This document shows, in pieces, positions 1 through 64,000 of a DNA stretch of 64,000 bases. A program made the position numbers and the translations under genes. Source of the stretch: Corynebacterium kalinowskii (GTDB lineage: Bacteria; Actinomycetota; Actinomycetes; Mycobacteriales; Mycobacteriaceae); assembly GCF_009734385.1 (NCBI RefSeq), contig NZ_CP046452.1, forward strand, positions 558,001 to 622,000. The letters are read 5' to 3'. Under the pieces are notes generated by a model. That model worked only from the letters and a program-made list of their open reading frames with translations, was not told the DNA's origin and did not search any database. Each line of letters starts with the position of its first letter. The first letter of the stretch is position 1.

Positions 1-1
1 T

Positions 2-220
2 GAAGCCGGTCATTTGTTGCTCATCGCCACTGGGGCTGGAAAGCAGGAAGCGGTGACTGCGCTGGTGGAAGGTCCGGTAGCGGCTTGGTGCCCAGCTTCT
101 GTACTGCAGCTGCACCCGCATGCCACCGTTGTGCTGGATGCGGCTGCGGCTGCTGGGCTAAAGAATCGGGAGTACTACCGGTTCGCTTTGGCTAACAAAC
201 CAGCTAGACAAGGCTTCTAG
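2..220 (+). CDS. nagB: Glucosamine-6-phosphate deaminase, C-terminal fragment
   Basis: The gene enters from the left edge, so only about the last 72 residues are present. They contain the family's C-terminal pattern: [10 protein letters not shown], then VEGPV, then [12 protein letters not shown], as in NagB proteins that convert glucosamine-6-phosphate to fructose-6-phosphate and ammonia in the cytoplasm. The reading frame is open from base 2. A strong hairpin terminator follows at 240-299. The upstream part and operon partners cannot be seen. NagB is the best match; another member of the NagB/6-phosphogluconolactonase fold is less likely because of the HPHAT motif. Confidence 0.85.
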
Positions 221-239
221 CGCGCCCGCACAGAAACGT

Positions 240-299
240 GCGACCCGAACTCTCCCGCGGCAGTCACGGGGGGGGGAGGGGTCGGGTCGCTTCATTTTT
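240..299 (+). terminator. Intrinsic terminator after nagB
   Basis: GCGACCCGA (240-248) pairs with TCGGGTCGC (282-290). The inner part is partly paired by TCTCCC against the G-rich tract, and a T-rich run follows to 299. A run of nine G lies at 268-276. The end almost touches the stop of the convergent DUF3817 gene. Confidence 0.75.
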
Positions 300-300
300 G

Positions 301-657
301 CTACAGCTGGAACTGAGCGGTTACTTCCTTGCGACGCTTATGCTCTGCAACGAAGGAAAGGAAAGGAATCGTGCCCGCGAGTGCAGTGGTGATCCACTTC
401 AGCGGTTCCCAGCGTGCATTGATGCCCAGGTTCACGGTGGTGATCAGATAAATCATGTAGAACACACCGTGTGCTTGGGCCACGTAGAAGAACCAGCCCG
501 GGGCATCGCTTGGTGACGGCAAGATGAGGTACTTGTAAATCATCTCGGCAACCAAGATGAGCAGCCAAATGCCAGTCACAAAGGCGGCGGTGGAGAAGAA
601 CTTCAGTGCTTTGCGCACACGAGCTTGGCGTTCTGGGTGGATTTGGGGCTGGGTCAT
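301..657 (-). CDS. DUF3817 family integral membrane protein
   Basis: This 118-residue protein has three or four hydrophobic segments (about residues 19-40, 53-74 and 84-103). The central segment WFFYVAQAHGVFYMIYL is typical of the DUF3817 family, small actinobacterial membrane proteins of unknown function. Its start overlaps the stop of the upstream gene on the same strand by four bases (654-657), so the two are translationally coupled and probably act together in the membrane. No catalytic residues are visible. Confidence 0.8.
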   Translation of the reverse strand: MTQPQIHPERQARVRKALKFFSTAAFVTGIWLLILVAEMIYKYLILPSPSDAPGWFFYVAQAHGVFYMIYLITTVNLGINARWEPLKWITTALAGTIPFLSFVAEHKRRKEVTAQFQL

Positions 658-1037
658 TGCTCTTTCCTTCTTCTGCGTGGCTCGTTGTGTGCGTTGAATT
701 CTTCAACATCCATGGTGGGGCGTTCCGGGAGGAAGTCTTCCGAGATCTCCGTGACCTCGCCTTGCGCCTGGCGTTGCTGCTTTTCCAGTTCGACGGGAGC
801 TACGCCAGTTTCGGCATATTCATTTTCCAGCTGGATGTAGCGTCGGTAGGCGTAGACGATGAATGCTCCAAATGCGGGCCACTGAATAGCGTATCCCAAG
901 TTCTGGAAGGTGCCAGATCCGGCGCGGAAGCGGGTCCACTGCCAGTATGCAAGGCCAAGCGTGGCGGCCACCGCGAGCGTGAGGAAAATCAAATGCGAGA
1001 TCCGCACGCGTTTCTTGGGTCGGTTTTCTTCACTCAC
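654..1037 (-). CDS. Small membrane protein of unknown function
   Basis: This 127-residue protein begins with a basic stretch (RPKKRVR). It has two hydrophobic segments (about residues 14-31 and 48-63) separated by a loop containing YWQWTRFRAGSGTFQNLGY, then a charged, Glu/Arg-rich cytoplasmic tail. Similar short proteins sit before DUF3817 genes in corynebacteria. The YWQW element recalls the start of SURF1-like proteins, but the protein is too short to be SURF1. It forms an overlapping pair with the DUF3817 gene. Function is not known. Confidence 0.7.
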   Translation of the reverse strand: MSEENRPKKRVRISHLIFLTLAVAATLGLAYWQWTRFRAGSGTFQNLGYAIQWPAFGAFIVYAYRRYIQLENEYAETGVAPVELEKQQRQAQGEVTEISEDFLPERPTMDVEEFNAHNEPRRRRKEQ

Positions 1038-1101
1038 AAAGCACTAGTGTACTCATGATTTTTTGTGAGCTGGCCTGGGCGTGTACTATATGAAAAACCA
1101 C

Positions 1102-1184
<83 letters not shown>

Positions 1185-1190
1185 TATTTC

Positions 1191-1227
1191 CCCGTTCAGC
1201 ACACCTGCTGAGCGGGGTTTTCTTTTG
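1191..1227 (+). terminator. Intrinsic terminator of tRNA-Leu
   Basis: CCCCGTTCAGCA (1191-1202) pairs with TGCTGAGCGGGG (1207-1218) around a 4-base loop, with one G-T pair, followed by TTTTCTTTT. Confidence 0.9.
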
Positions 1228-1506
1228 CCTACCAGTGGAAACGCTAAAATTGGGGTCACGACATAGGCGACACAAACGCCACGAAATGACAGAGATACTG
1301 CACGACTGTTGCACGAAATGAGCGAAACAATGGCACGCAGAAGCTTTGGAAGATTCCGCTCATTGCCTTGCGGTAAATGGCAGGCAAACTGCGTTACCTG
1401 TCGGTTTAGTTACAACTAGCAATCAACCGAAATCGAACACATGCCAATTGGCTCCCTGAATGAATCGCGCAGAAGGTCAGCCGATCGCGGCGGGCAGGTG
1501 GCTGGA
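1228..1506. other. Intergenic stretch without recognised features
   Basis: This stretch lies between the tRNA-Leu terminator and the 3' end of the serine hydrolase gene. I see no credible reading frame, RNA fold or repeat. It may hold the 3' untranslated region of the hydrolase mRNA. Confidence 0.4.
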
Positions 1507-2889
1507 TTAGACCGTGGTTGAGAAACGTCGAATCAATCTACTTGCAACGCTCAGAAGCGCTAGGGTGCCAATACTGAGGAGGACGAGCGTGAAAACCGGA
1601 GAATAGTGCCACAGCATTCCCCAGCTTGCCTGGCGTTTCATCAGTAGCGCTACAGTTTGCGGAGCCAAGAAACATCCAGTGGTGATCGCTGTCAATGACA
1701 TAGTCAGCAGCCAAAAACGGAGTCGCGATGCTGACAGTGGTGTACCGGCACTCCGCAGCACGGCCAGCGCGAATACGAAACTGAATAGCACTGCACAGAC
1801 ATCGGGCCAAGCTGGTGGAGCCAGTTGTACGTTAGTGGGGTCGTTGCCCACCAGTAACCCGTGAATATCAGCTGCTACGCGGTCTGCTTGTGGACCAGTG
1901 GCGTCGATAAGCGCCCCGATAGCGATGTTGTCCGGAAAGAGTCCGGCATAAGTACTTACGCCCGGTCCGCTGCCACTGTGAGAGACACGCGGGATGCCGC
2001 CATCGGCGGGCTCTCCGCTCCACCATCCGAGCGCATAACCGACCTTGTATTGGTGCAACGGACTTTGCCGACGGTGTAGTTCTGCTAAAGAATCCGAAGT
2101 CAACACGCCAGGAATGAAGCCATGCTGAAAACGAAGCCAGATGCCAAGGTCGTCGAGAGTAGAAACCATGCCGCCGGCGCCACCATAAAACAGCTCGGGC
2201 TGGGCAAGTGAAATCGGGCGGCCAAACGCATAAGAATAGGTGGGGGCTAGCTCTGGCAAAGTCGCCGGGGTGTTAGCGAATCCGGTATCGGTCATGCCCA
2301 GCGGTTCAAGCACGTTTTGAGCTAGAAACTCAGCCAACGGTTCACCAGAGATCGTTTCAATCAGTTGCTGCAGCACCCAATAGTTTGCATTGCAGTAGTC
2401 CCAAGAACTGCCGGGATCATAGGCTAGCCGCGTGCGAGAGAGCTGCCGTACTGCGTCTTCGGTGCGCACATTTCCCACCTGGTACTGGTTAAATCCCAGC
2501 GTGGCATCCGTGATCCCTGAAGACTGGTTGAGGAGTTGGCGGACAGTGATGAATTCACCTCGTGGGTCATCCAACTGAAATTCGGGGAGGTACTTTGCAG
2601 CCCGTTCATCCAGATCTACTCGACCATCTTCAACCAGCTTCATAACAGCAGTAGCAGTGAAAGCCTTGGTAAGGGAGGCGATAGGGACTCGTGAGTTTGT
2701 ATCGAGCTCGCCACCACTGCCTGTGGCAAGGATGCGGTCCCCCTGAGTCACGACAATCGCAGCACCCGGCACTCCGCTGGCGACCATCTGGTCCACGTAA
2801 CGTTGTATGTTTGTCCCTTCTTGGGCTCCGGCTAATGGAATTGGGAAAAGCACTACGGCGAGAAGAAGTGCAAAAATACGTGCCAGCAT
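1507..2889 (-). CDS. Secreted/membrane serine hydrolase, beta-lactamase class C-like
   Basis: This 460-residue protein has a signal peptide (residues 1-22, cleavage near AGA-QE). Its penicillin-binding/class C beta-lactamase fold shows the catalytic SLTK (72-75), YCN (165-167, replacing the usual YSN) and HSGSG (304-308). The last 110 residues hold three hydrophobic segments, so the enzyme domain is probably extracytoplasmic and anchored at its C-terminus. Such proteins are often D-alanyl peptidases or esterases rather than true beta-lactamases; the substrate cannot be told. The gene is divergent from the sensor kinase gene, with an AGGAGGTACCTC-type ribosome site, and shares a 128-base control region with it. 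It is a plausible target of that two-component system. Confidence 0.85.
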   Translation of the reverse strand: MLARIFALLLAVVLFPIPLAGAQEGTNIQRYVDQMVASGVPGAAIVVTQGDRILATGSGGELDTNSRVPIASLTKAFTATAVMKLVEDGRVDLDERAAKYLPEFQLDDPRGEFITVRQLLNQSSGITDATLGFNQYQVGNVRTEDAVRQLSRTRLAYDPGSSWDYCNANYWVLQQLIETISGEPLAEFLAQNVLEPLGMTDTGFANTPATLPELAPTYSYAFGRPISLAQPELFYGGAGGMVSTLDDLGIWLRFQHGFIPGVLTSDSLAELHRRQSPLHQYKVGYALGWWSGEPADGGIPRVSHSGSGPGVSTYAGLFPDNIAIGALIDATGPQADRVAADIHGLLVGNDPTNVQLAPPAWPDVCAVLFSFVFALAVLRSAGTPLSASRLRFWLLTMSLTAITTGCFLAPQTVALLMKRQASWGMLWHYSPVFTLVLLSIGTLALLSVASRLIRRFSTTV

Positions 2890-2994
2890 GAGGTACCTCC
2901 TAGTAGGTTATGCCTCAAACTAACCGCTCTAGCGAGTAAGAAAACACCACACAAAGTAAAGAAGGCAACTAACTAAAGTCAGTGTTCTCTGGGG

Positions 2995-3008
2995 CTAGAG
3001 AACTCTAG
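2995..3008. promoter_or_regulatory. Palindrome over the -10 box of the kinase gene
   Basis: CTAGAG-AA-CTCTAG is a perfect inverted repeat. Its right arm overlaps TAGAAT (3006-3011), which lies six bases before the ATG at 3018. No ribosome site is visible, so TAGAAT fits the -10 box of a leaderless transcript. A second pair, TTCTCT (2985-2990) and AGAGAA (2997-3002), overlaps it. It looks like an operator, probably for autoregulation. Confidence 0.5.
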
Positions 3009-3017
3009 AATTTTGGT

Positions 3018-3974
3018 ATGCGCACAATACTTCCCTGGCTTGCGATGGCAGCTTGCTGCGGATTGGCCGTCGGTTACGGCTCCCTGTGGTGGCTGGCCTT
3101 AATCGTCGTTTTCGCGGTCGTCTTGCGTGTTAAGCCGGGCCTGTCCGGGGTGCTTTTTGGCTTGATTGTTTCTGCAGGCGTCGGTGCGTTTACGTATGAA
3201 AACTCCCTGGCTGCAGCGATCAATTCTTTGCTTTGGTTTTTGGGGGCAGTGGCGATTGCAACCGGATTCCACACGTGGCTGCACGCTCGCCACTTGGAGC
3301 GCTTAGAACTCGAACGAGGTTGGCAATTGGCTGAGGCCTTGTCAGCCGAACAAAGTACTGCGGTCCGGGAGGCGCTACTGCGAGACCGCATGTCCTTGGC
3401 GGGTGAGATTCATGATCGAATAGGGCACCGGCTCGGGCATGCGATCTTGCGATTAGGCACAATGTGGCAAGAAGCAGCGCCGGGTACGAAGGAGGCTGCT
3501 CAACTGCAAGCACTGCGCACCGACTTGGCAGACCTTTTGGATGAAATCGGTGGGCTGGTGCTGCTTCTCGACGACGGGCAGTCCATTCCACCAACCCAAG
3601 TCAGCATCGGGAATATTCTCGAACACGCTCGGCGCGCAGGAACTGAGATTCAGGCGGAACTTGAGGGCATCGATCAGCTCGATTCCACGGGTCGCACGGT
3701 GTTGGCGCGTGTGGTGGCTGAGGGCGTCGCAAATGCGGCGAAGCACGCGCCGGGCCAGGCTGTTTCGCTCGGCACTTCAGCTGCGGGAACCGATTTGGTT
3801 GTCAACATTAGCAATCGTGTGCTGGATCGAGAACAGGTCGGTACTGGCTCTGGATTGAAGCGAGTTCGCGCGCTCGTGTCTGAGCTGGGTGGCCAGTGTG
3901 ATGCTGCCGAGGAGGGTGGTAGGTTCGTCGTTCAAGCCCGCATTCCGCTCGCTCAGAAGGGGATCAAACAATGA
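3018..3974 (+). CDS. Two-component sensor histidine kinase, NarL-partner type
   Basis: This 318-residue kinase starts with four hydrophobic segments (about 4-87). A dimerisation/phosphoacceptor domain follows with EIHDRIGHRLGH (His132), as in the HisKA_3 family. The ATPase domain shows the N-box AEGVANAAKHAPG (about 238-250) and a G-box GTGSGLKRVRALV near the C-terminus. It has no large extracytoplasmic loop, so it probably senses a membrane or cell-wall state. It overlaps the response regulator gene by four bases (ATGA). The serine hydrolase gene is divergent. The signal is unknown. Confidence 0.9.
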   Translation: MRTILPWLAMAACCGLAVGYGSLWWLALIVVFAVVLRVKPGLSGVLFGLIVSAGVGAFTYENSLAAAINSLLWFLGAVAIATGFHTWLHARHLERLELERGWQLAEALSAEQSTAVREALLRDRMSLAGEIHDRIGHRLGHAILRLGTMWQEAAPGTKEAAQLQALRTDLADLLDEIGGLVLLLDDGQSIPPTQVSIGNILEHARRAGTEIQAELEGIDQLDSTGRTVLARVVAEGVANAAKHAPGQAVSLGTSAAGTDLVVNISNRVLDREQVGTGSGLKRVRALVSELGGQCDAAEEGGRFVVQARIPLAQKGIKQ

Positions 3975-4618
3975 TCCGAGTTGCCATCGCGGATGATGAT
4001 GCCTTGGTGCGCGCCGGGATTGCGCAGCTGCTGGCACATTACGGGGATATTGAGGTCTTGATAGAGGCTGCAGACGGAGCGCAGCTGGTTACAGCAGTTC
4101 GTGCGAGCAGTGTGGATGTGATCTTGCTGGACATCAGGATGCCTCGACTGGATGGGCTCGCGACGCTGGCAGAGCTGCGAAGGATCGGGGTAGTGGCGCC
4201 GGTGGCAATGCTCACGACCTTCCGGCAGGAATCCCTCATTGAAGCTGCGATTGCTCAAGGTGCGCAGGGATTTTTGCTCAAATCCGATTCTCCAGAGGAC
4301 TTAGCACGCCAAGTGCGGGGTTTGGCTGCGGGAGGTGCCGTGTTTTCGCCACGCGTCGCCAACTGGCTGATCGGCAGTGGGGCAGTGCAGAGAATTCAAG
4401 CTAAGAAGCAGGCGCGGGATCGGATGGCAGAGCTTACGGCTAGGCAGCGTGAAGTGCTGGCTGAACTAGCAACTGGAGCGAGCAATCACGAAATCGCGGA
4501 TCGGCTGCACCTAAGCGAAGGAACAGTCAAACAATATCTTGGAACAATCTTCGGACTGCTCGGTGTGGAAAACCGGGTCCAAGCTGCCTTGATCGGTTAT
4601 CAGGCCCAGCTACCCTAG
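3971..4618 (+). CDS. LuxR/NarL-family response regulator
   Basis: The 215 residues comprise a receiver domain with the acidic pair at D8-D10, phosphoacceptor Asp54 (ILLDIRMPRLDG) and conserved Lys in FLLKSDSPED. A LuxR helix-turn-helix follows (LTARQREVLAELATGASNHEIA... VKQYLGTIFGLLGV). It should be phosphorylated by the kinase encoded just upstream, with which it overlaps by four bases. Its 3' end overlaps the convergent TetR gene by nine bases. Likely targets are its own promoter and the divergent hydrolase gene, but this is inference. Confidence 0.93.
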   Translation: MIRVAIADDDALVRAGIAQLLAHYGDIEVLIEAADGAQLVTAVRASSVDVILLDIRMPRLDGLATLAELRRIGVVAPVAMLTTFRQESLIEAAIAQGAQGFLLKSDSPEDLARQVRGLAAGGAVFSPRVANWLIGSGAVQRIQAKKQARDRMAELTARQREVLAELATGASNHEIADRLHLSEGTVKQYLGTIFGLLGVENRVQAALIGYQAQLP

Positions 4619-5185
4619 CGCCCGGCCCAAGGCCTGAAGGCCATTCATGACGTACTCCTCCGCGGATCCGGTGGCGCCGTCGGCTTGCCAACTGCGGATC
4701 GCTGCGATGAAGCCGTTGATGGTTGCTGCTGCGACAAAATTGGCTTCGGGGAGGGTGTATTCGCCGGTTTCGTGGAGGAGCAGTGCTACCTGGTCACTGA
4801 TCTTGAGCAGGTGGAGTGCGGCGGCGGCCTGGATGGCAGGGTGGTTCATCCATAGTTCGAACCGGAAGAGCGTGCTGTCGCGTTCTGTTACGAAGTGCGC
4901 GTGTCCGATTCTTTCGAGGGCGATGCTGGCGGCTTCGGCAACGGTGCGTCCATCGTGGATGCATTGGCTGAAAGTGTTCAGGATGCTGTCGTCGAATTCG
5001 TCGTGGAGGACAAGTCCTTCTTTAGTACCGAAGTAGCGGTAAATGCTGGAGGGGGAGGTTTCGGCAGCAGTGGCGATGTCTTCGATTTTGACGTTGTCAA
5101 AGCCGTGCTCGCGGAACAGTTCGATTGCCACGCTTTGAATGTTGCGCATTGCTGCTGCCTTTTTGCGTTCGCGCAAGCCTGCCAT
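4610..5185 (-). CDS. TetR-family repressor next to ABC exporter
   Basis: This 191-residue protein has an N-terminal TetR helix-turn-helix (about residues 10-58: MRNIQSVAIELFREHGFDNV, then IEDIATAAETSPSSIYRYFGTKEGL). The C-terminal ligand domain is variable. The gene is divergent from the ABC exporter operon, with only 79 bases to the probable exporter start. A perfect TGACA-N5-TGTCA operator lies in that gap. It very probably represses the exporter and itself and is released by an exported compound. The ligand cannot be deduced. Confidence 0.9.
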   Translation of the reverse strand: MAGLRERKKAAAMRNIQSVAIELFREHGFDNVKIEDIATAAETSPSSIYRYFGTKEGLVLHDEFDDSILNTFSQCIHDGRTVAEAASIALERIGHAHFVTERDSTLFRFELWMNHPAIQAAAALHLLKISDQVALLLHETGEYTLPEANFVAAATINGFIAAIRSWQADGATGSAEEYVMNGLQALGRALG

Positions 5186-5228
5186 TGTGCCTCCTTAGCT
5201 GGGGTTCTCCATGAATTAAAGCACAAAT

Positions 5229-5258
5229 ATGACAGTCAGTGTCACATTGGGTTACACT
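5229..5258 (+). promoter_or_regulatory. Exporter promoter with embedded TetR operator
   Basis: ATGACA (5229-5234), an 18-base spacer and TACACT (5253-5258) form a plausible -35/-10 pair, placing the transcript start close to the ATG at 5265. The inverted repeat TGACA-GTCAG-TGTCA (5230-5244) covers the -35 box and half the spacer, so a bound repressor would block RNA polymerase. Confidence 0.65.
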
Positions 5259-5264
5259 GCAGCT

Positions 5265-6128
5265 ATGCGACAGTCACTATCAAATGACACCGACTCCCCG
5301 ATTGTGGCCGAGGGGATAACTAAAAAATTCGGCCGTGTCACTGCACTGGATGGCCTAAACCTGCATGTCAAAACCGGAGAGGTCCACGGATTCCTGGGGC
5401 CCAATGGAGCGGGAAAATCCACCACCATCCGGGCCATCCTGGGTCAGCTCCGGCTCGACCAAGGACACCTGCGGCTATTTGGTGGTGATCCCTGGCTTGA
5501 CGCGGCGGAACTGCATAAACGGGTTGCCTATGTGCCGGGGGATACGGCACTGTGGCCGTCGTTAAGCGGAGGCGAATGCATCGACCTCATCGGTGGCTTG
5601 CAAGGCAGCCTGGATCCACGGCGACGCGCCGAGCTGATCGATCGCTTCGAACTAGATCCGCGACGCAAGGCAGGTAGCTACTCCAAGGGAAATCGGCAGA
5701 AGGTTGCGCTGGTGGCGGCGCTGGCAACGCAGGCTGAGTTGCTGCTTCTGGACGAGCCGACCTCCGGGCTGGATCCAGTCATGGAGCAGCGCTTCATTGA
5801 CACGGTTCGGGAGGCGAAAGCGGAAGGGCGCACCGTGCTGCTCTCCAGCCATATCATGTCCGAGGTGGAACAACTCTGCGACCGAGTCACCATCATCCGT
5901 GCAGGTAAAGACATCGTTTCGGATTCGCTGGATGCGTTGCGGGCGCAGGCGACAGTCCGCATTGAAGCGAGGTGGCCGGGTAAAGGTCTGGTGCGGCGAG
6001 ATGTTGCGCCGACGGATGTCGTCGCTACCGTATCTCGACTCGCCGAGCAGAAGCCGGCGGATCTCACCGTCACGCCCGCCAGCTTGGACGAGTTGTTCTG
6101 GCGCCACTACGAGGAGACCTCCCGATGA
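5265..6128 (+). CDS. ABC transporter ATP-binding protein (drug-export type)
   Basis: This cytoplasmic ATPase of about 287 residues has Walker A GPNGAGKST, signature SYSKGNRQKVALVAAL, Walker B LLLLDEPTSGLD and a switch His in LLSSHIMSEVE. The signature is YSKGN instead of LSGGQ, as in DrrA/antibiotic-export ATPases. An in-frame ATG exists at 5229, but it lies inside the promoter/operator. ATG 5265 fits a leaderless transcript seven bases after TACACT, so I use it. It overlaps the permease gene by four bases. Control is probably by the divergent TetR protein. Confidence 0.9.
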   Translation: MRQSLSNDTDSPIVAEGITKKFGRVTALDGLNLHVKTGEVHGFLGPNGAGKSTTIRAILGQLRLDQGHLRLFGGDPWLDAAELHKRVAYVPGDTALWPSLSGGECIDLIGGLQGSLDPRRRAELIDRFELDPRRKAGSYSKGNRQKVALVAALATQAELLLLDEPTSGLDPVMEQRFIDTVREAKAEGRTVLLSSHIMSEVEQLCDRVTIIRAGKDIVSDSLDALRAQATVRIEARWPGKGLVRRDVAPTDVVATVSRLAEQKPADLTVTPASLDELFWRHYEETSR

Positions 6129-7696
6129 CCGCCGGCTGGTTACGCATGTTGCGTCTGCAATGGCGCACCTCCTGGGGGATGCTCCTCGGGGCACCGATCC
6201 TGCTGGCAGTGCTGGTTACCCTGATTGCCGCTGGCATCTCTGAGCTGTATCCAGATCTAGCTGCGCGAGAGATCTACGCCGCGACGATGGCCGCCTCGCC
6301 AGCTGCGACTGCCTTCAATGGCCGCTCCTATGATGTCGACACCGTGGGAGGCATCGTCGCTGTGGAGCTCGGCTTTATGGGGCAGCTGGCCATCCCGATC
6401 GTCGGCGCCTTTCAAACGCTTCGGCTCACACGTCGTCTCGAATCTTCCGGTGCTCTCGAGCTGATCACCGCCTGCCCGGTAGCACGCCCCGCGGTGCCAT
6501 TGGCAGCTTTCGTGTCTGCGCTCCTGTCCTGGAAGTTGTTTGCGCTGCTCGCATTCTGTGGGTTGGTCACGCAAGATCTTCCGTGGGTCGGTGCTGCGCA
6601 TTTTGTGGTGATTCTCGCATTGTTCGGCTTGGCATTCAGCGGCATGGGCCTGCTCCTCGGCGAACTTGCCGGCAGCTATCGCACCGCCACCGGCCTTGCC
6701 CTCGGCACGGTCTTTGCTGCGTTCATTGCCCGCGCGCTTGTCGACGGCCTAGGCCTGGACCTCACCTGGGTGAACCCGATGAGCTGGGTGGCAGAGGCCA
6801 AACCCTGGGGAGACCCCGAGCTCTGGCCCTACCTTTCTTTCTTGGCGCTGGCTCTAGCCTCCGCGGGTGCCGGAGTCGCAGTATGCACGCGCCGCGATCT
6901 TGGCTCTGGTGTCATTCCGACGCGTCTGGGCCGTGCTGTCGCCCGGCCAGGGCTGGCCACACCGTGGGGATTCCTGTGGCGCGTGACCGTTGGCGCTAGC
7001 GCTGGCTGGCTCATTGGAATAGTCGTGTGGGCCGCTGCGATTGGTGCGATGTCGCAGGAGTTTGTGGATGCAATTGCGTCGAATCCTTCGCTCGCGGCAG
7101 CCTTTGGAATGGTGCCGGAACACATGGCCACTGTTGTTGCGGTGTTGCTGGCTGCTGCGTTGGCTACAGCGGCTGGGCTATCGGTGTTGCTCTCGCACGG
7201 CACTTCGGAGTTGTCTTCTCGGTTGGGATTGCTACATGCCGGACGCTACTCGCGGGGACTCTGGTGGTTGGTGTGGAATGCGTCATCGCTGCTGGTTGCG
7301 GGGGTGGCGCTCTTCGGTGCGGTGACGGTACTTGGGCTAGTACAGCGTCTGGTCCTGGACCGCCCAGCAGCGCTTTCGGATGCGGTAGGGGCGGGCGTTG
7401 ACCTGCTCATTCCCGTTCTTGCGATGGTGGCAATCGGGTCCTTTTGGGTCGGCGTTGCTCCTCGATTGCGTGCCGTGGCGTGGCTCCTGCCTGCATGGAC
7501 TGTTTTGGTGGGCCTCCTGGGTACCGCGCTGCGCATGCCGGAATGGTTGCAAAACACTTCTTTCGTGCATGTTGTGGGTACGGTTCCAGTGGCGGCTGCT
7601 GATGGTGATGCGCAGCTAGCGCTGGGCGTGTTGGGGGCGGCCTTGTTGGTCCTGGCCTGGCTCGCTTTTCGACGCCGGGACCTTGCACGCGGATAG
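6125..7696 (+). CDS. ABC-2 type exporter permease, polyketide-antibiotic exporter family
   Basis: This 523-residue protein has about twelve hydrophobic segments arranged as two similar halves, as in the TnrB3-like 'exporter of polyketide antibiotics' permeases. It overlaps the ATPase gene by ATGA, so the pair forms one transporter. Its job is presumably to expel a hydrophobic toxic compound or drug. No specificity can be read from the sequence. The end lies 42 bases from the convergent RraA-like gene without a clear terminator. Confidence 0.85.
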   Translation: MTAGWLRMLRLQWRTSWGMLLGAPILLAVLVTLIAAGISELYPDLAAREIYAATMAASPAATAFNGRSYDVDTVGGIVAVELGFMGQLAIPIVGAFQTLRLTRRLESSGALELITACPVARPAVPLAAFVSALLSWKLFALLAFCGLVTQDLPWVGAAHFVVILALFGLAFSGMGLLLGELAGSYRTATGLALGTVFAAFIARALVDGLGLDLTWVNPMSWVAEAKPWGDPELWPYLSFLALALASAGAGVAVCTRRDLGSGVIPTRLGRAVARPGLATPWGFLWRVTVGASAGWLIGIVVWAAAIGAMSQEFVDAIASNPSLAAAFGMVPEHMATVVAVLLAAALATAAGLSVLLSHGTSELSSRLGLLHAGRYSRGLWWLVWNASSLLVAGVALFGAVTVLGLVQRLVLDRPAALSDAVGAGVDLLIPVLAMVAIGSFWVGVAPRLRAVAWLLPAWTVLVGLLGTALRMPEWLQNTSFVHVVGTVPVAAADGDAQLALGVLGAALLVLAWLAFRRRDLARG

Positions 7697-7738
7697 AGGT
7701 CTCATCCGTAACGCCGCTGTAGGTTCACCGACAGCTAC

Positions 7739-8362
7739 CTATTCCGGCAGTCCCTCGAAGTCGCCACCAGCTTCGAGTGCTGCGAGCACTTTTGCGCGGT
7801 GGTCCGCGGTCCACGCGGCAAGGCCTGCCTCAGACTCGGCGCGTTCCTTCTCGGCAGCCTTGGCAAAGACCTGCTCGGCGTCAGCAGCAGCAACGACCAC
7901 GATGCCGTCTTCATCGGCGACAACGATGTCGCCGGTGCGGACTTCGACGCCACCAACTGTGACAGTCTCCGCCGGAACAAGGGCTTTTTTGGAACCTGGC
8001 TTCGGGTATAGCCCGCGCGCGAACACGGGGAGTCCCATGTCACGGATTTCATCGACATCGCGGATATTGCCGTCGATGACGAAGCCCGCGATGCCGCGCT
8101 GCTGGGCTACGGCGCAGACATTGCCTCCGGCTACGGCAGGATCGGTTCCTCCGGAGTGGCAGACGATGATGTCGCCAGGTTGGGCTCGGTAAATCGCTGC
8201 GTGCATCATCAGGTTGTCGCCTGGCCCGCATTGGGCAATGAAAGCTCGACCGGTGATGCGGGGAGTGCCGTCGATAAGTGGGCGAATCCCGTTGTCCATG
8301 ATTGTGGAGTTGTCGACGATGTTGGCCAGCCCTGTGGTGCCGACGTTGGGGAGTGTGCTCAT
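7739..8362 (-). CDS. RraA-like protein / 4-hydroxy-4-methyl-2-oxoglutarate aldolase family
   Basis: This 207-residue protein has the RraA/HMG-aldolase fold with GPGDNLMMHAAI near the centre and GNVCAVAQQRGIAGFVIDGNIRDVDEI. The RD of that motif and the preceding Gly-rich loop form the metal/oxaloacid site in known aldolases. ADEDGIVVV near the C-terminus is also conserved. It may be a class II pyruvate aldolase or oxaloacetate decarboxylase; the same fold in E. coli inhibits RNase E. The ribosome site AAAGGATC precedes the ATG on the minus strand. No degradation pathway is encoded nearby, so the substrate is open. Confidence 0.85.
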   Translation of the reverse strand: MSTLPNVGTTGLANIVDNSTIMDNGIRPLIDGTPRITGRAFIAQCGPGDNLMMHAAIYRAQPGDIIVCHSGGTDPAVAGGNVCAVAQQRGIAGFVIDGNIRDVDEIRDMGLPVFARGLYPKPGSKKALVPAETVTVGGVEVRTGDIVVADEDGIVVVAAADAEQVFAKAAEKERAESEAGLAAWTADHRAKVLAALEAGGDFEGLPE

Positions 8363-8457
8363 GATGATCCTTTGCGGAGATGGGGGTCATAATATTAAGG
8401 AATAGTGACGCAGGTCCTAATCTAGCGAACAGAACGTGACTGGGTAGGGTGAGTAGC

Positions 8458-8646
8458 ATGAGTATTTCGCGACATATCGACGATTACATCGCGGACCGGG
8501 GCATCAAGGAAAACGATGAAGTCGTGCCCGAAAGCGAGTGTCAGGTCTTTGATGGCCAGGTGCTGAGCGAGGAAGATCGCCTGGAAAATGCTCGCGCCGT
8601 CGTGGCTCAACTGCTTGAATCGGATTCACCCCCAAGATTGGGGTAG
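8458..8646 (+). CDS. Small acidic protein of unknown function
   Basis: The 62-residue reading frame begins at ATG 8458; a GTG three codons upstream is the alternative. The product is acidic and helical (ISRHIDDYIADRG, then EEDRLENARAVVAQLL), without membrane segment or cysteine. It is divergent from the RraA-like gene and followed by a hairpin at 8680-8706. The sequence has coding character, but I do not recognise a family. Confidence 0.5.
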   Translation: MSISRHIDDYIADRGIKENDEVVPESECQVFDGQVLSEEDRLENARAVVAQLLESDSPPRLG

Positions 8647-8679
8647 GGCGCTTTAAAGTAGTTTCAGACTCAAAAATAA

Positions 8680-8713
8680 CCCCCGAGCAGCGAAAAGTAG
8701 CGGGGGATGTTTT
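8680..8713 (+). terminator. Probable terminator before fasA
   Basis: CCCCCG (8680-8685) pairs with CGGGGG (8701-8706) around a 15-base loop, followed by ATGTTTT. The stem is short; it separates the small acidic gene from the fasA control region. Confidence 0.5.
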
Positions 8714-8742
8714 GACACGCTAACTAAACGCCGCTCAAACAT
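8707..8742. promoter_or_regulatory. Inverted repeat in fasA control region
   Basis: ATGTTTTGA (8707-8715) and TCAAACAT (8735-8742) form an interrupted inverted repeat with one bulged T, upstream of fasA. TTGACA (8712-8717) inside it could be a -35 box. FasR binds operators before fas genes in C. glutamicum. I cannot confirm that this is the motif, so it is only a candidate. Confidence 0.3.
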
Positions 8743-8832
8743 GACGGTTTCCTCACGATCTGTGGCATATTTGCTTTCGTTATCCCAACAAATGGGTGAA
8801 GTGTGCCCTGGCAACAGAAAGAGGAAAAGTAC

Positions 8833-11800
8833 GTGACTGAGCAGCATATCCTGCGATTTGACGGTGCGAATCGACTCATCGATGAGCTAGACAACACGCC
8901 ATTTACGCTGGTCTTTGCAGGACAGGGCGTTGATTGGCTCGCTGGACTGCGCACCGCCATCGCCGCAGGCGCAGGCCGGGGAATCACGGACATCGTCAAT
9001 GAGGCTGCGGCCAAGCTCGCCGGTGTTTCGGACGAGATCGCCGCCGCTCGACCATTCGGTTTCGAGCCGATCGCATGGGCGCAAGCTGACCAGCCACCAT
9101 TGATTGACGCATCGATGGCGTCGATTAGCGTGCCAGGCATCATCACCGCACAGCTCGCAACCCTCATCACCCTCGAGGCTCAGGGCCTCGACATCGAGCG
9201 CGCGCAGTCCGCAATCGGACACTCCCAGGGAATCCTCGGCGCGCACGCCATGAAGGACCTGACTCGCGCCGCGGAATTTGTTGCTATCGCCCAACTCATC
9301 GGTGCTGCTGGTAGCAAAACTGCCCGCGAGGCAGGCCTGGTACCTTCCGGCGAAGCAACGCCGATGCTGTCCATTAGGGGCATCACTCGCGAGCAGCTCG
9401 AAGCCGCCGTCAAGGGCACCGGGATTGAGATCGGCCTGCGTAACGCCCGCAACTGGTACGTCGCCGTGGGCGTACCGGCGGAACTCGAGACGCTGAAAGC
9501 GAAGCTGGAAAAGCTTGCTGCCAAGGACGCTCGCGACATCGAGGGCAAGAAGCGCGGTGGCACCCCGTTCGCACCGAAGTTCGTGTTCTTGGGCGTGCAG
9601 ATCGCCTTCCACCACACCGCAATGATGCCGGCTGTCGAGCTCACCGTGAAGTGGGCTGAGCAGGCCGGACTCGACGCAGAACTCGCCCGCGCGCTGGCCA
9701 CTGAAATCCTCATCACCCCAGAAGACTGGGTAGAAGATGTCACCACCGTTGTCGACGAGGGCTCCAAGTGGCTCCTCGATGTCGGCCCAGGCGAAGGCGT
9801 CTGCGCACTGACCACCATCGTCTCTGCGGGCCGTGGCGTAGGCAACGTCCAGATCGGCACCGCCGCCGGTCAATCCGCGCTTTTCGACGCCGGTTCCGCC
9901 CCAACCCGCCCAGAGTCCTACGACCAGTTCGCACCACGCGTGGAAAACGGCAAGCTGGTTACCAAGTTCTCCGAGCTCACCGGCCGCAGCCCAATGCTGC
10001 TCGCTGGCATGACCCCAACCACCGTTGATCCGGAGATCGTTGCAGCTGCTGCTAACGCTGGACACTGGGCTGAGCTCGCAGGTGGCGGTCAAGTGACTCC
10101 GGAGATCCTGGAAAGCAACATTGCCAAGCTGGACTCTCTGCTGGGGCCTGGTGTCAACGCTCAGTTCAACTCCATGTTCCTGGATCCTTACCTGTGGGGC
10201 ATGCAGATCGGTGGCAAGCGCCTGGTGCAGAAGGCCCGACTCAACGGCGCACCGATCGACGGCGTGGTCATCACCGCAGGCATCCCAGAGCACGATGAAG
10301 CTGTCGAGCTCATTCACGAGCTGCGCGGCAACGGCTTCCCATGGATCGCTTTCAAGCCGGGTGCCATCAAGCAGGTCCGACAGATCCTCGAGATCGCTCG
10401 CTCCGTGCCTGAGGTTCCGGTCATCCTGCAGGTGGAGGGCGGCAAGGCCGGTGGCCACCACTCTTGGGAAGAGCTCGATGACCTGCTGATCGCCACCTAC
10501 GGCATGATCCGCGACACCGCCAACACCGTGCTGTGTGTCGGTGGCGGCATCGGTACGCCTGAGCGCGCCGCTGAGTACATCACCGGTGACTGGGCAACCA
10601 AGTACGACCTGCCAAAGATGCCTGTCGACGGCATCCTGGTTGGCACCGCTGCCATGGCTACCCTCGAGGCAAAGACCTCCGAGTCCGTCAAGCAGCTCCT
10701 GGTAGAGACCAAGGGCCAGGACGAGTGGGTGGGCGCTGGCGCCGCAGCCTTCGGCATGGCTTCCGGTCGTTCCCAGCTCGGCGCTGACATCCACGAGATC
10801 GATAACTCCTTTGCCAAGTGTGGCCGTCTCCTTGACTCCGTTGCCGGTGACGCAGAGGCAGTCGCCGAAAAGCGCGATGAGATCATCGCCGCCATGGCAA
10901 AGACCTGCAAGGTGTACTTCGGTGACCTTGAGGACATGACCTACGCCCAGTGGCTGAACCGCTACTTGGAGCTTTCCGGTCCATTCCAGGGCGAATGGAC
11001 CGACGTGTCCTGGAAGAACCGCTTTGCGCAGATGATCGAGCGCACCGAGGCTCGCCTCATCTCCCAGGACCACGGCGACTTCGAACCACAGGTTGCACTG
11101 GGGGAGAACCCAGCCGAGGCCGTCGCAAAGCTTGCCGAGCTGTACCCAACCGACGACATCCTGCACCCAGCCGATGTCACGTGGTTCCTTGGCCTGTGCC
11201 GTACCCCGGGCAAGCCAGTGAACTTCGTGCCAGTGATCGACAAGGACGTGCGCCGCTGGTGGCGCTCCGACTCCCTGTGGCAGGCACACGACGCGCGTTA
11301 CGACGCCGACCAGGTCTGCGTCATCCCAGGACCGGCAGCGGTCGCGGGCATCACCCGCGCGAACGAGCCAGTTGCCGAGCTGCTTGGCCGCTTTAACCAA
11401 GCCGCAATCGACCTGCTTGAGGATTCCGTGGTAGCTGCAAAGACTGCCACCGACCGCGTTCTTGCTGCTCAAGGAACCTACTGGGCTGGCCGCAACGTCC
11501 CATCCATGGTCGCTCGACTTGGTTCCCCTGAAGGCTGGACCCTGACTGAAGGTGGCGCCACCCACTCCGCTTCCGGCGCAACGCTGCGCGACTTGGACGA
11601 CACTCACGCTGAACTGACCGTCCCACTCGTCGGCTCCACCGCGCCAGGTACTACCGCAGATCTGAAGATCCGCTTCACGCTCCCTGAGGTCGGCGTCCCA
11701 ACCGTCACTCAGGAAGACGCTGAGGCTGCCATGGGTGAACTCACCCGCATCGCAGCAGGTGGCGAGCTTCCAGCCGTTGACAATGGTGTCGCACGCTGGA

Positions 11801-14800
11801 ACACCGAGTTGTCCGTGGCCCACATCGCTGACTACAACAACGTCACCGCTGCGCACCTGGACCGCACCGTGACCCCAGCGGGCACCGCACCGGATGTCAT
11901 CGTCGGTCTCGCATGGCCTGCCATCTTCTCCGCAGTCAAGTCCGCGGTTATCCCAGGCACCGATTCCGCCTCCGTGGTGGAAGGCATGCTCTCCCTGGTC
12001 CACCTCGAGCACCACATCAAGCTGGTCGAGGCACAGCCAGATGAACTGCCTGCACAGTCCGTGCCGATTCGCGTGGAAGCCACCGCAGATGAGGTCTCCG
12101 ACACCGACATGGGTCGTGTCGTCGTTGTTCGCGCTCGCGTGTACGCCACTTACCCAGACCGTGGCGAGCTACTGGCCGCCGAGCTGTCTGAGCGCTTCGC
12201 CATCCGTGGCCGCAACGGCAAGATGACCGCCCGCACCAACACCTCGGTGTTCCCAACTGTGGTGGACACCCCACGCTCCTTCCGTGCCTACGCCAAGGTC
12301 GTGGCACCTACCTCCATGAAGCCGTTTGCGATCGTCTCCGGCGACCGCAACCCGATTCACGTCTCCAACGAAGCCGCAGCCCTGGCGGGACTCCCAGAAG
12401 GCGTGATCGTCCACGGCATGTGGACCTCCGCTATCGCCGAGCTCATTGCTTCCGCAGGCTTCGAAGGCTCCGAGCCGAAGAAGGTCATGGAGTACACCGC
12501 GACGATGCTCGCACCAGTGCTCCCAGGCTCCGAAATCGAGTTCACCGTCGAGCGCTCGGGCGTCGACAACCGCCCAGGCTTTGGCGAGGTTCGCGAGATC
12601 ACCGCAAAGGTCGACGGCAACCTGGTCATGACCGGCACCGCCGTTATCGCCGCACCTCGCACGTTCTATGCCTTCCCAGGCCAGGGCATCCAGTCCCCAG
12701 GCATGGGCATGGCTGCGTACCAGTCGTCCGCGGCTGCCCGCGAGATTTGGGACCGCGCAGACGCACACACCCGCACCAAGCTTGGCTTCTCCATCCTGGA
12801 AATCGTCCGCAACAACCCATCCGAAGTCATTGTCAAGGGCGAGAAGTTCCAGCACCCAGACGGCGTGCTCTACCTGACCCAGTTCACCCAGGTCGGCATG
12901 GCCACCTTGGGCTGCGCACAGGTCGCCGAAATGCGTGAGGCATCAGCTCTTAACCAGCGCGCCTACTTCGCCGGTCACTCCGTGGGCGAGTACAACGCCC
13001 TCGCGGCGTACGCTGGCGTGCTCTCCCTCGAGTCCGTTGTTGAGATCGTCTACGCCCGTGGCCTGACCATGCACCGTCTGGTCGAGCGCGACGCTAATGG
13101 CGTCTCCAACTACGGCCTCGCTGCACTGCGTCCGAACAAGATGAAGCTCTCCGCTGAGGATGTCTTCCCATACGTGGAGGGCATTGCCAAGGAGTCCGGC
13201 GAGTTCCTCGAAATCGTCAACTACAACATCGCCGGTGTCCAGTACGCCGTCGCCGGTACTCGTGCGGGGCTCGCTGCGCTCGCCGCGGATGCGGAAAAGC
13301 GCGCGCCGGGTATGCGTGCCTTCATCCAGATCCCGGGCATCGACGTCCCATTCCACTCCTCGCACCTGCGCGACGGTGTGGGCGCATTCCGCGATCACCT
13401 GGATTCCCTGATTCCGCACGAGATTGACCTAGACATTCTGATCGGCCGCTACATTCCGAACCTGGTAGCCCGCCCGTTCGAGCTGTCTCGCGAATTCGTC
13501 GAATCCATGGCCGAGGTCGTCTCCTCGCACCTGCTTGATGAGATCCTGGCTGATTACGAGGCTGCGGAAAAGGATGAGCAGAAGCTCGCCCGCACACTGC
13601 TCATCGAGCTCCTGGCCTGGCAGTTTGCCTCCCCAGTGCGCTGGATCGAAACCCAGCACCTGGCGCTGACCTCCCTTGAGGTGGATCGCTTTGTCGAGGT
13701 GGGTGTCGGTTCCGCTCCGACGATCGCCAATATGCTCGGCCAGACCCTGCGCCTGCCGCAGTACGCCGACGTGGACATTGAGGTCCTCAACATCGAGCGC
13801 GACGCCGCTACCGTCTTCGCTACCGACGCCTTCACCCGCGAGGTGGAGGAAGCACCGGCTTCCGAGGCAGCAGCACCAGCAGCTGAAAACGTGGCCGTTC
13901 GGGCTACCGAGGCTGCTCCTGCACCAGCTGCAGCTCCTGCAGGCGGCCCACGTCCAGAGGACATTGCCTTCACCCCTGGCGATGCCACCGACATGCTGAT
14001 TGCCATCTGGACCAAGGTTCGCCCAGATCAGATGGCTGCCACCGACTCCATCGAAACCCTCGTCGAGGGCGTGTCTTCCCGACGTAACCAGCTCCTGCTG
14101 GACCTCGGCGTCGAATTCGGCCTCGGTGCCATCGATGGCGCCGCTGATGCCGAGCTGTCCGACCTCAAGAACACCGTGTCCCGCATGGCCAAGGGCTACA
14201 GCGCTTTCGGCCCAGTGCTCTCTGATTCTTCTGCAGATGCACTGCGTCGCATCACCGGTCCTACCGGCAAGCGTCCGAGCTACATCGCCGAGCGCGTCAC
14301 CGGAACCTGGCAGCTGGGTCAGGGCTGGGCGGACCATGTCCAGGCCGAGATCGTCATGGGTGCCCGCGAAGGTGCATCCCTGCGTGGCGGCGACCTGGCG
14401 ACGCTCACCCCGGCAGCTCCGTCCAATGCGTCTGAGCTGGACGCGCTTATCGACGCCGCAGTCCAAGCCGTCGCCTCCCGCCGCGGCATCTCCGTTGGCC
14501 TGCCTTCCGCTGGTGGCGCTGGCGGCGGCGTAGTGGACTCCGCTGCACTCGGTGAGTTCGCTGAGGCTGTCACTGGTCGGGAAGGCGTGCTGGCCGAGAC
14601 GGCTCGCACGATCCTCAGCACCCTGGGTCTTGCCGAATCCCCAGCTCATGGCCTGAGCGAACGGGAAGACAACGCTGATCTCTTCGAGCTGGTCTCCCGC
14701 GAACTCGGTTCCGACTGGCCTCGCCAGGTGGCACCAAGCTTCGATGCTGACAAGGCCGTCCTGCTGGATGACCGTTGGGCTTCGGCTCGTGAAGACATCA

Positions 14801-17772
14801 CCCGCTTCGCGCTCGGTGAGATCTCTGAACTGGACATCACTGGTGCTGGCGAAGCTGCAGCTCAGCAGGCTGAGTACTTCGGCCTGACCGAGCTGGCTCA
14901 GCAGGCTCGTACTACGGATGCCCTGCAGTACGCTTCCGACGTTGCCGTCGTCACCGGCGCATCCCCGAACTCCATCGCAGCAGCCGTGACCGAAGGCCTG
15001 CTCGCTGGCGGTGCCACCGTGGTGGTCACCACCTCCAGCCTGAACCATGGCCGCCTGGAGTTCTACAAGAAGCTCTACCGCTCCGCTGCCCGCGGCCAGG
15101 CTGCGCTGTGGATCGTCCCAGCAAACCTGTCCTCTTACACGGATCTCGATGCCGTGATCGAGTGGATCGGCAACGAGCAGACCGCAACCGTGAACGGTGC
15201 CAAGAAGGTCCTCAAGCCGGCATTGGTTCCGACCCTGCTCTTCCCATTCGCGGCGCCGCGCGTTTCCGGCTCCCTCGCAGATGCCGGTCCACAGGCCGAG
15301 AACCAGATGCGTCTGCTGCTGTGGTCCGTCGAGCGTCTGATCGCTGGCCTGTCCGAGATCGGTGTAGACACCGAGATCGGCAAGCGACTGCACGTGGTCA
15401 TCCCAGGTTCACCGAACCGTGGCCGCTTCGGTGGCGACGGCGCCTACGGCGAGTCCAAGGCTGCCCTTGATGCGCTGGTCACCCGTTGGCATGCAGAACC
15501 AGTGTGGGGCGATCGCACCTCCCTGGTCCACGCTCTCATCGGTTGGGTACGCGGCACCGGCCTCATGGGCGGCAACGACCCACTGGTCGAGGCCGTCGAG
15601 GCAGCTGGCGTGCGCACCTACGCCACCAACGAGATCGCAGAAGAACTCTTGTCACAGGTCGCGCCTTCCGTGCGCGAAGAAGCTGCTCAGACACCAGTGG
15701 TGAAGGACTTCACCGGCGGACTTGGCGAGGCTGATCTGAACTTGGCCGAACTGGCTCGTGGCGCTGCAGCGCAGGCTGCTGCCGCGGAGCAGGACGTCGA
15801 AAAGCCTGTGACCATCAAGGCACTGCCTACGCCATACCGTCGCTTCGAAGCCACCGCTCCGTCCTTCGAGGTCACGCAGCGTCTCGAGGACATGGTTGTC
15901 ATCGTCGGCGCCGGCGAGCTTGGCCCATACGGCTCTGCCCGCACGCGTTTCGACGCCGAGCTCACCGGCTCCCTGTCCGCCGCCGGCGTCACCGAGCTGG
16001 CATGGTCCATGGGCCTCATCCACTGGGACGAGGATCCAAAGCCAGGCTGGTACGACGCTTCCGACGACCCAGTAGCAGAAGAAGACATCTTCGATCGCTA
16101 CCACGACGAGGTTCTCGCCCGCGTCGGCGTACGCCAGTACCACGATGACTTCGGCATGGTGGACAACCTCATGCCAGAGCTCACCACTGTCTACCTGGAT
16201 CGCGACCTTAACTTCAACGTCTCCGATGAAGCTGCCGCTCGCACCTTCGTTGACTCCGAGCCAGACACTACGACGGCGCACTTCGACGAAGAAGCAGGGG
16301 AGTGGGTTGTCACCCGCAAGGCTGGTTCCGCAGTTCGCGTGCCTCGCCGCATGGCGATGTCCCGCTTCGTCGGTGGCCAGATCCCAGAGGGCTTCGACCC
16401 ATCGGTCTACGGCATCCCTGCGGACATGATCGACAACTTGGACCGCGTCGCAGTCTGGAACCTGGTGTGCACTGTGGACGCCTTCCTGTCCAGCGGCTTC
16501 ACCCCGGCAGAGATCATGCGTTCCCTGCACCCAACCCGCGTGTCCTCCACCCAGGGCACCGGCATGGGCGGCATGGCCTCCCTGCGCTCCCTGTTCGTTG
16601 ATGGTCTGCTCGCCGAGCCACGCCAGAACGACATCCTGCAGGAAGCCCTGCCGAACGTCATGGCTGGCCACGTCATGCAGTCCTACGTCGGTGGCTACGG
16701 TCAGATGATCCACCCAGTAGCCGCTTGTGCGACCGCCGCGGTATCCGTGGAAGAAGGCATGGACAAGATCCGTTTGGGCAAGGCTGACTTCGTGGTCGCC
16801 GGTGGCCTCGACGACCTGTCCATGGAAGGCATCACGGGCTTCGGCGACATGGCCGCTACCGCCGACTCCGGCGTCATGCGTGCCAAGGGCATTGACGATA
16901 AGTTCTTCTCCCGCGCGAACGACCGTCGCCGTGGAGGCTTCGTGGAATCCGCTGGTGGCGGTACCATCCTGCTGGCTCGCGGTTCCGTGGCGGCTGACCT
17001 CGGACTGCCTGTCTTGGGCGTCGTAGCGTTCGCAGAGTCCTTCGCGGATGGCGCGCACACCTCCATCCCGGCTCCTGGTCTGGGCGCTCTGGGCGCAGCC
17101 CGTGGCGGCACGGATTCTCGCCTGGTTCACGCGCTGGCTGCAGTGGGTGTCACACCGGATGAGATCGCGGTCGTGTCCAAGCACGACACCTCCACCGAGG
17201 CCAACGATCCGAACGAGTCTGACCTGCACACCCGCATCGCTCGCGCGATCGGCCGTACGCAGGGCAACCCGCTGTACGTCATCTCTCAGAAGACCCTCAC
17301 CGGTCACGCCAAGGGTGGCGCTGCAGCATTCCAGATGATCGGTTTGACCCAGGTCCTTCGCTCCGGTGTGGTTCCTCCGAACCGCGCTCTCGACTGTGTC
17401 GATCCGGCGCTGGCTAAGAACGACGCGCTGGTCTGGCTGCGTTCCCAGCTGGATCTGCGCGCGAAGGCTCCCAAGGCCGGTCTGGTTACCTCGCTCGGCT
17501 TTGGTCACGTCTCCGCACTGATCGCGATCGTGCACCCAGCAGCGTTCGAGGCAGCGCTCGGTGATCGTGTTGCGTCCTGGCGTGAGGCTGCAGCCGCGCG
17601 TGAAGATGCCGGCCTGCGCCGCATCTTGGGCGCGATGCACGGCGGCTCCGCACTCTACGAGAAGCCAGTCGACCGCAACCTGGGCGGCACCGGCGCCGCT
17701 GCTAAGGAACGCGAGGCAGCAATGTTGCTGTCCGAGTCTGCACGCCTTATCGACGGCGTGATGCAGCCTTAA
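8833..17772 (+). CDS. fasA: Type I fatty acid synthase (multidomain, about 2979 residues)
   Basis: This cytoplasmic megasynthase makes long-chain acyl-CoA that feeds membrane lipids and mycolic acids. Domains in order: acetyltransferase (GHSQG, Ser131), enoyl reductase (from FSELTGRSPMLLAGMTP, about 378), MaoC-like dehydratase (SGDRNPIHVS, about 1168), malonyl/palmitoyl transferase (FPGQG about 1281, GHSVGE with Ser1383), ACP (GVSSRRNQLLLDLG, carrier Ser near 1748-1749), ketoreductase (VTGASPNSIAAAV, about 2040) and ketosynthase (Cys2632 in AACATAA; SKHDTSTEAN; GHAKGG). GTG 8833 is chosen because AGAGGA lies seven bases upstream; the earlier in-frame GTG at 8803 lacks a site. There is no C-terminal phosphopantetheinyl transferase domain; acpS at 24942 should supply it. 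The neighbouring acpS and fasR favour fasA rather than fasB. Confidence 0.96.
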   Translation: MTEQHILRFDGANRLIDELDNTPFTLVFAGQGVDWLAGLRTAIAAGAGRGITDIVNEAAAKLAGVSDEIAAARPFGFEPIAWAQADQPPLIDASMASISVPGIITAQLATLITLEAQGLDIERAQSAIGHSQGILGAHAMKDLTRAAEFVAIAQLIGAAGSKTAREAGLVPSGEATPMLSIRGITREQLEAAVKGTGIEIGLRNARNWYVAVGVPAELETLKAKLEKLAAKDARDIEGKKRGGTPFAPKFVFLGVQIAFHHTAMMPAVELTVKWAEQAGLDAELARALATEILITPEDWVEDVTTVVDEGSKWLLDVGPGEGVCALTTIVSAGRGVGNVQIGTAAGQSALFDAGSAPTRPESYDQFAPRVENGKLVTKFSELTGRSPMLLAGMTPTTVDPEIVAAAANAGHWAELAGGGQVTPEILESNIAKLDSLLGPGVNAQFNSMFLDPYLWGMQIGGKRLVQKARLNGAPIDGVVITAGIPEHDEAVELIHELRGNGFPWIAFKPGAIKQVRQILEIARSVPEVPVILQVEGGKAGGHHSWEELDDLLIATYGMIRDTANTVLCVGGGIGTPERAAEYITGDWATKYDLPKMPVDGILVGTAAMATLEAKTSESVKQLLVETKGQDEWVGAGAAAFGMASGRSQLGADIHEIDNSFAKCGRLLDSVAGDAEAVAEKRDEIIAAMAKTCKVYFGDLEDMTYAQWLNRYLELSGPFQGEWTDVSWKNRFAQMIERTEARLISQDHGDFEPQVALGENPAEAVAKLAELYPTDDILHPADVTWFLGLCRTPGKPVNFVPVIDKDVRRWWRSDSLWQAHDARYDADQVCVIPGPAAVAGITRANEPVAELLGRFNQAAIDLLEDSVVAAKTATDRVLAAQGTYWAGRNVPSMVARLGSPEGWTLTEGGATHSASGATLRDLDDTHAELTVPLVGSTAPGTTADLKIRFTLPEVGVPTVTQEDAEAAMGELTRIAAGGELPAVDNGVARWNTELSVAHIADYNNVTAAHLDRTVTPAGTAPDVIVGLAWPAIFSAVKSAVIPGTDSASVVEGMLSLVHLEHHIKLVEAQPDELPAQSVPIRVEATADEVSDTDMGRVVVVRARVYATYPDRGELLAAELSERFAIRGRNGKMTARTNTSVFPTVVDTPRSFRAYAKVVAPTSMKPFAIVSGDRNPIHVSNEAAALAGLPEGVIVHGMWTSAIAELIASAGFEGSEPKKVMEYTATMLAPVLPGSEIEFTVERSGVDNRPGFGEVREITAKVDGNLVMTGTAVIAAPRTFYAFPGQGIQSPGMGMAAYQSSAAAREIWDRADAHTRTKLGFSILEIVRNNPSEVIVKGEKFQHPDGVLYLTQFTQVGMATLGCAQVAEMREASALNQRAYFAGHSVGEYNALAAYAGVLSLESVVEIVYARGLTMHRLVERDANGVSNYGLAALRPNKMKLSAEDVFPYVEGIAKESGEFLEIVNYNIAGVQYAVAGTRAGLAALAADAEKRAPGMRAFIQIPGIDVPFHSSHLRDGVGAFRDHLDSLIPHEIDLDILIGRYIPNLVARPFELSREFVESMAEVVSSHLLDEILADYEAAEKDEQKLARTLLIELLAWQFASPVRWIETQHLALTSLEVDRFVEVGVGSAPTIANMLGQTLRLPQYADVDIEVLNIERDAATVFATDAFTREVEEAPASEAAAPAAENVAVRATEAAPAPAAAPAGGPRPEDIAFTPGDATDMLIAIWTKVRPDQMAATDSIETLVEGVSSRRNQLLLDLGVEFGLGAIDGAADAELSDLKNTVSRMAKGYSAFGPVLSDSSADALRRITGPTGKRPSYIAERVTGTWQLGQGWADHVQAEIVMGAREGASLRGGDLATLTPAAPSNASELDALIDAAVQAVASRRGISVGLPSAGGAGGGVVDSAALGEFAEAVTGREGVLAETARTILSTLGLAESPAHGLSEREDNADLFELVSRELGSDWPRQVAPSFDADKAVLLDDRWASAREDITRFALGEISELDITGAGEAAAQQAEYFGLTELAQQARTTDALQYASDVAVVTGASPNSIAAAVTEGLLAGGATVVVTTSSLNHGRLEFYKKLYRSAARGQAALWIVPANLSSYTDLDAVIEWIGNEQTATVNGAKKVLKPALVPTLLFPFAAPRVSGSLADAGPQAENQMRLLLWSVERLIAGLSEIGVDTEIGKRLHVVIPGSPNRGRFGGDGAYGESKAALDALVTRWHAEPVWGDRTSLVHALIGWVRGTGLMGGNDPLVEAVEAAGVRTYATNEIAEELLSQVAPSVREEAAQTPVVKDFTGGLGEADLNLAELARGAAAQAAAAEQDVEKPVTIKALPTPYRRFEATAPSFEVTQRLEDMVVIVGAGELGPYGSARTRFDAELTGSLSAAGVTELAWSMGLIHWDEDPKPGWYDASDDPVAEEDIFDRYHDEVLARVGVRQYHDDFGMVDNLMPELTTVYLDRDLNFNVSDEAAARTFVDSEPDTTTAHFDEEAGEWVVTRKAGSAVRVPRRMAMSRFVGGQIPEGFDPSVYGIPADMIDNLDRVAVWNLVCTVDAFLSSGFTPAEIMRSLHPTRVSSTQGTGMGGMASLRSLFVDGLLAEPRQNDILQEALPNVMAGHVMQSYVGGYGQMIHPVAACATAAVSVEEGMDKIRLGKADFVVAGGLDDLSMEGITGFGDMAATADSGVMRAKGIDDKFFSRANDRRRGGFVESAGGGTILLARGSVAADLGLPVLGVVAFAESFADGAHTSIPAPGLGALGAARGGTDSRLVHALAAVGVTPDEIAVVSKHDTSTEANDPNESDLHTRIARAIGRTQGNPLYVISQKTLTGHAKGGAAAFQMIGLTQVLRSGVVPPNRALDCVDPALAKNDALVWLRSQLDLRAKAPKAGLVTSLGFGHVSALIAIVHPAAFEAALGDRVASWREAAAAREDAGLRRILGAMHGGSALYEKPVDRNLGGTGAAAKEREAAMLLSESARLIDGVMQP

Positions 17773-17783
17773 CCACTAGCAGT

Positions 17784-17827
17784 AAAGCAGGCAGGTGAGA
17801 TTCTTTCACCTGCCTGCTTTGTTGTTT
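17784..17827 (+). terminator. Strong terminator after fasA
   Basis: AAAGCAGGCAGGTGA (17784-17798) pairs with the complementary arm ending at 17820, around a short loop, followed by a T-rich run. The A-rich left flank means it may also serve the convergent gene at 17848. Confidence 0.9.
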
Positions 17828-17847
17828 CTGGTTGCCTGATCGGCCAC

Positions 17848-18252
17848 TTAATGATGCTTGTACACGGCCAAGGCTAGGAGCCGGTTCAGGGCCGTCGATA
17901 AGCCTGCAATGATCAGGGCGAGGGCGGGGAGGAATAATAGCGCGCCGAGAAGAACGGGGCCATCACCGAGGGCGTTCCACAAATAGGCGCACCCTGCAAC
18001 GCCGATCAGCAATACTGCTGCATCGAGGGAGAAGGCATTGATGTGGCGCCAGCTGAGGAGCCCCGAAGAGATGAGCGCTAGCATGATGCTGCCGACGAGG
18101 GGACCATGCCAGTACGGATTCCAGGCCCCACCGAATTGCGACGCGATCACACCGAGGCTGCAGGCTATTGTCAACCACGGCACAGCGAGCCATTTCATGT
18201 GGATTAGCCGAGGATAAGCCATGCGATCGATGTTACTGGCATAACAAATCAA
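17848..18252 (-). CDS. Hypothetical membrane protein
   Basis: The product has up to 134 residues and four hydrophobic segments (about 22-40, 50-68, 76-92 and 97-122), with a short basic C-terminus (NRLLALAVYKHH). Internal ATGs at 18222 (MAYPRL) and 18198 (MKWLAVP) are possible true starts; no strong ribosome site decides between them. No family is recognised. It is convergent with fasA and divergent from the YkvI-type permease gene. Confidence 0.55.
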   Translation of the reverse strand: MICYASNIDRMAYPRLIHMKWLAVPWLTIACSLGVIASQFGGAWNPYWHGPLVGSIMLALISSGLLSWRHINAFSLDAAVLLIGVAGCAYLWNALGDGPVLLGALLFLPALALIIAGLSTALNRLLALAVYKHH

Positions 18253-18513
18253 TTACAGATCACGCCCAGAATATAGTGACCTGCGTTACTAAAACGCATT
18301 GGTGGCGGACGTGTGTTTTTGCTTCACATTTCAAGCAAATGGCGTAGTAGTGAGGTGGATTTCGTTATTTCAATTTTCGAGGAGCTTCGCGTCTTTTGGT
18401 TAATGATTGATAACAGATTCACTGACTCAAGGCATGTGACCTGCGAGGATTCATCCTGAAACCTGATTAGGGTTAATGGGAGTCAACCGAGAATTGCATA
18501 GGAAGGCAATATT
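18253..18513. other. Intergenic control region of the YkvI-type permease gene
   Basis: This is a rather A+T-rich, 261-base divergent region. It ends with AGGAAGG (18500-18506) before GTG 18514. I see no operator-like palindrome and no attenuator fold. Confidence 0.4.
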
Positions 18514-19827
18514 GTGACCACCTCCAGATCCTTCGCCATCGCCATGTCCTTCGTAGGACTACTTGTGGGGGCGGGCTTCGCGACCGGCCAAGAGGTGGTG
18601 CAGTACTTCACGTCCTTCGGCGTCCACGGCGTGTGGGGAATCATCGTCGCAGGCGCCATCATGACTCTCGCGGGCACTGTTTTCTTACAGCTCGGCAGCT
18701 ACTTTCACGCTAGCGAGCACAACACCGTCTTCCGCCAGGTGACACACCCAATTATTTCTAAGCTTCTCGACATCTCCGTCATCATCACCCTCTTCTCTAT
18801 CGGTTTCGTCATGCTCGCCGGTGCTGGCTCGAGCATGTCGCAGCAATTTGGCTGGCCGACGTGGGCGGGCTCCACGCTGATGTTGGTGCTGGTTATGGCG
18901 TGCGGGCTTCTCGACGTCAATAAAGTCTCTACGGTCATTGGTGCCGTCACCCCGTTGATCATTATCGCGGTGGTATTCGTGAGCATCTACACGTTGCTGA
19001 ATATGCCCTCCGACCCGGCAGCGATGATGGAGCTGTCCTCCCAAATTGACTCACCGGTCTCAAACTGGCTGGTCTCAGCGTTGAACTACAACGGTCTGGC
19101 GCTCATTCTGGCCGTTTCCATGAGTCTGGTTATCGGCGGTGACCATCTGGATCCACACGAGGCGGGTCGGGGTGGATTCTGGGGCGGCATTACTTATACC
19201 GCGTTGATGGGGCTGGCATTTTTTGCGCTGCTCATGAATGCGGACAAGGTCATGGTGTCGGATATTCCGATGCTCTACATTCTGAGTAGCATTCACCCGG
19301 TGCTCGGATTCGTCATGTCGATCATCATTTTTCTCATGATCTTCAACACCGCGATCGGAATGTTCTACGCTCTGGGCAAACGTCTTTCTGCCGGTAGGGA
19401 AGAGCGATACCTGCCAATCTTTATCGTCGGCTGCCTCGCGGGTTACGCGGTGTCCTTCTTTGGCTTCAAGACGTTGATGGCCTTCGTCTATCCGGTCATC
19501 GGTTACATCGGCATGTTCATGGTTGTTGTGTTGGTCTATGCGTGGTTGATCTCGTTCAAGGATATTAAGGACGAGGCACGTCGTCGCGCGCGTATCAAGG
19601 CGCTGCTGCGCCTCAAGCTCCGCCCGGATCATGAATATGACGAGGCTAAGGACGCTGTCATTGGTGAGGAACTGAAGGAATCAGTCGTCGATGAAGAAGA
19701 GCTCCTGACCAATGTCCTTGAAGAGGTCGCTGACGATCTGCATAAGGACGATGCCGTGGACTTTGATGTCGAAGATTTCGATATCGATGACCATGACGTA
19801 GATGAGTACCTAGAGGCCGCGCGCTAG
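18514..19827 (+). CDS. YkvI-family membrane transporter (branched-chain amino acid permease-like)
   Basis: This 437-residue protein opens with an APC-superfamily first helix (SFVGLLVGAGFATGQEVVQYF) and has about ten hydrophobic segments up to residue 350. A very acidic cytoplasmic tail (about 375-437, many Asp/Glu: DFDVEDFDIDDHDVDEYLE) follows. It resembles YkvI and, more distantly, LIV-II carriers. The substrate is unknown; cation-coupled amino-acid uptake is the family inference. The GTG start has AGGAAGG seven bases upstream. The acidic tail is longer than usual and may be corynebacterial. It is convergent with the winged-helix gene. Confidence 0.8.
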   Translation: MTTSRSFAIAMSFVGLLVGAGFATGQEVVQYFTSFGVHGVWGIIVAGAIMTLAGTVFLQLGSYFHASEHNTVFRQVTHPIISKLLDISVIITLFSIGFVMLAGAGSSMSQQFGWPTWAGSTLMLVLVMACGLLDVNKVSTVIGAVTPLIIIAVVFVSIYTLLNMPSDPAAMMELSSQIDSPVSNWLVSALNYNGLALILAVSMSLVIGGDHLDPHEAGRGGFWGGITYTALMGLAFFALLMNADKVMVSDIPMLYILSSIHPVLGFVMSIIIFLMIFNTAIGMFYALGKRLSAGREERYLPIFIVGCLAGYAVSFFGFKTLMAFVYPVIGYIGMFMVVVLVYAWLISFKDIKDEARRRARIKALLRLKLRPDHEYDEAKDAVIGEELKESVVDEEELLTNVLEEVADDLHKDDAVDFDVEDFDIDDHDVDEYLEAAR

Positions 19828-19858
19828 GCGTTAATGTGGGCTCCACTGCCCATTAGAC

Positions 19859-20152
19859 CTATCCTGCAATCTCCCGCAGGGCGTTCAGGTGATCCTGCCA
19901 GGCTTTCAATCCGTTGCGGGTTAGTGAAAGCTTGGTTTGTGGCTTCTTGCCCACGAACCCTTTCTTGATATGCACGTATCCCAATTCCTCCAGGGCGGAA
20001 CCATGCTTGGAGAGGGTGGAGTCCGTAGTAGCGATGTAGTCGCGCAGATCCTTAAACAACATGTTGTCTACGCCGGCGAGCGCCGCCATTAGGGAAAAGC
20101 GCAGGGGATTGGAAAAGGCGGGGTTGAGGTCCAGCCGAGGGTGCGCGCTCAT
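19859..20152 (-). CDS. Winged-helix transcriptional regulator (HTH_34 type)
   Basis: This 97-residue protein is a single winged-helix domain: NPLRFSLMAAL, LFKDLRDYIATTDSTLSKH (recognition helix), then a wing with KKGFVGKKPQTKLSLTRNG. This is the DUF2089/HTH_34 pattern of small regulators encoded with membrane proteins. The ATG overlaps the stop of the upstream membrane gene by four bases, so both are one operon. The ligand or signal is unknown. Confidence 0.85.
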   Translation of the reverse strand: MSAHPRLDLNPAFSNPLRFSLMAALAGVDNMLFKDLRDYIATTDSTLSKHGSALEELGYVHIKKGFVGKKPQTKLSLTRNGLKAWQDHLNALREIAG

Positions 20153-20550
20153 CGGTTAGCCACCACTTCCCACGCCGGACCTGCAAACGCCAAACTGAGG
20201 TACAAGGTGGACAACGTCATCGCGATGTCAAGGTTTGGCTGAATGATCGCCGTAGCGGCCCAAGTGATGCCCCAAAGAGCCATGAAGATGAGCCAGCGTC
20301 GGCTGAAGCCACGACGCGCTGTCTTTTGGACTGCAAACACTATGATCATTGCGACCGACACTGCTGCCCACGTCAGGCTGAGGATCATGGGGATGAGGGA
20401 ATCAGGAGCCCAGAATTTACCCATCGCATAGATCGTTCCAGCTGTACATAGCCCCACATAGGTCACCCATACTGGATTGAAACCGGTGACGTTCTTTTCT
20501 AGTTGACGCGCCTGGTCGAGCTGCTGTCGAGCCTGTTCTGGGGTGGTCAT
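20149..20550 (-). CDS. Membrane protein paired with winged-helix regulator
   Basis: The 133 residues start at ATG 20550, preceded by AAGGAGAAC. A longer frame to 20610 has no ribosome site. An N-terminal soluble coiled segment (EQARQQLDQARQLEKNV) is followed by four hydrophobic segments. Such genes recur beside HTH_34 regulators, where the membrane protein may sense a signal. Function is otherwise unknown. Confidence 0.75.
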   Translation of the reverse strand: MTTPEQARQQLDQARQLEKNVTGFNPVWVTYVGLCTAGTIYAMGKFWAPDSLIPMILSLTWAAVSVAMIIVFAVQKTARRGFSRRWLIFMALWGITWAATAIIQPNLDIAMTLSTLYLSLAFAGPAWEVVANR

Positions 20551-20631
20551 GATGTTCTCCTTATCTAGCGGCTTTTCTCTAATGATAGAAACAACTTTCC
20601 ACTTTGGCAAGTGCTTTCTGGGGCTTTTGCT

Positions 20632-20720
20632 TTGACAAGTTCAAGTGTTCACCGGCTGGCCTGACTCTGTTCATGAAACCGTTATTCCTCCGTCATCAAC
20701 ATGTGTGAACATCAACAATC
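20632..20720 (+). promoter_or_regulatory. Control region of ugp-like operon with TTCA repeats
   Basis: TTGACA (20632-20637) is a possible -35 box. Tandem TTCAAGTG-TTCACCGG (20640-20655) and a further GTTCATGA (20669-20676) give repeats of TTCA; the second and third GTTCA starts are 22 bases apart. They resemble the direct repeats bound by PhoR/PhoP-type regulators, which control ugp genes in C. glutamicum. The match is weak. Confidence 0.3.
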
Positions 20721-21635
20721 GTGACTGAATCGGTAAAGGATCTGCGCCGGAAAGCAGAAAAAGCCAAGCGCCGAGAGTGGTGGCTGGCAGCCCTGCTACT
20801 GGCGCCCAACCTGATCTTGCTGACGGTTTTCACCTACCGTCCGCTGATCGATAACATCCGACTGTCCTTCTACAACTGGAACATTTCCTCTCCGACATCC
20901 ACCTTCATCGGCTTGGATAACTACAAGGAATGGTTCACGCGCGAGGACACTCGAACCATCATGTCCAACACCCTGATCTTCACCTTCTTCGCGGTGCTCG
21001 GATCGATGGTGCTGGGCTTGGCGCTAGCTATGGTGCTGGATCAGAAACTGAAAGGTCGCAACTTCACGCGTTCGGTGGTTTTCGCCCCATTCGCGATTTC
21101 CGGAGCCGCAATTGGTGTGGCATTCCAGTTCATTTTCGACCCGAACTACGGCCTCATCCAGGATCTGCTTGCCAGAATTGGACAGGATGCGCCTAACTTC
21201 TACGGTGAGCCGAAGTGGGCCATGTTCATGGTCACCTTTACCTTCGTGTGGAAGAACCTCGGCTACACCTTCGTCATTTACCTCGCTGCGATGCAAGGTC
21301 TGTCGAAGGACCTGGAAGAAGCCAGTGCGATCGACGGCGCGAACTGGTGGACCCGCTTCACCAAGGTCACGCTACCTCAGCTGCGTCCGACCACATTTTT
21401 CCTTTCCATCACAGTCACGCTCAACTCGGTGCAGGTCTTCGACATCATCAATGTCATGACCCGTGGTGGCCCTCAGGGCGACGGCACGATGACCCTGGTA
21501 TTCCAGGTGTACGAGGAGACCTTCCGAAACTTCCGTGCCGGCTACGGCGCCACAGTAGCCACGATTCTGTTCCTGATTCTGCTGCTCATCACGCTGATTC
21601 AGGTCCGGTACATGGATAAGGAGAACGCACGATGA
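20721..21635 (+). CDS. ugpA: ABC importer permease, UgpA/MalF type
   Basis: This 304-residue protein has six hydrophobic segments and the inner-membrane importer signature EASAIDGANWWTRFTKVTLPQL (EAA loop, about 208-229), which docks to the ATPase. The gene order permease-permease-binding protein-ATPase is that of ugpAEBC, so uptake of sn-glycerol-3-phosphate or a related glycerophosphodiester is most likely. A maltose-type sugar importer is the alternative. GTG 20721 has no ribosome site. It overlaps the next gene by four bases. Confidence 0.75.
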   Translation: MTESVKDLRRKAEKAKRREWWLAALLLAPNLILLTVFTYRPLIDNIRLSFYNWNISSPTSTFIGLDNYKEWFTREDTRTIMSNTLIFTFFAVLGSMVLGLALAMVLDQKLKGRNFTRSVVFAPFAISGAAIGVAFQFIFDPNYGLIQDLLARIGQDAPNFYGEPKWAMFMVTFTFVWKNLGYTFVIYLAAMQGLSKDLEEASAIDGANWWTRFTKVTLPQLRPTTFFLSITVTLNSVQVFDIINVMTRGGPQGDGTMTLVFQVYEETFRNFRAGYGATVATILFLILLLITLIQVRYMDKENAR

Positions 21636-22483
21636 TGGAAATTCATGGTGGATCCCCGGCTATGCGCGTCGGAAAGCGCGTTGCAGGTTACATTGCCATC
21701 GTCGCCATCTTGCTCTTCGTCGGACTGCCCCTGTTCTGGATTCTGATGACCTCGTTCAAGGAGCGCGGCGACATCTACACCCAGCCCGTAGCCTGGCTGC
21801 CGCCGAACTGGACCAACGGAAACTACGGCATTGCGACGACCGAAGTGCCGTACTGGCAGTACCTGCGGAACTCGGTGATCATTACGCTTGCACTGTGCGT
21901 GATCAAGGTTGTCCTTGGCACCTTGAGCGCTTACGCACTTGCGATCCTGCGCTTCCCGGGCCGTAACCTGGTATTTCTTGTAGTCATCTCGGCGTTGATG
22001 GTGCCGAGCGAAATTACGATTATTTCGAATTTCGCACTCGTGAACTCGATGGGTTGGCGCAACACCTTCCAGGGTGTGATCATCCCGCTGGCGGGCGTGG
22101 CATTCGGCACCTTCTTGATGCGCAACCACTTTATGTCGCTGCCATACGAGCTCATCGAGGCCGCCCAGATGGACGGCGCTGGCCCCATCAAGCTGCTGAC
22201 TCGCGTGCTGCTCCCTATCTCGATGCCGACCCTCGTGGCGTTCACCGTGATTACCCTGGTCAACGAGTGGAACACCTACCTGTGGCCGTACATCATCACT
22301 GACACCGAAGCTGTCGCCCCGCTCCCAGTGGGCCTGACGATGCTGCAAAACAACGACGGTATGACCAACTGGGGTCCCGTTATGGCGGCGACCATCCTCA
22401 CGATGATCCCGATCCTCATAATCTTCCTTGGTCTGCAGAAATACATGATCAAGGGGCTCACCACCGGCGCCGTCAAGGGCTAA
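21632..22483 (+). CDS. ugpE: ABC importer permease, UgpE/MalG type
   Basis: This 283-residue protein has six hydrophobic segments and the EAA loop EAAQMDGAGPIKLLTRVLLPI (about 176-196). ATGATG at 21632-21637 offers two starts; the first overlaps the ugpA stop. The C-terminus ends MIKGLTTGAVKG, the usual end of this family. It would form the heterodimeric channel with the preceding permease. Confidence 0.78.
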   Translation: MMEIHGGSPAMRVGKRVAGYIAIVAILLFVGLPLFWILMTSFKERGDIYTQPVAWLPPNWTNGNYGIATTEVPYWQYLRNSVIITLALCVIKVVLGTLSAYALAILRFPGRNLVFLVVISALMVPSEITIISNFALVNSMGWRNTFQGVIIPLAGVAFGTFLMRNHFMSLPYELIEAAQMDGAGPIKLLTRVLLPISMPTLVAFTVITLVNEWNTYLWPYIITDTEAVAPLPVGLTMLQNNDGMTNWGPVMAATILTMIPILIIFLGLQKYMIKGLTTGAVKG

Positions 22484-22512
22484 CCGGACCGTTTAACAAG
22501 GAGATAAGAACA

Positions 22513-23832
22513 ATGAAGCGTCGTAATTTCCTCGCGCTGGCTGGCATTGGCGCCGCTGGTGCCACCCTGGCCGCTTGTGCTGGTACCTCGTCCACTTCCA
22601 CCGACTCCAAGAAGTCCGACGGCGGCAAGGTCACTGAGCTCACCTGGTGGTCCAACCACCCAGGCAAGTCCAAGGACATCGAGACCGAGCTGATCAAGCG
22701 TTTCAACGAGAAGAACCCTGACATCAAGATCAACCTGATCGACGGTGGCAAGAACTACGAAGAACTCGCTCAGAAGTTCAACGCGGCTCTGACCGGTTCC
22801 GATCTTCCTGACATCATCGTGCTTTCCGACGTCTGGTGGTTCAACTTTGCCATCAACGGCCAGATCGCCAAGATGAATGAGCTGGCTAAGAAGGCCAACA
22901 TCGACACCGCTTCTTACGTGCCTTCCCTCTACGCCGACTACGAGCTCAATGGCGCAAACTACGCCTTCCCATTCGCTCGTTCCACGCCACTGTTCTACTA
23001 CAACAAGGACGTCTGGGCTAAGGCTGGCCTGCCAGAGCGCGGCCCTGAGACATGGGAAGAGATGGACGAGTGGGGCAAGAAGATCATGGCCGTTGTCGAG
23101 GGCAAGACCAAGGCCCACGGCTGGGGCAACGCCACTGATTACCTCGCTTGGACCTTCGAAGGCCCAATGTGGACCATGGGTGGCGCGTACTCCGACAAGT
23201 GGGATCTGAAGTTCAACACCCCAGAGACCGTCAAGTCCGTTGAGTGGCTCAAGTCCACCGTCGTTGGCCCAGACGCTTACGCTACCGTCTCCCAGGAAAT
23301 CTCTGCTGACTTCTCCGCTGGTCTGGTTGCTTCTGCCATCATGTCCACCGGTGACCTCTCCGGCCTGAAGAAGAACGGCAAGGTCAACTTCGGTACTTCT
23401 CCACTGCCTAACCCTAAGGGCGACGGTGGTTGCCCAACCGGTGGCGCAGGTCTTGCAATTCCTTCCGGCATCTCCGAGGAGCGTCAGATCGCTGCTGCGA
23501 AGTTCATCGACTTCATCACCAACGCAGCTAACACTGCTTACTGGTCCCGCAACGTCGGCTACATGCCAGTGCGTACCACCGCGCAGGAAGATGCGGAGCA
23601 GAAGAAGTTCATGGCTGAGAACCCGAACTACAAGACCGCTGTTGACCAGCTGCCACAGACTCGCTCCCAGGATTACGCTCGCGTGTTCATCCCAGGTGCG
23701 GACACCAAGATCGGTGGCGCTTTCGAGTCCATCCTGATCGGCAACAAGGATCCGAAGGAAGAAATGGACAAGCTTCAGAAGGAAGTCCAGTCCATTTACG
23801 ATGCTCAGGTCAAGCCTCAGCTGAAGAAGTAG
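22513..23832 (+). CDS. ugpB: Solute-binding lipoprotein, UgpB type
   Basis: This 439-residue extracellular binding protein has a twin-arginine-like start (MKRRNF) and lipobox LAAC (Cys22). The mature part begins with a Ser/Thr/Lys linker and TELTWWSNHPGK. DLPDIIVLSDVWWFNFAINGQ and a C-terminal half with GGAGLAIPSGISEERQ and NVGYMPVR match glycerol-3-phosphate binding proteins better than maltose binders. A strong ribosome site (AAGGAGATAAG) suggests high expression. Codon use here is very biased, as in fasA. The ligand is inferred. Confidence 0.8.
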   Translation: MKRRNFLALAGIGAAGATLAACAGTSSTSTDSKKSDGGKVTELTWWSNHPGKSKDIETELIKRFNEKNPDIKINLIDGGKNYEELAQKFNAALTGSDLPDIIVLSDVWWFNFAINGQIAKMNELAKKANIDTASYVPSLYADYELNGANYAFPFARSTPLFYYNKDVWAKAGLPERGPETWEEMDEWGKKIMAVVEGKTKAHGWGNATDYLAWTFEGPMWTMGGAYSDKWDLKFNTPETVKSVEWLKSTVVGPDAYATVSQEISADFSAGLVASAIMSTGDLSGLKKNGKVNFGTSPLPNPKGDGGCPTGGAGLAIPSGISEERQIAAAKFIDFITNAANTAYWSRNVGYMPVRTTAQEDAEQKKFMAENPNYKTAVDQLPQTRSQDYARVFIPGADTKIGGAFESILIGNKDPKEEMDKLQKEVQSIYDAQVKPQLKK

Positions 23833-23844
23833 GAAAACTAACCC

Positions 23845-24930
23845 ATGGCAACTGTCACGTTTAACAATGTCAGCCGCATTTACCCGAAGGCGGATCGTCC
23901 GGCCGTCGATTCTCTGAATCTCGACATCGCCGATGGCGAGTTCATCTGCCTCGTCGGCCCATCCGGCTGTGGTAAATCCACCAGTCTGCGGATGCTCGCA
24001 GGCCTGGAGCCGACTGATCTGGGCAGCATTCACATCGGTGGTATGGATGCCACTGGTGTGGCCCCGCGTGACCGTGACGTTGCCATGGTGTTCCAAAACT
24101 ACGCGCTTTACCCAAACATGACCGTGGCGCAGAACATGGGTTTTGCGCTGCAGAATTCGGGCGTGGCCAAGGCGGTCATTGCTGAAAAGGTCACCGAGGC
24201 CGCCCGAATTCTCCAACTTGAAGAATTCCTCGACCGCAAGCCTGCCAACCTTTCCGGTGGCCAGCGCCAGCGCGTCGCCATGGGCCGCGCCATCGTCCGT
24301 GACCCCAAGGTCTTCCTCATGGACGAACCGCTGTCCAACCTCGACGCTAAACTCCGCGTCTCCACCCGCTCCCAAATCTCCGCGTTGCAGCGCCGCCTGG
24401 GCACCACCACCGTGTACGTCACGCACGATCAGGTCGAGGCCATGACCATGGGCGACCGGGTAGCAGTGCTTAACGACGGCGTCCTGCAGCAATGCGCATC
24501 ACCACGCGAAATCTACGATCACCCTGCCAACGCCTTCGTCGCCGGTTTCATCGGATCGCCTGCGATGAACATGTTCACCTTGCCGCTGACTGCTACGGGA
24601 GTGTCGCTGGGCACCTGGTCCACTCAGCTCACGCCTGCTCAGGACGTTCGTTCCGACGACGCAATCATCATGGGCGTTCGCCCCGAAGACTGGATCATCG
24701 GCACCTCTGGCCTGGAAGTCCGCGTAGAGCACGTGGAAGAACTCGGCCACGAATCCTACGGCTACTGCGTCCCAGTATCCGATTCCGTGGAAGCACACTC
24801 AGGCGAGATGTCTCGCATCGCCGTCCACGCCCCACACGCTCGTGGCATGAATATCGGCGACACCTTCTTCATTGAGCCACGACCAGAAACCGTTCACATG
24901 TTCTCCGTTGCTACGGGCCGGAGGATCTAA
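23845..24930 (+). CDS. ugpC: ABC importer ATPase, UgpC/MsiK type
   Basis: This 361-residue ATPase has Walker A GPSGCGKST (38-46), Q-loop FQNYALYP, signature LSGGQRQR (136-143), Walker B FLMDEPLSNLD and switch His in VTHDQVEAMTMGD. A C-terminal OB-type regulatory domain (about 240-361) is present, as in UgpC/MalK. Only 12 bases separate it from ugpB. Such ATPases may serve several sugar importers. Confidence 0.88.
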   Translation: MATVTFNNVSRIYPKADRPAVDSLNLDIADGEFICLVGPSGCGKSTSLRMLAGLEPTDLGSIHIGGMDATGVAPRDRDVAMVFQNYALYPNMTVAQNMGFALQNSGVAKAVIAEKVTEAARILQLEEFLDRKPANLSGGQRQRVAMGRAIVRDPKVFLMDEPLSNLDAKLRVSTRSQISALQRRLGTTTVYVTHDQVEAMTMGDRVAVLNDGVLQQCASPREIYDHPANAFVAGFIGSPAMNMFTLPLTATGVSLGTWSTQLTPAQDVRSDDAIIMGVRPEDWIIGTSGLEVRVEHVEELGHESYGYCVPVSDSVEAHSGEMSRIAVHAPHARGMNIGDTFFIEPRPETVHMFSVATGRRI

Positions 24931-24941
24931 GCTGGTGCTCT

Positions 24942-25313
24942 ATGAGTACCTTCGTCGGCATCGACCTCGTCCACATTCCAAGCTTCGGCGAACAGCTTGA
25001 CCGGCCGGGAACGCGGTTCATCGACGTATTCCACCCGGTTGAGCTTCGGCGAGCTTTGACCAAACCCAACCGAGTCGAGCACCTCGCTGGATGCTGGGCG
25101 GCCAAGGAAGCCTTTGTTAAGGCATGGTCCCAGACGCTGTATGGGCAACCGCCGGTTGAGACTGAAATGATCTGGAATGAGATCTGCGTTGAACAAGATC
25201 AGTGGGGGCGGGTTCGCCTGCGCCAGGACTTCATTGACACTTCAGTCGAGATCTCTATCAGCCACGACGGCGACTACGCCACTGCCGTGTGCCTGGTCGA
25301 ACTTGGCTCTTAA
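24942..25313 (+). CDS. acpS: Holo-[acyl-carrier-protein] synthase
   Basis: This 123-residue protein has GIDLVHI (Asp8 binds magnesium), LAGCWAAKEAFVKAW (the Glu coordinates magnesium) and the C-terminal SISHDGDYATAV. It transfers 4'-phosphopantetheine from CoA to the carrier Ser of the FasA ACP domain, which lacks its own transferase. ATG 24942 has no ribosome site, but TAAGCT (24928-24933), overlapping the ugpC stop, lies eight bases upstream and could give a leaderless mRNA. The last four bases overlap the convergent fasR gene. Confidence 0.92.
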   Translation: MSTFVGIDLVHIPSFGEQLDRPGTRFIDVFHPVELRRALTKPNRVEHLAGCWAAKEAFVKAWSQTLYGQPPVETEMIWNEICVEQDQWGRVRLRQDFIDTSVEISISHDGDYATAVCLVELGS

Positions 25314-25927
25314 ACTTGGGCGACGGCGAACAAGTAGGCCACGAGCATCCGCTTGATCTCAGCAACGGTGGCTTCGAAAGAATAGTCGTCTTCGCGGATG
25401 CCGTAGTTGAGCAGGGAAGTCACAGTGTGGATCAAAATTCCCGCGAGCCCCAATCGCATTTCCAAAGGTGCATGTGGAGCGAGCGGCACCATTGCTTCCG
25501 CGATAATGGAGAGCATTTCCTTTTCGGTGGCTGCTGCGGTCGCACGGGTAGCTGGGGTGGATTGCACGGCGTGCCAAACGGCGCGCCTGGAGGGATCCTC
25601 ACGCCAGAGACCAGCAAGGTGGTCGATGAATTCGTCAAGGAAGTCTGGCCATTGGAGGGCAGGCACTCGGGTGGAAAAGGCCCTGAGCTCAGAGACAATG
25701 GCAGCAGTGTCTTCGCGATCAAGTTCGCAGATGAGAACATATTTATTGGCAAAGAACTGGTACAAAGTGCCGATGGGGACTTCGGCCCGTTTGGCTACTT
25801 CGTCGAAGGTGAATGACTCGAACCCGGCGTCGATAAGCACTGCCCGCGCGGATGCCAAAATACGGCCGTACTTTTCGCGGCTACGTTGCTGGGCGGGGCG
25901 ACGCCGGGGGACGAGAATTTCCGACAT
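25310..25927 (-). CDS. fasR: TetR-family regulator of fatty acid synthesis
   Basis: The 205 residues have a TetR helix-turn-helix at about 20-66 (GRILASARAVLIDAGFESFT, then FDEVAKRAEVPIGTLYQFFANKY) and a larger acyl-CoA-binding type C-terminal domain. Its position beside acpS and near fasA matches FasR of C. glutamicum, which represses fas and acc genes and senses acyl-CoA. ATG 25927 lies three bases after the bcp stop, so it is cotranscribed with bcp. The name rests on context and family. Confidence 0.82.
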   Translation of the reverse strand: MSEILVPRRRPAQQRSREKYGRILASARAVLIDAGFESFTFDEVAKRAEVPIGTLYQFFANKYVLICELDREDTAAIVSELRAFSTRVPALQWPDFLDEFIDHLAGLWREDPSRRAVWHAVQSTPATRATAAATEKEMLSIIAEAMVPLAPHAPLEMRLGLAGILIHTVTSLLNYGIREDDYSFEATVAEIKRMLVAYLFAVAQV

Positions 25928-25930
25928 GGT

Positions 25931-26410
25931 TTAAGCGGAAACTCCGAGTTCGCGGAGGACGCGGGCGACGTGGCCGGTGGCGCGGACATTGTAAAGGGCG
26001 AGGCCGATAGTGCCATCAGGCTCGATGAGGAAAGTGGAGCGGATGACGCCTTCCACGATCTTGCCGTAGTTCTTCTTCTCGCCGAACGCACCGTAGGCCT
26101 TGAGTACCTCGCGGTCGGGGTCGGAAAGGAGCGGGAAATTCAATGAGTGGTCAGTGCGAAACTTGGCCAATGCGGCAGGCTTGTCAGGGGAAATACCGAC
26201 GACCTTGATGCCGACTTCATTGAGCGGGGCGAGGGAGTCGCGGAAATCGCAGGCTTCCTTGGTGCAGCCCGGGGTGTTGGCGCGTGGGTAGAAGAACAAC
26301 AAGACGCGCTCACCGGAGAAATCGGCGAGGGAGACGGTGCTTCCTTCGTCGTCGGTCAATGTGAAAGCGGGAGCAGCATCCCCGGGGGTGAGTCGTGTAG
26401 CGTCGGTCAT
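25931..26410 (-). CDS. bcp: Thioredoxin-dependent peroxiredoxin (Bcp/PrxQ)
   Basis: This 159-residue protein has the peroxidatic motif PRANTPGCTKEAC, with Cys49 and the resolving Cys54 five residues later, typical of PrxQ enzymes that reduce peroxides in the cytoplasm. Start ATG 26410 is used. A longer frame to 26470 has no support, and TAAGCT seven bases before the ATG suggests a leaderless mRNA. It is followed three bases later by fasR, linking peroxide defence and lipid control in one transcript. Confidence 0.92.
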   Translation of the reverse strand: MTDATRLTPGDAAPAFTLTDDEGSTVSLADFSGERVLLFFYPRANTPGCTKEACDFRDSLAPLNEVGIKVVGISPDKPAALAKFRTDHSLNFPLLSDPDREVLKAYGAFGEKKNYGKIVEGVIRSTFLIEPDGTIGLALYNVRATGHVARVLRELGVSA

Positions 26411-26499
26411 GAGTTCAAGCTTACCTGGGTGTCCTGCGCGTAGGGCGTTCGAGACGGTAGAGTTGAGCAAAGAAAACGGACCTTAAAAGGAGAGAACTC

Positions 26500-26778
26500 G
26501 TGGCACGCAACATTGATGACATTCAGCGCGATATCGAGCGCACCCGCCGTCAGCTCGCCAGCACCCTTGACCAGCTGGCCGATCGTAGCCGACCACAGAC
26601 GCTGGTCAGCGACGCACAGCAGTCGGTAACCCAGAAGCTTCAGGACCCAAAGGTGCAGGCTGCCATCGGTGGAGCTGTCGCAGTTGTGGTCGCTCTCATT
26701 GGCCTTTCCGTATCCCGCTCCCGTCGCAAGAGCCGCGACCTGAAGGAAATCCAGCGCATGCTTGCTGAGCGCGGTTAA
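26500..26778 (+). CDS. DUF3618 family membrane-anchored protein
   Basis: This 92-residue protein has a charged helical N-terminus (NIDDIQRDIERTRRQLASTLDQLADR), typical of DUF3618, one hydrophobic segment (about 54-69), and a basic tail (SRSRRKSRD). It probably sits on the inner membrane face. The GTG start has AAAAGGAGAG upstream. It is divergent from bcp and convergent with pncA. Function is unknown. Confidence 0.85.
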   Translation: MARNIDDIQRDIERTRRQLASTLDQLADRSRPQTLVSDAQQSVTQKLQDPKVQAAIGGAVAVVVALIGLSVSRSRRKSRDLKEIQRMLAERG

Positions 26779-27345
26779 TTAGATCAGCGTTACCCCGAGG
26801 CCCTCCAGCTCCTGGAGGGCCTTTTCGCCGCTCTGCTCCGCTACGGGTGCGATGTAGTCGGTCAGAACGCGCACGAGAAAGCCCTTTTCGACGCCATCGG
26901 CAGCCGTCGCGCGCACGCAATAATCCGTAGCGATTCCCACGACATCAATCGACGTGACCTGCTTCTCCAGGAGGTAGTCTTCCAGGCTTTGCCCCTCATG
27001 CTTGCCTTCGAAACCGGAATAGGCGGCCTCGTATTCGCCCTTCAGGAAGACCGCGTCAAAGGCGAAATCCATTAGGGAAGGGTGGAAGTCTGCACCATCG
27101 GACTCGGCGACACAGTGCACCGGCCAGGAATCGATAAAGTCGGGGTTGTCAGAGAAATGCGAACCCGGATCGATGTGCCAGTCTTTCGTCGCCAGGACGA
27201 GATCGTAATCGTGGGCGCCGGCAAGCATGGCAGCAATTCGCTTAGCGACGTTGCCACCTTCCACGGTAGCGAGGCTGCCACCGGGGCAGAAGTCGTTTTG
27301 AACGTCGACGACAATGAGGGCATGGCTTTCATGTGATTGAGTCAT
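26779..27345 (-). CDS. pncA: Nicotinamidase/pyrazinamidase
   Basis: This 188-residue enzyme hydrolyses nicotinamide to nicotinate for NAD salvage. Catalytic Asp14 (VVDVQNDF), Lys102 and Cys143 (GIATDYCVRAT) are present, as are metal ligands Asp55, His57, His63 and His77. The spacing of the metal ligands equals that of the Mycobacterium tuberculosis enzyme. ATG 27345 is preferred to an in-frame TTG three codons upstream; GGGAAG serves as a weak ribosome site. Confidence 0.95.
   Translation of the reverse strand: MTQSHESHALIVVDVQNDFCPGGSLATVEGGNVAKRIAAMLAGAHDYDLVLATKDWHIDPGSHFSDNPDFIDSWPVHCVAESDGADFHPSLMDFAFDAVFLKGEYEAAYSGFEGKHEGQSLEDYLLEKQVTSIDVVGIATDYCVRATAADGVEKGFLVRVLTDYIAPVAEQSGEKALQELEGLGVTLI
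26799..26825 (+). terminator. Terminator of DUF3618 gene inside pncA
   Basis: GGCCCTCCAG (26799-26808) pairs perfectly with CTGGAGGGCC (26812-26821) around a 3-base loop, followed by TTTT. It lies within the last codons of the convergent pncA gene. Confidence 0.85.
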
Positions 27346-27380
27346 GCTTCCCAAGTGTAAAGATTTTTGGGGCGGGCATG

Positions 27381-27412
27381 AAAAAAGTCAGGGTGGAAAT
27401 TTCTACCCTGAC
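27381..27412 (-). terminator. Minus-strand terminator, probably original tRNA-Lys terminator
   Basis: GTCAGGGTGGAA (27387-27398) pairs with TTCTACCCTGAC (27401-27412) with one G-T pair. On the minus strand it is followed by six T. It lies just beyond the tRNA-Lys 3'-end fragment and may be the tRNA's ancestral terminator. Confidence 0.75.
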
Positions 27413-27416
27413 TGGA

Positions 27417-27441
27417 TTGTGCGCCATGAAGGAATCGAACC
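27417..27441 (-). repeat. Distal attachment repeat (tRNA-Lys 3'-end fragment)
   Basis: These 25 bases are identical to 28850-28874, which covers the 3' end of the intact tRNA-Lys gene. The identity stops at both sides. Here the rest of the tRNA is missing. This is the arrangement left by a tyrosine-integrase element inserted in a tRNA 3' end. Confidence 0.85.
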
Positions 27442-27569
27442 CCGGAAAAGCGGAAAAGAATCTTGAGTCTATCCTCGACAACTCTGATCTTTTGTAAATT
27501 GCTGCTCGCTCGTTCAGTGATTGCGGGCTAATACGAGCGGCAGCCGGAAGTTTGCTGGCTCCTATGGAG

Positions 27570-28256
27570 TTAGCGGTACTTCGTCTCAGTTGGAGTGAGG
27601 AGAAATAGACAAATACCGTTATTGTCTTCGTATTTCTCGACTTCAGCCTTGATATGGACTTTGTCTCCTGCGCGTAAGTGGTCTGGAATGTTGTCGCCTT
27701 TCAGCTTCAAATCGTAGACGATGTTCTTGTCGCGGAATTGAAAAGAAGGGCCACCAACGAATACGTTCGCATCGTCTCCTTGAGACACTAGGATATTGAA
27801 GCGCGTTTTGTAATTCTTTGCAGGTGCCAGGGCTGCGATGACTCCATCAAACTCTACTTCACGCCCTTTAAAGTCTCTTGCAAACTCCTCAAAGAGCGGA
27901 GAACAATCGGCACGTTCGGTCATGATGGCAGCGAATCGAGGTGAATTCTGAATATTCAGTACTGCATGCGTGTCATCTTCTGCTGAAGGTAATGCTGGAG
28001 GTAGAGATTCCGGTGTTGTCGGATCTTCCGTCGACGTTGGCGATGGGTTTGAAGACGTTGATGTCGGGGAGCTTGAAGTCGGGGTGGGATTCTCAGCTGT
28101 TTTTGTCGGGGTCCTCGTGGAGACGAGTGATGAAAGTGGTGTGCTTGTAATGGTACTTGTCTGGTCCGCAGACTTATCCGGCATTGCTGGAAGCGCGCAA
28201 CTCGCCAGTAGCCCAACAGACCCAATTAGTGCTGTCTTATACAATGTTCGGAGCAT
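27570..28256 (-). CDS. Lipoprotein with DUF4839 domain
   Basis: The 228 residues have a signal sequence with lipobox LASC (Cys20), a long Ser/Thr/Pro-rich linker (about 30-90), and a C-terminal domain (about 115-228). The domain pattern FKGREVEFDGVIA, YKTRFNILV, FQFRD, IPDHLRAGDKVHIKAEV matches DUF4839. It is probably anchored on the cell surface. It lies inside the att-bounded element with more A+T-rich codon use than its neighbours, which indicates acquisition. Its role is unknown. Confidence 0.8.
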   Translation of the reverse strand: MLRTLYKTALIGSVGLLASCALPAMPDKSADQTSTITSTPLSSLVSTRTPTKTAENPTPTSSSPTSTSSNPSPTSTEDPTTPESLPPALPSAEDDTHAVLNIQNSPRFAAIMTERADCSPLFEEFARDFKGREVEFDGVIAALAPAKNYKTRFNILVSQGDDANVFVGGPSFQFRDKNIVYDLKLKGDNIPDHLRAGDKVHIKAEVEKYEDNNGICLFLLTPTETKYR

Positions 28257-28852
28257 CTTGCCTCACTTGGTTTGGTAAACAAACTCGTTCTAAGTTCTTG
28301 TAATTTAGCAATAGGGATGATTTGTTTTGGAATTGAATCATATCTCGAAATTTGTCTGCAGGCCTGGCCTGTTGTTTTCGTAGTCGCAAATTTGTATTTC
28401 GAGAGTCATTTTGAACTCTTCGTAACTACTTACCATGAGATTTCGAAAATAATGCGATGTTTTCATGGATTAATAGTAATAGTCGGAAGTTAATGGTGAG
28501 ACGTCTCAAAGGATGTGCTTATCTACACTCGTTGTGCGTTTCTTGAATCTCTAAAAGGATCGACTTATGAGCGGTTGTGACGATAAACCCTCCGCGTAGT
28601 GCGGTCGCGACACGCCTGGAGGGCATCTAGGGGTGTGGAAGCGGAGGCGAAGCAGCCGGGGCACGGTTCACTCGCAGGGGCCGATAGGCATTACGCGTTG
28701 CGGGCGAAGCGTGCGGGGGGCTTTACGGAAGTGCTGGACTCGTTCGCCCCGAATTCGTAAGTGGGGCATTAGTGGGGCACACTGTTGGGTGTGATCTGTT
28801 GGGGGTCAATGCAAAAAACACCGTCTGTACTGTGCAGACGGTGTTTGTTTTG
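28257..28852. other. Non-coding part of the tRNA-Lys element
   Basis: This region contains an inverted repeat TCTCGAAAT (28343-28351)/ATTTCGAGA (28396-28404), a 12-base perfect palindrome TGAGACGTCTCA (28497-28508), and a G+C-rich block (28570-28760). One frame of that block is open for about 60 codons and ends FTEVLDSFAPNS, just before the repeat. I do not recognise that peptide; a truncated integrase tail is possible but unproven. Confidence 0.4.
28814..28850 (-). terminator. Terminator after intact tRNA-Lys
   Basis: ACACCGTCTG and CAGACGGTGT form a 10-bp stem around TACTGTG (28818-28844). On the minus strand a run of six T follows. Confidence 0.85.
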
Positions 28853-28874
28853 TGCGCCATGAAGGAATCGAACC
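28850..28874 (-). repeat. Proximal attachment repeat within tRNA-Lys
   Basis: This is the second copy of the 25-bp repeat (other copy at 27417-27441). It includes the acceptor 3' strand, T-stem 3' strand and part of the T-loop of the functional tRNA gene. Confidence 0.85.
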
Positions 28875-28925
28875 TTCAACCCTCTGATTAAGAGTCAGAT
28901 GCTCTGCCAATTGAGCTAATGGCGC
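28853..28925 (-). tRNA. tRNA-Lys (anticodon CUU)
   Basis: On the minus strand GCGCCAT pairs with ATGGCGC, and the anticodon stem TCTGA/TCAGA encloses CTCTTAA (anticodon CTT). The discriminator is A and CCA is not encoded. Its 3' end is the core of a 25-bp duplication. Confidence 0.96.
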
Positions 28926-29146
28926 ATTGTTGTCTAGAAGCCCTGGCCTCGTTGGCAACGAAGAAAAATATAACAGCTGTTGGGTGTGCAAGTAAAATCG
29001 GCAGGTCAGGGCAAGTTTTTCCGCCTTGAAAACGGTGGTTGCTTAATCGTTATCGATCTGTGGGGGGTTTGCTAACGAATTCGTGCCATCAAGGGATAGA
29101 TTAAGAAGCTATTGGAAAAGGCTCGTGGGTTGTTGCGGAGGAAAAA

Positions 29147-30316
29147 TTGAGAAAGTCCGTCGGTGTGGTAATCATTCCGTTGATTACGGCATTGTCACTG
29201 GTTGGGTGCACAATCGACCGGGGGACTGACGATCCGCAGGTTTTGCAGGAATCGAAGGTGGAGACCGTTGCCGTCGAGAAGCTGCCCCCAGTTGTCTCGG
29301 TGGAAGATGGTGCGAAGAGCGTCAGTCCTGCGGAGCCCGTGGTAGTGAAGGCGCTGGACGGCACGCTGTCTGAGGTCACGATGACTAATCAGGACGGCAA
29401 GGTCGTCAAGGGGGAGATGTCGGCGGATAAGAAGTCATGGTCCACCACGGAGGTGCTCGGGTACTACCGCACCTACACGGTGACGGCGACCGGCTCGAAC
29501 GGTAGCGAAACCACGGCTAAGTTCGCCACGCAGAGCCCGGCTGGAACGGCTTTTGTGAATCTCTCGCCGTTTGAAGGCGCGAATGTCGGTGTTGGTCAAA
29601 CGATTGGCATGCGTTTTTCGGTGCCAGTGCAGGATCGCAAGGCTGCGCAAGAAGCTATTACCATCACCACGGAACCCAAAGTAGAGGGCGCGTTCTACTG
29701 GCTCAATGATTATGAAGTGCGCTGGCGACCAGAGCAGTTCTGGGATCCGGGCACCAAGGTCACCGTTGACGCAAAGATTTATGGCGCAGACCTCGGTGGC
29801 GGCATCTACGGCAGCGAGGACAATTCCACCCACTTCACCATCAAGGGTGGGTACTCGGCGGTTATCGATGACAACACGAAGACGATGACGATTTACGACG
29901 GGGAAACCGTAGTCAACACGATGCCGGTGTCGTTGGGTTCGGATCGCTGGCCTACCCCGAGTGGCATCTACATGGTGGGTGATTCTTACCCAGAGATGGT
30001 GATGGATTCCACCTCATTTGGCCTGTCCATGGAAGATGGCGGATATAAGACACCGGTGAAGTACGCGACGCAGCTCAGTTACTCGGGTATCTTCGTCCAT
30101 GGCGCTCCGTGGTCGGTGTGGGCACAGGGTAGCCAGAACACTTCACACGGCTGCGTAAATGTCTCTATCGAGAATGCCGCCTGGTTCCAGCAGAACTTCA
30201 AACGTGGTGATGTGGTCACCATCAAGAACACTGTCGGTGGGCCAATGTCCGGCTACGACGGGCTTGGTGACTGGAACATTCCTTGGTCCGAGTGGAGCAA
30301 GGGAAACGCCCACTAA
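29147..30316 (+). CDS. lppS: L,D-transpeptidase lipoprotein
   Basis: The 389 residues have a signal peptide with lipobox LVGC (Cys21), two Ig-like domains (about 50-250) and a YkuD catalytic domain with HGAPWS and SHGCVN (Cys336 nucleophile). It makes 3-3 peptidoglycan cross-links or anchors proteins at the outer membrane face, as in mycobacterial LdtMt2 and C. glutamicum LppS. TTG 29147 is chosen because GGAGG lies five bases upstream; the ATG alternatives would cut into the signal sequence. A terminator follows inside the next, convergent gene. Confidence 0.9.
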
Positions 30317-30322
30317 AAACGC

Positions 30323-30997
30323 TTAAGGCATGGCCTCCGTAATGGAGGCCTTTTCCTTTTCTAGTTCGCTGATGACCAGCTCAGCAGTAGCCTTCACCTC
30401 CGGGTTAAAGCCCTCGGCCATGTGCTGCTTGGCCGACTCTGCAGCGCCCTTCAAATTGCCCAGCATCAGTTCCAAGAAACGCTTGTCCAGCTCGCCGTTG
30501 TTCAGCGCCCCGAGTTGATCAATGTCCGCTTCGGTGGGGATGTTCTGGGGGTTTGCCGGGAATATTGTTTCGGGATTGCTGACACCCCAGGCAGCGAGCA
30601 TTTCCTTTTGCGCCATGAGGGAGGCTGAATGCTGTGATTTCGCGCGCGTAGCTACGTCTTTTCCTGCGGCAGAGATGGTCGGGTTTGCCAGGTAGAGTTC
30701 GGCAGCTTTCATGATGCGTTCACTCCTCACCACCGATTCCGCGACATAGCCAACGTCCGCATTGTTGTAATCAGTCTCCCGCGGCATGCTGTCCGGAACT
30801 GGCATGTCCGGGGTTTCCGGGATTGGAACCGTGGACGAAGGGGCCTGTACCTCCGTGGATCCTGCGGTGGTCGGCGATGGCGTGACCACCGTGATTGGCT
30901 TCGCACCGTTCACGGGGTCGGGCTGGGTGCCGCTGGTCGAGCATCCCGCGATCATCAGGATGGGGATCGTTGCTGTGGTCAGAGTCCTTTTCATCAT
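30323..30997 (-). CDS. DUF305-like lipoprotein lacking the usual His residues
   Basis: The 224 residues have a signal sequence with lipobox IAGC (Cys19), a Pro/Thr/Ser linker to residue 70, and a helical domain. TDYNNADVGYVAESVVRSERIMKAAEL occupies the place where DUF305 proteins have NDADxxFxxxMIPHHxQAVEMA. The His pair is absent, so metal binding is unlikely. It is probably a surface helical-bundle lipoprotein. ATG at 30994 (second Met) may be the true start. It is convergent with lppS and overlaps its terminator. Confidence 0.7.
   Translation of the reverse strand: MMKRTLTTATIPILMIAGCSTSGTQPDPVNGAKPITVVTPSPTTAGSTEVQAPSSTVPIPETPDMPVPDSMPRETDYNNADVGYVAESVVRSERIMKAAELYLANPTISAAGKDVATRAKSQHSASLMAQKEMLAAWGVSNPETIFPANPQNIPTEADIDQLGALNNGELDKRFLELMLGNLKGAAESAKQHMAEGFNPEVKATAELVISELEKEKASITEAMP
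30332..30356 (+). terminator. Terminator of lppS inside the convergent gene
   Basis: GGCCTCC (30332-30338) pairs with GGAGGCC (30344-30350) around GTAAT, followed by TTTTCC. It lies in the last codons of the DUF305-like gene. Confidence 0.8.
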
Positions 30998-31214
30998 TTA
31001 CCTTCCCGTCTTGACTGCGAATGTACTTAAAACGGGCAACTGTTGGTACCAATAGTCGGCAAGATTCAGGGAACATGTAGGCAACTGCCAAGCACACGCT
31101 TTTCGACGCTCCGAGGTGCGCGGCCTAGTTTTAACCTGTGATTACCTGGGGAGCGGCGGTCATCGGCGGATGAAATGTTGCCAGAGCCATCGGATTTCAT
31201 ACCGGGTGGTAAAT

Positions 31215-31258
31215 CAAAAAAAGAAATGCCCCGAACCGATTAAGGTCCGGGGCATTTC
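31215..31258 (-). terminator. Terminator of tRNA-His
   Basis: GAAATGCCCCG (31223-31233) pairs with CGGGGCATTTC (31248-31258) around a 14-base loop that pairs further. The minus strand ends in a run of T. Confidence 0.9.
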
Positions 31259-31265
31259 CCGTAGG

Positions 31266-31339
31266 GGTGGCTGACGGGACTCGAACCCGCGACACCCAGG
31301 ATCACAACCTGGTGCTCTACCAGCTGAACTACAGCCACC
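31266..31339 (-). tRNA. tRNA-His (anticodon GUG)
   Basis: The acceptor GTGGCTG pairs with CAGCCAC, and the extra 5' G (-1) faces C73, the histidine identity element. Anticodon loop TTGTGAT gives GTG. Confidence 0.95.
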
Positions 31340-31390
31340 ATCGCTGCCTGAATTAAGCAGCGGAGTTCATATTAATGCAACGCGCGTAAT

Positions 31391-32023
31391 TTACAAAAAC
31401 CGCTGGTAGGCCTCGGTTGCTGCCTGGGCAGATTCGGCGACTTCTTCACTGCTTGGCCCCGGCTCGGCAACGAACACTGATCGGCGGTAGTAGTCGAGTT
31501 CGCGGATGGACTCAATGATGTCTGCCAGGGCGCGGTGTGCCATTCCCTTGTCCGGCTGCCCGAAGTACACCCGCGGGTACCAGCGACGTGCCAGCTCCTT
31601 TACTGAGGACACATCCACCATGCGGTAGTGCAGCGCTTCGTCCAGGCGTGGCATATATGCCTTGATGAAGGTCCGGTCAGTGGCGATCGAGTTGCCAGCA
31701 AGCGGTGCCGGGTGCTCAGGTGAGCAATGTTCGGCGATCAATGCCAACACAGCATCCTCGGCATCCTGCAGGGACAAGGTGGAGGTGCGGATGTCGTCGA
31801 GAAGCCCGTTGTTTGTGTGCATGTCCCGCACAAAATCGTCCATTTCTGCCAGCTCATCGTCGGTGGCATGGATGACGAGGTCAACGCCGTCGCCGAGAAT
31901 GTTCAGGTTGGCGTCGGTGACGAGGGCTGCGATTTCCACGATGACGTGGCGAGCAGGATCCAGGCCGGTCATTTCGAGGTCGACCCAGACGAGACGATCG
32001 TTCTTCAAAGCTACTGGTTCCAT
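31391..32023 (-). CDS. orn: Oligoribonuclease
   Basis: This 210-residue 3'-5' exonuclease of the DEDDh class degrades 2-5-nucleotide RNAs and pGpG. Active-site residues are Asp15 and Glu17 ([10 protein letters not shown]), Asp116 (IATDRTF), His163 and Asp168 (MAHRALADI). Its start overlaps the cmrA stop by one base, the same arrangement as in other Corynebacteriales. tRNA-His lies downstream on the same strand. Confidence 0.96.
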
Positions 32024-32826
32024 TACTGACCCATCTTCTTGTAGAAGCCGCCGATGATCGGTGCGACCAAACGCGTCGGGCCAACGTTGGTGGCTACTTC
32101 CATGAGCTTGGCCAGCGGGCCTGGCACAACGCGACGCTTGCCTGCGGCCATGGCCTCCAGGGTTTCGCGGGAGCAGGACTCGTAGGTGGTCCAGACGGCA
32201 TCAGGGACCACGCGGTCGACGATCGTCTTCTCCGCATCCGGGACGACGGCCTCGCGGACCGGGCCAGGGGCGAGCAGGGTGCAAGTGACACCGGACCCGC
32301 GCAGTTCGTAGTGCAGTGCCTCGGTGAACTTGTTCAAGCCTGACTTGGTGAAGATGTAGGTCGCGTTGTTCGGGATCACCATGTCGCCGGCGAGGGAGCC
32401 AACATTGCAGATCGCTCCTGACTTGCGAGGAAGCATCTGATCCAGTGCTGCGCGAGTGAGCTCGAAGCAGGCGGTGGCGTTGAGGTGGAACTGGTTGAGC
32501 TCGTAATCCCAGTCTTGCTCCATGAAAGCGCCGAAGGAGGCGATGCCGGCGGAATTGATCAGGATATTGATCTCTTGGTTCTTCATGTGTTCGATGAGCA
32601 GGCGACGGGCATGGTGTTCTGCCAGGTCGCATACGTAAATGTCGGCAATGATGCCGTACTTTTCTTGCAGCTCTGTGGCGAAGGCCTGCAGTACGTCTTC
32701 GCGACGCGCCACGAGGATTAGGTTATGGCCCATGTCTGCCAGATCGCGGGCCATGGCCATGCCGATGCCTTGGCTCGCGCCGGTGACGAGTGCTCGGGCG
32801 TTGGGACTGGGCTGGGGAAGTGCCAT
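32023..32826 (-). CDS. cmrA: Mycolate reductase, short-chain dehydrogenase family
   Basis: This 267-residue SDR has the cofactor motif TGASQGIG (15-22), NSAG (91-94), catalytic Ser144 and Tyr157-x3-Lys161. Linkage to orn identifies it as the CmrA/Rv2509 orthologue. That enzyme reduces the 3-oxo group of the freshly condensed mycolate precursor in the cytoplasm, the last step before export. Its product depends on acyl chains from FasA, encoded elsewhere in this window. The ribosome site AAGGAG precedes the ATG. Confidence 0.88.
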
Positions 32827-32933
32827 GGTTCTCCTTGATAGATCGATGTGCGCTCAAGTTTAGCCGGGCAGCGGAGAAAGGCCGTCCCAAAGCTGCTCTG
32901 CGGGACCAATTTTCGGACGGTAATCTCACTGGC

Positions 32934-33698
32934 ATGATCCCCGAGATTCGTAGAGTTGGTCAGCACGCAGTCCTCGTCGCTACGGCGCAGCAGGAGATCT
33001 TCGGCGACTTCATCGAGTCGATCACCGGTCCCGAGTACGAGTGGGCCTTCGACCGCGGCGTCCTCACTTTTGAATCTGATCAGGGCTGGCTGAAGTGCGA
33101 TACCTATCCGGTGGCCTCGATTGCAGTGGAACCGGCGACGGTGTTGTGGCGCTGGCAGCCAATGTCGGAGGAGGAAGCCACCTACTTCCGAGGCGACGCG
33201 GTGGCGGGCTATCGCCATCAACTTCGGACTTTCAGCCAGCCGGAGGTGCCTTATGAGTCTGGCCAGGATCAGGTGGCAACCATCGCCCAAGTTGGTCATG
33301 ACATCATCGCTGCCGGTTACGAAATCTTCGGACTAGGTTCCGTGTTTTACCAAGCGCGCTTCAACGCCGCCGGTTCCCGGCTTGTGTGGGCGCTGGCCAA
33401 TTTCCGCACGGCCGGTGGTCCGGTGGAGGTGCCCCGCCCGATGCTTCACGACGTCCTCGTCAAAGCCCCACGCCTGCTCGACAGCGCTGACGACTTCCAA
33501 TGGTCACTATCGGGAGTTGCGCAGTTCTTCACGGGCGTGAAATGCGTCATGGAACGGTTTATCCCGGAGCGCCGACATGTCGCTACCTTCACCGAGCCAA
33601 ATGGAACTGAGCATTCAGTCGATGTCACGCTCACGGAGCACGGGCATGTTGAGTACGTGAAGATGAGCATCGGGCCACTTGGTGACAGTAAAGCGTAA
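32934..33698 (+). CDS. DUF6882 family cytoplasmic protein
   Basis: The product has 254 residues from ATG 32934. An upstream extension to 32790 would overlap the cmrA promoter and has no support. TAATCT (32921-32926) lies seven bases before the ATG and no ribosome site is visible, so a leaderless mRNA is likely. FDRGVLTFESD, VLWRWQPMS and YEIFGLGSVF are typical of DUF6882 proteins, whose function is unknown. It is divergent from cmrA. Confidence 0.75.
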   Translation: MIPEIRRVGQHAVLVATAQQEIFGDFIESITGPEYEWAFDRGVLTFESDQGWLKCDTYPVASIAVEPATVLWRWQPMSEEEATYFRGDAVAGYRHQLRTFSQPEVPYESGQDQVATIAQVGHDIIAAGYEIFGLGSVFYQARFNAAGSRLVWALANFRTAGGPVEVPRPMLHDVLVKAPRLLDSADDFQWSLSGVAQFFTGVKCVMERFIPERRHVATFTEPNGTEHSVDVTLTEHGHVEYVKMSIGPLGDSKA

Positions 33699-33707
33699 AA
33701 GAAAATG

Positions 33708-33781
33708 TCCCCCCTGCAGGATTCGAACCTGCGACCTTACGGGTAGAAGCCGTCTGCTCTGATCCGCTGAGCTAAGGGGGG
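33708..33781 (-). tRNA. tRNA-Arg (anticodon UCU)
   Basis: The acceptor CCCCCCT pairs with AGGGGGG, and the T-arm GCAGG-TTCGAAT-CCTGC is intact. Anticodon loop CTTCTAC gives TCT. The outermost anticodon-stem pair is a G-A mismatch. CCA is not encoded. Confidence 0.92.
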
Positions 33782-33876
33782 TTGTCCGTATAAGAACTGT
33801 AGGAAACTTTACCGCACCAGCTACCGACCCCTGCAAATTAGGTGAGCCCCACTGATAGCGGGATAGGGTAGAAGCC

Positions 33877-35889
33877 ATGACGAGTAAGTATCGGGACTCG
33901 AAGCTGCTTTATGTGCTGTTCGCGGTCGTTGCAGGTGTAGTGGGCGCTGTTATCTCCTGGGTCTTCTTGGGTGAGTCGCTCGCTGCGCTCGGTATCCCTG
34001 ATCCGGGTCCGCTGACCACGGCTGGCTTGCCTTTCCTTAGGTCTGCTGGACTCATGGTGGCTGCGCTGGCGGTGGGTTCGTTTATGTCGGCGGCGTTTTT
34101 TATCAAGCCACAGACCAATGATCTCCGAACGACGAGTTTGAGCGCGGACGGCTCCGTAGCTGCAAAGACTGGTGCGATTTCAAGCCTGGTGTTTGCGGTG
34201 ATTGCGCAGCTCATGGTGCCGATGTATTTGTCGGACGTGTCGGGCTCGCCTTTGCTGAACACGATTAATCCAGCCGAGTGGCCGCGCGCGTTGGAGCTCG
34301 TATCCACCTCGCTGGCCTGGCAGGTCACGGCAGCTTTCGCTTTCGTCACCGGCATCGGTGCGCTGACTACCTACCGTTGGATCATGCAGCCGGTGTGGCT
34401 GGTGGGAGCGCTGCTCTCCGTTATTCCGCTCGGTATGGAGGGCCACTCTGCGACGGGTGGCGATCACGACTACGGTACGAACTCCTACCTGTGGCACCTG
34501 GTTTTCATGATGTTGTGGGTCGGCGGGCTGATGGCTCTCATTGCCCATGGGCGTCGAAAAGGCCCGGACCTGGATGTTTCCGTCCGCAGGTATTCACACG
34601 TGGCGCTGGTGTCGGTGGTGGTGATGGCGGTGTCGGGTTTGATCAACACCTCGATCCGCATGCACTGGACTGACCTGTTGACTACGGGTTATGGTCTGCT
34701 GATTCTGTCGAAGACGATTGGTGTGATCGTGCTGGGGCTATTCGGTTTCGTGCACCGACAGCTGACCATCCCGCAATTGGGAACGAAGCCTGGAGCGTTC
34801 TCCCGGATCGCGATTGTGGAAGTGCTGTTTATGGGAGCGATCACTGGCGTGGCTATTTCGCTCGGCCGGACGCCGCCACCGCCGCCGCGCAACGTGGACC
34901 TCAATACGATGGACATCGAGCTCGGCTACAAGCTGTACCAAGAGCCGACGATCTGGAACGTATGGACCATGTGGCGCTTCGATATTCTCTTCGGCGCCGC
35001 CGCCATCATCTTCGCCGCAGCCTACCTGTGGGCGGTGTACCGCGTGCACAAGAATGGCGAGAAATGGCCACTGGTGAACACGTTCTGGTTCCTCCTCGGT
35101 TGCCTGGTTCTGCTACTCACGGTGTGCTCGGGTATCGGCTTGAATATGCCAGCCACCTTCTCCATGCACATGGTCGGCCACATGATTTTGTCCATGGGTG
35201 TGCCGATCGGCTGGGTGCTCGGCGGGCCGGTCACCTTGTTCCTCAAGGCTCTCAAACCAAGTCCGGATTTCCCGGGACCGCGTGAGTGGCTCGAGGTAGC
35301 GGTGGATAACCCGTGGTTGCGTGTCCTGATGAACCCCGCCTTGAACACGATCCAGTTCGTGGTGTTCTTCTACATCCTCTACATCACGCCGCTTTACGAG
35401 ATCATGATCGATGAGCACGCCGGTCACGTCATCATGAACGTGGTCTTCCTCTGGTCGGGCTCGCTGTACTACTGGGACCTGATCGGCATCGATAAGACTC
35501 CGGTCAAACACAGTCCAATGTCCAAGCTCGGCTGGCTGACCTTCTCTATGCCGTTCCACCTTTTCTTCGGTGTGTACCTGATGATGAATTCCATCATCCT
35601 CGGCGAGGAGTTCTACTCGAACCTCGGCTTGCCGTGGAACGTGGATTTGCTTCACGACCAAATGGTTGGCGGCGGCATTTCCTGGGGCTCTGGCCAGTTC
35701 CCGCTGCTCATCGTGTGGGCGTACCTCATCTGGGAGTGGTTCGTCGATGACCGTCGCACCACTGCAGTCCAGGAAGCCAACGTGCAGGAAGTCAAGGACG
35801 ATCTCGACCTCTACAACGCGCAACTGGGAGCTTTCCAAAAGGGTAAGAATCCCCACGATGACTACTACGGCGCAACCTTCGATCGCTAG
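33877..35889 (+). CDS. Fusion of CopD copper-resistance and CtaG cytochrome oxidase assembly domains
   Basis: This 670-residue membrane protein has about fourteen hydrophobic segments. The N-terminal half (to about 340) is CopD-like, with GHSATGGDHDYGTNSYLWHL. The C-terminal half is CtaG_Caa3-like, with FSMHMVGHMILSMGVPIGWV and DEHAGHVIMNV, whose His residues can bind copper. It probably moves copper across the membrane for insertion into the aa3 oxidase. Such fusions are common in actinobacteria. TAGGGT (33864-33869) lies seven bases before the ATG and may be its -10 box. Confidence 0.88.
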   Translation: MTSKYRDSKLLYVLFAVVAGVVGAVISWVFLGESLAALGIPDPGPLTTAGLPFLRSAGLMVAALAVGSFMSAAFFIKPQTNDLRTTSLSADGSVAAKTGAISSLVFAVIAQLMVPMYLSDVSGSPLLNTINPAEWPRALELVSTSLAWQVTAAFAFVTGIGALTTYRWIMQPVWLVGALLSVIPLGMEGHSATGGDHDYGTNSYLWHLVFMMLWVGGLMALIAHGRRKGPDLDVSVRRYSHVALVSVVVMAVSGLINTSIRMHWTDLLTTGYGLLILSKTIGVIVLGLFGFVHRQLTIPQLGTKPGAFSRIAIVEVLFMGAITGVAISLGRTPPPPPRNVDLNTMDIELGYKLYQEPTIWNVWTMWRFDILFGAAAIIFAAAYLWAVYRVHKNGEKWPLVNTFWFLLGCLVLLLTVCSGIGLNMPATFSMHMVGHMILSMGVPIGWVLGGPVTLFLKALKPSPDFPGPREWLEVAVDNPWLRVLMNPALNTIQFVVFFYILYITPLYEIMIDEHAGHVIMNVVFLWSGSLYYWDLIGIDKTPVKHSPMSKLGWLTFSMPFHLFFGVYLMMNSIILGEEFYSNLGLPWNVDLLHDQMVGGGISWGSGQFPLLIVWAYLIWEWFVDDRRTTAVQEANVQEVKDDLDLYNAQLGAFQKGKNPHDDYYGATFDR

Positions 35890-35892
35890 CAT

Positions 35893-35918
35893 CTGTGGAT
35901 AACTAGAGTTATCCACAG
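35893..35918. promoter_or_regulatory. Inverted pair of DnaA boxes
   Basis: CTGTGGATAAC-TAGA-GTTATCCACAG is an 11-bp perfect inverted repeat made of two consensus DnaA boxes: TGTGGATAA (35894-35902) and TTATCCACA (35909-35917). It begins three bases after the copD-ctaG stop and precedes the ssb gene. No T-run follows, so it is not a classic terminator. Confidence 0.6.
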
Positions 35919-36013
35919 CCTTGGCTGCACGCTTCTCGACGCACACAGCCGTCTTGCGCCATGCTGACCCCGTATCGATCCGATACATCTTCGATCAAAC
36001 TATGGGGGAAGAA

Positions 36014-36538
36014 TTGGCTCAACACAGTATTACTATCACTGGTAACATCATCAACGATCCCACCTTCCGTGAATGGGAGGACAAGGCGGTCTATCGCATG
36101 CGAGTGGCAGCTTCGCGCGCTTCTCGCGATGAGCAAGGCACTTGGACGAACTACGACCAGCTGTTCATCAGCGTGGAATGCTGGGGTGACCTGGCCCGCA
36201 ACTGCAAACTCTCTTTGCATCGCAACGTCGCGGTAATGGTGACTGGCAACTTGGTCACCCACGAGTGGAAAGACCAAGACGGCAACAGTCAGTCGCGAAT
36301 CGTGCTGAAGGCAACTCATATCGGCGTCGATCTTGGCCGATACGTGGTGCGCCCGATGCGCGCGAGCGAGCTGGATCCGCTCAAGCAGCTGGAGCAGAAG
36401 CACGCTGAAGCTGACGCACCTGATAAGGCAACCACTGAAGCTCCTTCCGAGGGGCGAGTAGATGAGGTTATCGCCGAGCACGAGAAGGAATTGGTGACTG
36501 CAGGGGCAGGGGAGGAGGGCGGAGTCCCTCCTTTCTAA
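36014..36538 (+). CDS. ssb: Single-stranded DNA-binding protein (second-copy type)
   Basis: This OB-fold protein of about 174 residues begins AQHSITITGNIINDPTFREW and has the SSB core (VAASRASRDEQGTWTNYDQLF, VECWGDLARN). A charged linker and an acidic tip ending GGVPPF, comparable to the DDDIPF partner-binding tip, follow. TTG 36014 follows GGGGGAAGAA and is preferred; ATG 36002 would waste that ribosome site. It is not beside rpsF/rpsR, so it may be an SsbB-like paralogue. Paired DnaA boxes lie upstream. ettA follows. Confidence 0.85.
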   Translation: MAQHSITITGNIINDPTFREWEDKAVYRMRVAASRASRDEQGTWTNYDQLFISVECWGDLARNCKLSLHRNVAVMVTGNLVTHEWKDQDGNSQSRIVLKATHIGVDLGRYVVRPMRASELDPLKQLEQKHAEADAPDKATTEAPSEGRVDEVIAEHEKELVTAGAGEEGGVPPF

Positions 36539-36617
36539 CCGGTGAGAGTCGAAGCTCGGGGCGGTCATGTACCCTTTAGGTGACTAAATCTTTGTTTTAC
36601 CTACTAAAGGGGCAATC

Positions 36618-38288
36618 TTGGGCGAGTTCATCTACACGATGAAGAATGTGCGTAAAGCACACGGAGACAAGGTCATTCTGGATAACGTCACCATGGCGTT
36701 CTACCCAGGTGCCAAGATCGGCGTCGTGGGTCCGAACGGCGCTGGTAAGTCGTCGATCCTGAAGATCATGGCCGGAATTGACCAGCCTTCCAACGGCGAA
36801 GCATTCCTCGATCCAGGCGCCACCGTCGGCATCCTGTTGCAGGAGCCACCTCTCAACGAGGAAAAGACGGTCCGCGAGAACGTGGAAGAGGGTCTGGGGG
36901 AGATCTTCGAGAAGAAGCAGCGCTTCGAGGCCATCGCTGAAGAAATGGCCACCAACTACACCGATGAGCTCATGGAAGAGATGGGCAAGCTGCAGGAAGA
37001 GCTCGACGCAGCCGATGCTTGGGAGATCGACTCCAAGATCGAACAGGCAATGGAGGCTCTGCGCTGCCCACCTTCCGACTCGCCGGTAACCAACCTCTCC
37101 GGTGGTGAACGTCGTCGTGTTGCATTGGCCAAGCTCCTGCTTTCCGAGCCTGACCTCCTGCTGCTCGACGAGCCTACTAACCACCTGGATGCCGAGTCCG
37201 TGCTGTGGCTGGAGAAGCACCTTGCTGACTACAAGGGCGCCGTCCTTGCCGTCACACACGACCGCTACTTCCTCGATCACGTAGCCCAGTGGATCTGTGA
37301 AGTTGACCGCGGCAAGCTGTACCCATACGAAGGCAACTACTCCACCTACCTGGAGAAGAAGGCTGAGCGTCTCGAGGTCACCGGCAAGAAGGACCAGAAG
37401 CTGCAGAAGCGCCTGAAGGAAGAACTCGCTTGGGTTCGCTCCGGTGCGAAGGCTCGCCAGGCCAAGAACAAGGCTCGTCTGGACCGCTACGAGGAAATGG
37501 CTGCCGAGGCCGAGCAGTTCAAGAAGCTCGATTTTGAAGAAATCCAGATCCCAACCCCGCCACGACTGGGTAACCAGGTGGTGGAGGTCAAGGACCTGGA
37601 AAAGGGATTCGACGGCCGTGTGCTGATCAAGGATCTGTCATTCACCCTGCCACGTAACGGCATTGTTGGCGTGATTGGTCCGAACGGTGTGGGTAAGTCC
37701 ACCCTGTTCAAGACCATCGTTGGTCTCGAGCAGCCAGATGCTGGCGAAGTGAAGGTCGGGCAGACTGTCAAGCTGTCTTACGTTGACCAGAACCGCGAGA
37801 ACATTGATCCAGAAAAGACCGTGTGGGAAGTTGTTTCCGACGGCCTGGACTACATCATTGTTGGCCAGAACGAAATGCCATCCCGCGCGTACCTGTCCGC
37901 TTTCGGCTTCAAGGGTCCGGATCAGCAAAAGCCTTCCAAGGTTCTCTCCGGTGGTGAGCGTAACCGCCTGAACCTCGCGCTGACCCTCAAGCAGGGTGGC
38001 AACCTGATCCTCCTGGACGAGCCGACAAACGACCTGGACGTGGAAACCCTGTCCTCCCTGGAAAATGCACTGCAGAACTTCCCAGGTTGCGCCGTGGTCA
38101 TCTCGCACGACCGTTGGTTCCTGGACCGCACCTGTACCCACATCCTCGCGTGGGAAGGTAACGTCGCCGAAGGTCAGTGGTTCTGGTTCGAAGGAAACTT
38201 CGAAGACTACGAAAAGAACAAGGTTGACCGCCTCGGTGCCGAAGCTGCACGCCCATCGCGTGTGACGCACCGCAAGCTGACACGCTAG
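36618..38288 (+). CDS. ettA: Energy-dependent translational throttle protein (ABC-F ATPase)
   Basis: This 556-residue protein has two ATPase domains: GPNGAGKSS with LSGGERRRVALAKLL, and GPNGVGKST with LSGGERNRLNLALTL. They are joined by the charged linker (about 245-310) that reaches the ribosomal P-site. There is no membrane domain, as in all ABC-F proteins. EttA binds the E-site and gates the first elongation step by the ADP/ATP ratio. TTG 36618 with AAAGGGG upstream is the start, followed by GEFIYTMKNVRKAHGDKVIL. Confidence 0.94.
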   Translation: MGEFIYTMKNVRKAHGDKVILDNVTMAFYPGAKIGVVGPNGAGKSSILKIMAGIDQPSNGEAFLDPGATVGILLQEPPLNEEKTVRENVEEGLGEIFEKKQRFEAIAEEMATNYTDELMEEMGKLQEELDAADAWEIDSKIEQAMEALRCPPSDSPVTNLSGGERRRVALAKLLLSEPDLLLLDEPTNHLDAESVLWLEKHLADYKGAVLAVTHDRYFLDHVAQWICEVDRGKLYPYEGNYSTYLEKKAERLEVTGKKDQKLQKRLKEELAWVRSGAKARQAKNKARLDRYEEMAAEAEQFKKLDFEEIQIPTPPRLGNQVVEVKDLEKGFDGRVLIKDLSFTLPRNGIVGVIGPNGVGKSTLFKTIVGLEQPDAGEVKVGQTVKLSYVDQNRENIDPEKTVWEVVSDGLDYIIVGQNEMPSRAYLSAFGFKGPDQQKPSKVLSGGERNRLNLALTLKQGGNLILLDEPTNDLDVETLSSLENALQNFPGCAVVISHDRWFLDRTCTHILAWEGNVAEGQWFWFEGNFEDYEKNKVDRLGAEAARPSRVTHRKLTR

Positions 38289-38302
38289 CCGACGCACAAT
38301 AG

Positions 38303-38334
38303 AAAGAGGACACCCGCTACGGTGTCCTCTTTTT
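38303..38334 (+). terminator. Terminator of ettA
   Basis: AAAGAGGACACC (38303-38314) pairs perfectly with GGTGTCCTCTTT (38321-38332), followed by TT. Confidence 0.92.
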
Positions 38335-38449
38335 GCGTGTCTGCCGCTACCCCATAAAGTTTCCCCCTAAAAACTATTACCTTCGACACTGGGGCACAAA
38401 AGTAGTTAGGCTAGATGTGTTAAAACACGTCGAACTCTCGGAGGTTGAG

Positions 38450-38920
38450 ATGGCCGAAACCCACAGTCGATTGACCGGTGGACCGATCCACATTACGAAG
38501 ATTCCGGTGCGCTGGGGCGATTTCGATCGATTCGGCCACATCAACAATGCGTCGTACATCGAGCTGGCTCAAGAAGCCCGCGCGGTATTCGCGATGGAGG
38601 AGTTTGTGGAGCGTGGCCATGCGATGCCGGCCGCGTTCGTGCGTTCCATGAAGATCGATTACCTGAGCGCAATCATGCCGGACACGATGGAAGTGATCGT
38701 GGAGACCCAGGTAGTACGCATTGGCAATACTTCCTTCACCACGGTGCAGAACCTGAAGGATCGCCACGGTGCGTTGGCCTGTGTGGTTGAGTGCGTGCAG
38801 ATCACGGTTGACCTGAATACTGGTAAGCCGCGTTCCCTTGCCGAGCACGAGCGCAAGGTCCTCGCGAGTGTGTCCGCTCCAGACGCAGCTCTTGCTGTCG
38901 GCAGCAACGATCAGGAATGA
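38450..38920 (+). CDS. Acyl-CoA thioesterase, 4HBT hotdog family
   Basis: This 156-residue single-hotdog protein has RWGDFDRFGHINNASYIELA (about 21-40), where the Asp is the catalytic residue of 4-hydroxybenzoyl-CoA-type thioesterases. GGAGG lies five bases before ATG 38450; an upstream extension in the same frame is unsupported. It overlaps the following gene by four bases. The substrate acyl-CoA is unknown; family members act on short or medium chains. Confidence 0.88.
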   Translation: MAETHSRLTGGPIHITKIPVRWGDFDRFGHINNASYIELAQEARAVFAMEEFVERGHAMPAAFVRSMKIDYLSAIMPDTMEVIVETQVVRIGNTSFTTVQNLKDRHGALACVVECVQITVDLNTGKPRSLAEHERKVLASVSAPDAALAVGSNDQE

Positions 38921-39516
38921 GCCTGACCATCACTAGCGGCGAGCAGGGACTGCACGCCCTGCTCTCTCGTGCAGTCGCGCTCGATGAGCACGCTCTTGTT
39001 CGCCTGCAAACTAGTGGCGAAACCATCGATGTCTTTGTCACCACCCCGTTTGAGGTCCTTGCTTCCCGCCGCGTCACGGGCATGCTTAGCGACGCCCCCG
39101 AGGTGTTCTACGCCCGCGACCTGCTAGGCGAGCCATCTGCAAGGGCTGCATTGGCCGCCTGGCCCGGTGCGCTGCCACCCAAGGACGGGTACCAAGAACT
39201 AGACATCATTCCAGTGGACGTGGTGCGCGAGCTCGCCGACCAAGGCCGCGACCTCGCCCGGCAGTTTTCCGGACCGCTCGGCCCACCGAAGTCATTGCTG
39301 GATCAAACCGTCCTCGAAGTCAGCAACGGCTCCCAGCAGGCGAGCGTGACCATGCGCGCGATCTTCACTTGTACGTCGCTGGGGCTCATCCCGGGTATTG
39401 GATCGCATCCAGAGATCCCACGGCACCTGCGAGTTTCTAAAGCCGGCCGGTGGACGCGAATTGACGCGCCCTTTGGCTCGGTCTACCAAAGTCAGGGACT
39501 ATCCCTGCTGGTCTAG
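38917..39516 (+). CDS. Conserved hypothetical protein
   Basis: This 199-residue soluble protein has ATGA overlap with the thioesterase gene. It has an N-terminal half with GEQGLHALLSRAVALDEHALVRL and a C-terminal half beginning SLLDQTVLEV. Similar proteins are found between thioesterase and trHbO genes in Corynebacteriales. No motif for catalysis is visible. Its last 18 bases overlap the convergent glbO gene. Confidence 0.7.
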   Translation: MSLTITSGEQGLHALLSRAVALDEHALVRLQTSGETIDVFVTTPFEVLASRRVTGMLSDAPEVFYARDLLGEPSARAALAAWPGALPPKDGYQELDIIPVDVVRELADQGRDLARQFSGPLGPPKSLLDQTVLEVSNGSQQASVTMRAIFTCTSLGLIPGIGSHPEIPRHLRVSKAGRWTRIDAPFGSVYQSQGLSLLV

Positions 39517-39888
39517 CCGGTTAATGAGCATGTCGGCCACCCGCACCATGTGATCCCACATGGCAGCGCGGTGTGCGTCATCGAGTTCCGATTCTGGAAT
39601 CGTGTCCAGCGCTTCTTGCATAATCCCCAGCCAGCGCTGCGCCTCTGGCACGCCAATAGAAAAGTGGGCGTGGCGCATCCGGAGGCGGGGATGCCCGCGA
39701 TTCTCGGAGAAAGTTTGCGGGCCACCCCAGTATTGGGAAAGGAACCACTTCAAGCGATCCTCGGCGCCATCCCAGTCATCGTCCGGGTACATCGGACCGA
39801 TGAGATCATCCTCGCGCATCCGACGATAAAACTCAGATACCAGCTTGTTAAAGGTGGCTTCTCCGCCGACCTCGTCGTAAAACGTCAT
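39499..39888 (-). CDS. glbO: Truncated haemoglobin, group II (trHbO)
   Basis: This 129-residue globin has FYRRM (Tyr at B10), PMYPDDDWDGAEDRL, QYWGGP and the proximal haem ligand His73 in RMRHAHF, with the G8 Trp in QRWLGIM. The sequence is nearly that of mycobacterial trHbO. It binds oxygen tightly and may serve in oxidase interaction or detoxification of NO or peroxide. It overlaps the MscS gene by one base, so they form an operon. Confidence 0.95.
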   Translation of the reverse strand: MTFYDEVGGEATFNKLVSEFYRRMREDDLIGPMYPDDDWDGAEDRLKWFLSQYWGGPQTFSENRGHPRLRMRHAHFSIGVPEAQRWLGIMQEALDTIPESELDDAHRAAMWDHMVRVADMLINRLDQQG

Positions 39889-40805
39889 TAACTGTCGCTT
39901 TCGGAATCGTTGAATGGGCGTCGATAAGCATAGGGTGGCTTGATACCTGCCTTGCTCAGCGACGGGATGACGCGAGCCAGCATCTCACGCTGGACATACC
40001 ACTGCTTTCCGGGCTTGGTCTTCATGTGGACCCGGATGGTCATGTGGTCCACCTTAACGGAATTGACTCCGTCAAGGATTGGAGGTTCGAGGATCTCGGC
40101 CTTGATGTCATCGTCGTTGGCAACGGCGGTAGCAGCCGCAAGAATCGCGTCCTTAGCTACCTTGATGTCGTTGTCCATCGCGATCGGCACATCGACGCGG
40201 GCGATGGCGTAGCCCTGGCTAAAGTTGCCGATGCGCAGGATCTCGCCGTTGCGGACAAACCAGAGCGTGCCGTCAATATCGCGGAGAGTGGTAAGCCGGA
40301 GGCTGACGTCTTCCACAGTTCCGGAGAGCTCGCCGACATCGATGGTGTCGCCGACGCCGTATTGGTCCTCGATGAGCATGAAAATGCCCGAGAGAAAGTC
40401 CTTGACCAGGGATTGCGCGCCAAAGCCCAACGCAACACCCACGACGCCGGCGGAGGCGATAATCGGGGCGACGTTCACGCCGATCTGATCAAGGATCGCG
40501 ACGATGGCCCACAGCCAAACAAACAGCGACAGCGCCGAGTTGATGACCGATCCGAGTGTGCGGATGCGTGCTTCACGACGCGGATCAGGTGTGCTGACCT
40601 CGCCCTTTTCGCCCGGGCGCAGCGGTCCGAGTGCAGGCAAGCGTGGGGGAGTGTTAATCATGTGCCGGACGACACGCTTGACGACGTGCCGCAGCGCCCA
40701 ATTAGCAATTGCCGCGAGGATGAGGATCAGCGCAATTTGAATCGGCCTATCGACCAACCATCGTTGCGTGTCGGGATTATTCCACCAATTTTCTAGAAGT
40801 GTCAC
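39888..40805 (-). CDS. MscS-family mechanosensitive channel
   Basis: The 305 residues have an N-terminal hydrophobic segment (about 23-40), a second (about 92-110), and the pore helix with VIASAGVVGVALGFGAQSLV, followed by DFLSGIFMLIEDQYGVGD and the cytoplasmic beta and alpha/beta vestibule. It opens under membrane tension to release solutes. It is shorter than MscCG, the glutamate exporter of C. glutamicum, and lacks its C-terminal extension, so it is a different family member. It overlaps glbO by one base. Confidence 0.92.
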   Translation of the reverse strand: MTLLENWWNNPDTQRWLVDRPIQIALILILAAIANWALRHVVKRVVRHMINTPPRLPALGPLRPGEKGEVSTPDPRREARIRTLGSVINSALSLFVWLWAIVAILDQIGVNVAPIIASAGVVGVALGFGAQSLVKDFLSGIFMLIEDQYGVGDTIDVGELSGTVEDVSLRLTTLRDIDGTLWFVRNGEILRIGNFSQGYAIARVDVPIAMDNDIKVAKDAILAAATAVANDDDIKAEILEPPILDGVNSVKVDHMTIRVHMKTKPGKQWYVQREMLARVIPSLSKAGIKPPYAYRRPFNDSESDS

Positions 40806-40824
40806 CGGTTCAGGCTAGCGCACT

Positions 40825-41313
40825 TTAGGGGCACGCCACGGAGACCACGAACGTCATCGGGAGCAGCTGGCTTTTCCCGCTGAGCATGCGCGTTCCTTCG
40901 GCTTGACCGGAAACCGTGAGGATTCCGTTTTCGTGAGTGACTTGAACCGGGACGGTGTATTCCGTGAACTCCACAGAATCCTCCGCGTCGGCGATAGACA
41001 ACGCCCGAACGCCGCGACCGTCCATGATGAAGCTTGCTGCATTTTTCGACGGCATATCGCCGATAATGACGGTTCGCGTCTCGCCGAAGGTAGAGCACAC
41101 TGCGTGTGTTCCAGCGGGAAGGATTTGATATCCATTCAGATATGCCGATCCGGTTGATTCCTGCTGTTGGGTTGCATTGTGTGGAATCGCCGACGCTGTT
41201 GCTTGGCTTGCCTCTTCCTGATTCCCGGTTGCCTCCTGCTTTGTGCAGCCGGAAAGAGCGCAGCTGAGGGCTATTCCGGTGGCAATGATTCGGGTGAAAG
41301 TGGACGTCGTCAT
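40825..41313 (-). CDS. LpqH-like lipoprotein (first of two)
   Basis: The 162 residues have lipobox LSGC (Cys23), a short Gln/Glu/Ala linker, and a beta-rich domain ending LLPMTFVVSVACP. The final Cys near the end and an inner Cys (HAVCSTFGETR) could form the disulfide seen in the mycobacterial 19-kDa lipoprotein family. The similarity is remote. It lies 26 bases after the second LpqH-like gene on the same strand. Confidence 0.65.
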   Translation of the reverse strand: MTTSTFTRIIATGIALSCALSGCTKQEATGNQEEASQATASAIPHNATQQQESTGSAYLNGYQILPAGTHAVCSTFGETRTVIIGDMPSKNAASFIMDGRGVRALSIADAEDSVEFTEYTVPVQVTHENGILTVSGQAEGTRMLSGKSQLLPMTFVVSVACP

Positions 41314-41339
41314 GCTGAACAGCTTATCGTGCTGACCCC

Positions 41340-41975
41340 TTAGGGACAGGTAACGGTCGCTTCAATCTTCTTTTTCACCGGCGCTTCCTTTTGCCTGGAA
41401 TCCTGGAAGTCTGCTTCACCGGTGAACGTGTAGGTGTTTCCGGACTTGGTCATTTTCACGCTGTCTGGGCTCAGCTCGTTGCTGCCGCGCATGGTGCCCT
41501 TTTGCATGGCCAGCATTTCGAGCTCGCCATTTTTTAGAACTGCGCCGAAGAAGCTGCCAGGGCGGTCGGAGTATTCGATGCCCTTGGAATTGACACCTAC
41601 TCCGTATTCATCGCCTGATTTCGCACAGATGACGTCGAAGCCCTCGCGAACGAAAGTTTCTCCGTCGACTTTCACCGAGTACGTTCCCTTGCCGGCGGAT
41701 TTGGTGACCTCAACTTCCTCTGACTCCTTTGTTGAAGTTGCGGGAGTCGACTTAGGGCTGGACTTCGGCGTAGTGGTTTTTGGGGCACTCGTGCTGGTGG
41801 ACGAAGAACTGGTTATGGGAGTTTCAGGCGCGGCCTCAGCTTGTGTGGACTGCGCAACGCTGAGATCTTCTTTTGCTGCTTCGGTGAAACCTTGAACAAA
41901 GGAATCTGCCATGCCGCAACCAGTCAAAGAAACGCACAGCGTGGCAACGGTGGCAACCTTCAAGAACGTCTTCAC
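41340..41975 (-). CDS. LpqH-like lipoprotein (second of two)
   Basis: The product has 211 residues from GTG 41975; ATG 41984 would abut the AGGAG ribosome site with no spacing, whereas the GTG lies nine bases away. Lipobox LTGC is at Cys19, then a Ser/Thr/Pro/Lys linker to about residue 85. The domain GTYSVKVDGETF, VICAKSGDEYGVGVNS and the final KKIEATVTCP matches the 19-kDa antigen family, which ends in a similar EVTC. It is a surface lipoprotein of unknown role. A 17-bp hairpin covers its ribosome site. Confidence 0.75.
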   Translation of the reverse strand: MKTFLKVATVATLCVSLTGCGMADSFVQGFTEAAKEDLSVAQSTQAEAAPETPITSSSSTSTSAPKTTTPKSSPKSTPATSTKESEEVEVTKSAGKGTYSVKVDGETFVREGFDVICAKSGDEYGVGVNSKGIEYSDRPGSFFGAVLKNGELEMLAMQKGTMRGSNELSPDSVKMTKSGNTYTFTGEADFQDSRQKEAPVKKKIEATVTCP

Positions 41976-41984
41976 AACAATCAT

Positions 41985-42034
41985 CTCCTATGAACTCTAA
42001 GTTTTTGGTGTTCGTCTCTTAGAGTTCATAGGAG
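41985..42034 (-). promoter_or_regulatory. 17-bp hairpin burying the ribosome site of the LpqH-like gene
   Basis: CTCCTATGAACTCTAAG (41985-42001) and its perfect complement (42018-42034) flank a 16-base loop. In the minus-strand mRNA the AGGAG Shine-Dalgarno sequence is inside the stem. The hairpin starts 22 bases after the pepN stop and has no T-run. It could regulate translation, process the mRNA or partly end pepN transcription. Confidence 0.7.
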
Positions 42035-42056
42035 TCTTAATTGTTCCCGCCGCGTT

Positions 42057-44633
42057 TTAGGAAGCGTCTACCCCGCGGTTTCGCAGAGCTCGAGCGATGC
42101 GATCGCGGTTTTCGGATACCAGACGCACGAGGCCCGCAGCATGATCGCCAGCCAGGAACTCGTCAGCTCGCTTGAGCCCGGCTTCCGAAATGTCCCACGC
42201 TGGGAAAACACCATTGAGCGTGGCCAGTGCTATCTCCGAGGTGGCATCAGCCCAGAACTGGTCGGCCAACTCGTAGTAGCGCTGGTTGAACTGGGCGAGG
42301 TTCTCAGCCGCGCCAGCAAAGGTCAGGCCCTCAATCTTGTGGCGAGATGCGAGATTGGACAGGCCACGAGATACCTCGGTGACCTCGTCGAAGATGCTCT
42401 TCTTGTGCGCTTCAGTGTTGATAGCTGCTTCGGCGCGCCATGCGGAGTTCTGCCCAGAGGCGGACTTGTCTCGCTCCAGTTCTTGTGTGATAGCCGAGTC
42501 CGGATCCTCGATCTGGCCTGCAGCAATCAGGGCAGTCAGTGCCCACCAGCGCAGGTCGGCATCAATGAGGAGACCAGCCGGTGCCTGACCGTTCAGGATG
42601 CCCTGGAAGTAGTCCAGCGCCGCTTCGTTCGGGCGAACCTTGGCCAATGCCTGCGCGAAAGCGAGCTGGAAGTCCGAACCCGGCGTGGCGGAGTTCAGTC
42701 CAGAGAGCAACAGGTGTGCGAGCTGGTCGCGACCTGTTTCGGCTGCCCACGTTGGATCTGCGTAAGAGGCCACGGCAGTGGTTGCCTGCATCAAGATGCG
42801 CTCGAGGACGGCGATTTCCGTCTCCGAGGATGCGCCAGCGGCTACGAGGGAAAGGAAGTCACGTGCTTTCATCTGTCCGGCGCGGGTCATCTCCCACGCG
42901 GCGGACCAACAGAGAGTGCGTGCCATTGGGTCGTCGATAAGCGCGATGTTCTCGGTGACGAAAGCCAGTGACGCAGGGTCGAGGCTCATGAGGCAGTAGG
43001 TGAGGTCATCATCGTTGACCAGCACCAGGTCAGCTGCAGGCTTGCCGACGAGCTCAGCCACGTCCGTCGATTCGCCCTCGATGTCGAGTTCGACGCGATC
43101 GGTGCGGATCACGCGGCCGTCGACAAGCGAGTAGAGGCCGACGGCGATGCGGTGGGTACGCAGCTCACCCGCGCCGGGCTGAGCGCCCTCCTGCTTGACT
43201 GCGAAAGTTTCGTACACCCCGTCTTGCACGGTGAAACTAGGGGAGAGGGTATTGATGCCGGTGGTCTTGAGCCACTGGTCGGCCCAGGTTGATAGGTCGC
43301 GGCCAGAAGCTTCCTCGAAGGCGCCGAGCAAGTCATTAAACGTGGCGTTGCCGAAGGCGTGGCGAGCAAAATGGCGTCGCACGCCTGCGAGGAAAGCCTC
43401 TCGACCCACATATGCCTGCAGCTGCTTGAGTACCGACGAACCCTTGGCGTAGGTGATGCCATCGAAGTTCTGCTCGACAGTTTCGATGTCAGTGGCATCA
43501 GCGAAGACCGGGTGCGTCGAAGGGAGCTGGTCCTGCTGGTAGGCCCAGGACTTTTCCACGTTGGCGAAGGTGACCCAGGCGGTGTCGTACTCGGTTTCCT
43601 CGGCCTGGGAAATGGCTGCTGACCAGGTGGCGAATGATTCGTTGAGCCACAGATCATCCCACCACTGCATGGTGACGAGGTCGCCGAACCACATGTGCGC
43701 CATCTCATGCAGGATCGTGTCTGCCCGGCGCTCGTATCGGTAGCGGGTCACCTTAGAGGTGAAGACGTATTCGTCGCGGAACGTCACGCAACCAGCGTTT
43801 TCCATCGCGCCCATGTTGAACTCTGGGACGAAGAGCTGGTCGTACTTGCCAAATGGATAGGCGTAGCCGAAGTTGCGGTGATACCAGTCAAAACCCTGCT
43901 TGGTTTCGGTGAACAAGCGGTCCGCATCTAAAGACGAAGCGATGGACGCGCGGCAGTAGATCCCCAGCGGAATCTCCAGCTCGTGTGGTTGATCGGCAGG
44001 GGTTTCTGCGTGGTGAGTGAGCTCGCCCTTCCAGGTGTCTTTGACCTCGTGGTATGGGCCGGCGCACACAGCAACAAGATAGGTGGACAGCTGGTAATCC
44101 ACCTCCGCGGTGTGCCTAGCGAATTCGCCTTCCGCCGTGACCGTGGTGGCGGCGTTGGTGATGAGCTTCCACTCCTTTGGGGTCAGCGCGCTGATCCGAT
44201 AAGTCGCTTTGAGATCCGGCTGGTCGAAGCAGGCAAACATGCGTTTCGCATCCGCCGTCTCAAACTGCGTGTACAGGTACGGCTGGTCATCTGCTGGATC
44301 AACAAAGCGGTGCAGGCCCTGGCCGGTGTGGGAGTACGGGATGGTGGCATCCACGACCAACGTGTACTCGCCTGGCTGCAGGTTGGTCAGCGCCAAACCC
44401 GTCTCCGGGGAGTAATCTGCCGCGTAGTCCGCGCCGTTGAGGGTGGCTTTGACGCGATCTGCGCGCAGGTCGATGAAGGTGTCACCCGGCTGGCGTACCT
44501 CGAACGAAACTGTAGTGACAGATTCAAAGGTGTCATCCGTCTTTGTCAGGTCCAGTTCGATGTCGTAATGGCTAACTTTGAGCAGCTCAGCACGGTGGTT
44601 GGCCTCTGCGCGGGTCAAATTGATAGAAGTCAT
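42057..44633 (-). CDS. pepN: Aminopeptidase N
   Basis: This 858-residue M1-family zinc metallopeptidase has substrate loop GAMEN (275-279), zinc ligands HEMAH (309-313) and Glu332 (NE), as in PepN. A C-terminal ERAP1-like helical domain follows. It removes N-terminal residues from peptides in the cytoplasm. ATG 44633 is chosen because AAAGGGAA lies upstream; the frame remains open to 44849 without coding character. It is divergent from the DsbA-family gene, as in other Corynebacteriales. Confidence 0.96.
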   Translation of the reverse strand: MTSINLTRAEANHRAELLKVSHYDIELDLTKTDDTFESVTTVSFEVRQPGDTFIDLRADRVKATLNGADYAADYSPETGLALTNLQPGEYTLVVDATIPYSHTGQGLHRFVDPADDQPYLYTQFETADAKRMFACFDQPDLKATYRISALTPKEWKLITNAATTVTAEGEFARHTAEVDYQLSTYLVAVCAGPYHEVKDTWKGELTHHAETPADQPHELEIPLGIYCRASIASSLDADRLFTETKQGFDWYHRNFGYAYPFGKYDQLFVPEFNMGAMENAGCVTFRDEYVFTSKVTRYRYERRADTILHEMAHMWFGDLVTMQWWDDLWLNESFATWSAAISQAEETEYDTAWVTFANVEKSWAYQQDQLPSTHPVFADATDIETVEQNFDGITYAKGSSVLKQLQAYVGREAFLAGVRRHFARHAFGNATFNDLLGAFEEASGRDLSTWADQWLKTTGINTLSPSFTVQDGVYETFAVKQEGAQPGAGELRTHRIAVGLYSLVDGRVIRTDRVELDIEGESTDVAELVGKPAADLVLVNDDDLTYCLMSLDPASLAFVTENIALIDDPMARTLCWSAAWEMTRAGQMKARDFLSLVAAGASSETEIAVLERILMQATTAVASYADPTWAAETGRDQLAHLLLSGLNSATPGSDFQLAFAQALAKVRPNEAALDYFQGILNGQAPAGLLIDADLRWWALTALIAAGQIEDPDSAITQELERDKSASGQNSAWRAEAAINTEAHKKSIFDEVTEVSRGLSNLASRHKIEGLTFAGAAENLAQFNQRYYELADQFWADATSEIALATLNGVFPAWDISEAGLKRADEFLAGDHAAGLVRLVSENRDRIARALRNRGVDAS

Positions 44634-44691
44634 GGTTCCCTTTCTTCTAGAATCGAAATCCAATCTACCCGCATCAAAAGGACGGAAAATT

Positions 44692-45309
44692 ATGAGTGCA
44701 CAAGTCAAGTTCTGGTTCGATGTCTCCTGCCCGTTCTGCTGGATCACCTCCCGCTGGATCAAGGAGGTGGAGAAGGTTCGCGACATCACCGTGGAGTGGG
44801 TACCGATGTCTTTGGCTGTGCTTAACGACGGCCGTGACCTCGACCCCACCTACATGAAAATGATGGAAGCGAACTGGGGACCAGCTCGCGTGTTCGCTGC
44901 CGTCGCCACTGAGCACCCTGAGTCCGTCGACGAGCTGTATACAGTCCTCGGAAAAATGGTGCATAACGAGGGCAATGGTGGCCGAAAGGGCTTTGGTGGC
45001 TATGACGACCTCATCCCTGTTGCTCTGGAAAAGGTAGGGCTGCCTGCATCGTTGGCGGCCGTGGCCAACACCGATGAATGGGATGGTGCGCTCCGAGAAT
45101 TCCACGCTGGTGCGATGGATTCCGTGGGCGACGAGGTAGGAACCCCGGTGGTCAAACTCGGTGACACCGCGTTCTTCGGCCCGGTCCTCACCCGCATCCC
45201 ACGAGGCGAAGAAGCCGGCAAGATCTTTGACGGTGCATTTGCCCTCGCCGAATACCCACATTTCTTCGAAATCAAGCGGACGAGGACTGAGGATCCAGAG
45301 TTCAACTAA
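44692..45309 (+). CDS. DsbA-family mycothiol-dependent oxidoreductase (Rv2466c-like)
   Basis: This 205-residue thioredoxin-fold protein has the active site C13-P-F-C16 and an inserted helical domain. No signal peptide is present, so it acts in the cytoplasm. The position beside pepN matches mycobacterial Rv2466c, a mycothiol/mycoredoxin-linked nitroreductase induced by oxidative stress; that protein has CPWC. GTPVVKL near the C-terminus is the cis-Pro loop. The ribosome site AAAAGGA precedes ATG 44692. Confidence 0.87.
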   Translation: MSAQVKFWFDVSCPFCWITSRWIKEVEKVRDITVEWVPMSLAVLNDGRDLDPTYMKMMEANWGPARVFAAVATEHPESVDELYTVLGKMVHNEGNGGRKGFGGYDDLIPVALEKVGLPASLAAVANTDEWDGALREFHAGAMDSVGDEVGTPVVKLGDTAFFGPVLTRIPRGEEAGKIFDGAFALAEYPHFFEIKRTRTEDPEFN

Positions 45310-45330
45310 GGAACTATTTGGCAGCGATGC

Positions 45331-46023
45331 CTAAGGGCACTTCACCAAAATGTTGCTGATCGCGTCCTTTTCGGGCGCGGTCACCCACAGCTGGTACTTT
45401 GCTTTCACATTCACCTGCCGAGTGACGTATTCGCAGCGAAAGGCCTTGTTCGCCGGCAGCCAGGTCGCGGCATCACCGTCGCCTTTTTGCTGGTTCGCAG
45501 GGCCATCGACTGCCAACAGGTTGAGCGGGTCGTTCGCGAAGTTGCGGCGCTGCTCCTCGCTCAGCTGCTGTGCGCCCGTCTGCCACGCGTTAGAAAGCGC
45601 CACGACGTGGTCGATTTGCACCGCGCTGGACGTATCTTGGCCACGGACGAAGTTGATGTCGGCGGCGGTGTAAGGATCGTGTAGCAACCCGGTCAGTACC
45701 ACGCAATTACGGGTACCGTCCTTGAACGTTTCATTGACCAGGTCGCGCTGCAGAATATCGTTGCGGGTATCGCAGCCGTTGTGGCCGTATTCGACATTGA
45801 CATCATCGGTCCACGCCTGTCCGAATTGCGCCCGTTCGTAGCCCGTCTTCGGTGCGCGACCCTTCACTGGCAGGCTGTTGAGCGTGGCTAAAGTGCCCGC
45901 GCTTTGCGACGCCACAGGGGCAGAATCCGAGCTGCCGAAAGAACTACCGACGGCACCGGCAGGTACGGAACTGAGGGAAAACGCAGCAATACACGCAATG
46001 GTGGTAACGAACGAACGACGCAC
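45331..46023 (-). CDS. Secreted HNH endonuclease family protein
   Basis: The 230 residues have a signal peptide (1-24, AGA-VG). The HNH/DUF1524 fold shows Asp138-His139 (QIDHVVALSNAW), Asn168 (DPLNLL) and Asn177/Asn-rich DGPANQQKGD, with Cys84, Cys107 and two more Cys that can form disulfides. It is probably an exported nuclease for DNA scavenging. The start is GTG 46023, and its AGGAG ribosome site lies inside a palindrome (46025-46052). Confidence 0.88.
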   Translation of the reverse strand: MRRSFVTTIACIAAFSLSSVPAGAVGSSFGSSDSAPVASQSAGTLATLNSLPVKGRAPKTGYERAQFGQAWTDDVNVEYGHNGCDTRNDILQRDLVNETFKDGTRNCVVLTGLLHDPYTAADINFVRGQDTSSAVQIDHVVALSNAWQTGAQQLSEEQRRNFANDPLNLLAVDGPANQQKGDGDAATWLPANKAFRCEYVTRQVNVKAKYQLWVTAPEKDAISNILVKCP

Positions 46024-46024
46024 A

Positions 46025-46052
46025 ATGAGCTCCTTAAGGTTAAGGAGCTCAT
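46025..46052 (-). promoter_or_regulatory. 13-bp palindrome over the ribosome site of the HNH gene
   Basis: ATGAGCTCCTTAA and TTAAGGAGCTCAT are perfect inverted arms separated by two bases. In the minus-strand mRNA AGGAG (complement of 46030-46034) is paired. It lies between the radical SAM gene end (46067) and the HNH start (46023) and lacks a T-run. Confidence 0.65.
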
Positions 46053-46066
46053 GTTAACTGATGGGG

Positions 46067-47287
46067 CTAGTGGTGTGCGGCTGACGCTTCCGCGGTCCGG
46101 GCAACTGTAATGGGAATCTCAACGGGGCGCGTCGGTACCTCTGGTGCGGGCCCATTCCATGCAGGTGGCACGTAGACGCACGTCGGATCGGAGGCACTCA
46201 CATCGCCGGTGAGGGCGTAAGCCGTGGACCTAGAACCGCCGCAGACATCGTGGAACTCGCACACGGAGCACTTGCCGTGCCATGAATTAGGATCGCGGAG
46301 CTTCTTGAACACCGGGGAGTTGGTGTAAATGTCATGGAAGTCCTCAGTCTTCACGTTTCCGCAGTGCAGCGGTAGGAAACCGTTGGGGTAGACATCACCG
46401 ACGTGGTCAATGAATGCGAAGCCGGAGCCTGAGTTGACCGCCATCGGCGCCCGTGGTGGACGTGGATTTTCTGCTACAGCGCCGAGCAATTCAGCAGTCT
46501 CTTCGGTGAGCTCGCGGTAGAGGTCCCCGCCGTCGAAAAGCACGCCTTGCTCGTTTTGGATGACCACGCGGCGATATTGTGGCGCTTCGGTGGTCTTGAT
46601 TGCGATGCGGTTGGAGACGTCGGCGAGCCAGTGCAGCACATCTTCTCGCTCCTGTGGGCTGAGGGCGTTGAGATCTGCGCCGCGGCCGGTGGGGACGAGG
46701 AAGAAGACGTACCACATCTTTGCGCCCATCTCGATGACCTTCTTGAGCAGGGCAGGGGCTTCGCGGATGTTCTTCTTGGTCAGCGTTGAATTGATTTGAA
46801 GTCGGTAGCCCGCTTCGTTGATGACCGGGGCCATCGCTACGGTTTGGTCGAAAGTACCCGAGAATCCGCGGAAAGCATCGTGAGTTTCTGGGGTGGCGCC
46901 GTCCAACGACATGGACATAGCTTTGCCACCGGCTTCGCGCAGGGACCTCACTCGCTCTGGGGTGAGCTTCGGGGTGACAGAAGGGGAGAGGGAGATATTC
47001 AGGCCCAGCTCGGTGCCGTATCGGGTGAGCTCCTCAAGGTCGGCGCGCTCGAAAGGGTCACCGCCGGTAAAGACAACCAACGGTTTTGGCCTGTCGTAGC
47101 TTGCCAGCTTGTCCAGCAACCGCTTGCCCTGCTCCGTGGTGAGCTGATTCGGGTTTGGTTCATGTTGGGCATCCGCGCGGCAGTGTTTGCACACGAGGGC
47201 GCAGGCTCGAGTCACCTCCCAAATCACGATGAACGGCTTGGCATTGATGTCGTGACGAACGGTTCGTACAACGGGCGCATGGGACAA
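46067..47287 (-). CDS. Radical SAM/SPASM protein, TIGR04053-like
   Basis: The 406 residues have the radical SAM cluster motif C29-x3-C33-x2-C36 (RACALVCKHC) and GGDPF. A C-terminal SPASM region (LHCGNVKT, CSVCEFHDVCGG, DPTCVYV) binds auxiliary iron-sulfur clusters. It resembles AhbD/NirJ, which modify haem side chains, and the TIGR04053 group found in actinobacteria. No precursor peptide gene is seen nearby. TTG 47287 has GGAGGG seven bases upstream. The substrate is unknown. Confidence 0.87.
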   Translation of the reverse strand: MSHAPVVRTVRHDINAKPFIVIWEVTRACALVCKHCRADAQHEPNPNQLTTEQGKRLLDKLASYDRPKPLVVFTGGDPFERADLEELTRYGTELGLNISLSPSVTPKLTPERVRSLREAGGKAMSMSLDGATPETHDAFRGFSGTFDQTVAMAPVINEAGYRLQINSTLTKKNIREAPALLKKVIEMGAKMWYVFFLVPTGRGADLNALSPQEREDVLHWLADVSNRIAIKTTEAPQYRRVVIQNEQGVLFDGGDLYRELTEETAELLGAVAENPRPPRAPMAVNSGSGFAFIDHVGDVYPNGFLPLHCGNVKTEDFHDIYTNSPVFKKLRDPNSWHGKCSVCEFHDVCGGSRSTAYALTGDVSASDPTCVYVPPAWNGPAPEVPTRPVEIPITVARTAEASAAHH

Positions 47288-47382
47288 GGCGATACCCTCC
47301 TATAAACAGGCAGTTATCTCCGACGCTAGCCCCGCTCGTAGTCATTAGTCCAACTTTGTGACGAACAACTACAATCAGACAT

Positions 47383-47856
47383 ATGCGCGTATATCTTGGA
47401 GCGGACCACGCAGGGTTCGAGATGAAGAATGTTATTGCCGAGCACCTCAAGAACCTCGGTCACGAGGTCATTGACTGTGGCGCTCACACCTACGATGCCG
47501 AAGACGATTACCCAGCATTCTGCATCGAGGCAGCTTCCCGCACCGTGAACGATCCAGGTTCCCTGGGCATCGTCCTCGGAGGCTCCGGCAACGGCGAGCA
47601 GATTGCAGCTAACAAGGTCAAGGGTGCCCGCTGCGCACTGGCATGGTCCCCAGAGACTGCACGCCTCGCCCGCGAGCACAATAACGCCCAGCTCATCGGC
47701 CTCGGTGGTCGCATGCACACTGAAGAGGAAGCGCTCGCTATTGTCGACGCGTTCCTCGATCAGGAGTGGAGCCAGGCAGAGCGTCACCAGCGTCGTATCG
47801 ACATCCTTGCTGACTACGAAAAGACCGGAATCGCTCCGGCACTGCCGACCGAATAG
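47383..47856 (+). CDS. rpiB: Ribose-5-phosphate isomerase B
   Basis: This 157-residue enzyme of the pentose phosphate pathway has GADHAGFEMK and GGSGNGEQIAANKV. The catalytic Cys of E. coli RpiB is absent from this loop. A Glu (in NGEQ) acts as base, as in the mycobacterial subclass. His/Arg residues for phosphate (RCALAW, RMHT) are kept. TACAAT (47370-47375) lies seven bases before the ATG and no ribosome site is visible, so it is probably leaderless. Confidence 0.95.
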   Translation: MRVYLGADHAGFEMKNVIAEHLKNLGHEVIDCGAHTYDAEDDYPAFCIEAASRTVNDPGSLGIVLGGSGNGEQIAANKVKGARCALAWSPETARLAREHNNAQLIGLGGRMHTEEEALAIVDAFLDQEWSQAERHQRRIDILADYEKTGIAPALPTE

Positions 47857-47868
47857 TTTTTGAGTGAG

Positions 47869-47901
47869 AAAAGACCCCGAGAAATACTCGGGGTCTTTCT
47901 T
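47869..47901. terminator. Bidirectional terminator between rpiB and the GGGDF gene
   Basis: AAAGACCCCGAG (47870-47881) pairs perfectly with CTCGGGGTCTTT (47887-47898). A-rich and T-rich flanks allow function for both convergent genes. Confidence 0.9.
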
Positions 47902-47910
47902 CATGTGCGA

Positions 47911-48690
47911 CTAGAAATCAAATCCACCGAAGTCGCCACCACCAAAGTCTCCGCCGCCGAAATCAAAGTCCCCTCCGGTATCCGCGCCGGCGTCCCCGAC
48001 ATCTTGGGAACCAGCGGCATCCATACCGTCCTGGAAACCGTCGCCATATCCGCTCTCGAACGCTGAGGCATCGTAGCCGATGCCAGACATGCCATTGAAT
48101 AGCGAGGAAAACAGCAAAACAGAGCCTGCGGTCCACACGCCGGTGCGCAATGCAGATGCCCACCATGGTTCGGAGTACCAACCTGCGGGAACAGGGCGGC
48201 CAGCAACCATGCCGCCCGGGTGATAGTGATTGGCCTGTGGCGTAGCCTGTGGGGATACGGTGATCTGGCGGCCTTCGAAGTTGATCGTGCGATCTTCAGT
48301 CACTTGACCTGCCTGACGCTGACCTTCTAGAGGTGGCAGCTCCGGACCTGCCGGCAGTCCCATGATGTCGCGAGCTGCATTGACAAAGTGCAAACCCTCC
48401 AACGCCGATTCTCGGGCGAGTCCCGCCTGCTTGACAGTCTGGGCAGTGCTGATTTGGGAGCTCGCAGCGTTGTACCGTTCAGAGGCATCCGCCATCGCTT
48501 GGGTGGATGCAACGTCGGTTCCAGAGATAGACAAGACCTGACTGCCCAGGCGTTCGATCCAACGACGTGCGTCTGCGGCAGCATCATCGAAATCGGCTGC
48601 GCTTTGGGCTTTGCCACCCTTAGTTAGATAAGAAACCGCAACAACTGCGCCGGCAACAGCGAGCACAACAATTAATAGGCCCACGCCCAC
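47911..48690 (-). CDS. Membrane-anchored protein with GGGDF-repeat tail
   Basis: The 259 residues start with a hydrophobic anchor (3-21), a helical Ala/Gln-rich domain similar to DUF1542 proteins (about 30-115), a linker with NHYHPGG, a second hydrophobic patch (about 190-205), and an Asp/Gly/Phe repeat tail (DFGGGDFGGGDFGGFDF). The tail is low-complexity and may phase separate or bind a partner. The start is one of two GTGs after AGGAG (48690 or 48684). Function is unknown. Confidence 0.7.
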   Translation of the reverse strand: MGVGLLIVVLAVAGAVVAVSYLTKGGKAQSAADFDDAAADARRWIERLGSQVLSISGTDVASTQAMADASERYNAASSQISTAQTVKQAGLARESALEGLHFVNAARDIMGLPAGPELPPLEGQRQAGQVTEDRTINFEGRQITVSPQATPQANHYHPGGMVAGRPVPAGWYSEPWWASALRTGVWTAGSVLLFSSLFNGMSGIGYDASAFESGYGDGFQDGMDAAGSQDVGDAGADTGGDFDFGGGDFGGGDFGGFDF

Positions 48691-48757
48691 ACTCTCCTAA
48701 AACTATTGGGGATGATGTAGGAGAAACGGATAATCGGGGCCGAAAGTTCCGTGGGGG

Positions 48758-48982
48758 TTAACCCTCGGAGGTTGTGCGAGATTTCTGTCGCTTAGCTGCC
48801 CAGTCGCGTACGTCCTCGGAACTCCACAGTGTGAGCCCATGAAGCTTGGCAACTGGCTTCGGTGCGCGTCCGCGACCGGCGTAACTGGTGAAAGTACCGC
48901 GAGCAGTGTTCGAATACTGAGCGCACTCGGCTGCTGTCCACAGTTCTTGTCCGGAATTGGCATCGATAATCTTAGGTTGCAT
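48758..48982 (-). CDS. Small helix-turn-helix protein (excisionase/MerR-like)
   Basis: The 74 residues from ATG 48982 contain ELWTAAECAQYSNTARGTFT and KLHGLTLWSSEDVRDW. This is the pattern of AlpA/Xis-type winged-helix proteins, where the first helix pair reads DNA and W/EDV closes the fold. It stands alone, with no integrase nearby, so it is more likely a chromosomal regulator than a phage excisionase. It lies 68 bases before the GGGDF-tail gene on the same strand. Confidence 0.7.
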   Translation of the reverse strand: MQPKIIDANSGQELWTAAECAQYSNTARGTFTSYAGRGRAPKPVAKLHGLTLWSSEDVRDWAAKRQKSRTTSEG

Positions 48983-49104
48983 AAGGACTGATTTTAGAGA
49001 GCTTATTTGAAATATAGGTCTAATCTTTGGCACAGTTCAATAACAGAATGGAGATTTGGGAAAGTGTTTCTGCGTGCGCTATAGTTATGCGTCGTACCAC
49101 ATGC

Positions 49105-49179
49105 GGGAGTGTCGTATAGTGGCTATTACCCCAGCCTTCCAAGCTGGTGACGCGGGTTCGATTCCCGTCACTCCCTCCA
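49105..49179 (+). tRNA. tRNA-Gly (anticodon UCC)
   Basis: The acceptor GGGAGTG pairs with CACTCCC, followed by U73 (glycine identity) and an encoded CCA. Anticodon loop CTTCCAA gives TCC. Confidence 0.95.
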
Positions 49180-49187
49180 AGATTTTT

Positions 49188-49218
49188 ATCGCCTTAACCT
49201 CAGGTTAGGGCGATTTTT
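49188..49218 (+). terminator. Terminator of tRNA-Gly
   Basis: ATCGCCTTAACCT pairs with AGGTTAGGGCGAT around a single C, with a T-T mismatch zone, followed by TTTTT. Confidence 0.85.
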
Positions 49219-49457
49219 CGTTCTCAGGTGTGGTGTGTAGTACCTGGTTGAGTGGTTTTCATTAGGAGTGGATTGGGGTTCCGTGAGTGGCTGTGGAATT
49301 TCAGTACTGTGAATTCGGCGAGGTGCACCGTCCGTTAAGCACAGGTGTGGCTGCGACCCATAGAAGCGGAAAATATCAGAACTACCTGCCGTTTTGCTTT
49401 CTCTGTCGAAGTCTGTGTAAAGTCTTCTCTCGTACCGCACAACAGCGGGACAAGCAA

Positions 49458-49531
49458 CGGGGCGTGGCGCAGCTTGGTAGCGCATCTGCTTTGGGAGCAG
49501 AGGGTCGCAGGTTCAAATCCTGTCGCCCCGA
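49458..49531 (+). tRNA. tRNA-Pro (anticodon UGG)
   Basis: The acceptor CGGGGCG pairs with CGCCCCG, discriminator A. Anticodon stem TCTGC/GCAGA encloses TTTGGGA (TGG). CCA is not encoded. Confidence 0.95.
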
Positions 49532-49535
49532 CAGT

Positions 49536-49571
49536 AATGAGGTGTCACAGTAATGTGGTACCTCATTTTTG
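49536..49571 (+). terminator. Terminator of tRNA-Pro
   Basis: AATGAGGT (49536-49543) pairs with ACCTCATT (49560-49567), with further inner pairing, and a T-run follows. Confidence 0.8.
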
Positions 49572-49674
49572 TTTGTGCCACTGTTAAGACCCCCTCGTTG
49601 AATTAGGCTGAAATTGCCACAGGTAGAGTGTTGACTTAATTCAATCGTATTAACCGACCCCAGGAGATTTACTC

Positions 49675-51024
49675 GTGAAGAGTTCCGTAGAGCAGCTGAG
49701 CGAAACCCGCGTCAAGATCACAGCGCAGATTCCTTTCGAGGAACTCAAGCCTGAATTCGACCAGGCCTACCAGACGCTGTCTCAGCAGGTTTCCATCCCG
49801 GGCTTCCGCAAGGGCAAGGCTCCACGTCAGCTTCTTGAGGCACGCATCGGTCGCGGCCCCGTGCTGGAGCAGGTCATCAACGACATGCTTCCTTCCCGCT
49901 ACTCCCAGGCGGTTGACGAGCATGAGCTGAAGGTTATCGGCCAGCCAGTCATCGATGTCACCAAGTTGGAAGACGGCGAGCTCGTCGAGTTCACTGCTGA
50001 CGTTGACGTTCGCCCTGAGATCACCGTTCCTGATTTCTCCAAGATCAACGTCGAGGTTCCAGCACTGGCTGCGGGCGAAGACGCTATCGACCACGAGTTG
50101 GATCACCTGCGCGAGCGCTTCGGCACTCTCAAGGACCACAACCACAAGCTGAAGAAGGGCGAGTTCGTCACCATCAACCTCTCCGCTACCGTGGACGGCG
50201 AGCCAGTTGACGAAGCCACCACCGAGGGGCTCAACTACGAAATCGGTAGCGACGAGCTTATCGACGGCCTCGACAAGGCTCTCATCGGCATGAAGAAGGA
50301 CGAAGAAGCCGAGTTCACCACGACCCTGACCCAGCCTGAGTACGAGGGCAAGGAAGCATTGGTCAAGGTTGAGATCACCGCTACCAAGATGCGCGAGCTT
50401 CCTGAAGCTGATGACGAGTTCGCTCAGATGGCTTCCGAGTTTGACACCATTGCTGAGCTGCGCGAGTCCCTAGCCAAGCAGGTGGAGGAGAACTCCAAGG
50501 GTCAGCAGGCTAGCGCTATTCGTGACGCTGTTTTGAAGGAAGCTTTGGCACAGTCCGAGTTCCCACTGCCTGAGTCCATCGTTGAGGAGCAGGTGCAGGG
50601 CCAGCTTCAGCAGCTGCTCGGCCAGTTCGGCGGCGACGAGAACCTGTTCAACTCCCTCCTGGAGGCACAGGGCACGTCTCGCGAGAAGTTCGATGCTGAC
50701 TCCCGCACGTCCGCTGAAGATGCAGTTCGCACCCAGCTGTTCCTTGACGTTCTTGCAGAGGAAGAGCAGCCAGAGGTTTCCCAGCAGGAGCTGTCTGACC
50801 ACATTCTGTTCACCGCCCAGTCCTACGGCATGGACCCTAACCAGTTCGTCCAGCAGCTGACCCAGTCTGGCCAGATTGCTAACCTGTTTGCCGACGTTCG
50901 TCGTGGCAAGGCTCTCGCAGCTGCAATCTGCAAGACTTCCGTCAAGGATGCAGACGGCAACGACGTTGATCCAGCTCAGTACTTCGGTGCTGAAGAGGAA
51001 GAGACCGAGTCTGCTGAGGCTTAA
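49675..51024 (+). CDS. tig: Trigger factor chaperone
   Basis: This 449-residue ribosome-associated chaperone has an N-terminal ribosome-binding domain with the signature [13 protein letters not shown] (about 43-55), a central FKBP-type peptidyl-prolyl isomerase domain (about 150-245) and a C-terminal helical arm domain. It folds nascent chains in the cytoplasm. GTG 49675 follows CAGGAGA. The acidic C-terminus ([10 protein letters not shown]) is common in actinobacteria. Its place before clpP1P2 is conserved widely. Confidence 0.96.
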
Positions 51025-51040
51025 TCTTCCTTAAAGCTTT

Positions 51041-51072
51041 GGCCCGGTGGGATTTATCCCGCCGGGCCTTTG
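51041..51072 (+). terminator. Terminator of tig
   Basis: GGCCCGGTGGGA pairs with TCCCGCCGGGCC around TTTA, followed by TTTG. It also faces the convergent double-TetR gene. Confidence 0.85.
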
Positions 51073-51077
51073 CCATT

Positions 51078-52463
51078 TCATCGATTAACTTGGTGGAATT
51101 GATCTGTCACGCCAGGCAGATGAAGGCCCCAGCGTCGCACCATGCCAGAGCTGGATACATCGACGCCGGTGCGGATGAGGTCGAATCGAAGATTTTCCTC
51201 AAGTTCGGAGAGCGCGCCACAGCTCATCAGCATTGCTAGGCCGTGGACGGTTGCCCAAAGGCTGACGGTGGTTTCAAACAGGCTCCACGAGTCGGTGGGG
51301 CCACCGCCTAGAACGATATTTTTCTCCACGATGGTGAAGAGTGCCTTGAGCGCGTCTCCCATTTCTAGATCGCCAAGTTCGGTGTCAAATTCGATGGGAA
51401 CGATGGACCCCGATGCAATCGTGCTCAGTACTTGGAAGGTGAGCGGGTCGATCATTGCGAGACTGGCGTACGCAACACCAGGCAGTGTGCCATGCAAATA
51501 TGGCGGTAGTTCGGGTTGGAGAAGTCGCGCTTGTTCGATGAATATGGATTTAACGTATAAATTGAGGAACTCTTCCACCTGAGACTCGAGCGATCGCTCC
51601 ATCTCGATGAATGGTAGGAAATTTGAAGAGTGCAGGCCGATGCGCGCGGCGACCGAGGATAGCGACAATGCTTCAGGGCCATCGTTTTTGATGAGCTCGA
51701 TCGCGCTGCGGAATAGGGCAAATCGGGTCTGTTCGGCGTCGTTAAGCGGCAGTTTGCGTGCCGGCGGGACGAAATAGTCCTGGGGATTGCGGAAGGGCTC
51801 GGGTTCAGGACAGCAGATTGTTCCCGTCTTGAGCACGTCCCAGGAGCTAGCGTAGAGGTGATTGACCATCGAAATGTAAAGCTGGCGTTTGCCTGCGGGG
51901 AGAAGATTGCTCGCGATGCCGAACGTATTGAGGTGAGCCAAGCCGACGAAACCTGCGTAGATTGTTGTCGATACCGATATCCATAGCCAAACGTCTTGTG
52001 GGCCGTGGTGCTGTCGCATTTCTGACCGGACCATGTCCAAGATGACCCGAAAAGCTGGGTCGACTCCCTCTAATTCGGAGTCGAATGATTCTGGAAGTTT
52101 TGTGGTGCGAGCGAGGGTGAAATAAGCAGTGAAGGCAGCTGGATCTTCCTGCCCAAAAGATCTAGTTGCATTGCTGTATCTCACGAGCCGTTCCGAGAAA
52201 GGAATCTGGCAGGTTTCCAGCACGCGCTTGTCGACGAAATGATTTTCAAATGCTGCCGAAACTCGGCGAGCTAACTCGTCCTGAAATTCCTTATCGGTCG
52301 GGAAGATGGCGCGAGCAGTAGCAAACTGGCCCGAATTAGGATCGATTGTGTGCGCTAAGGTTGGCGCCGGAGCGTAAATGGTACCGGCTTTGGCAATGCC
52401 CAAAGCGATCAAGCGCTCGCGTAAGGCGCTTGTTTCGATCTCGGAGTGATAGGGCCAGCCCAT
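51078..52463 (-). CDS. Fused double-TetR regulator
   Basis: The 461 residues appear to be two TetR units in one chain. The second unit has a clear helix-turn-helix (FALFRSAIELIKNDGPEA, SLSSVAARIGLHSSNFLPF, about 248-285). The first unit has a degenerate one (about 13-60, ending RAIFPTDKEFQDEL). The ligand-domain landmarks repeat: FDSEL (127-131) and GLAHLNTFG (174-182) versus FDTEL (359-363) and GLAMLMSCG (408-416), at nearly equal spacing. It could bind DNA as a monomer-like pseudodimer. It is divergent from clpP1, sharing the region with the ClgR site. Targets are unknown. Confidence 0.78.
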   Translation of the reverse strand: MGWPYHSEIETSALRERLIALGIAKAGTIYAPAPTLAHTIDPNSGQFATARAIFPTDKEFQDELARRVSAAFENHFVDKRVLETCQIPFSERLVRYSNATRSFGQEDPAAFTAYFTLARTTKLPESFDSELEGVDPAFRVILDMVRSEMRQHHGPQDVWLWISVSTTIYAGFVGLAHLNTFGIASNLLPAGKRQLYISMVNHLYASSWDVLKTGTICCPEPEPFRNPQDYFVPPARKLPLNDAEQTRFALFRSAIELIKNDGPEALSLSSVAARIGLHSSNFLPFIEMERSLESQVEEFLNLYVKSIFIEQARLLQPELPPYLHGTLPGVAYASLAMIDPLTFQVLSTIASGSIVPIEFDTELGDLEMGDALKALFTIVEKNIVLGGGPTDSWSLFETTVSLWATVHGLAMLMSCGALSELEENLRFDLIRTGVDVSSSGMVRRWGLHLPGVTDQFHQVNR

Positions 52464-52527
52464 TCTTTAATAATAGCTTTATTTGCTGGTTTTGTTTCAA
52501 TGATTACCAGTGTTGCGTGGAGCGCAA

Positions 52528-52538
52528 CGCTGACAGCG
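52528..52538. promoter_or_regulatory. ClgR-type operator before clpP1P2
   Basis: CGCTGACAGCG fits the core CGCYNANRGCG of the ClgR consensus, and the flanking AAC on the right fits WWS. ClgR activates clp protease genes in C. glutamicum. A plausible -10 box TACATT lies at 52570-52575, about 30 bases downstream. Confidence 0.75.
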
Positions 52539-52608
52539 AACATGGGCATTTTTCCGTGGCGCGGTGCGTTACATTGGTTGCTAACGAAGATTAGAAAGTA
52601 GGGAATTT

Positions 52609-53190
52609 ATGACCTCACCAAACGGAATGAATCTGAGCGACTCCGTCTACGAGCGCCTGCTCCGCGAGCGCATCATTTTCCTGGGTAGCCAGGTAGACGA
52701 TGACATCGCAAACAAGCTGTGCGCTCAGATCTTGCTGCTGTCCGCCGAGGATCCGAACCGCGACATCTCCCTGTACATCAACTCCCCAGGTGGCTCCGTC
52801 ACCGCGGGTATGGCGATCTACGACACCATGAAGTACTCGCCGTGTGATATCGCCACATACGGCATGGGCCTGGCGGCTTCCATGGGTCAGTTCCTGCTCT
52901 CCGCAGGCACCAAGGGCAAGCGATACGCACTGCCGCACGCCCGCATCATGATGCACCAGCCTTCCGCTGGTGTTGGTGGCACCGCCTCCGACATTGCGAT
53001 TCAGGCTGAGCAGTTCGCACACACCAAGCGCGAAATGGCGGAATTGATCGCGGAGCACACCGGACAGACCTTTGAGCAGATCACCAAGGACTCTGACCGT
53101 GACCGCTGGTTCACCGCTGCGCAGGCGAAGGAATACGGCTTCGTCGACCACGTCATCGAGCACGCCAAGCACGGCGACATCACCAACTAG
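52609..53190 (+). CDS. clpP1: ATP-dependent Clp protease proteolytic subunit 1
   Basis: This 193-residue serine protease subunit has the triad Ser91 ([11 protein letters not shown]), His116 (MMHQPSAG) and Asp165 (SDRDRW). It lacks a long propeptide. In actinobacteria ClpP1 and ClpP2 rings pair to form one tetradecamer fed by ClpX or ClpC1; clpX is encoded about 2 kb downstream. clpP2 starts 18 bases later. Confidence 0.96.
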
Positions 53191-53208
53191 GAAGGACTCA
53201 CACACATC

Positions 53209-53823
53209 ATGCAGATGCCTACTTCCCGTTACGTCCTTCCGCAGTTCGTCGAGCAATCCGCTTACGGCACGAAGACAACGGACCCTTACAACAAACTCTT
53301 TGAAGAGCGCATCATCTTCCTGGCCAACCAGGTTGACGATGTCACCGCTAACGACATCATGGCGCAGCTCCTCGTCCTCGAGGGCATGGACCCAGACCGC
53401 GACATCACCATGTACATCAACTCCCCAGGTGGTTCTTTCACCTCGTTGATGGCAATTTATGACACGATGCAGTACGTCCGTCCAGATGTCTCTACTGTCT
53501 GCCTCGGCCAGGCTGCCTCCGCTGCGGCAGTCCTGCTCGCAGCCGGCGCACCGGGCAAGCGTGCCGCATTGCCTAACGCTCGCATCTTGATCCACCAGCC
53601 TGCCACCGGTGGCGTGCAGGGCCAGGTTTCTGATCTGGAAATCCAGGCCCGTGAGATCGAACGCATGCGTTCCCTCATGGAAACCACCTTGGCTCACCAC
53701 ACCGGCAGGACCGCTGAGCAGATCCGCATCGACACTGACCGCGACAAGATCCTCACCGCGGCCGAAGCAGTGGAATATGGCCTCATTGACCAGGTCTTCG
53801 ACTACCGCAAGCTGAACGGCTAA
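53209..53823 (+). CDS. clpP2: ATP-dependent Clp protease proteolytic subunit 2
   Basis: The 204 residues have Ser104 (GQAASAAAVLL), His129 (LIHQPATGG) and Asp179 (DTDRDK). The N-terminal extension (SRYVLPQFVEQSAYG) resembles actinobacterial ClpP2. It is cotranscribed with clpP1 under the ClgR-type site and followed by a clear terminator. Confidence 0.96.
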   Translation: MQMPTSRYVLPQFVEQSAYGTKTTDPYNKLFEERIIFLANQVDDVTANDIMAQLLVLEGMDPDRDITMYINSPGGSFTSLMAIYDTMQYVRPDVSTVCLGQAASAAAVLLAAGAPGKRAALPNARILIHQPATGGVQGQVSDLEIQAREIERMRSLMETTLAHHTGRTAEQIRIDTDRDKILTAAEAVEYGLIDQVFDYRKLNG

Positions 53824-53836
53824 GGGATAGTCAAAC

Positions 53837-53869
53837 AGCCAGCTGAGATAAATTCTCGGCTGGCTTTTC
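53837..53869 (+). terminator. Terminator of clpP1P2
   Basis: AGCCAGCTGAG (53837-53847) pairs with CTCGGCTGGCT (53855-53865, one G-T pair), followed by TTTTC. Confidence 0.88.
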
Positions 53870-53894
53870 TGTTATGGGGGGTAGGTTGAGAGCC

Positions 53895-54329
53895 ATGAAA
53901 CGAATCGTGGCAGGTCTTAGTTGTCTGTTCCTTGTCGCCTGCGGAAACGACGCAGCCCCACTTGCGGAAGCCATCCGCAGCCACGATTCCTTCACCCTCG
54001 CACAAGTGGCGGAGCATCCGGTGGAGAAGGCTTATGTATTCTGTCCCTACAGCTCGCCGGAGCTTGCCGAAGAGCGGGGATTCAAAGGCAGCGACATTCC
54101 GAGTGAATTCGGCAGTAGCTACAGCCGAGAATTTTCCTCGGGAATCGGCCTGATCTATTCCGACGGCACGGAAGCCGCCATCGAGTGGTTCGACCACACC
54201 GAAATAGAAGCTTGTGCAGCCGGGTACAAGGAAGAGCTCGACCCTAACTCGCTAATGACCGTGGTCAAAGTGCAGCGAAAATTCACCAACCCGGACGCTG
54301 AAAAGACCGTCCGAGTACTTAAGTACTAG
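53895..54329 (+). CDS. Small lipoprotein of unknown function
   Basis: The 144 residues from ATG 53895 have lipobox LVAC (Cys16). A GTG-type extension to 53874 would add a charged start and is less likely. The mature part has two further Cys (VFCPYSSP, EIEACAAGY) that may form a disulfide. It is convergent with the alpha/beta hydrolase gene, overlapping by four bases. No family is recognised. Confidence 0.7.
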   Translation: MKRIVAGLSCLFLVACGNDAAPLAEAIRSHDSFTLAQVAEHPVEKAYVFCPYSSPELAEERGFKGSDIPSEFGSSYSREFSSGIGLIYSDGTEAAIEWFDHTEIEACAAGYKEELDPNSLMTVVKVQRKFTNPDAEKTVRVLKY

Positions 54330-55075
54330 GCCAAGAACTCTTCCACCAGACGGTTGTAATCCTCGGCACGCTCGACATTGAGCAAATGCGCGGCCGGGGA
54401 GAACTCGTGATACTCGGCGTCCGGAATGGAGTCCGCCAAGAACCGGACCACCTCAGGTGCGGTCGAGCCGTCTTCGGTGCCAGCCACGACGAGGGTTGGC
54501 ACTTCAATGGAAGAAAGCCATGACGTGGAATCGAAGGAAGATAGCGCGCCACACGCAACCGCATAGCCTTCAGCCGGGGTCGCGGAAATCATGCGGCGCC
54601 AGTGCTCCAAGGATGCTGGATGCGCTGCGATCCAGGTAGGGGAGAACCATCGGCTAATCACGGTGTGTGAAAGCTCGTCCAGGCCTCCCGAACGTGCGAT
54701 AGCTGCCTTCTCAGTCCACGATTCCGGAGTGCCGAAAACCGCCGCCGTAGAGGTGAGCACTAGCTTGCGAACCCGACCGGAATTCAGGGCAAGGTGCTGG
54801 GCAACGGCGCCACCGAGAGACAAGCCGATAACGTCGAACGTCGTGACACCCAGTGAATCTAGCGTGGATAGGACGTCGGAGGCGAGGTCGTCGATAAGCG
54901 CGGGCCCTTCGATTGTAGAGGCCCCGTGGCCGCGGTGGTCGAGGGCGATAACGCGCCTGGATGCCGCGAAATAATCGAGCTGGGGGAGCCACATTTCGGC
55001 GCTCGAACCGAGCGAACCGAGCAGGACGAGGGGAGTCGCGGAGCCAGAACCAAAGGAGACAGAGTTGAGGATCAT
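54326..55075 (-). CDS. Alpha/beta hydrolase, 3-oxoadipate enol-lactonase-like
   Basis: This 249-residue alpha/beta hydrolase has LLGSLGSSAEMW (oxyanion region), nucleophile Ser in GLSLGG (about 90-95), an acid in AGTEDGSTAP and a His in SPAAHLLNVE. The pattern LDHRGHGAS is like PcaD. In C. glutamicum this locus lies near the aromatic-degradation genes, but none are present here, so the substrate is uncertain. ATG 55075 is used; a longer frame to 55153 is unsupported. Confidence 0.82.
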   Translation of the reverse strand: MILNSVSFGSGSATPLVLLGSLGSSAEMWLPQLDYFAASRRVIALDHRGHGASTIEGPALIDDLASDVLSTLDSLGVTTFDVIGLSLGGAVAQHLALNSGRVRKLVLTSTAAVFGTPESWTEKAAIARSGGLDELSHTVISRWFSPTWIAAHPASLEHWRRMISATPAEGYAVACGALSSFDSTSWLSSIEVPTLVVAGTEDGSTAPEVVRFLADSIPDAEYHEFSPAAHLLNVERAEDYNRLVEEFLA

Positions 55076-55184
55076 GGAGCCCAGCCTAGCCACGGCGGGG
55101 CATTCTTGCCCGTGATAATAATTGCGGTAGGGTAGGGCAACTCCCATTTCCACCCGGCCCTAGATTGCGAGATCGAACAGACCT

Positions 55185-56462
55185 ATGGCACGCATGCAAG
55201 AAAGCGCTGACCTGCTCAAATGCTCCTTCTGTGGCAAGAGTCAAAAGCAGGTAAAGAAGCTCATCGCCGGTGGCGGCGTCTACATTTGTGACGAATGTAT
55301 TGAGCTGTGCAACGAGATCATCGAGGAAGAACTCGGTGCTGCCGCTGCCGAAACGTCCGGCGAGCAGAAACTGCCGAAGCCGACGGAGATTTCTGCGTTC
55401 CTGGACAAGTATGTCATCGGCCAGGAGCGAGCGAAGCGTGTCCTCGCCGTCGCTGTCTACAACCATTACAAGCGCATCCGCGCCGAAGAATCCCGCAACC
55501 TGGGCAAGAAGCGCGACGACGACATCGAGCTGGCCAAGTCCAACATCCTCATGCTTGGCCCAACCGGATCCGGCAAGACGTACCTCGCGCAGACGCTCGC
55601 GAAGCTTCTCGACGTTCCATTCGCCATCGCCGATGCCACCTCGCTGACCGAGGCGGGTTACGTTGGTGAAGACGTGGAGAACATCTTGCTCAAGCTCCTG
55701 CAAGCTGCCGACTTTGATGTTGCACGCGCCCAGCGCGGCATTATCTACATCGATGAAGTAGACAAGATCTCCCGTAAGTCGGAGAACCCGTCGATTACTC
55801 GCGATGTGTCCGGTGAAGGTGTGCAGCAGGCGCTGCTGAAGATTCTGGAAGGTACCGTCGCTGCCGTGCCGCCACAGGGTGGCCGCAAGCACCCCAACCA
55901 GGAATTCATCCAGCTGGACACTTCCAACATCCTGTTCATCGTGGCTGGCGCGTTCGCGGGCTTGGAGCAGGTTATTGAGGCACGCCGTGGCAAGAAGGGC
56001 TTGGGATTCGGCTCGGAGGTTACTTCCAAAGCTGATCGGGACGAAGTCGACATCTTCTCTGAGGTGCGCCCAGAGGATCTGGTGAAGTTCGGCCTAATCC
56101 CGGAGTTTATTGGTCGCCTTCCGGTGGTGGCAACCGTGACTAATCTGGATCGCGATTCCCTGGTTAAGGTGCTTACCGAGCCACGCAATTCCCTGGTTAA
56201 GCAGTACCAGCGCCTGTTCGAGATGGATGGCGTTGTATTGACGTTCACGGACGAGTCGCTCGAAGCTATTGCGGATCTGGCGCTGGAGCGTAAGACCGGT
56301 GCGCGAGGTTTGCGTTCCATCATGGAAGAGATCCTTGTTCCGATCATGTACGACATTCCGGATCGCGAGGATCTAGCCGAGGTCATCATCTCTGAAGCTG
56401 CTGCTCGTGGCGAGTCAGAACCGCGCCTCGTGACTACCGCCGAGAAGGAAAAGACCGCCTAA
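55185..56462 (+). CDS. clpX: ATP-dependent Clp protease ATP-binding subunit ClpX
   Basis: This 425-residue unfoldase has an N-terminal C4 zinc finger (Cys13, Cys16, Cys35, Cys38), Walker A GPTGSGKT (125-132), Walker [10 protein letters not shown], the [16 protein letters not shown] region and sensor 2 GARGLRS. It delivers tagged proteins to ClpP1P2, encoded just upstream. Its end overlaps the convergent TetR gene by four bases. Confidence 0.97.
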
Positions 56463-57190
56463 AACTCGAGTTCGTTGTCGTAAATTGCGCTGCTGGCGCC
56501 CTTGTCGTTGCTGTCAGCGCGTAGCTTCAGGTAGCTCATCTCATCTCTGGAACCCAGATTTGAGGTGAGGAACGCCAGCACGGTGTCAATGACCAGGTTC
56601 AGGTTGCCGTCGAGGTTGGCCTCATCCATCAAGTTGATGGAATAGAGGTTATTGAAGGTCGCCGAGTACACCGTGCGGTGGAAACAGATCGACGTGATGA
56701 TGGAATAGACGTCGATGGCGGAGATGCCGGAGCGGAAAGCGCCGGCATCCTGGCCCATCATCAGCAGCTTGTCCATCTGCAACAACACGATGGATTGGTC
56801 GGCGAGTGCAGCGCTGTCATTCATACCGCCCCAACCAAACAGATTCTCGAGCACCATGAGTCGCACTGCATGGGGATGCGAAGTGATGCGCCGGTAGATG
56901 ACCTCAACGACCTTCCGTACGCCCTCAACCGGCACCGTTGACTCCAGCTCCATATCCTGCGGCTCGGGGCGCAGTTGAGCGATAGCAAGCTTGAGGGCCT
57001 CCATATAGAGGCCCTTCTTGTCGCCGAAGTGGTAATGAATCATGCGTTTGGACATGCCCGATTCCTGGGCAATGGTGTCGATCTTGGCTTCGTCGAAGCC
57101 GACCTCCGAAAACTGGACCATCGCCGTTTCGACCACACGAGCAGTTTCAGATTGAACCGAGGCGTTCACAGCACAAGACCTTTTCTTCAT
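56459..57190 (-). CDS. TetR-family regulator beside clpX and mdh
   Basis: The 243 residues have a TetR helix-turn-helix (about 16-64: [46 protein letters not shown]) and a RutR/YcdC-like C-terminal domain. A basic leader MKKRS starts at ATG 57190. It is divergent from mdh, and the GCACGAAA palindrome lies between them. The target and ligand are unknown. Confidence 0.88.
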
Positions 57191-57345
57191 TTTTATTGCG
57201 TACAGATATAGAACTTATGGTGCCTGAAAAAGTCCGAATGCGATACGGGCTCGTTAAAGGTGCTGTGTAGATGAACGATTCCCACCCAATTGTGGGGTAG
57301 TGGCTGCTGAATTTTGTGTCGTTGGCTGTGCACCCGTAATTGGTC

Positions 57346-57362
57346 GCACGAAAATTTCGTGC
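57346..57362. promoter_or_regulatory. Perfect palindrome between tetR and mdh
   Basis: GCACGAAA-A-TTTCGTGC, 8-bp arms around one base, in the 260-base divergent region. Size and place fit a TetR-type operator. A second weak hairpin, CCCAC...GTGGG, lies at about 57282-57297. The rest of the region shows no strong element. Confidence 0.5.
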
Positions 57363-57402
57363 TGTGCATCCGGTCGTTTCTCGCTACGCTTGGGGGAGGT
57401 AA

Positions 57403-58425
<1,023 letters not shown>

Positions 58426-58438
58426 TCCCTTTTTGTTA

Positions 58439-58467
58439 AGCGCCTCTCCTGATGGAGGGGCGCTTTT
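58439..58467 (+). terminator. Terminator of mdh
   Basis: GCGCCTCTCC (58440-58449) pairs with GGAGGGGCGC (58454-58463) with one T-G pair, followed by TTTTG. Confidence 0.88.
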
Positions 58468-58572
58468 GCTTTTGGGAAGTGCCCCCGCTTAAGCGTTCTG
58501 AAAAGACATTGTGTTCCAGTTCATGAAAAATGGTACTTAGTGATCATCTATTTTTCGTAAAGGGCAACAACC

Positions 58573-60212
58573 ATGGCTAAGAACCAGTTCCAAACCGAAG
58601 CTGTCGTATTCAAAGCGGGCGAAGAGGGGCGCTTTGAATGTGAAGTGCGTTCCAAGATGGGTAGGTATGCAATCATATGCAAGGTGGCTGATGCAGATAC
58701 TCCCGATGTCAGCGGAGACGAAGTACTGACCTCCAATGAAGCGATCTTGAATAGTATCTGGCTAGCGGCTGTTGCTTATCAGGCGTATCAAGACTCAGAA
58801 ACTGAAGCCGAAAAGGAAACCTTTCTCGCTCAAGCTGCTGAGCTGGGAAGGACGGCGACCTATCTTGCTGAGCTTTCTGACCTACTCATCGATGATTTTC
58901 AAGAGGGCTATTGTTCTCACTGTTTTGCGTTGGCCCAACATCGAGTTGTCGACGGCAAGAAGACCTTTATTTGCCAAACTTGTGGAAACGCGACTCAACA
59001 TTGTGTCGTTCCTGCCTGTAAGCACTTTGCTACTAAGTTTCATTCCCTGGAAAATGTCGCCTCTCTCTGTGCTGAGCACCGACACGATATTCCGGACTTT
59101 GAAAAGGCAGACATGCGGATTGCAGATTTGGCGGATTTTGGAAAACTTATGGAGTACAAGTCCCCGAATGTGATCAAAGGTGCAAAATATGTGGCAACTG
59201 GAGTCGCAGCCTTAGGAGTTGCTAGTGGAATTGGATTTGCTGCAGCTCCTGCTATCGGTGGAATAGTAGGTTCCACATTCTTGGGGTATTCAGGTGCGGT
59301 TGCGACTAATGCAGGCTTGGCTGCGCTAGGGTTCGGTTCTCTGGCTTCTGGTGGTTTAGGAATGGCAGGTGGCACACTCGTCGTATCCGCAGCTGGTGGG
59401 ATGCTAGGTACTGCTTTCGGAACGAAGGTCGCAAGCGCTTGGATCAGTGAAGATAAGTCATTCAAAATCACCAAGCTTAGAGAGGGTAATGGCGGGGTAC
59501 CGGTTCTCATTGCTCGCGGTTTTACCACGGAAAAAAGCTTGGACTGGCGATCGCCAGTCCGAGCTGTCGAAAAAGCCTACCCACAGTCGCCGATTTATCT
59601 AATTGAGTGGGGAAGTAAGGAAGCCGTGATCTCGCTGTTGCGCTGGGGCTTCAAGCAGGCGGTGCAGCTGCGGGGCAAATAGTACTAAAGACAGTAGCAA
59701 AAGCCAGTAAAGCTCTAGCAAAGGTGGCGGGACCGATAACCCCATTGCTTACAGTTGCTGATTTGGCAAAGAATCCTTGGCACGTTGCTGTCAATCGCGC
59801 AAATAAAACAGGTTTGGCATTGGCGACGTTGATCAAGAAGTCCGATATTTCAGAATGTGTTCTGGTCGGCCATAGTCTAGGTGGGCGCGTAATGATCAAT
59901 GCTGCACAAGCACTTGCCTCTGAGTCGGTGCCAGTGGTCCATACTATGCATTTGTTTGGTGCAGCTTCGGGGCAACGCAAAGAATGGGACGCGCTGGAAA
60001 AAGCTGTAATTGGGCAGATTCACAACTACCATTCGCTAAACGATTCGGTGTTGAAATATCTCTATACTGCCGCGCAACTAGGTAATCGGGCAGTTGGGCT
60101 AGAGGGGTTCAAGGCCGAGAGCAACAAAATCGTAGATCATGATGTGTCTGAAACTGTTCGCAAGCACGGAAAGTACTATGACCTCGTTGACCTCGATATG
60201 ACGGCAGCTTAA
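58573..60212 (+). pseudogene. Frameshifted zinc-ribbon DUF726-type alpha/beta hydrolase gene
   Basis: Two reading frames add up to one protein. 58573-59682 (369 residues) has a helical start, a C4-type zinc ribbon (YCSHCF ... FICQTCGNATQHCVVPACKHF, about 113-155), Gly/Ala-rich membrane hairpins (about 200-290) and the first hydrolase strands (VPVLIARGFTTEK, IYLIEWGSKE). The frame stops at TAG 59680. The frame one base earlier continues from about 59652 with KTVAKASKALAKVAGP, KNPWHVA, nucleophile GHSLGGR, HNYHSLNDSVLKYLY and HDVSETVRKHGKYY, all typical of DUF726. A one-base deletion near 59650-59680 explains this. The gene is more A+T-rich than its neighbours. Confidence 0.8.
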
Positions 60213-60591
60213 CTCTCATCCAAAGTAGGCAGAGCTCGTTGCCTTTTGGGTACCGGGATGCACCTTTGCTTCGGCAATTCGAGCAGTCAACGCGTTAGCC
60301 CCGACGGGCTTCAACGGAGTGGCAACCTGACCTAGTGTGCGAGGCTATGAAGAACCTGCTGGGCTTGGTGTTTATTTCAACTTTAGGTCCGAACCAATGT
60401 GATCAAAGGTTTAGGCTTTTGCGTGCAGTGCGTTCATATCCGGACGAATTTTTCGGTGATGAGCGAAAAGTCGCATGTGGCAACGCTGGTCGCTGGGAAT
60501 AAGAGAGAACCAACCGGACGAATTTGGCCTGCCCGACAAGTTCGTCCGGGGCACCTAAACCCAGTTCGGCAAGCGCGTTAAGATAGTCCCC
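60213..60591 (+). promoter_or_regulatory. valS upstream region with CCGGACGAA repeats
   Basis: CCGGACGAATTT occurs at 60440-60451 and 60514-60525, and TTCGTCCGG at 60541-60549 forms a 9-bp inverted repeat with the second copy. TAAGAT at 60578-60583 lies eight bases before ATG 60592 and may be a -10 box of a leaderless valS mRNA. No T-box motif is seen. The first half (60213-60430) shows nothing recognisable. Confidence 0.5.
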
Positions 60592-63204
60592 ATGACAAAT
60601 CGCGCGGATAAACTACCAAAAAGCTGGGACCCACAAGCCGTTGAAGCAGACCTCTACAACGGCTGGGTAGAAAAGGGCTACTTCACTGCTGACCCAAGCA
60701 GCGATAAGCAGCCTTTCTCTGTCATGCTTCCGCCGCCGAACGTCACCGGTCAGCTGCATATGGGCCATGCGCTGAACAACACGCTTATCGACGCCATGTG
60801 CCGTCGCAAGCGCATGCAGGGCTATGAAGTCCTGTGGCTTCCGGGTATGGACCACGCTGGTATCGCTACCCAGACCAAGGTCGAAGCGATGCTCCGCGAG
60901 ACCGAGGGAAAGAAGCGCTGGGATTACGAGCGCGAAGAGTTTATTGAGAAGGTCTGGGAGTGGAAGCGCGAGTACGGTGGCAAGATCACCGAGCAGATGC
61001 GCGCTATCGGTTCCGGCGTTGACTGGTCCCGCGAGCGCTTCACCCTGGATGAGGGTCTGTCCAACGCCGTCCAGACGATCTTCAAGCAGTTGTACGACAA
61101 GGGCATGATTTACCGCGCGAATCGCCTGGTCAACTGGTCTCCAGTGCTGGAAACCGCGGTCTCGGACATTGAGGTTGTGTACAAGGACGTTGAGGGCGAG
61201 CTCGTCTCGATCCTCTACGGCGATCCAAACGGCGACCACGTCATCGTTGCCACCACTCGTGTGGAAACCATGCTCGGCGACGTCGCCGTCGCCGTTCACC
61301 CAGATGACGAGCGCTACCAGGATTTGGTGGGCAAAACCTTGCCGCACCCATTCATCGAAGGTCGCGAGATGATCGTGGTCGCCGATACCTACGTCGATCC
61401 AGAGTTCGGCACGGGTGCCGTGAAAATCACCCCGGCGCACGACCCGAATGACTACGCGCTCGGCCAACGCCACAACCTGGACATGCCGACCATCATGGAT
61501 GCCACCGGCCACATCGCCGACACTGGTACCCAGTTCGATGGCATGGATCGTTTCGAGGCTCGCGTGAAGATCCGCGAAGCCCTGGCCGCACAAAACAGAA
61601 TCGTCAAGGAAGTACGCCCGTACCTGCACTCTGTCGGTCACTCCGAGCGTTCCGGCGAGCCGATTGAGCCACGCCTGTCTCTGCAGTGGTTCGTTAAGGT
61701 CGATGAGCTGGCCAAGATGTCCGGCGACGCTGTCCGCAACGGTGACACCAAGATCCACCCGACCAACTTGGAGCCGCGCTACTTCGACTGGGTCGATGAC
61801 ATGCACGACTGGACCATCTCCCGCCAGCTGTGGTGGGGCCACCGCATCCCAATCTGGTACGGCCCAGAAGGCGAGGTAGTTTGCGTCGGACCTGGCGAGG
61901 AAGCGCCGGAAGGTTACGTCCAAGACGAAGACGTCCTCGACACCTGGTTCTCCTCCGCACTCTGGCCATTCTCCACCCTGGGCTGGCCTGGCGAATCCGA
62001 TGAGCTGGACAAGTTCTACCCAACCTCCGTGCTGGTCACGGCCTACGACATTTTGTTCTTCTGGGTCGCCCGCATGATGATGTTCGGCACCTTCGCCGCC
62101 ACCGAAACCGAAGGCATGCCGAAGATCCCATTCACCGACATCTTCCTCCACGGCCTGGTCCGCGACGAGCAGGGCCGCAAGATGTCCAAGTCCTTGGGCA
62201 ACGGCATTGACCCGATGGACTGGGTCAACAAGTATGGCGCCGACGCACTGCGCTTCACCCTGGCCCGTGGCACCAACCCAGGCGTCGACCTGCCAGTTGG
62301 CGAGGACGCCGCGCAGAGCTCCCGCAACTTTGCGACCAAGCTGTTTAACGCCACCAAGTTTGCGCTGATGAACGGGGCTAAGGTAGGCGAGCTGCCTGCC
62401 CGCGAGGAACTCACCGATGCCGACAAGTGGATCCTCGACCGCCTCGAGACCGTTCGCGCCGAGGTGGACGACTACCTCGATCGCTACCAGTTCGCCAAGG
62501 CCAACGAAGCACTCTTCCACTTCGTGTGGGACGAATACTGCGACTGGTACCTCGAGATCGCCAAGACCCAGATGAACGACAACACCCAGCTCGTGCTCGG
62601 TCGCGTGCTGGATGTGGTGCTGCGTCTGCTGCACCCTGCGATGCCGTTCGTCACCGAGGTGCTGTGGCAGGCGCTTACCGACGGCGAGTCCCTCGTCATC
62701 GCGTCCTGGCCAACCTCCGAGATGACCAATGGCGGTCTTCCAGCAGACGAAGAAGCGGCTCGTCGTATTGAGGATGCGCAGAAACTCATTACCGAGATTC
62801 GTCGCTTCCGCTCCGATCAGGGCGTCAAGCCATCGCAGTGGGTCCCAGCCCGACTGGAATTCGGGGATTTGGCTGGGCTTGAGGAGACGATTCGCAGCCT
62901 GGCGCGCGTCGAGAAGCCTGCAGAGTTTAATCCGAGCGCAAGCATTGAGGTGCGCCTGTCCCAGGGCACGGTTGAAGTCGAGTTGGATACTTCCGACGCC
63001 GTGGATCTGGACGCTGAGCGCAAACGCTTGGAAAAGGACCTGAAGGTAGCGGAGAAGGAGCTGGAGACGACGGCCAAGAAGCTCGGCAATGAGGCGTTCC
63101 TGGCCAAAGCTCCGGATGCTGTTGTAGAGAAGATCCGCGCGCGCCAGACCCTTGCGAGGGAGGAATTCGAGCGCATCACTGCGCGGTTGCAGGAGCTCGG
63201 CTAG
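60592..63204 (+). CDS. valS: Valyl-tRNA synthetase
   Basis: This 870-residue class I synthetase charges tRNA-Val. The HIGH signature is HMGH (56-59, [15 protein letters not shown]), KMSKS is at 530-534, and the editing domain lies between (about 190-350, with [15 protein letters not shown] and the conserved [10 protein letters not shown]). An anticodon-binding domain and a C-terminal coiled coil (about 805-870) complete it. The start codon has no clear ribosome site. Confidence 0.96.
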
Positions 63205-63215
63205 GGTACTTAAAC

Positions 63216-64000
63216 ATGCGCTTTGGCATTGACTTCGGTACGACCCGCACGGTAATCGCATGCGTTGATCGCGGGAACTATCCGGTGGTTAACGTCATGG
63301 ATACGGTGGGGGATTCACAGGAATACATTCCTACCGTTGTCGCCCTGGACGGAGATCAGCTCGTCGCGGGTTGGAAAACCGAGGATCTTCCTGCCAAAGC
63401 ACGCTCCTTCAAGCGGCTGCTCTCGGCTCCCGGAACGAACACGCACACCCCGGTGCGTATCGGTGACGCCGAACGCCCACTGGGTGAGGTGCTGGATGTG
63501 TTCGCTCGGGAGGTAGTAGAGCAACTACGCGAGCAGTTCGACACCGATGAGATCGAAGTCGTACTCGGTGTGCCCGCGAACTCGCACTCTGCCCAGCGCC
63601 TCCTGACCTTGGCAGCATTTACGCAGGCCGGGGCCACGGTAGTTGGTATGGTGAACGAGCCGTCGGCTGCAGCGTTCGAATACACCCACCGTCACGCCCG
63701 GACTCTGAACACCAAGCGGCGCGCCGTGCTGGTTTATGACCTCGGTGGCGGTACTTTTGACTGCACACTCATGCGGATTGAAGAGCATGAGCATGTGGTG
63801 GAGAAGACCTTAGGGATCGCGCAGCTCGGTGGCGATGACTTCGACCGCCTCCTCGCAGACCTGGCACAGGCCCAGCTCGGGCGCGAACAAGACCTCGTGG
63901 ACGAGGCACGCTTTGCCAAGGAACAGCTAAAGCCACAGTCCCGCCGTCTGATTCTGGAGGTCGGTGACGAAGATGTCATCATCCCGGTGGAGGAATTCTA
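63216..64000 (+). CDS. Hsp70-family protein, N-terminal part
   Basis: The gene runs off the right edge; 261 residues are seen. It has the actin-like ATPase phosphate-1 motif FGIDFGTTRTVIA, NEPSAAAFEYT and phosphate-2 motif VYDLGGGTFDCTLM, as in DnaK, but the sequence is shortened and divergent from housekeeping DnaK (for example VLGVPANSHSAQR). It lies 11 bases after valS and may be cotranscribed. It is probably a DnaK paralogue of unknown clients. Confidence 0.88.
   Translation, partial: MRFGIDFGTTRTVIACVDRGNYPVVNVMDTVGDSQEYIPTVVALDGDQLVAGWKTEDLPAKARSFKRLLSAPGTNTHTPVRIGDAERPLGEVLDVFAREVVEQLREQFDTDEIEVVLGVPANSHSAQRLLTLAAFTQAGATVVGMVNEPSAAAFEYTHRHARTLNTKRRAVLVYDLGGGTFDCTLMRIEEHEHVVEKTLGIAQLGGDDFDRLLADLAQAQLGREQDLVDEARFAKEQLKPQSRRLILEVGDEDVIIPVEEF

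Follow-up and report, generated by a model that had tools for sequence, protein, structure and literature searches.

The prophage-like remnant PhiCULC22III of Corynebacterium ulcerans BR-AD22 is described as a 14-kb element of 19 genes that resides at tRNA-Lys and is bounded by a 21-bp repeat (PMC3164646). Mycobacteriophage Tweety and its relatives integrate at tRNA-Lys by means of a tyrosine integrase (PMC2884959), AICEs in Frankia also integrate at tRNA-Lys (PMC3218068), and the C. striatum phage CSP1 encodes a tRNA-Lys (PMC10987712). A genus-wide description of the tRNA-Lys site was not among the papers listed from the literature searched, outside which most subscription journals lie. Here, we analyzed a 64-kb stretch of the Corynebacterium kalinowskii genome (hereafter, the window), in which a small insert adjoins a tRNA-Lys gene. 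This insert is very probably a decayed tyrosine-integrase element that swapped the end of the tRNA and its terminator upon integration and was later reduced by deletions.

The insert (27442–28849) is bounded by an exact 25-base direct repeat, with copies at 27417–27441 and 28850–28874. The right copy comprises the final 23 bases of tRNA-Lys(CTT) and 2 bases past the gene, and represents the proximal attachment-site copy on the minus strand. The surrounding tRNA-Lys gene, with the anticodon CTT, is intact (28852–28925, minus strand) and is recognized by ARAGORN and by the Rfam tRNA model at 75 bits. The left copy, also on the minus strand, is a truncated tRNA-Lys 3′ end that forms the distal attachment-site copy. 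Both ends of the insert therefore bear tRNA 3′-end repeats next to an intact tRNA, the arrangement expected of a tRNA island. An earlier sequence-only reading of this DNA had proposed the 25-bp duplication; the repeat is exact over its whole length and occurred in none of 100 shuffles of the window. The concern that it might be common elsewhere was not borne out, as the whole genome (2,510,218 bases, one contig) contains only these two matches when up to three mismatches are allowed. The insert has a G+C content of 0.487, as compared with 0.580 for the window, consistent with foreign composition. It measures 1.4 kb, contains a single intact gene encoding a DUF4839 protein, and was not seen at the same site in relatives. 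When its DNA was compared with the loci collected from relatives, the matches were confined to the terminator, a portion of the DUF4839 gene, and some marginal short segments. The tRNA alone was matched among the best 20 of 77 plasmid records, and the phage search returned only a 49-base match with an E value of 0.6. The host flanks are widely conserved in the genus. On the left, an isochorismatase-family gene (26779–27345, minus strand; PF00857), which we take to be pncA, is matched in 238 of 242 genus genomes, and on the right, an L,D-transpeptidase gene (29147–30316, plus strand; PF03734 and PF17964) is matched in 237.

The sequence-only reading had stated that the insert carries no integrase. 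This statement overlooked a remnant on the plus strand, in which residues encoded by 28587–28757 resemble the C-terminal end of Corynebacterium integrases and the stop of the frame ends at 28760; the feature at 28587–28760 thus corresponds to the last 57 codons and the stop of a tyrosine integrase gene. Its mean score against 11 integrases or fragments, taken from nine of the ten best genus loci and two Gordonia phages, was 83, whereas none of 500 residue shuffles exceeded 37 and none of 60 Markov DNA shuffles exceeded 36; the value is inflated because the comparison set was chosen by similarity to this stretch, and the shuffles were scored against the identical set. The remnant keeps the GH-S...RHY pattern of the catalytic end; one leucine of this pattern is substituted, and alignment with the counterpart in G172 shows a gap of two codons. 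The G+C content of the remnant itself is 0.66. By itself, the remnant gave no match in Pfam or PHROGs, and its best phage matches were weak, corresponding to the C-terminal parts of Gordonia phage integrases with an E value of 0.08. Upstream of 28587, one integrase could be aligned at 28% identity through stop codons, and we do not claim this similarity. Since only the last 57 codons of an integrase gene were found, and no functional one, the insert is at most a decayed member of the tRNA-integrated islands or prophages. Elsewhere in the genome, two other tyrosine-recombinase genes, in L193 (near 768964) and L194 (near 1367946), adjoin tRNA-Asn/Met and a tRNA-Val/Gly/Cys cluster, and these regions are perhaps further islands.

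Matches to the remnant were found in 18 of 241 other genus genomes at an E value of 0.01 or below, the best being 1.7e-5. The ten best loci comprise eight integrase frames recognized by the C-terminal pattern, a fragment in G172, and one locus without a clear frame (G051). Among the eight weaker loci, the four inspected contained no convincing integrase, and the frame in G119 resembles an ABC-transporter protein. The Pfam integrase domain scored above the cut-off in three scanned frames from relatives (L096, L097, and L101), and the G172 fragment fell below it. A frame or fragment is thus available at nine loci, and at seven of these the integrase stop lies 63–209 bases before a facing tRNA, namely Thr (two loci), Lys (two loci), Asn, Pro, or Arg; of the other two, one lies 594 bases from a tRNA and one has no tRNA within the stretch taken. 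A hairpin-like stretch is visible by eye in the integrase–tRNA spacer of all seven. The distance from stop to tRNA-Lys is 92 at the present locus (91 bases between), 81 in G172, and 128 in G213, and the latter two represent the same locus, adjoining the transpeptidase gene. In G172 (L109:16389-17631), all that was seen of the related integrase at this same tRNA-Lys is its 3′ end, beside a gene that appears transposase-like by eye; this is perhaps a parallel case of decay.

To place the site in the genus, the flanking genes were located in relatives (150 positions listed per gene), with 104 genomes common to both sets. In 71 of these, the flanks are divergent and lie no more than 80 kb apart on a single contig; in 20 they occupy separate contigs, and 13 show another arrangement. 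All 71 loci were searched, toward the isochorismatase-family gene, for a further copy of the tRNA 3′ end with matching orientation. Six, including the present one, contain an exact second copy of 25–37 bases, and the remaining 65 show at most 11 bases, so that the truncated copy described here stands out within the set. The other five loci house different elements of 8–17 kb: the repeats measure 37 bases around 14.7 kb in G214, 37 bases around 9.0 kb in G087, 36 bases around 14.0 kb in G199, 35 bases around 17.2 kb in G064, and 28 bases around 8.1 kb in G155, as compared with 25 bases around 1.4 kb at the present locus. Profile searches identified integrase, terminase, portal, head, and tail genes in the G214 element. 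The G199 and G064 elements have a similar layout by eye, with integrases 48 and 59% identical to that of G214. The G087 element contains integrase-like and helicase/primase-like genes, named by eye. In G155, the tRNA is adjoined by an integrase-like frame that runs in the opposite direction and matches the integrase of G045 with an E value of 3e-6. The proposal that the site is a hotspot thus gained support from five further loci. Empty sites, which together with other cargo between the same repeats had been suggested as a check, were also found: at 10 of 32 loci examined in detail, the gap is shorter than 330 bp and lacks an ORF of 100 aa. The ten include G191, G196, and G047, each with a pair of tRNA-Lys genes, and G045, which shares 65% transpeptidase identity with the present locus. 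Relatives with more than 72% identity in the transpeptidase were not found, and all of the empty sites lie outside the species. The flank-to-flank gap varies from 365 bp to 24 kb; this distance was rejected as sole evidence of insert size because shared ordinary genes fill many of the gaps, one cluster being present in 10 of the 32 loci.

In all three of the G214, G199, and G064 elements, a frame that appears by eye to encode a repressor-like HTH protein ends within the tRNA-Lys 3′ end (L071:16442-16768; L140:612-917, reverse; L142:18929-19261). The end of the protein should therefore differ between phage and prophage. By analogy with the integration-dependent immunity described for mycobacteriophage BPs (PMC4557955), this protein is a candidate for a similar function.

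A minus-strand hairpin with a T tail follows each repeat copy, although a simple consensus scan finds only the right one. The hairpin at 28813–28849 (−18.0 kcal/mol, z −4.3) is the putative new terminator of tRNA-Lys, and that at 27386–27413 (−15.9 kcal/mol, z −4.5), the second terminator that the earlier reading had noted beyond the truncated copy, is the putative old terminator of the host, which the insert would now separate from the tRNA. We infer the role of the latter from the sister species G007 and G087, in which four proteins are 94–100% identical. G007 has an empty site with one tRNA-Lys and its terminator, and in G087 the site is occupied by the 9.0-kb element. Next to the distal copy, G087 has a terminator that matches that of G007, with a local score of 102 of 130 over 65 bases, whereas the terminator at the G087 tRNA is different though related (39 of 130). 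Over the 330 bases left of the repeat, G007 shares 256 of 356 columns with the host side of G087 and 194 of 365 with its element side; when the right flank is included, the corresponding values are 456 of 607 and 394 of 616. As judged by these alignments, the sister pair shows a terminator exchange. The terminator swap suggested by the sequence-only reading is therefore seen in another species pair, while at the present locus it is likely rather than proved.

The terminator at 28813–28849 was probably brought by the element. It is 84% identical over 43 bases to the terminator in the tRNA-Pro spacer of G045, which follows a related integrase, and it resembles the distal-copy terminator of G214 (score 37) and the tRNA-Lys terminator of G175 (score 36). 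The tRNA-Lys terminator of G220 is also similar (91% over 35 bases), with no integrase seen beside it. Not all of these comparisons fit the simple picture: besides the likenesses to the distal-copy terminator of G214 and to G220, the tRNA-side terminator of G214, expected to be that of the element, resembles the empty-site terminator of G045 with a score of 45, the highest of 1128 terminator pairs when two repeated loci, the G007–G087 pair, and one tied pair are set aside. Such misfits may reflect either signals passed around by successive elements or, in some cases, chance likeness among short G+C-rich hairpins.

The T-stem of the present tRNA-Lys, GAAGG/CCTTC, is unique among 95 tRNA-Lys(CTT) genes parsed from 80 loci, among which L005 and G234 probably represent a single genome. 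CGGGG/CCCTG occurs in 88 of the 95 genes, and six others vary. The truncated copy (27417–27446) continues past the repeat with CCCCG, the 5′ strand usual in the genus, and so combines this strand with the new 3′ strand. This pattern may be due to chance, as it involves three bases, or may be a fossil of an intermediate. We rejected the T-stem change as proof of element-driven rewriting, since five other genomes also have unusual T-stems; of these, G046, G086, G088, and G089 contain no repeat, and G091 none over 11 bases. A copy of the T-arm that might serve as a donor for gene conversion was not found elsewhere in the genome at up to one mismatch. The search for a donor phage with a GAAGG-type core matched one viral contig, which was discarded as a phage tRNA-like sequence with no integrase seen nearby. 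That contig (L188:610-767) contains a tRNA-like gene with the same acceptor stem and an extra internal stretch, which ARAGORN does not recognize. A broader scheme can be conceived, in which elements at this site recurrently rewrite the tRNA-Lys end with their own 3′ end and terminator and then erode, leaving a swapped terminator or a changed T-stem. The truncated copy would then be the fossil of a mismatched intermediate, the tRNA would have been repaired later by compensating changes, and the DUF4839 protein would be a domesticated phage-exclusion protein. We regard this scheme as speculative and rather unlikely.

The surviving cargo gene (27570–28256, minus strand) has an intact reading frame, and its product matches DUF4839 (PF16127) with an E value of 3e-32 and 111.8 bits, against a curated cut-off of 25, as well as the phage family phrog_29396 with an E value of 8e-25. 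The N terminus is lipoprotein-like, with a lipobox recognizable by eye, in agreement with the DUF4839 lipoprotein gene proposed earlier. The protein is 42% identical to a protein of an unverified faecal phage contig. Its AlphaFold model has a mean pLDDT of 73 and a pTM of 0.59, with residues 101–227 mostly above 90, and is weakly similar to OB-fold proteins in the PDB (best E value of 6e-4; TM-scores of 0.28 by model length and 0.54 by target length). In a viral structure library, the model resembles proteins of which some are labelled lipoprotein or tRNA_anti-like. An OB-like fold is accordingly predicted from the model; among solved structures, the sequence search gave only a chance-level match (E value of 0.09). 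DUF4839 was present in 12 of 300 other genomes sampled from the family, and an alignment-based database search yielded 196 DUF4839 proteins, the organisms named among the 120 listed being actinobacteria. The name was not found in the literature searched. We would guess from the sequence and the model that the cargo may be a surface protein of phage origin, for instance one that acts in superinfection exclusion.

The insert is not common to all relatives, the condition that would have spoken against an insertion. The cargo protein is matched in 8 others among the 242 genus genomes, and in none of them was it found at the same site. The two convincing matches, in G205 and G029, are 41% identical and are located at a great distance from the flanking gene, whereas the six weaker matches (E values of 4e-5 to 6e-4) do not share a contig with it. 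DUF4839 as a regular passenger of tRNA islands was rejected: among 13 regions from relatives (11 of the 12 other family genomes, with G482 left out, and two genus genomes), only one, in G443, has a tRNA within the stretch, and none matched seven test integrases at an E value of 1e-3. In G443 (L116:2830-3120), which belongs to another genus, a tRNA-Ser(CGA), a terminator, a short integrase-like end recognized by eye, and the DUF4839 gene stand in a row; a tRNA-Ser repeat was looked for there and was not found.

The repeats, the two terminators, the integrase remnant, the empty sites and other elements observed in relatives, and the terminator change of the sister pair support the earlier suggestion of a decayed island inserted at tRNA-Lys. 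At its attachment site, the element would have borne a duplicate of the tRNA 3′ end and, behind it, a terminator; the integrase gene would have had its 3′ end beside this site. Because this site carried both the tRNA 3′ end and a terminator, integration would have rebuilt the tRNA and supplied it with a new terminator, displacing the old 3′ tail, together with its terminator, to the opposite end. Subsequent deletions would have spared little beyond the DUF4839 gene and the last integrase codons, leaving the remnant stranded. We regard it as such because it exists in one copy, its integrase is eroded, and no cognate enzyme was found; the element is presumably no longer able to move.

The sequence-only reading had offered a second possibility, a minimal non-autonomous cassette in which two attachment sites surround one cargo gene and are moved in trans by another integrase. 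In its favor, both repeats are intact over 25 bases, the cargo frame is open, and the genome has six tyrosine-recombinase matches, five of them over the cut-off. However, the repeat pair and its cargo occur once in the genome and not in several copies or sites, the insert itself encloses the eroded end of an integrase, and none of the six recombinases resembles that remnant (scores of 23–30, the level of shuffles); no intact relative of it that might act as the cognate integrase was found in the genome. The lack of this cargo at the same site in the other genus genomes also argues against mobility in trans, and the cassette appears improbable. Tandem duplication is common at the locus, as tRNA-Lys(CTT) occurs as an adjacent pair at 15 of the 71 loci, but the decay of a tandem tRNA-Lys duplicate to its 3′ tail, with ordinary intergenic DNA between and no integration, is highly improbable, since the surviving piece corresponds to the attachment stretch published for C. 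ulcerans (PMC3164646), the two copies enclose an integrase remnant, and repeats of this kind likewise enclose elements with integrase or integrase-like genes in five other species.

The comparison documents repeated integration at tRNA-Lys(CTT) beside the isochorismatase-family gene in various Corynebacterium species, by elements with at least three different arrangements of the integrase. The sister pair illustrates how an incoming element can arrive with another terminator for the tRNA, and such cases help to find island remnants whose integrase has nearly vanished. The present locus itself is an ordinary end stage.

Compared with the described systems, the present element resembles PhiCULC22III in its attachment site; the repeat of the latter covers the same part of tRNA-Lys, from the T-loop to the 3′ end, but PhiCULC22III has 19 genes in place of one gene and an integrase remnant (PMC3164646). 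Tweety likewise has its attB at the tRNA-Lys 3′ end and rebuilds the tRNA with phage sequence, changing two T-arm bases; it differs as a 58.7-kb phage of another genus with a 45/47 bp core and an attP described as lying upstream of int and not at its 3′ end (PMC2884959). The siphoprophage-like elements of G214, G199, and G064 share the tRNA-Lys site, with repeats of 35–37 bases, but are 14–17 kb long and have the integrase at the tRNA-distal end, and the G214 integrase has no match to the remnant. The order of integrase 3′ end, hairpin, and tRNA is shared with G045 (at tRNA-Pro) and with G172 and G213 (at tRNA-Lys), which are among the closest to the remnant, although G045 and G213 have kept long integrase frames. 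Given the earlier description of the C. ulcerans prophage, with its 21-bp repeat at tRNA-Lys, the present element is another case of a known insertion type.
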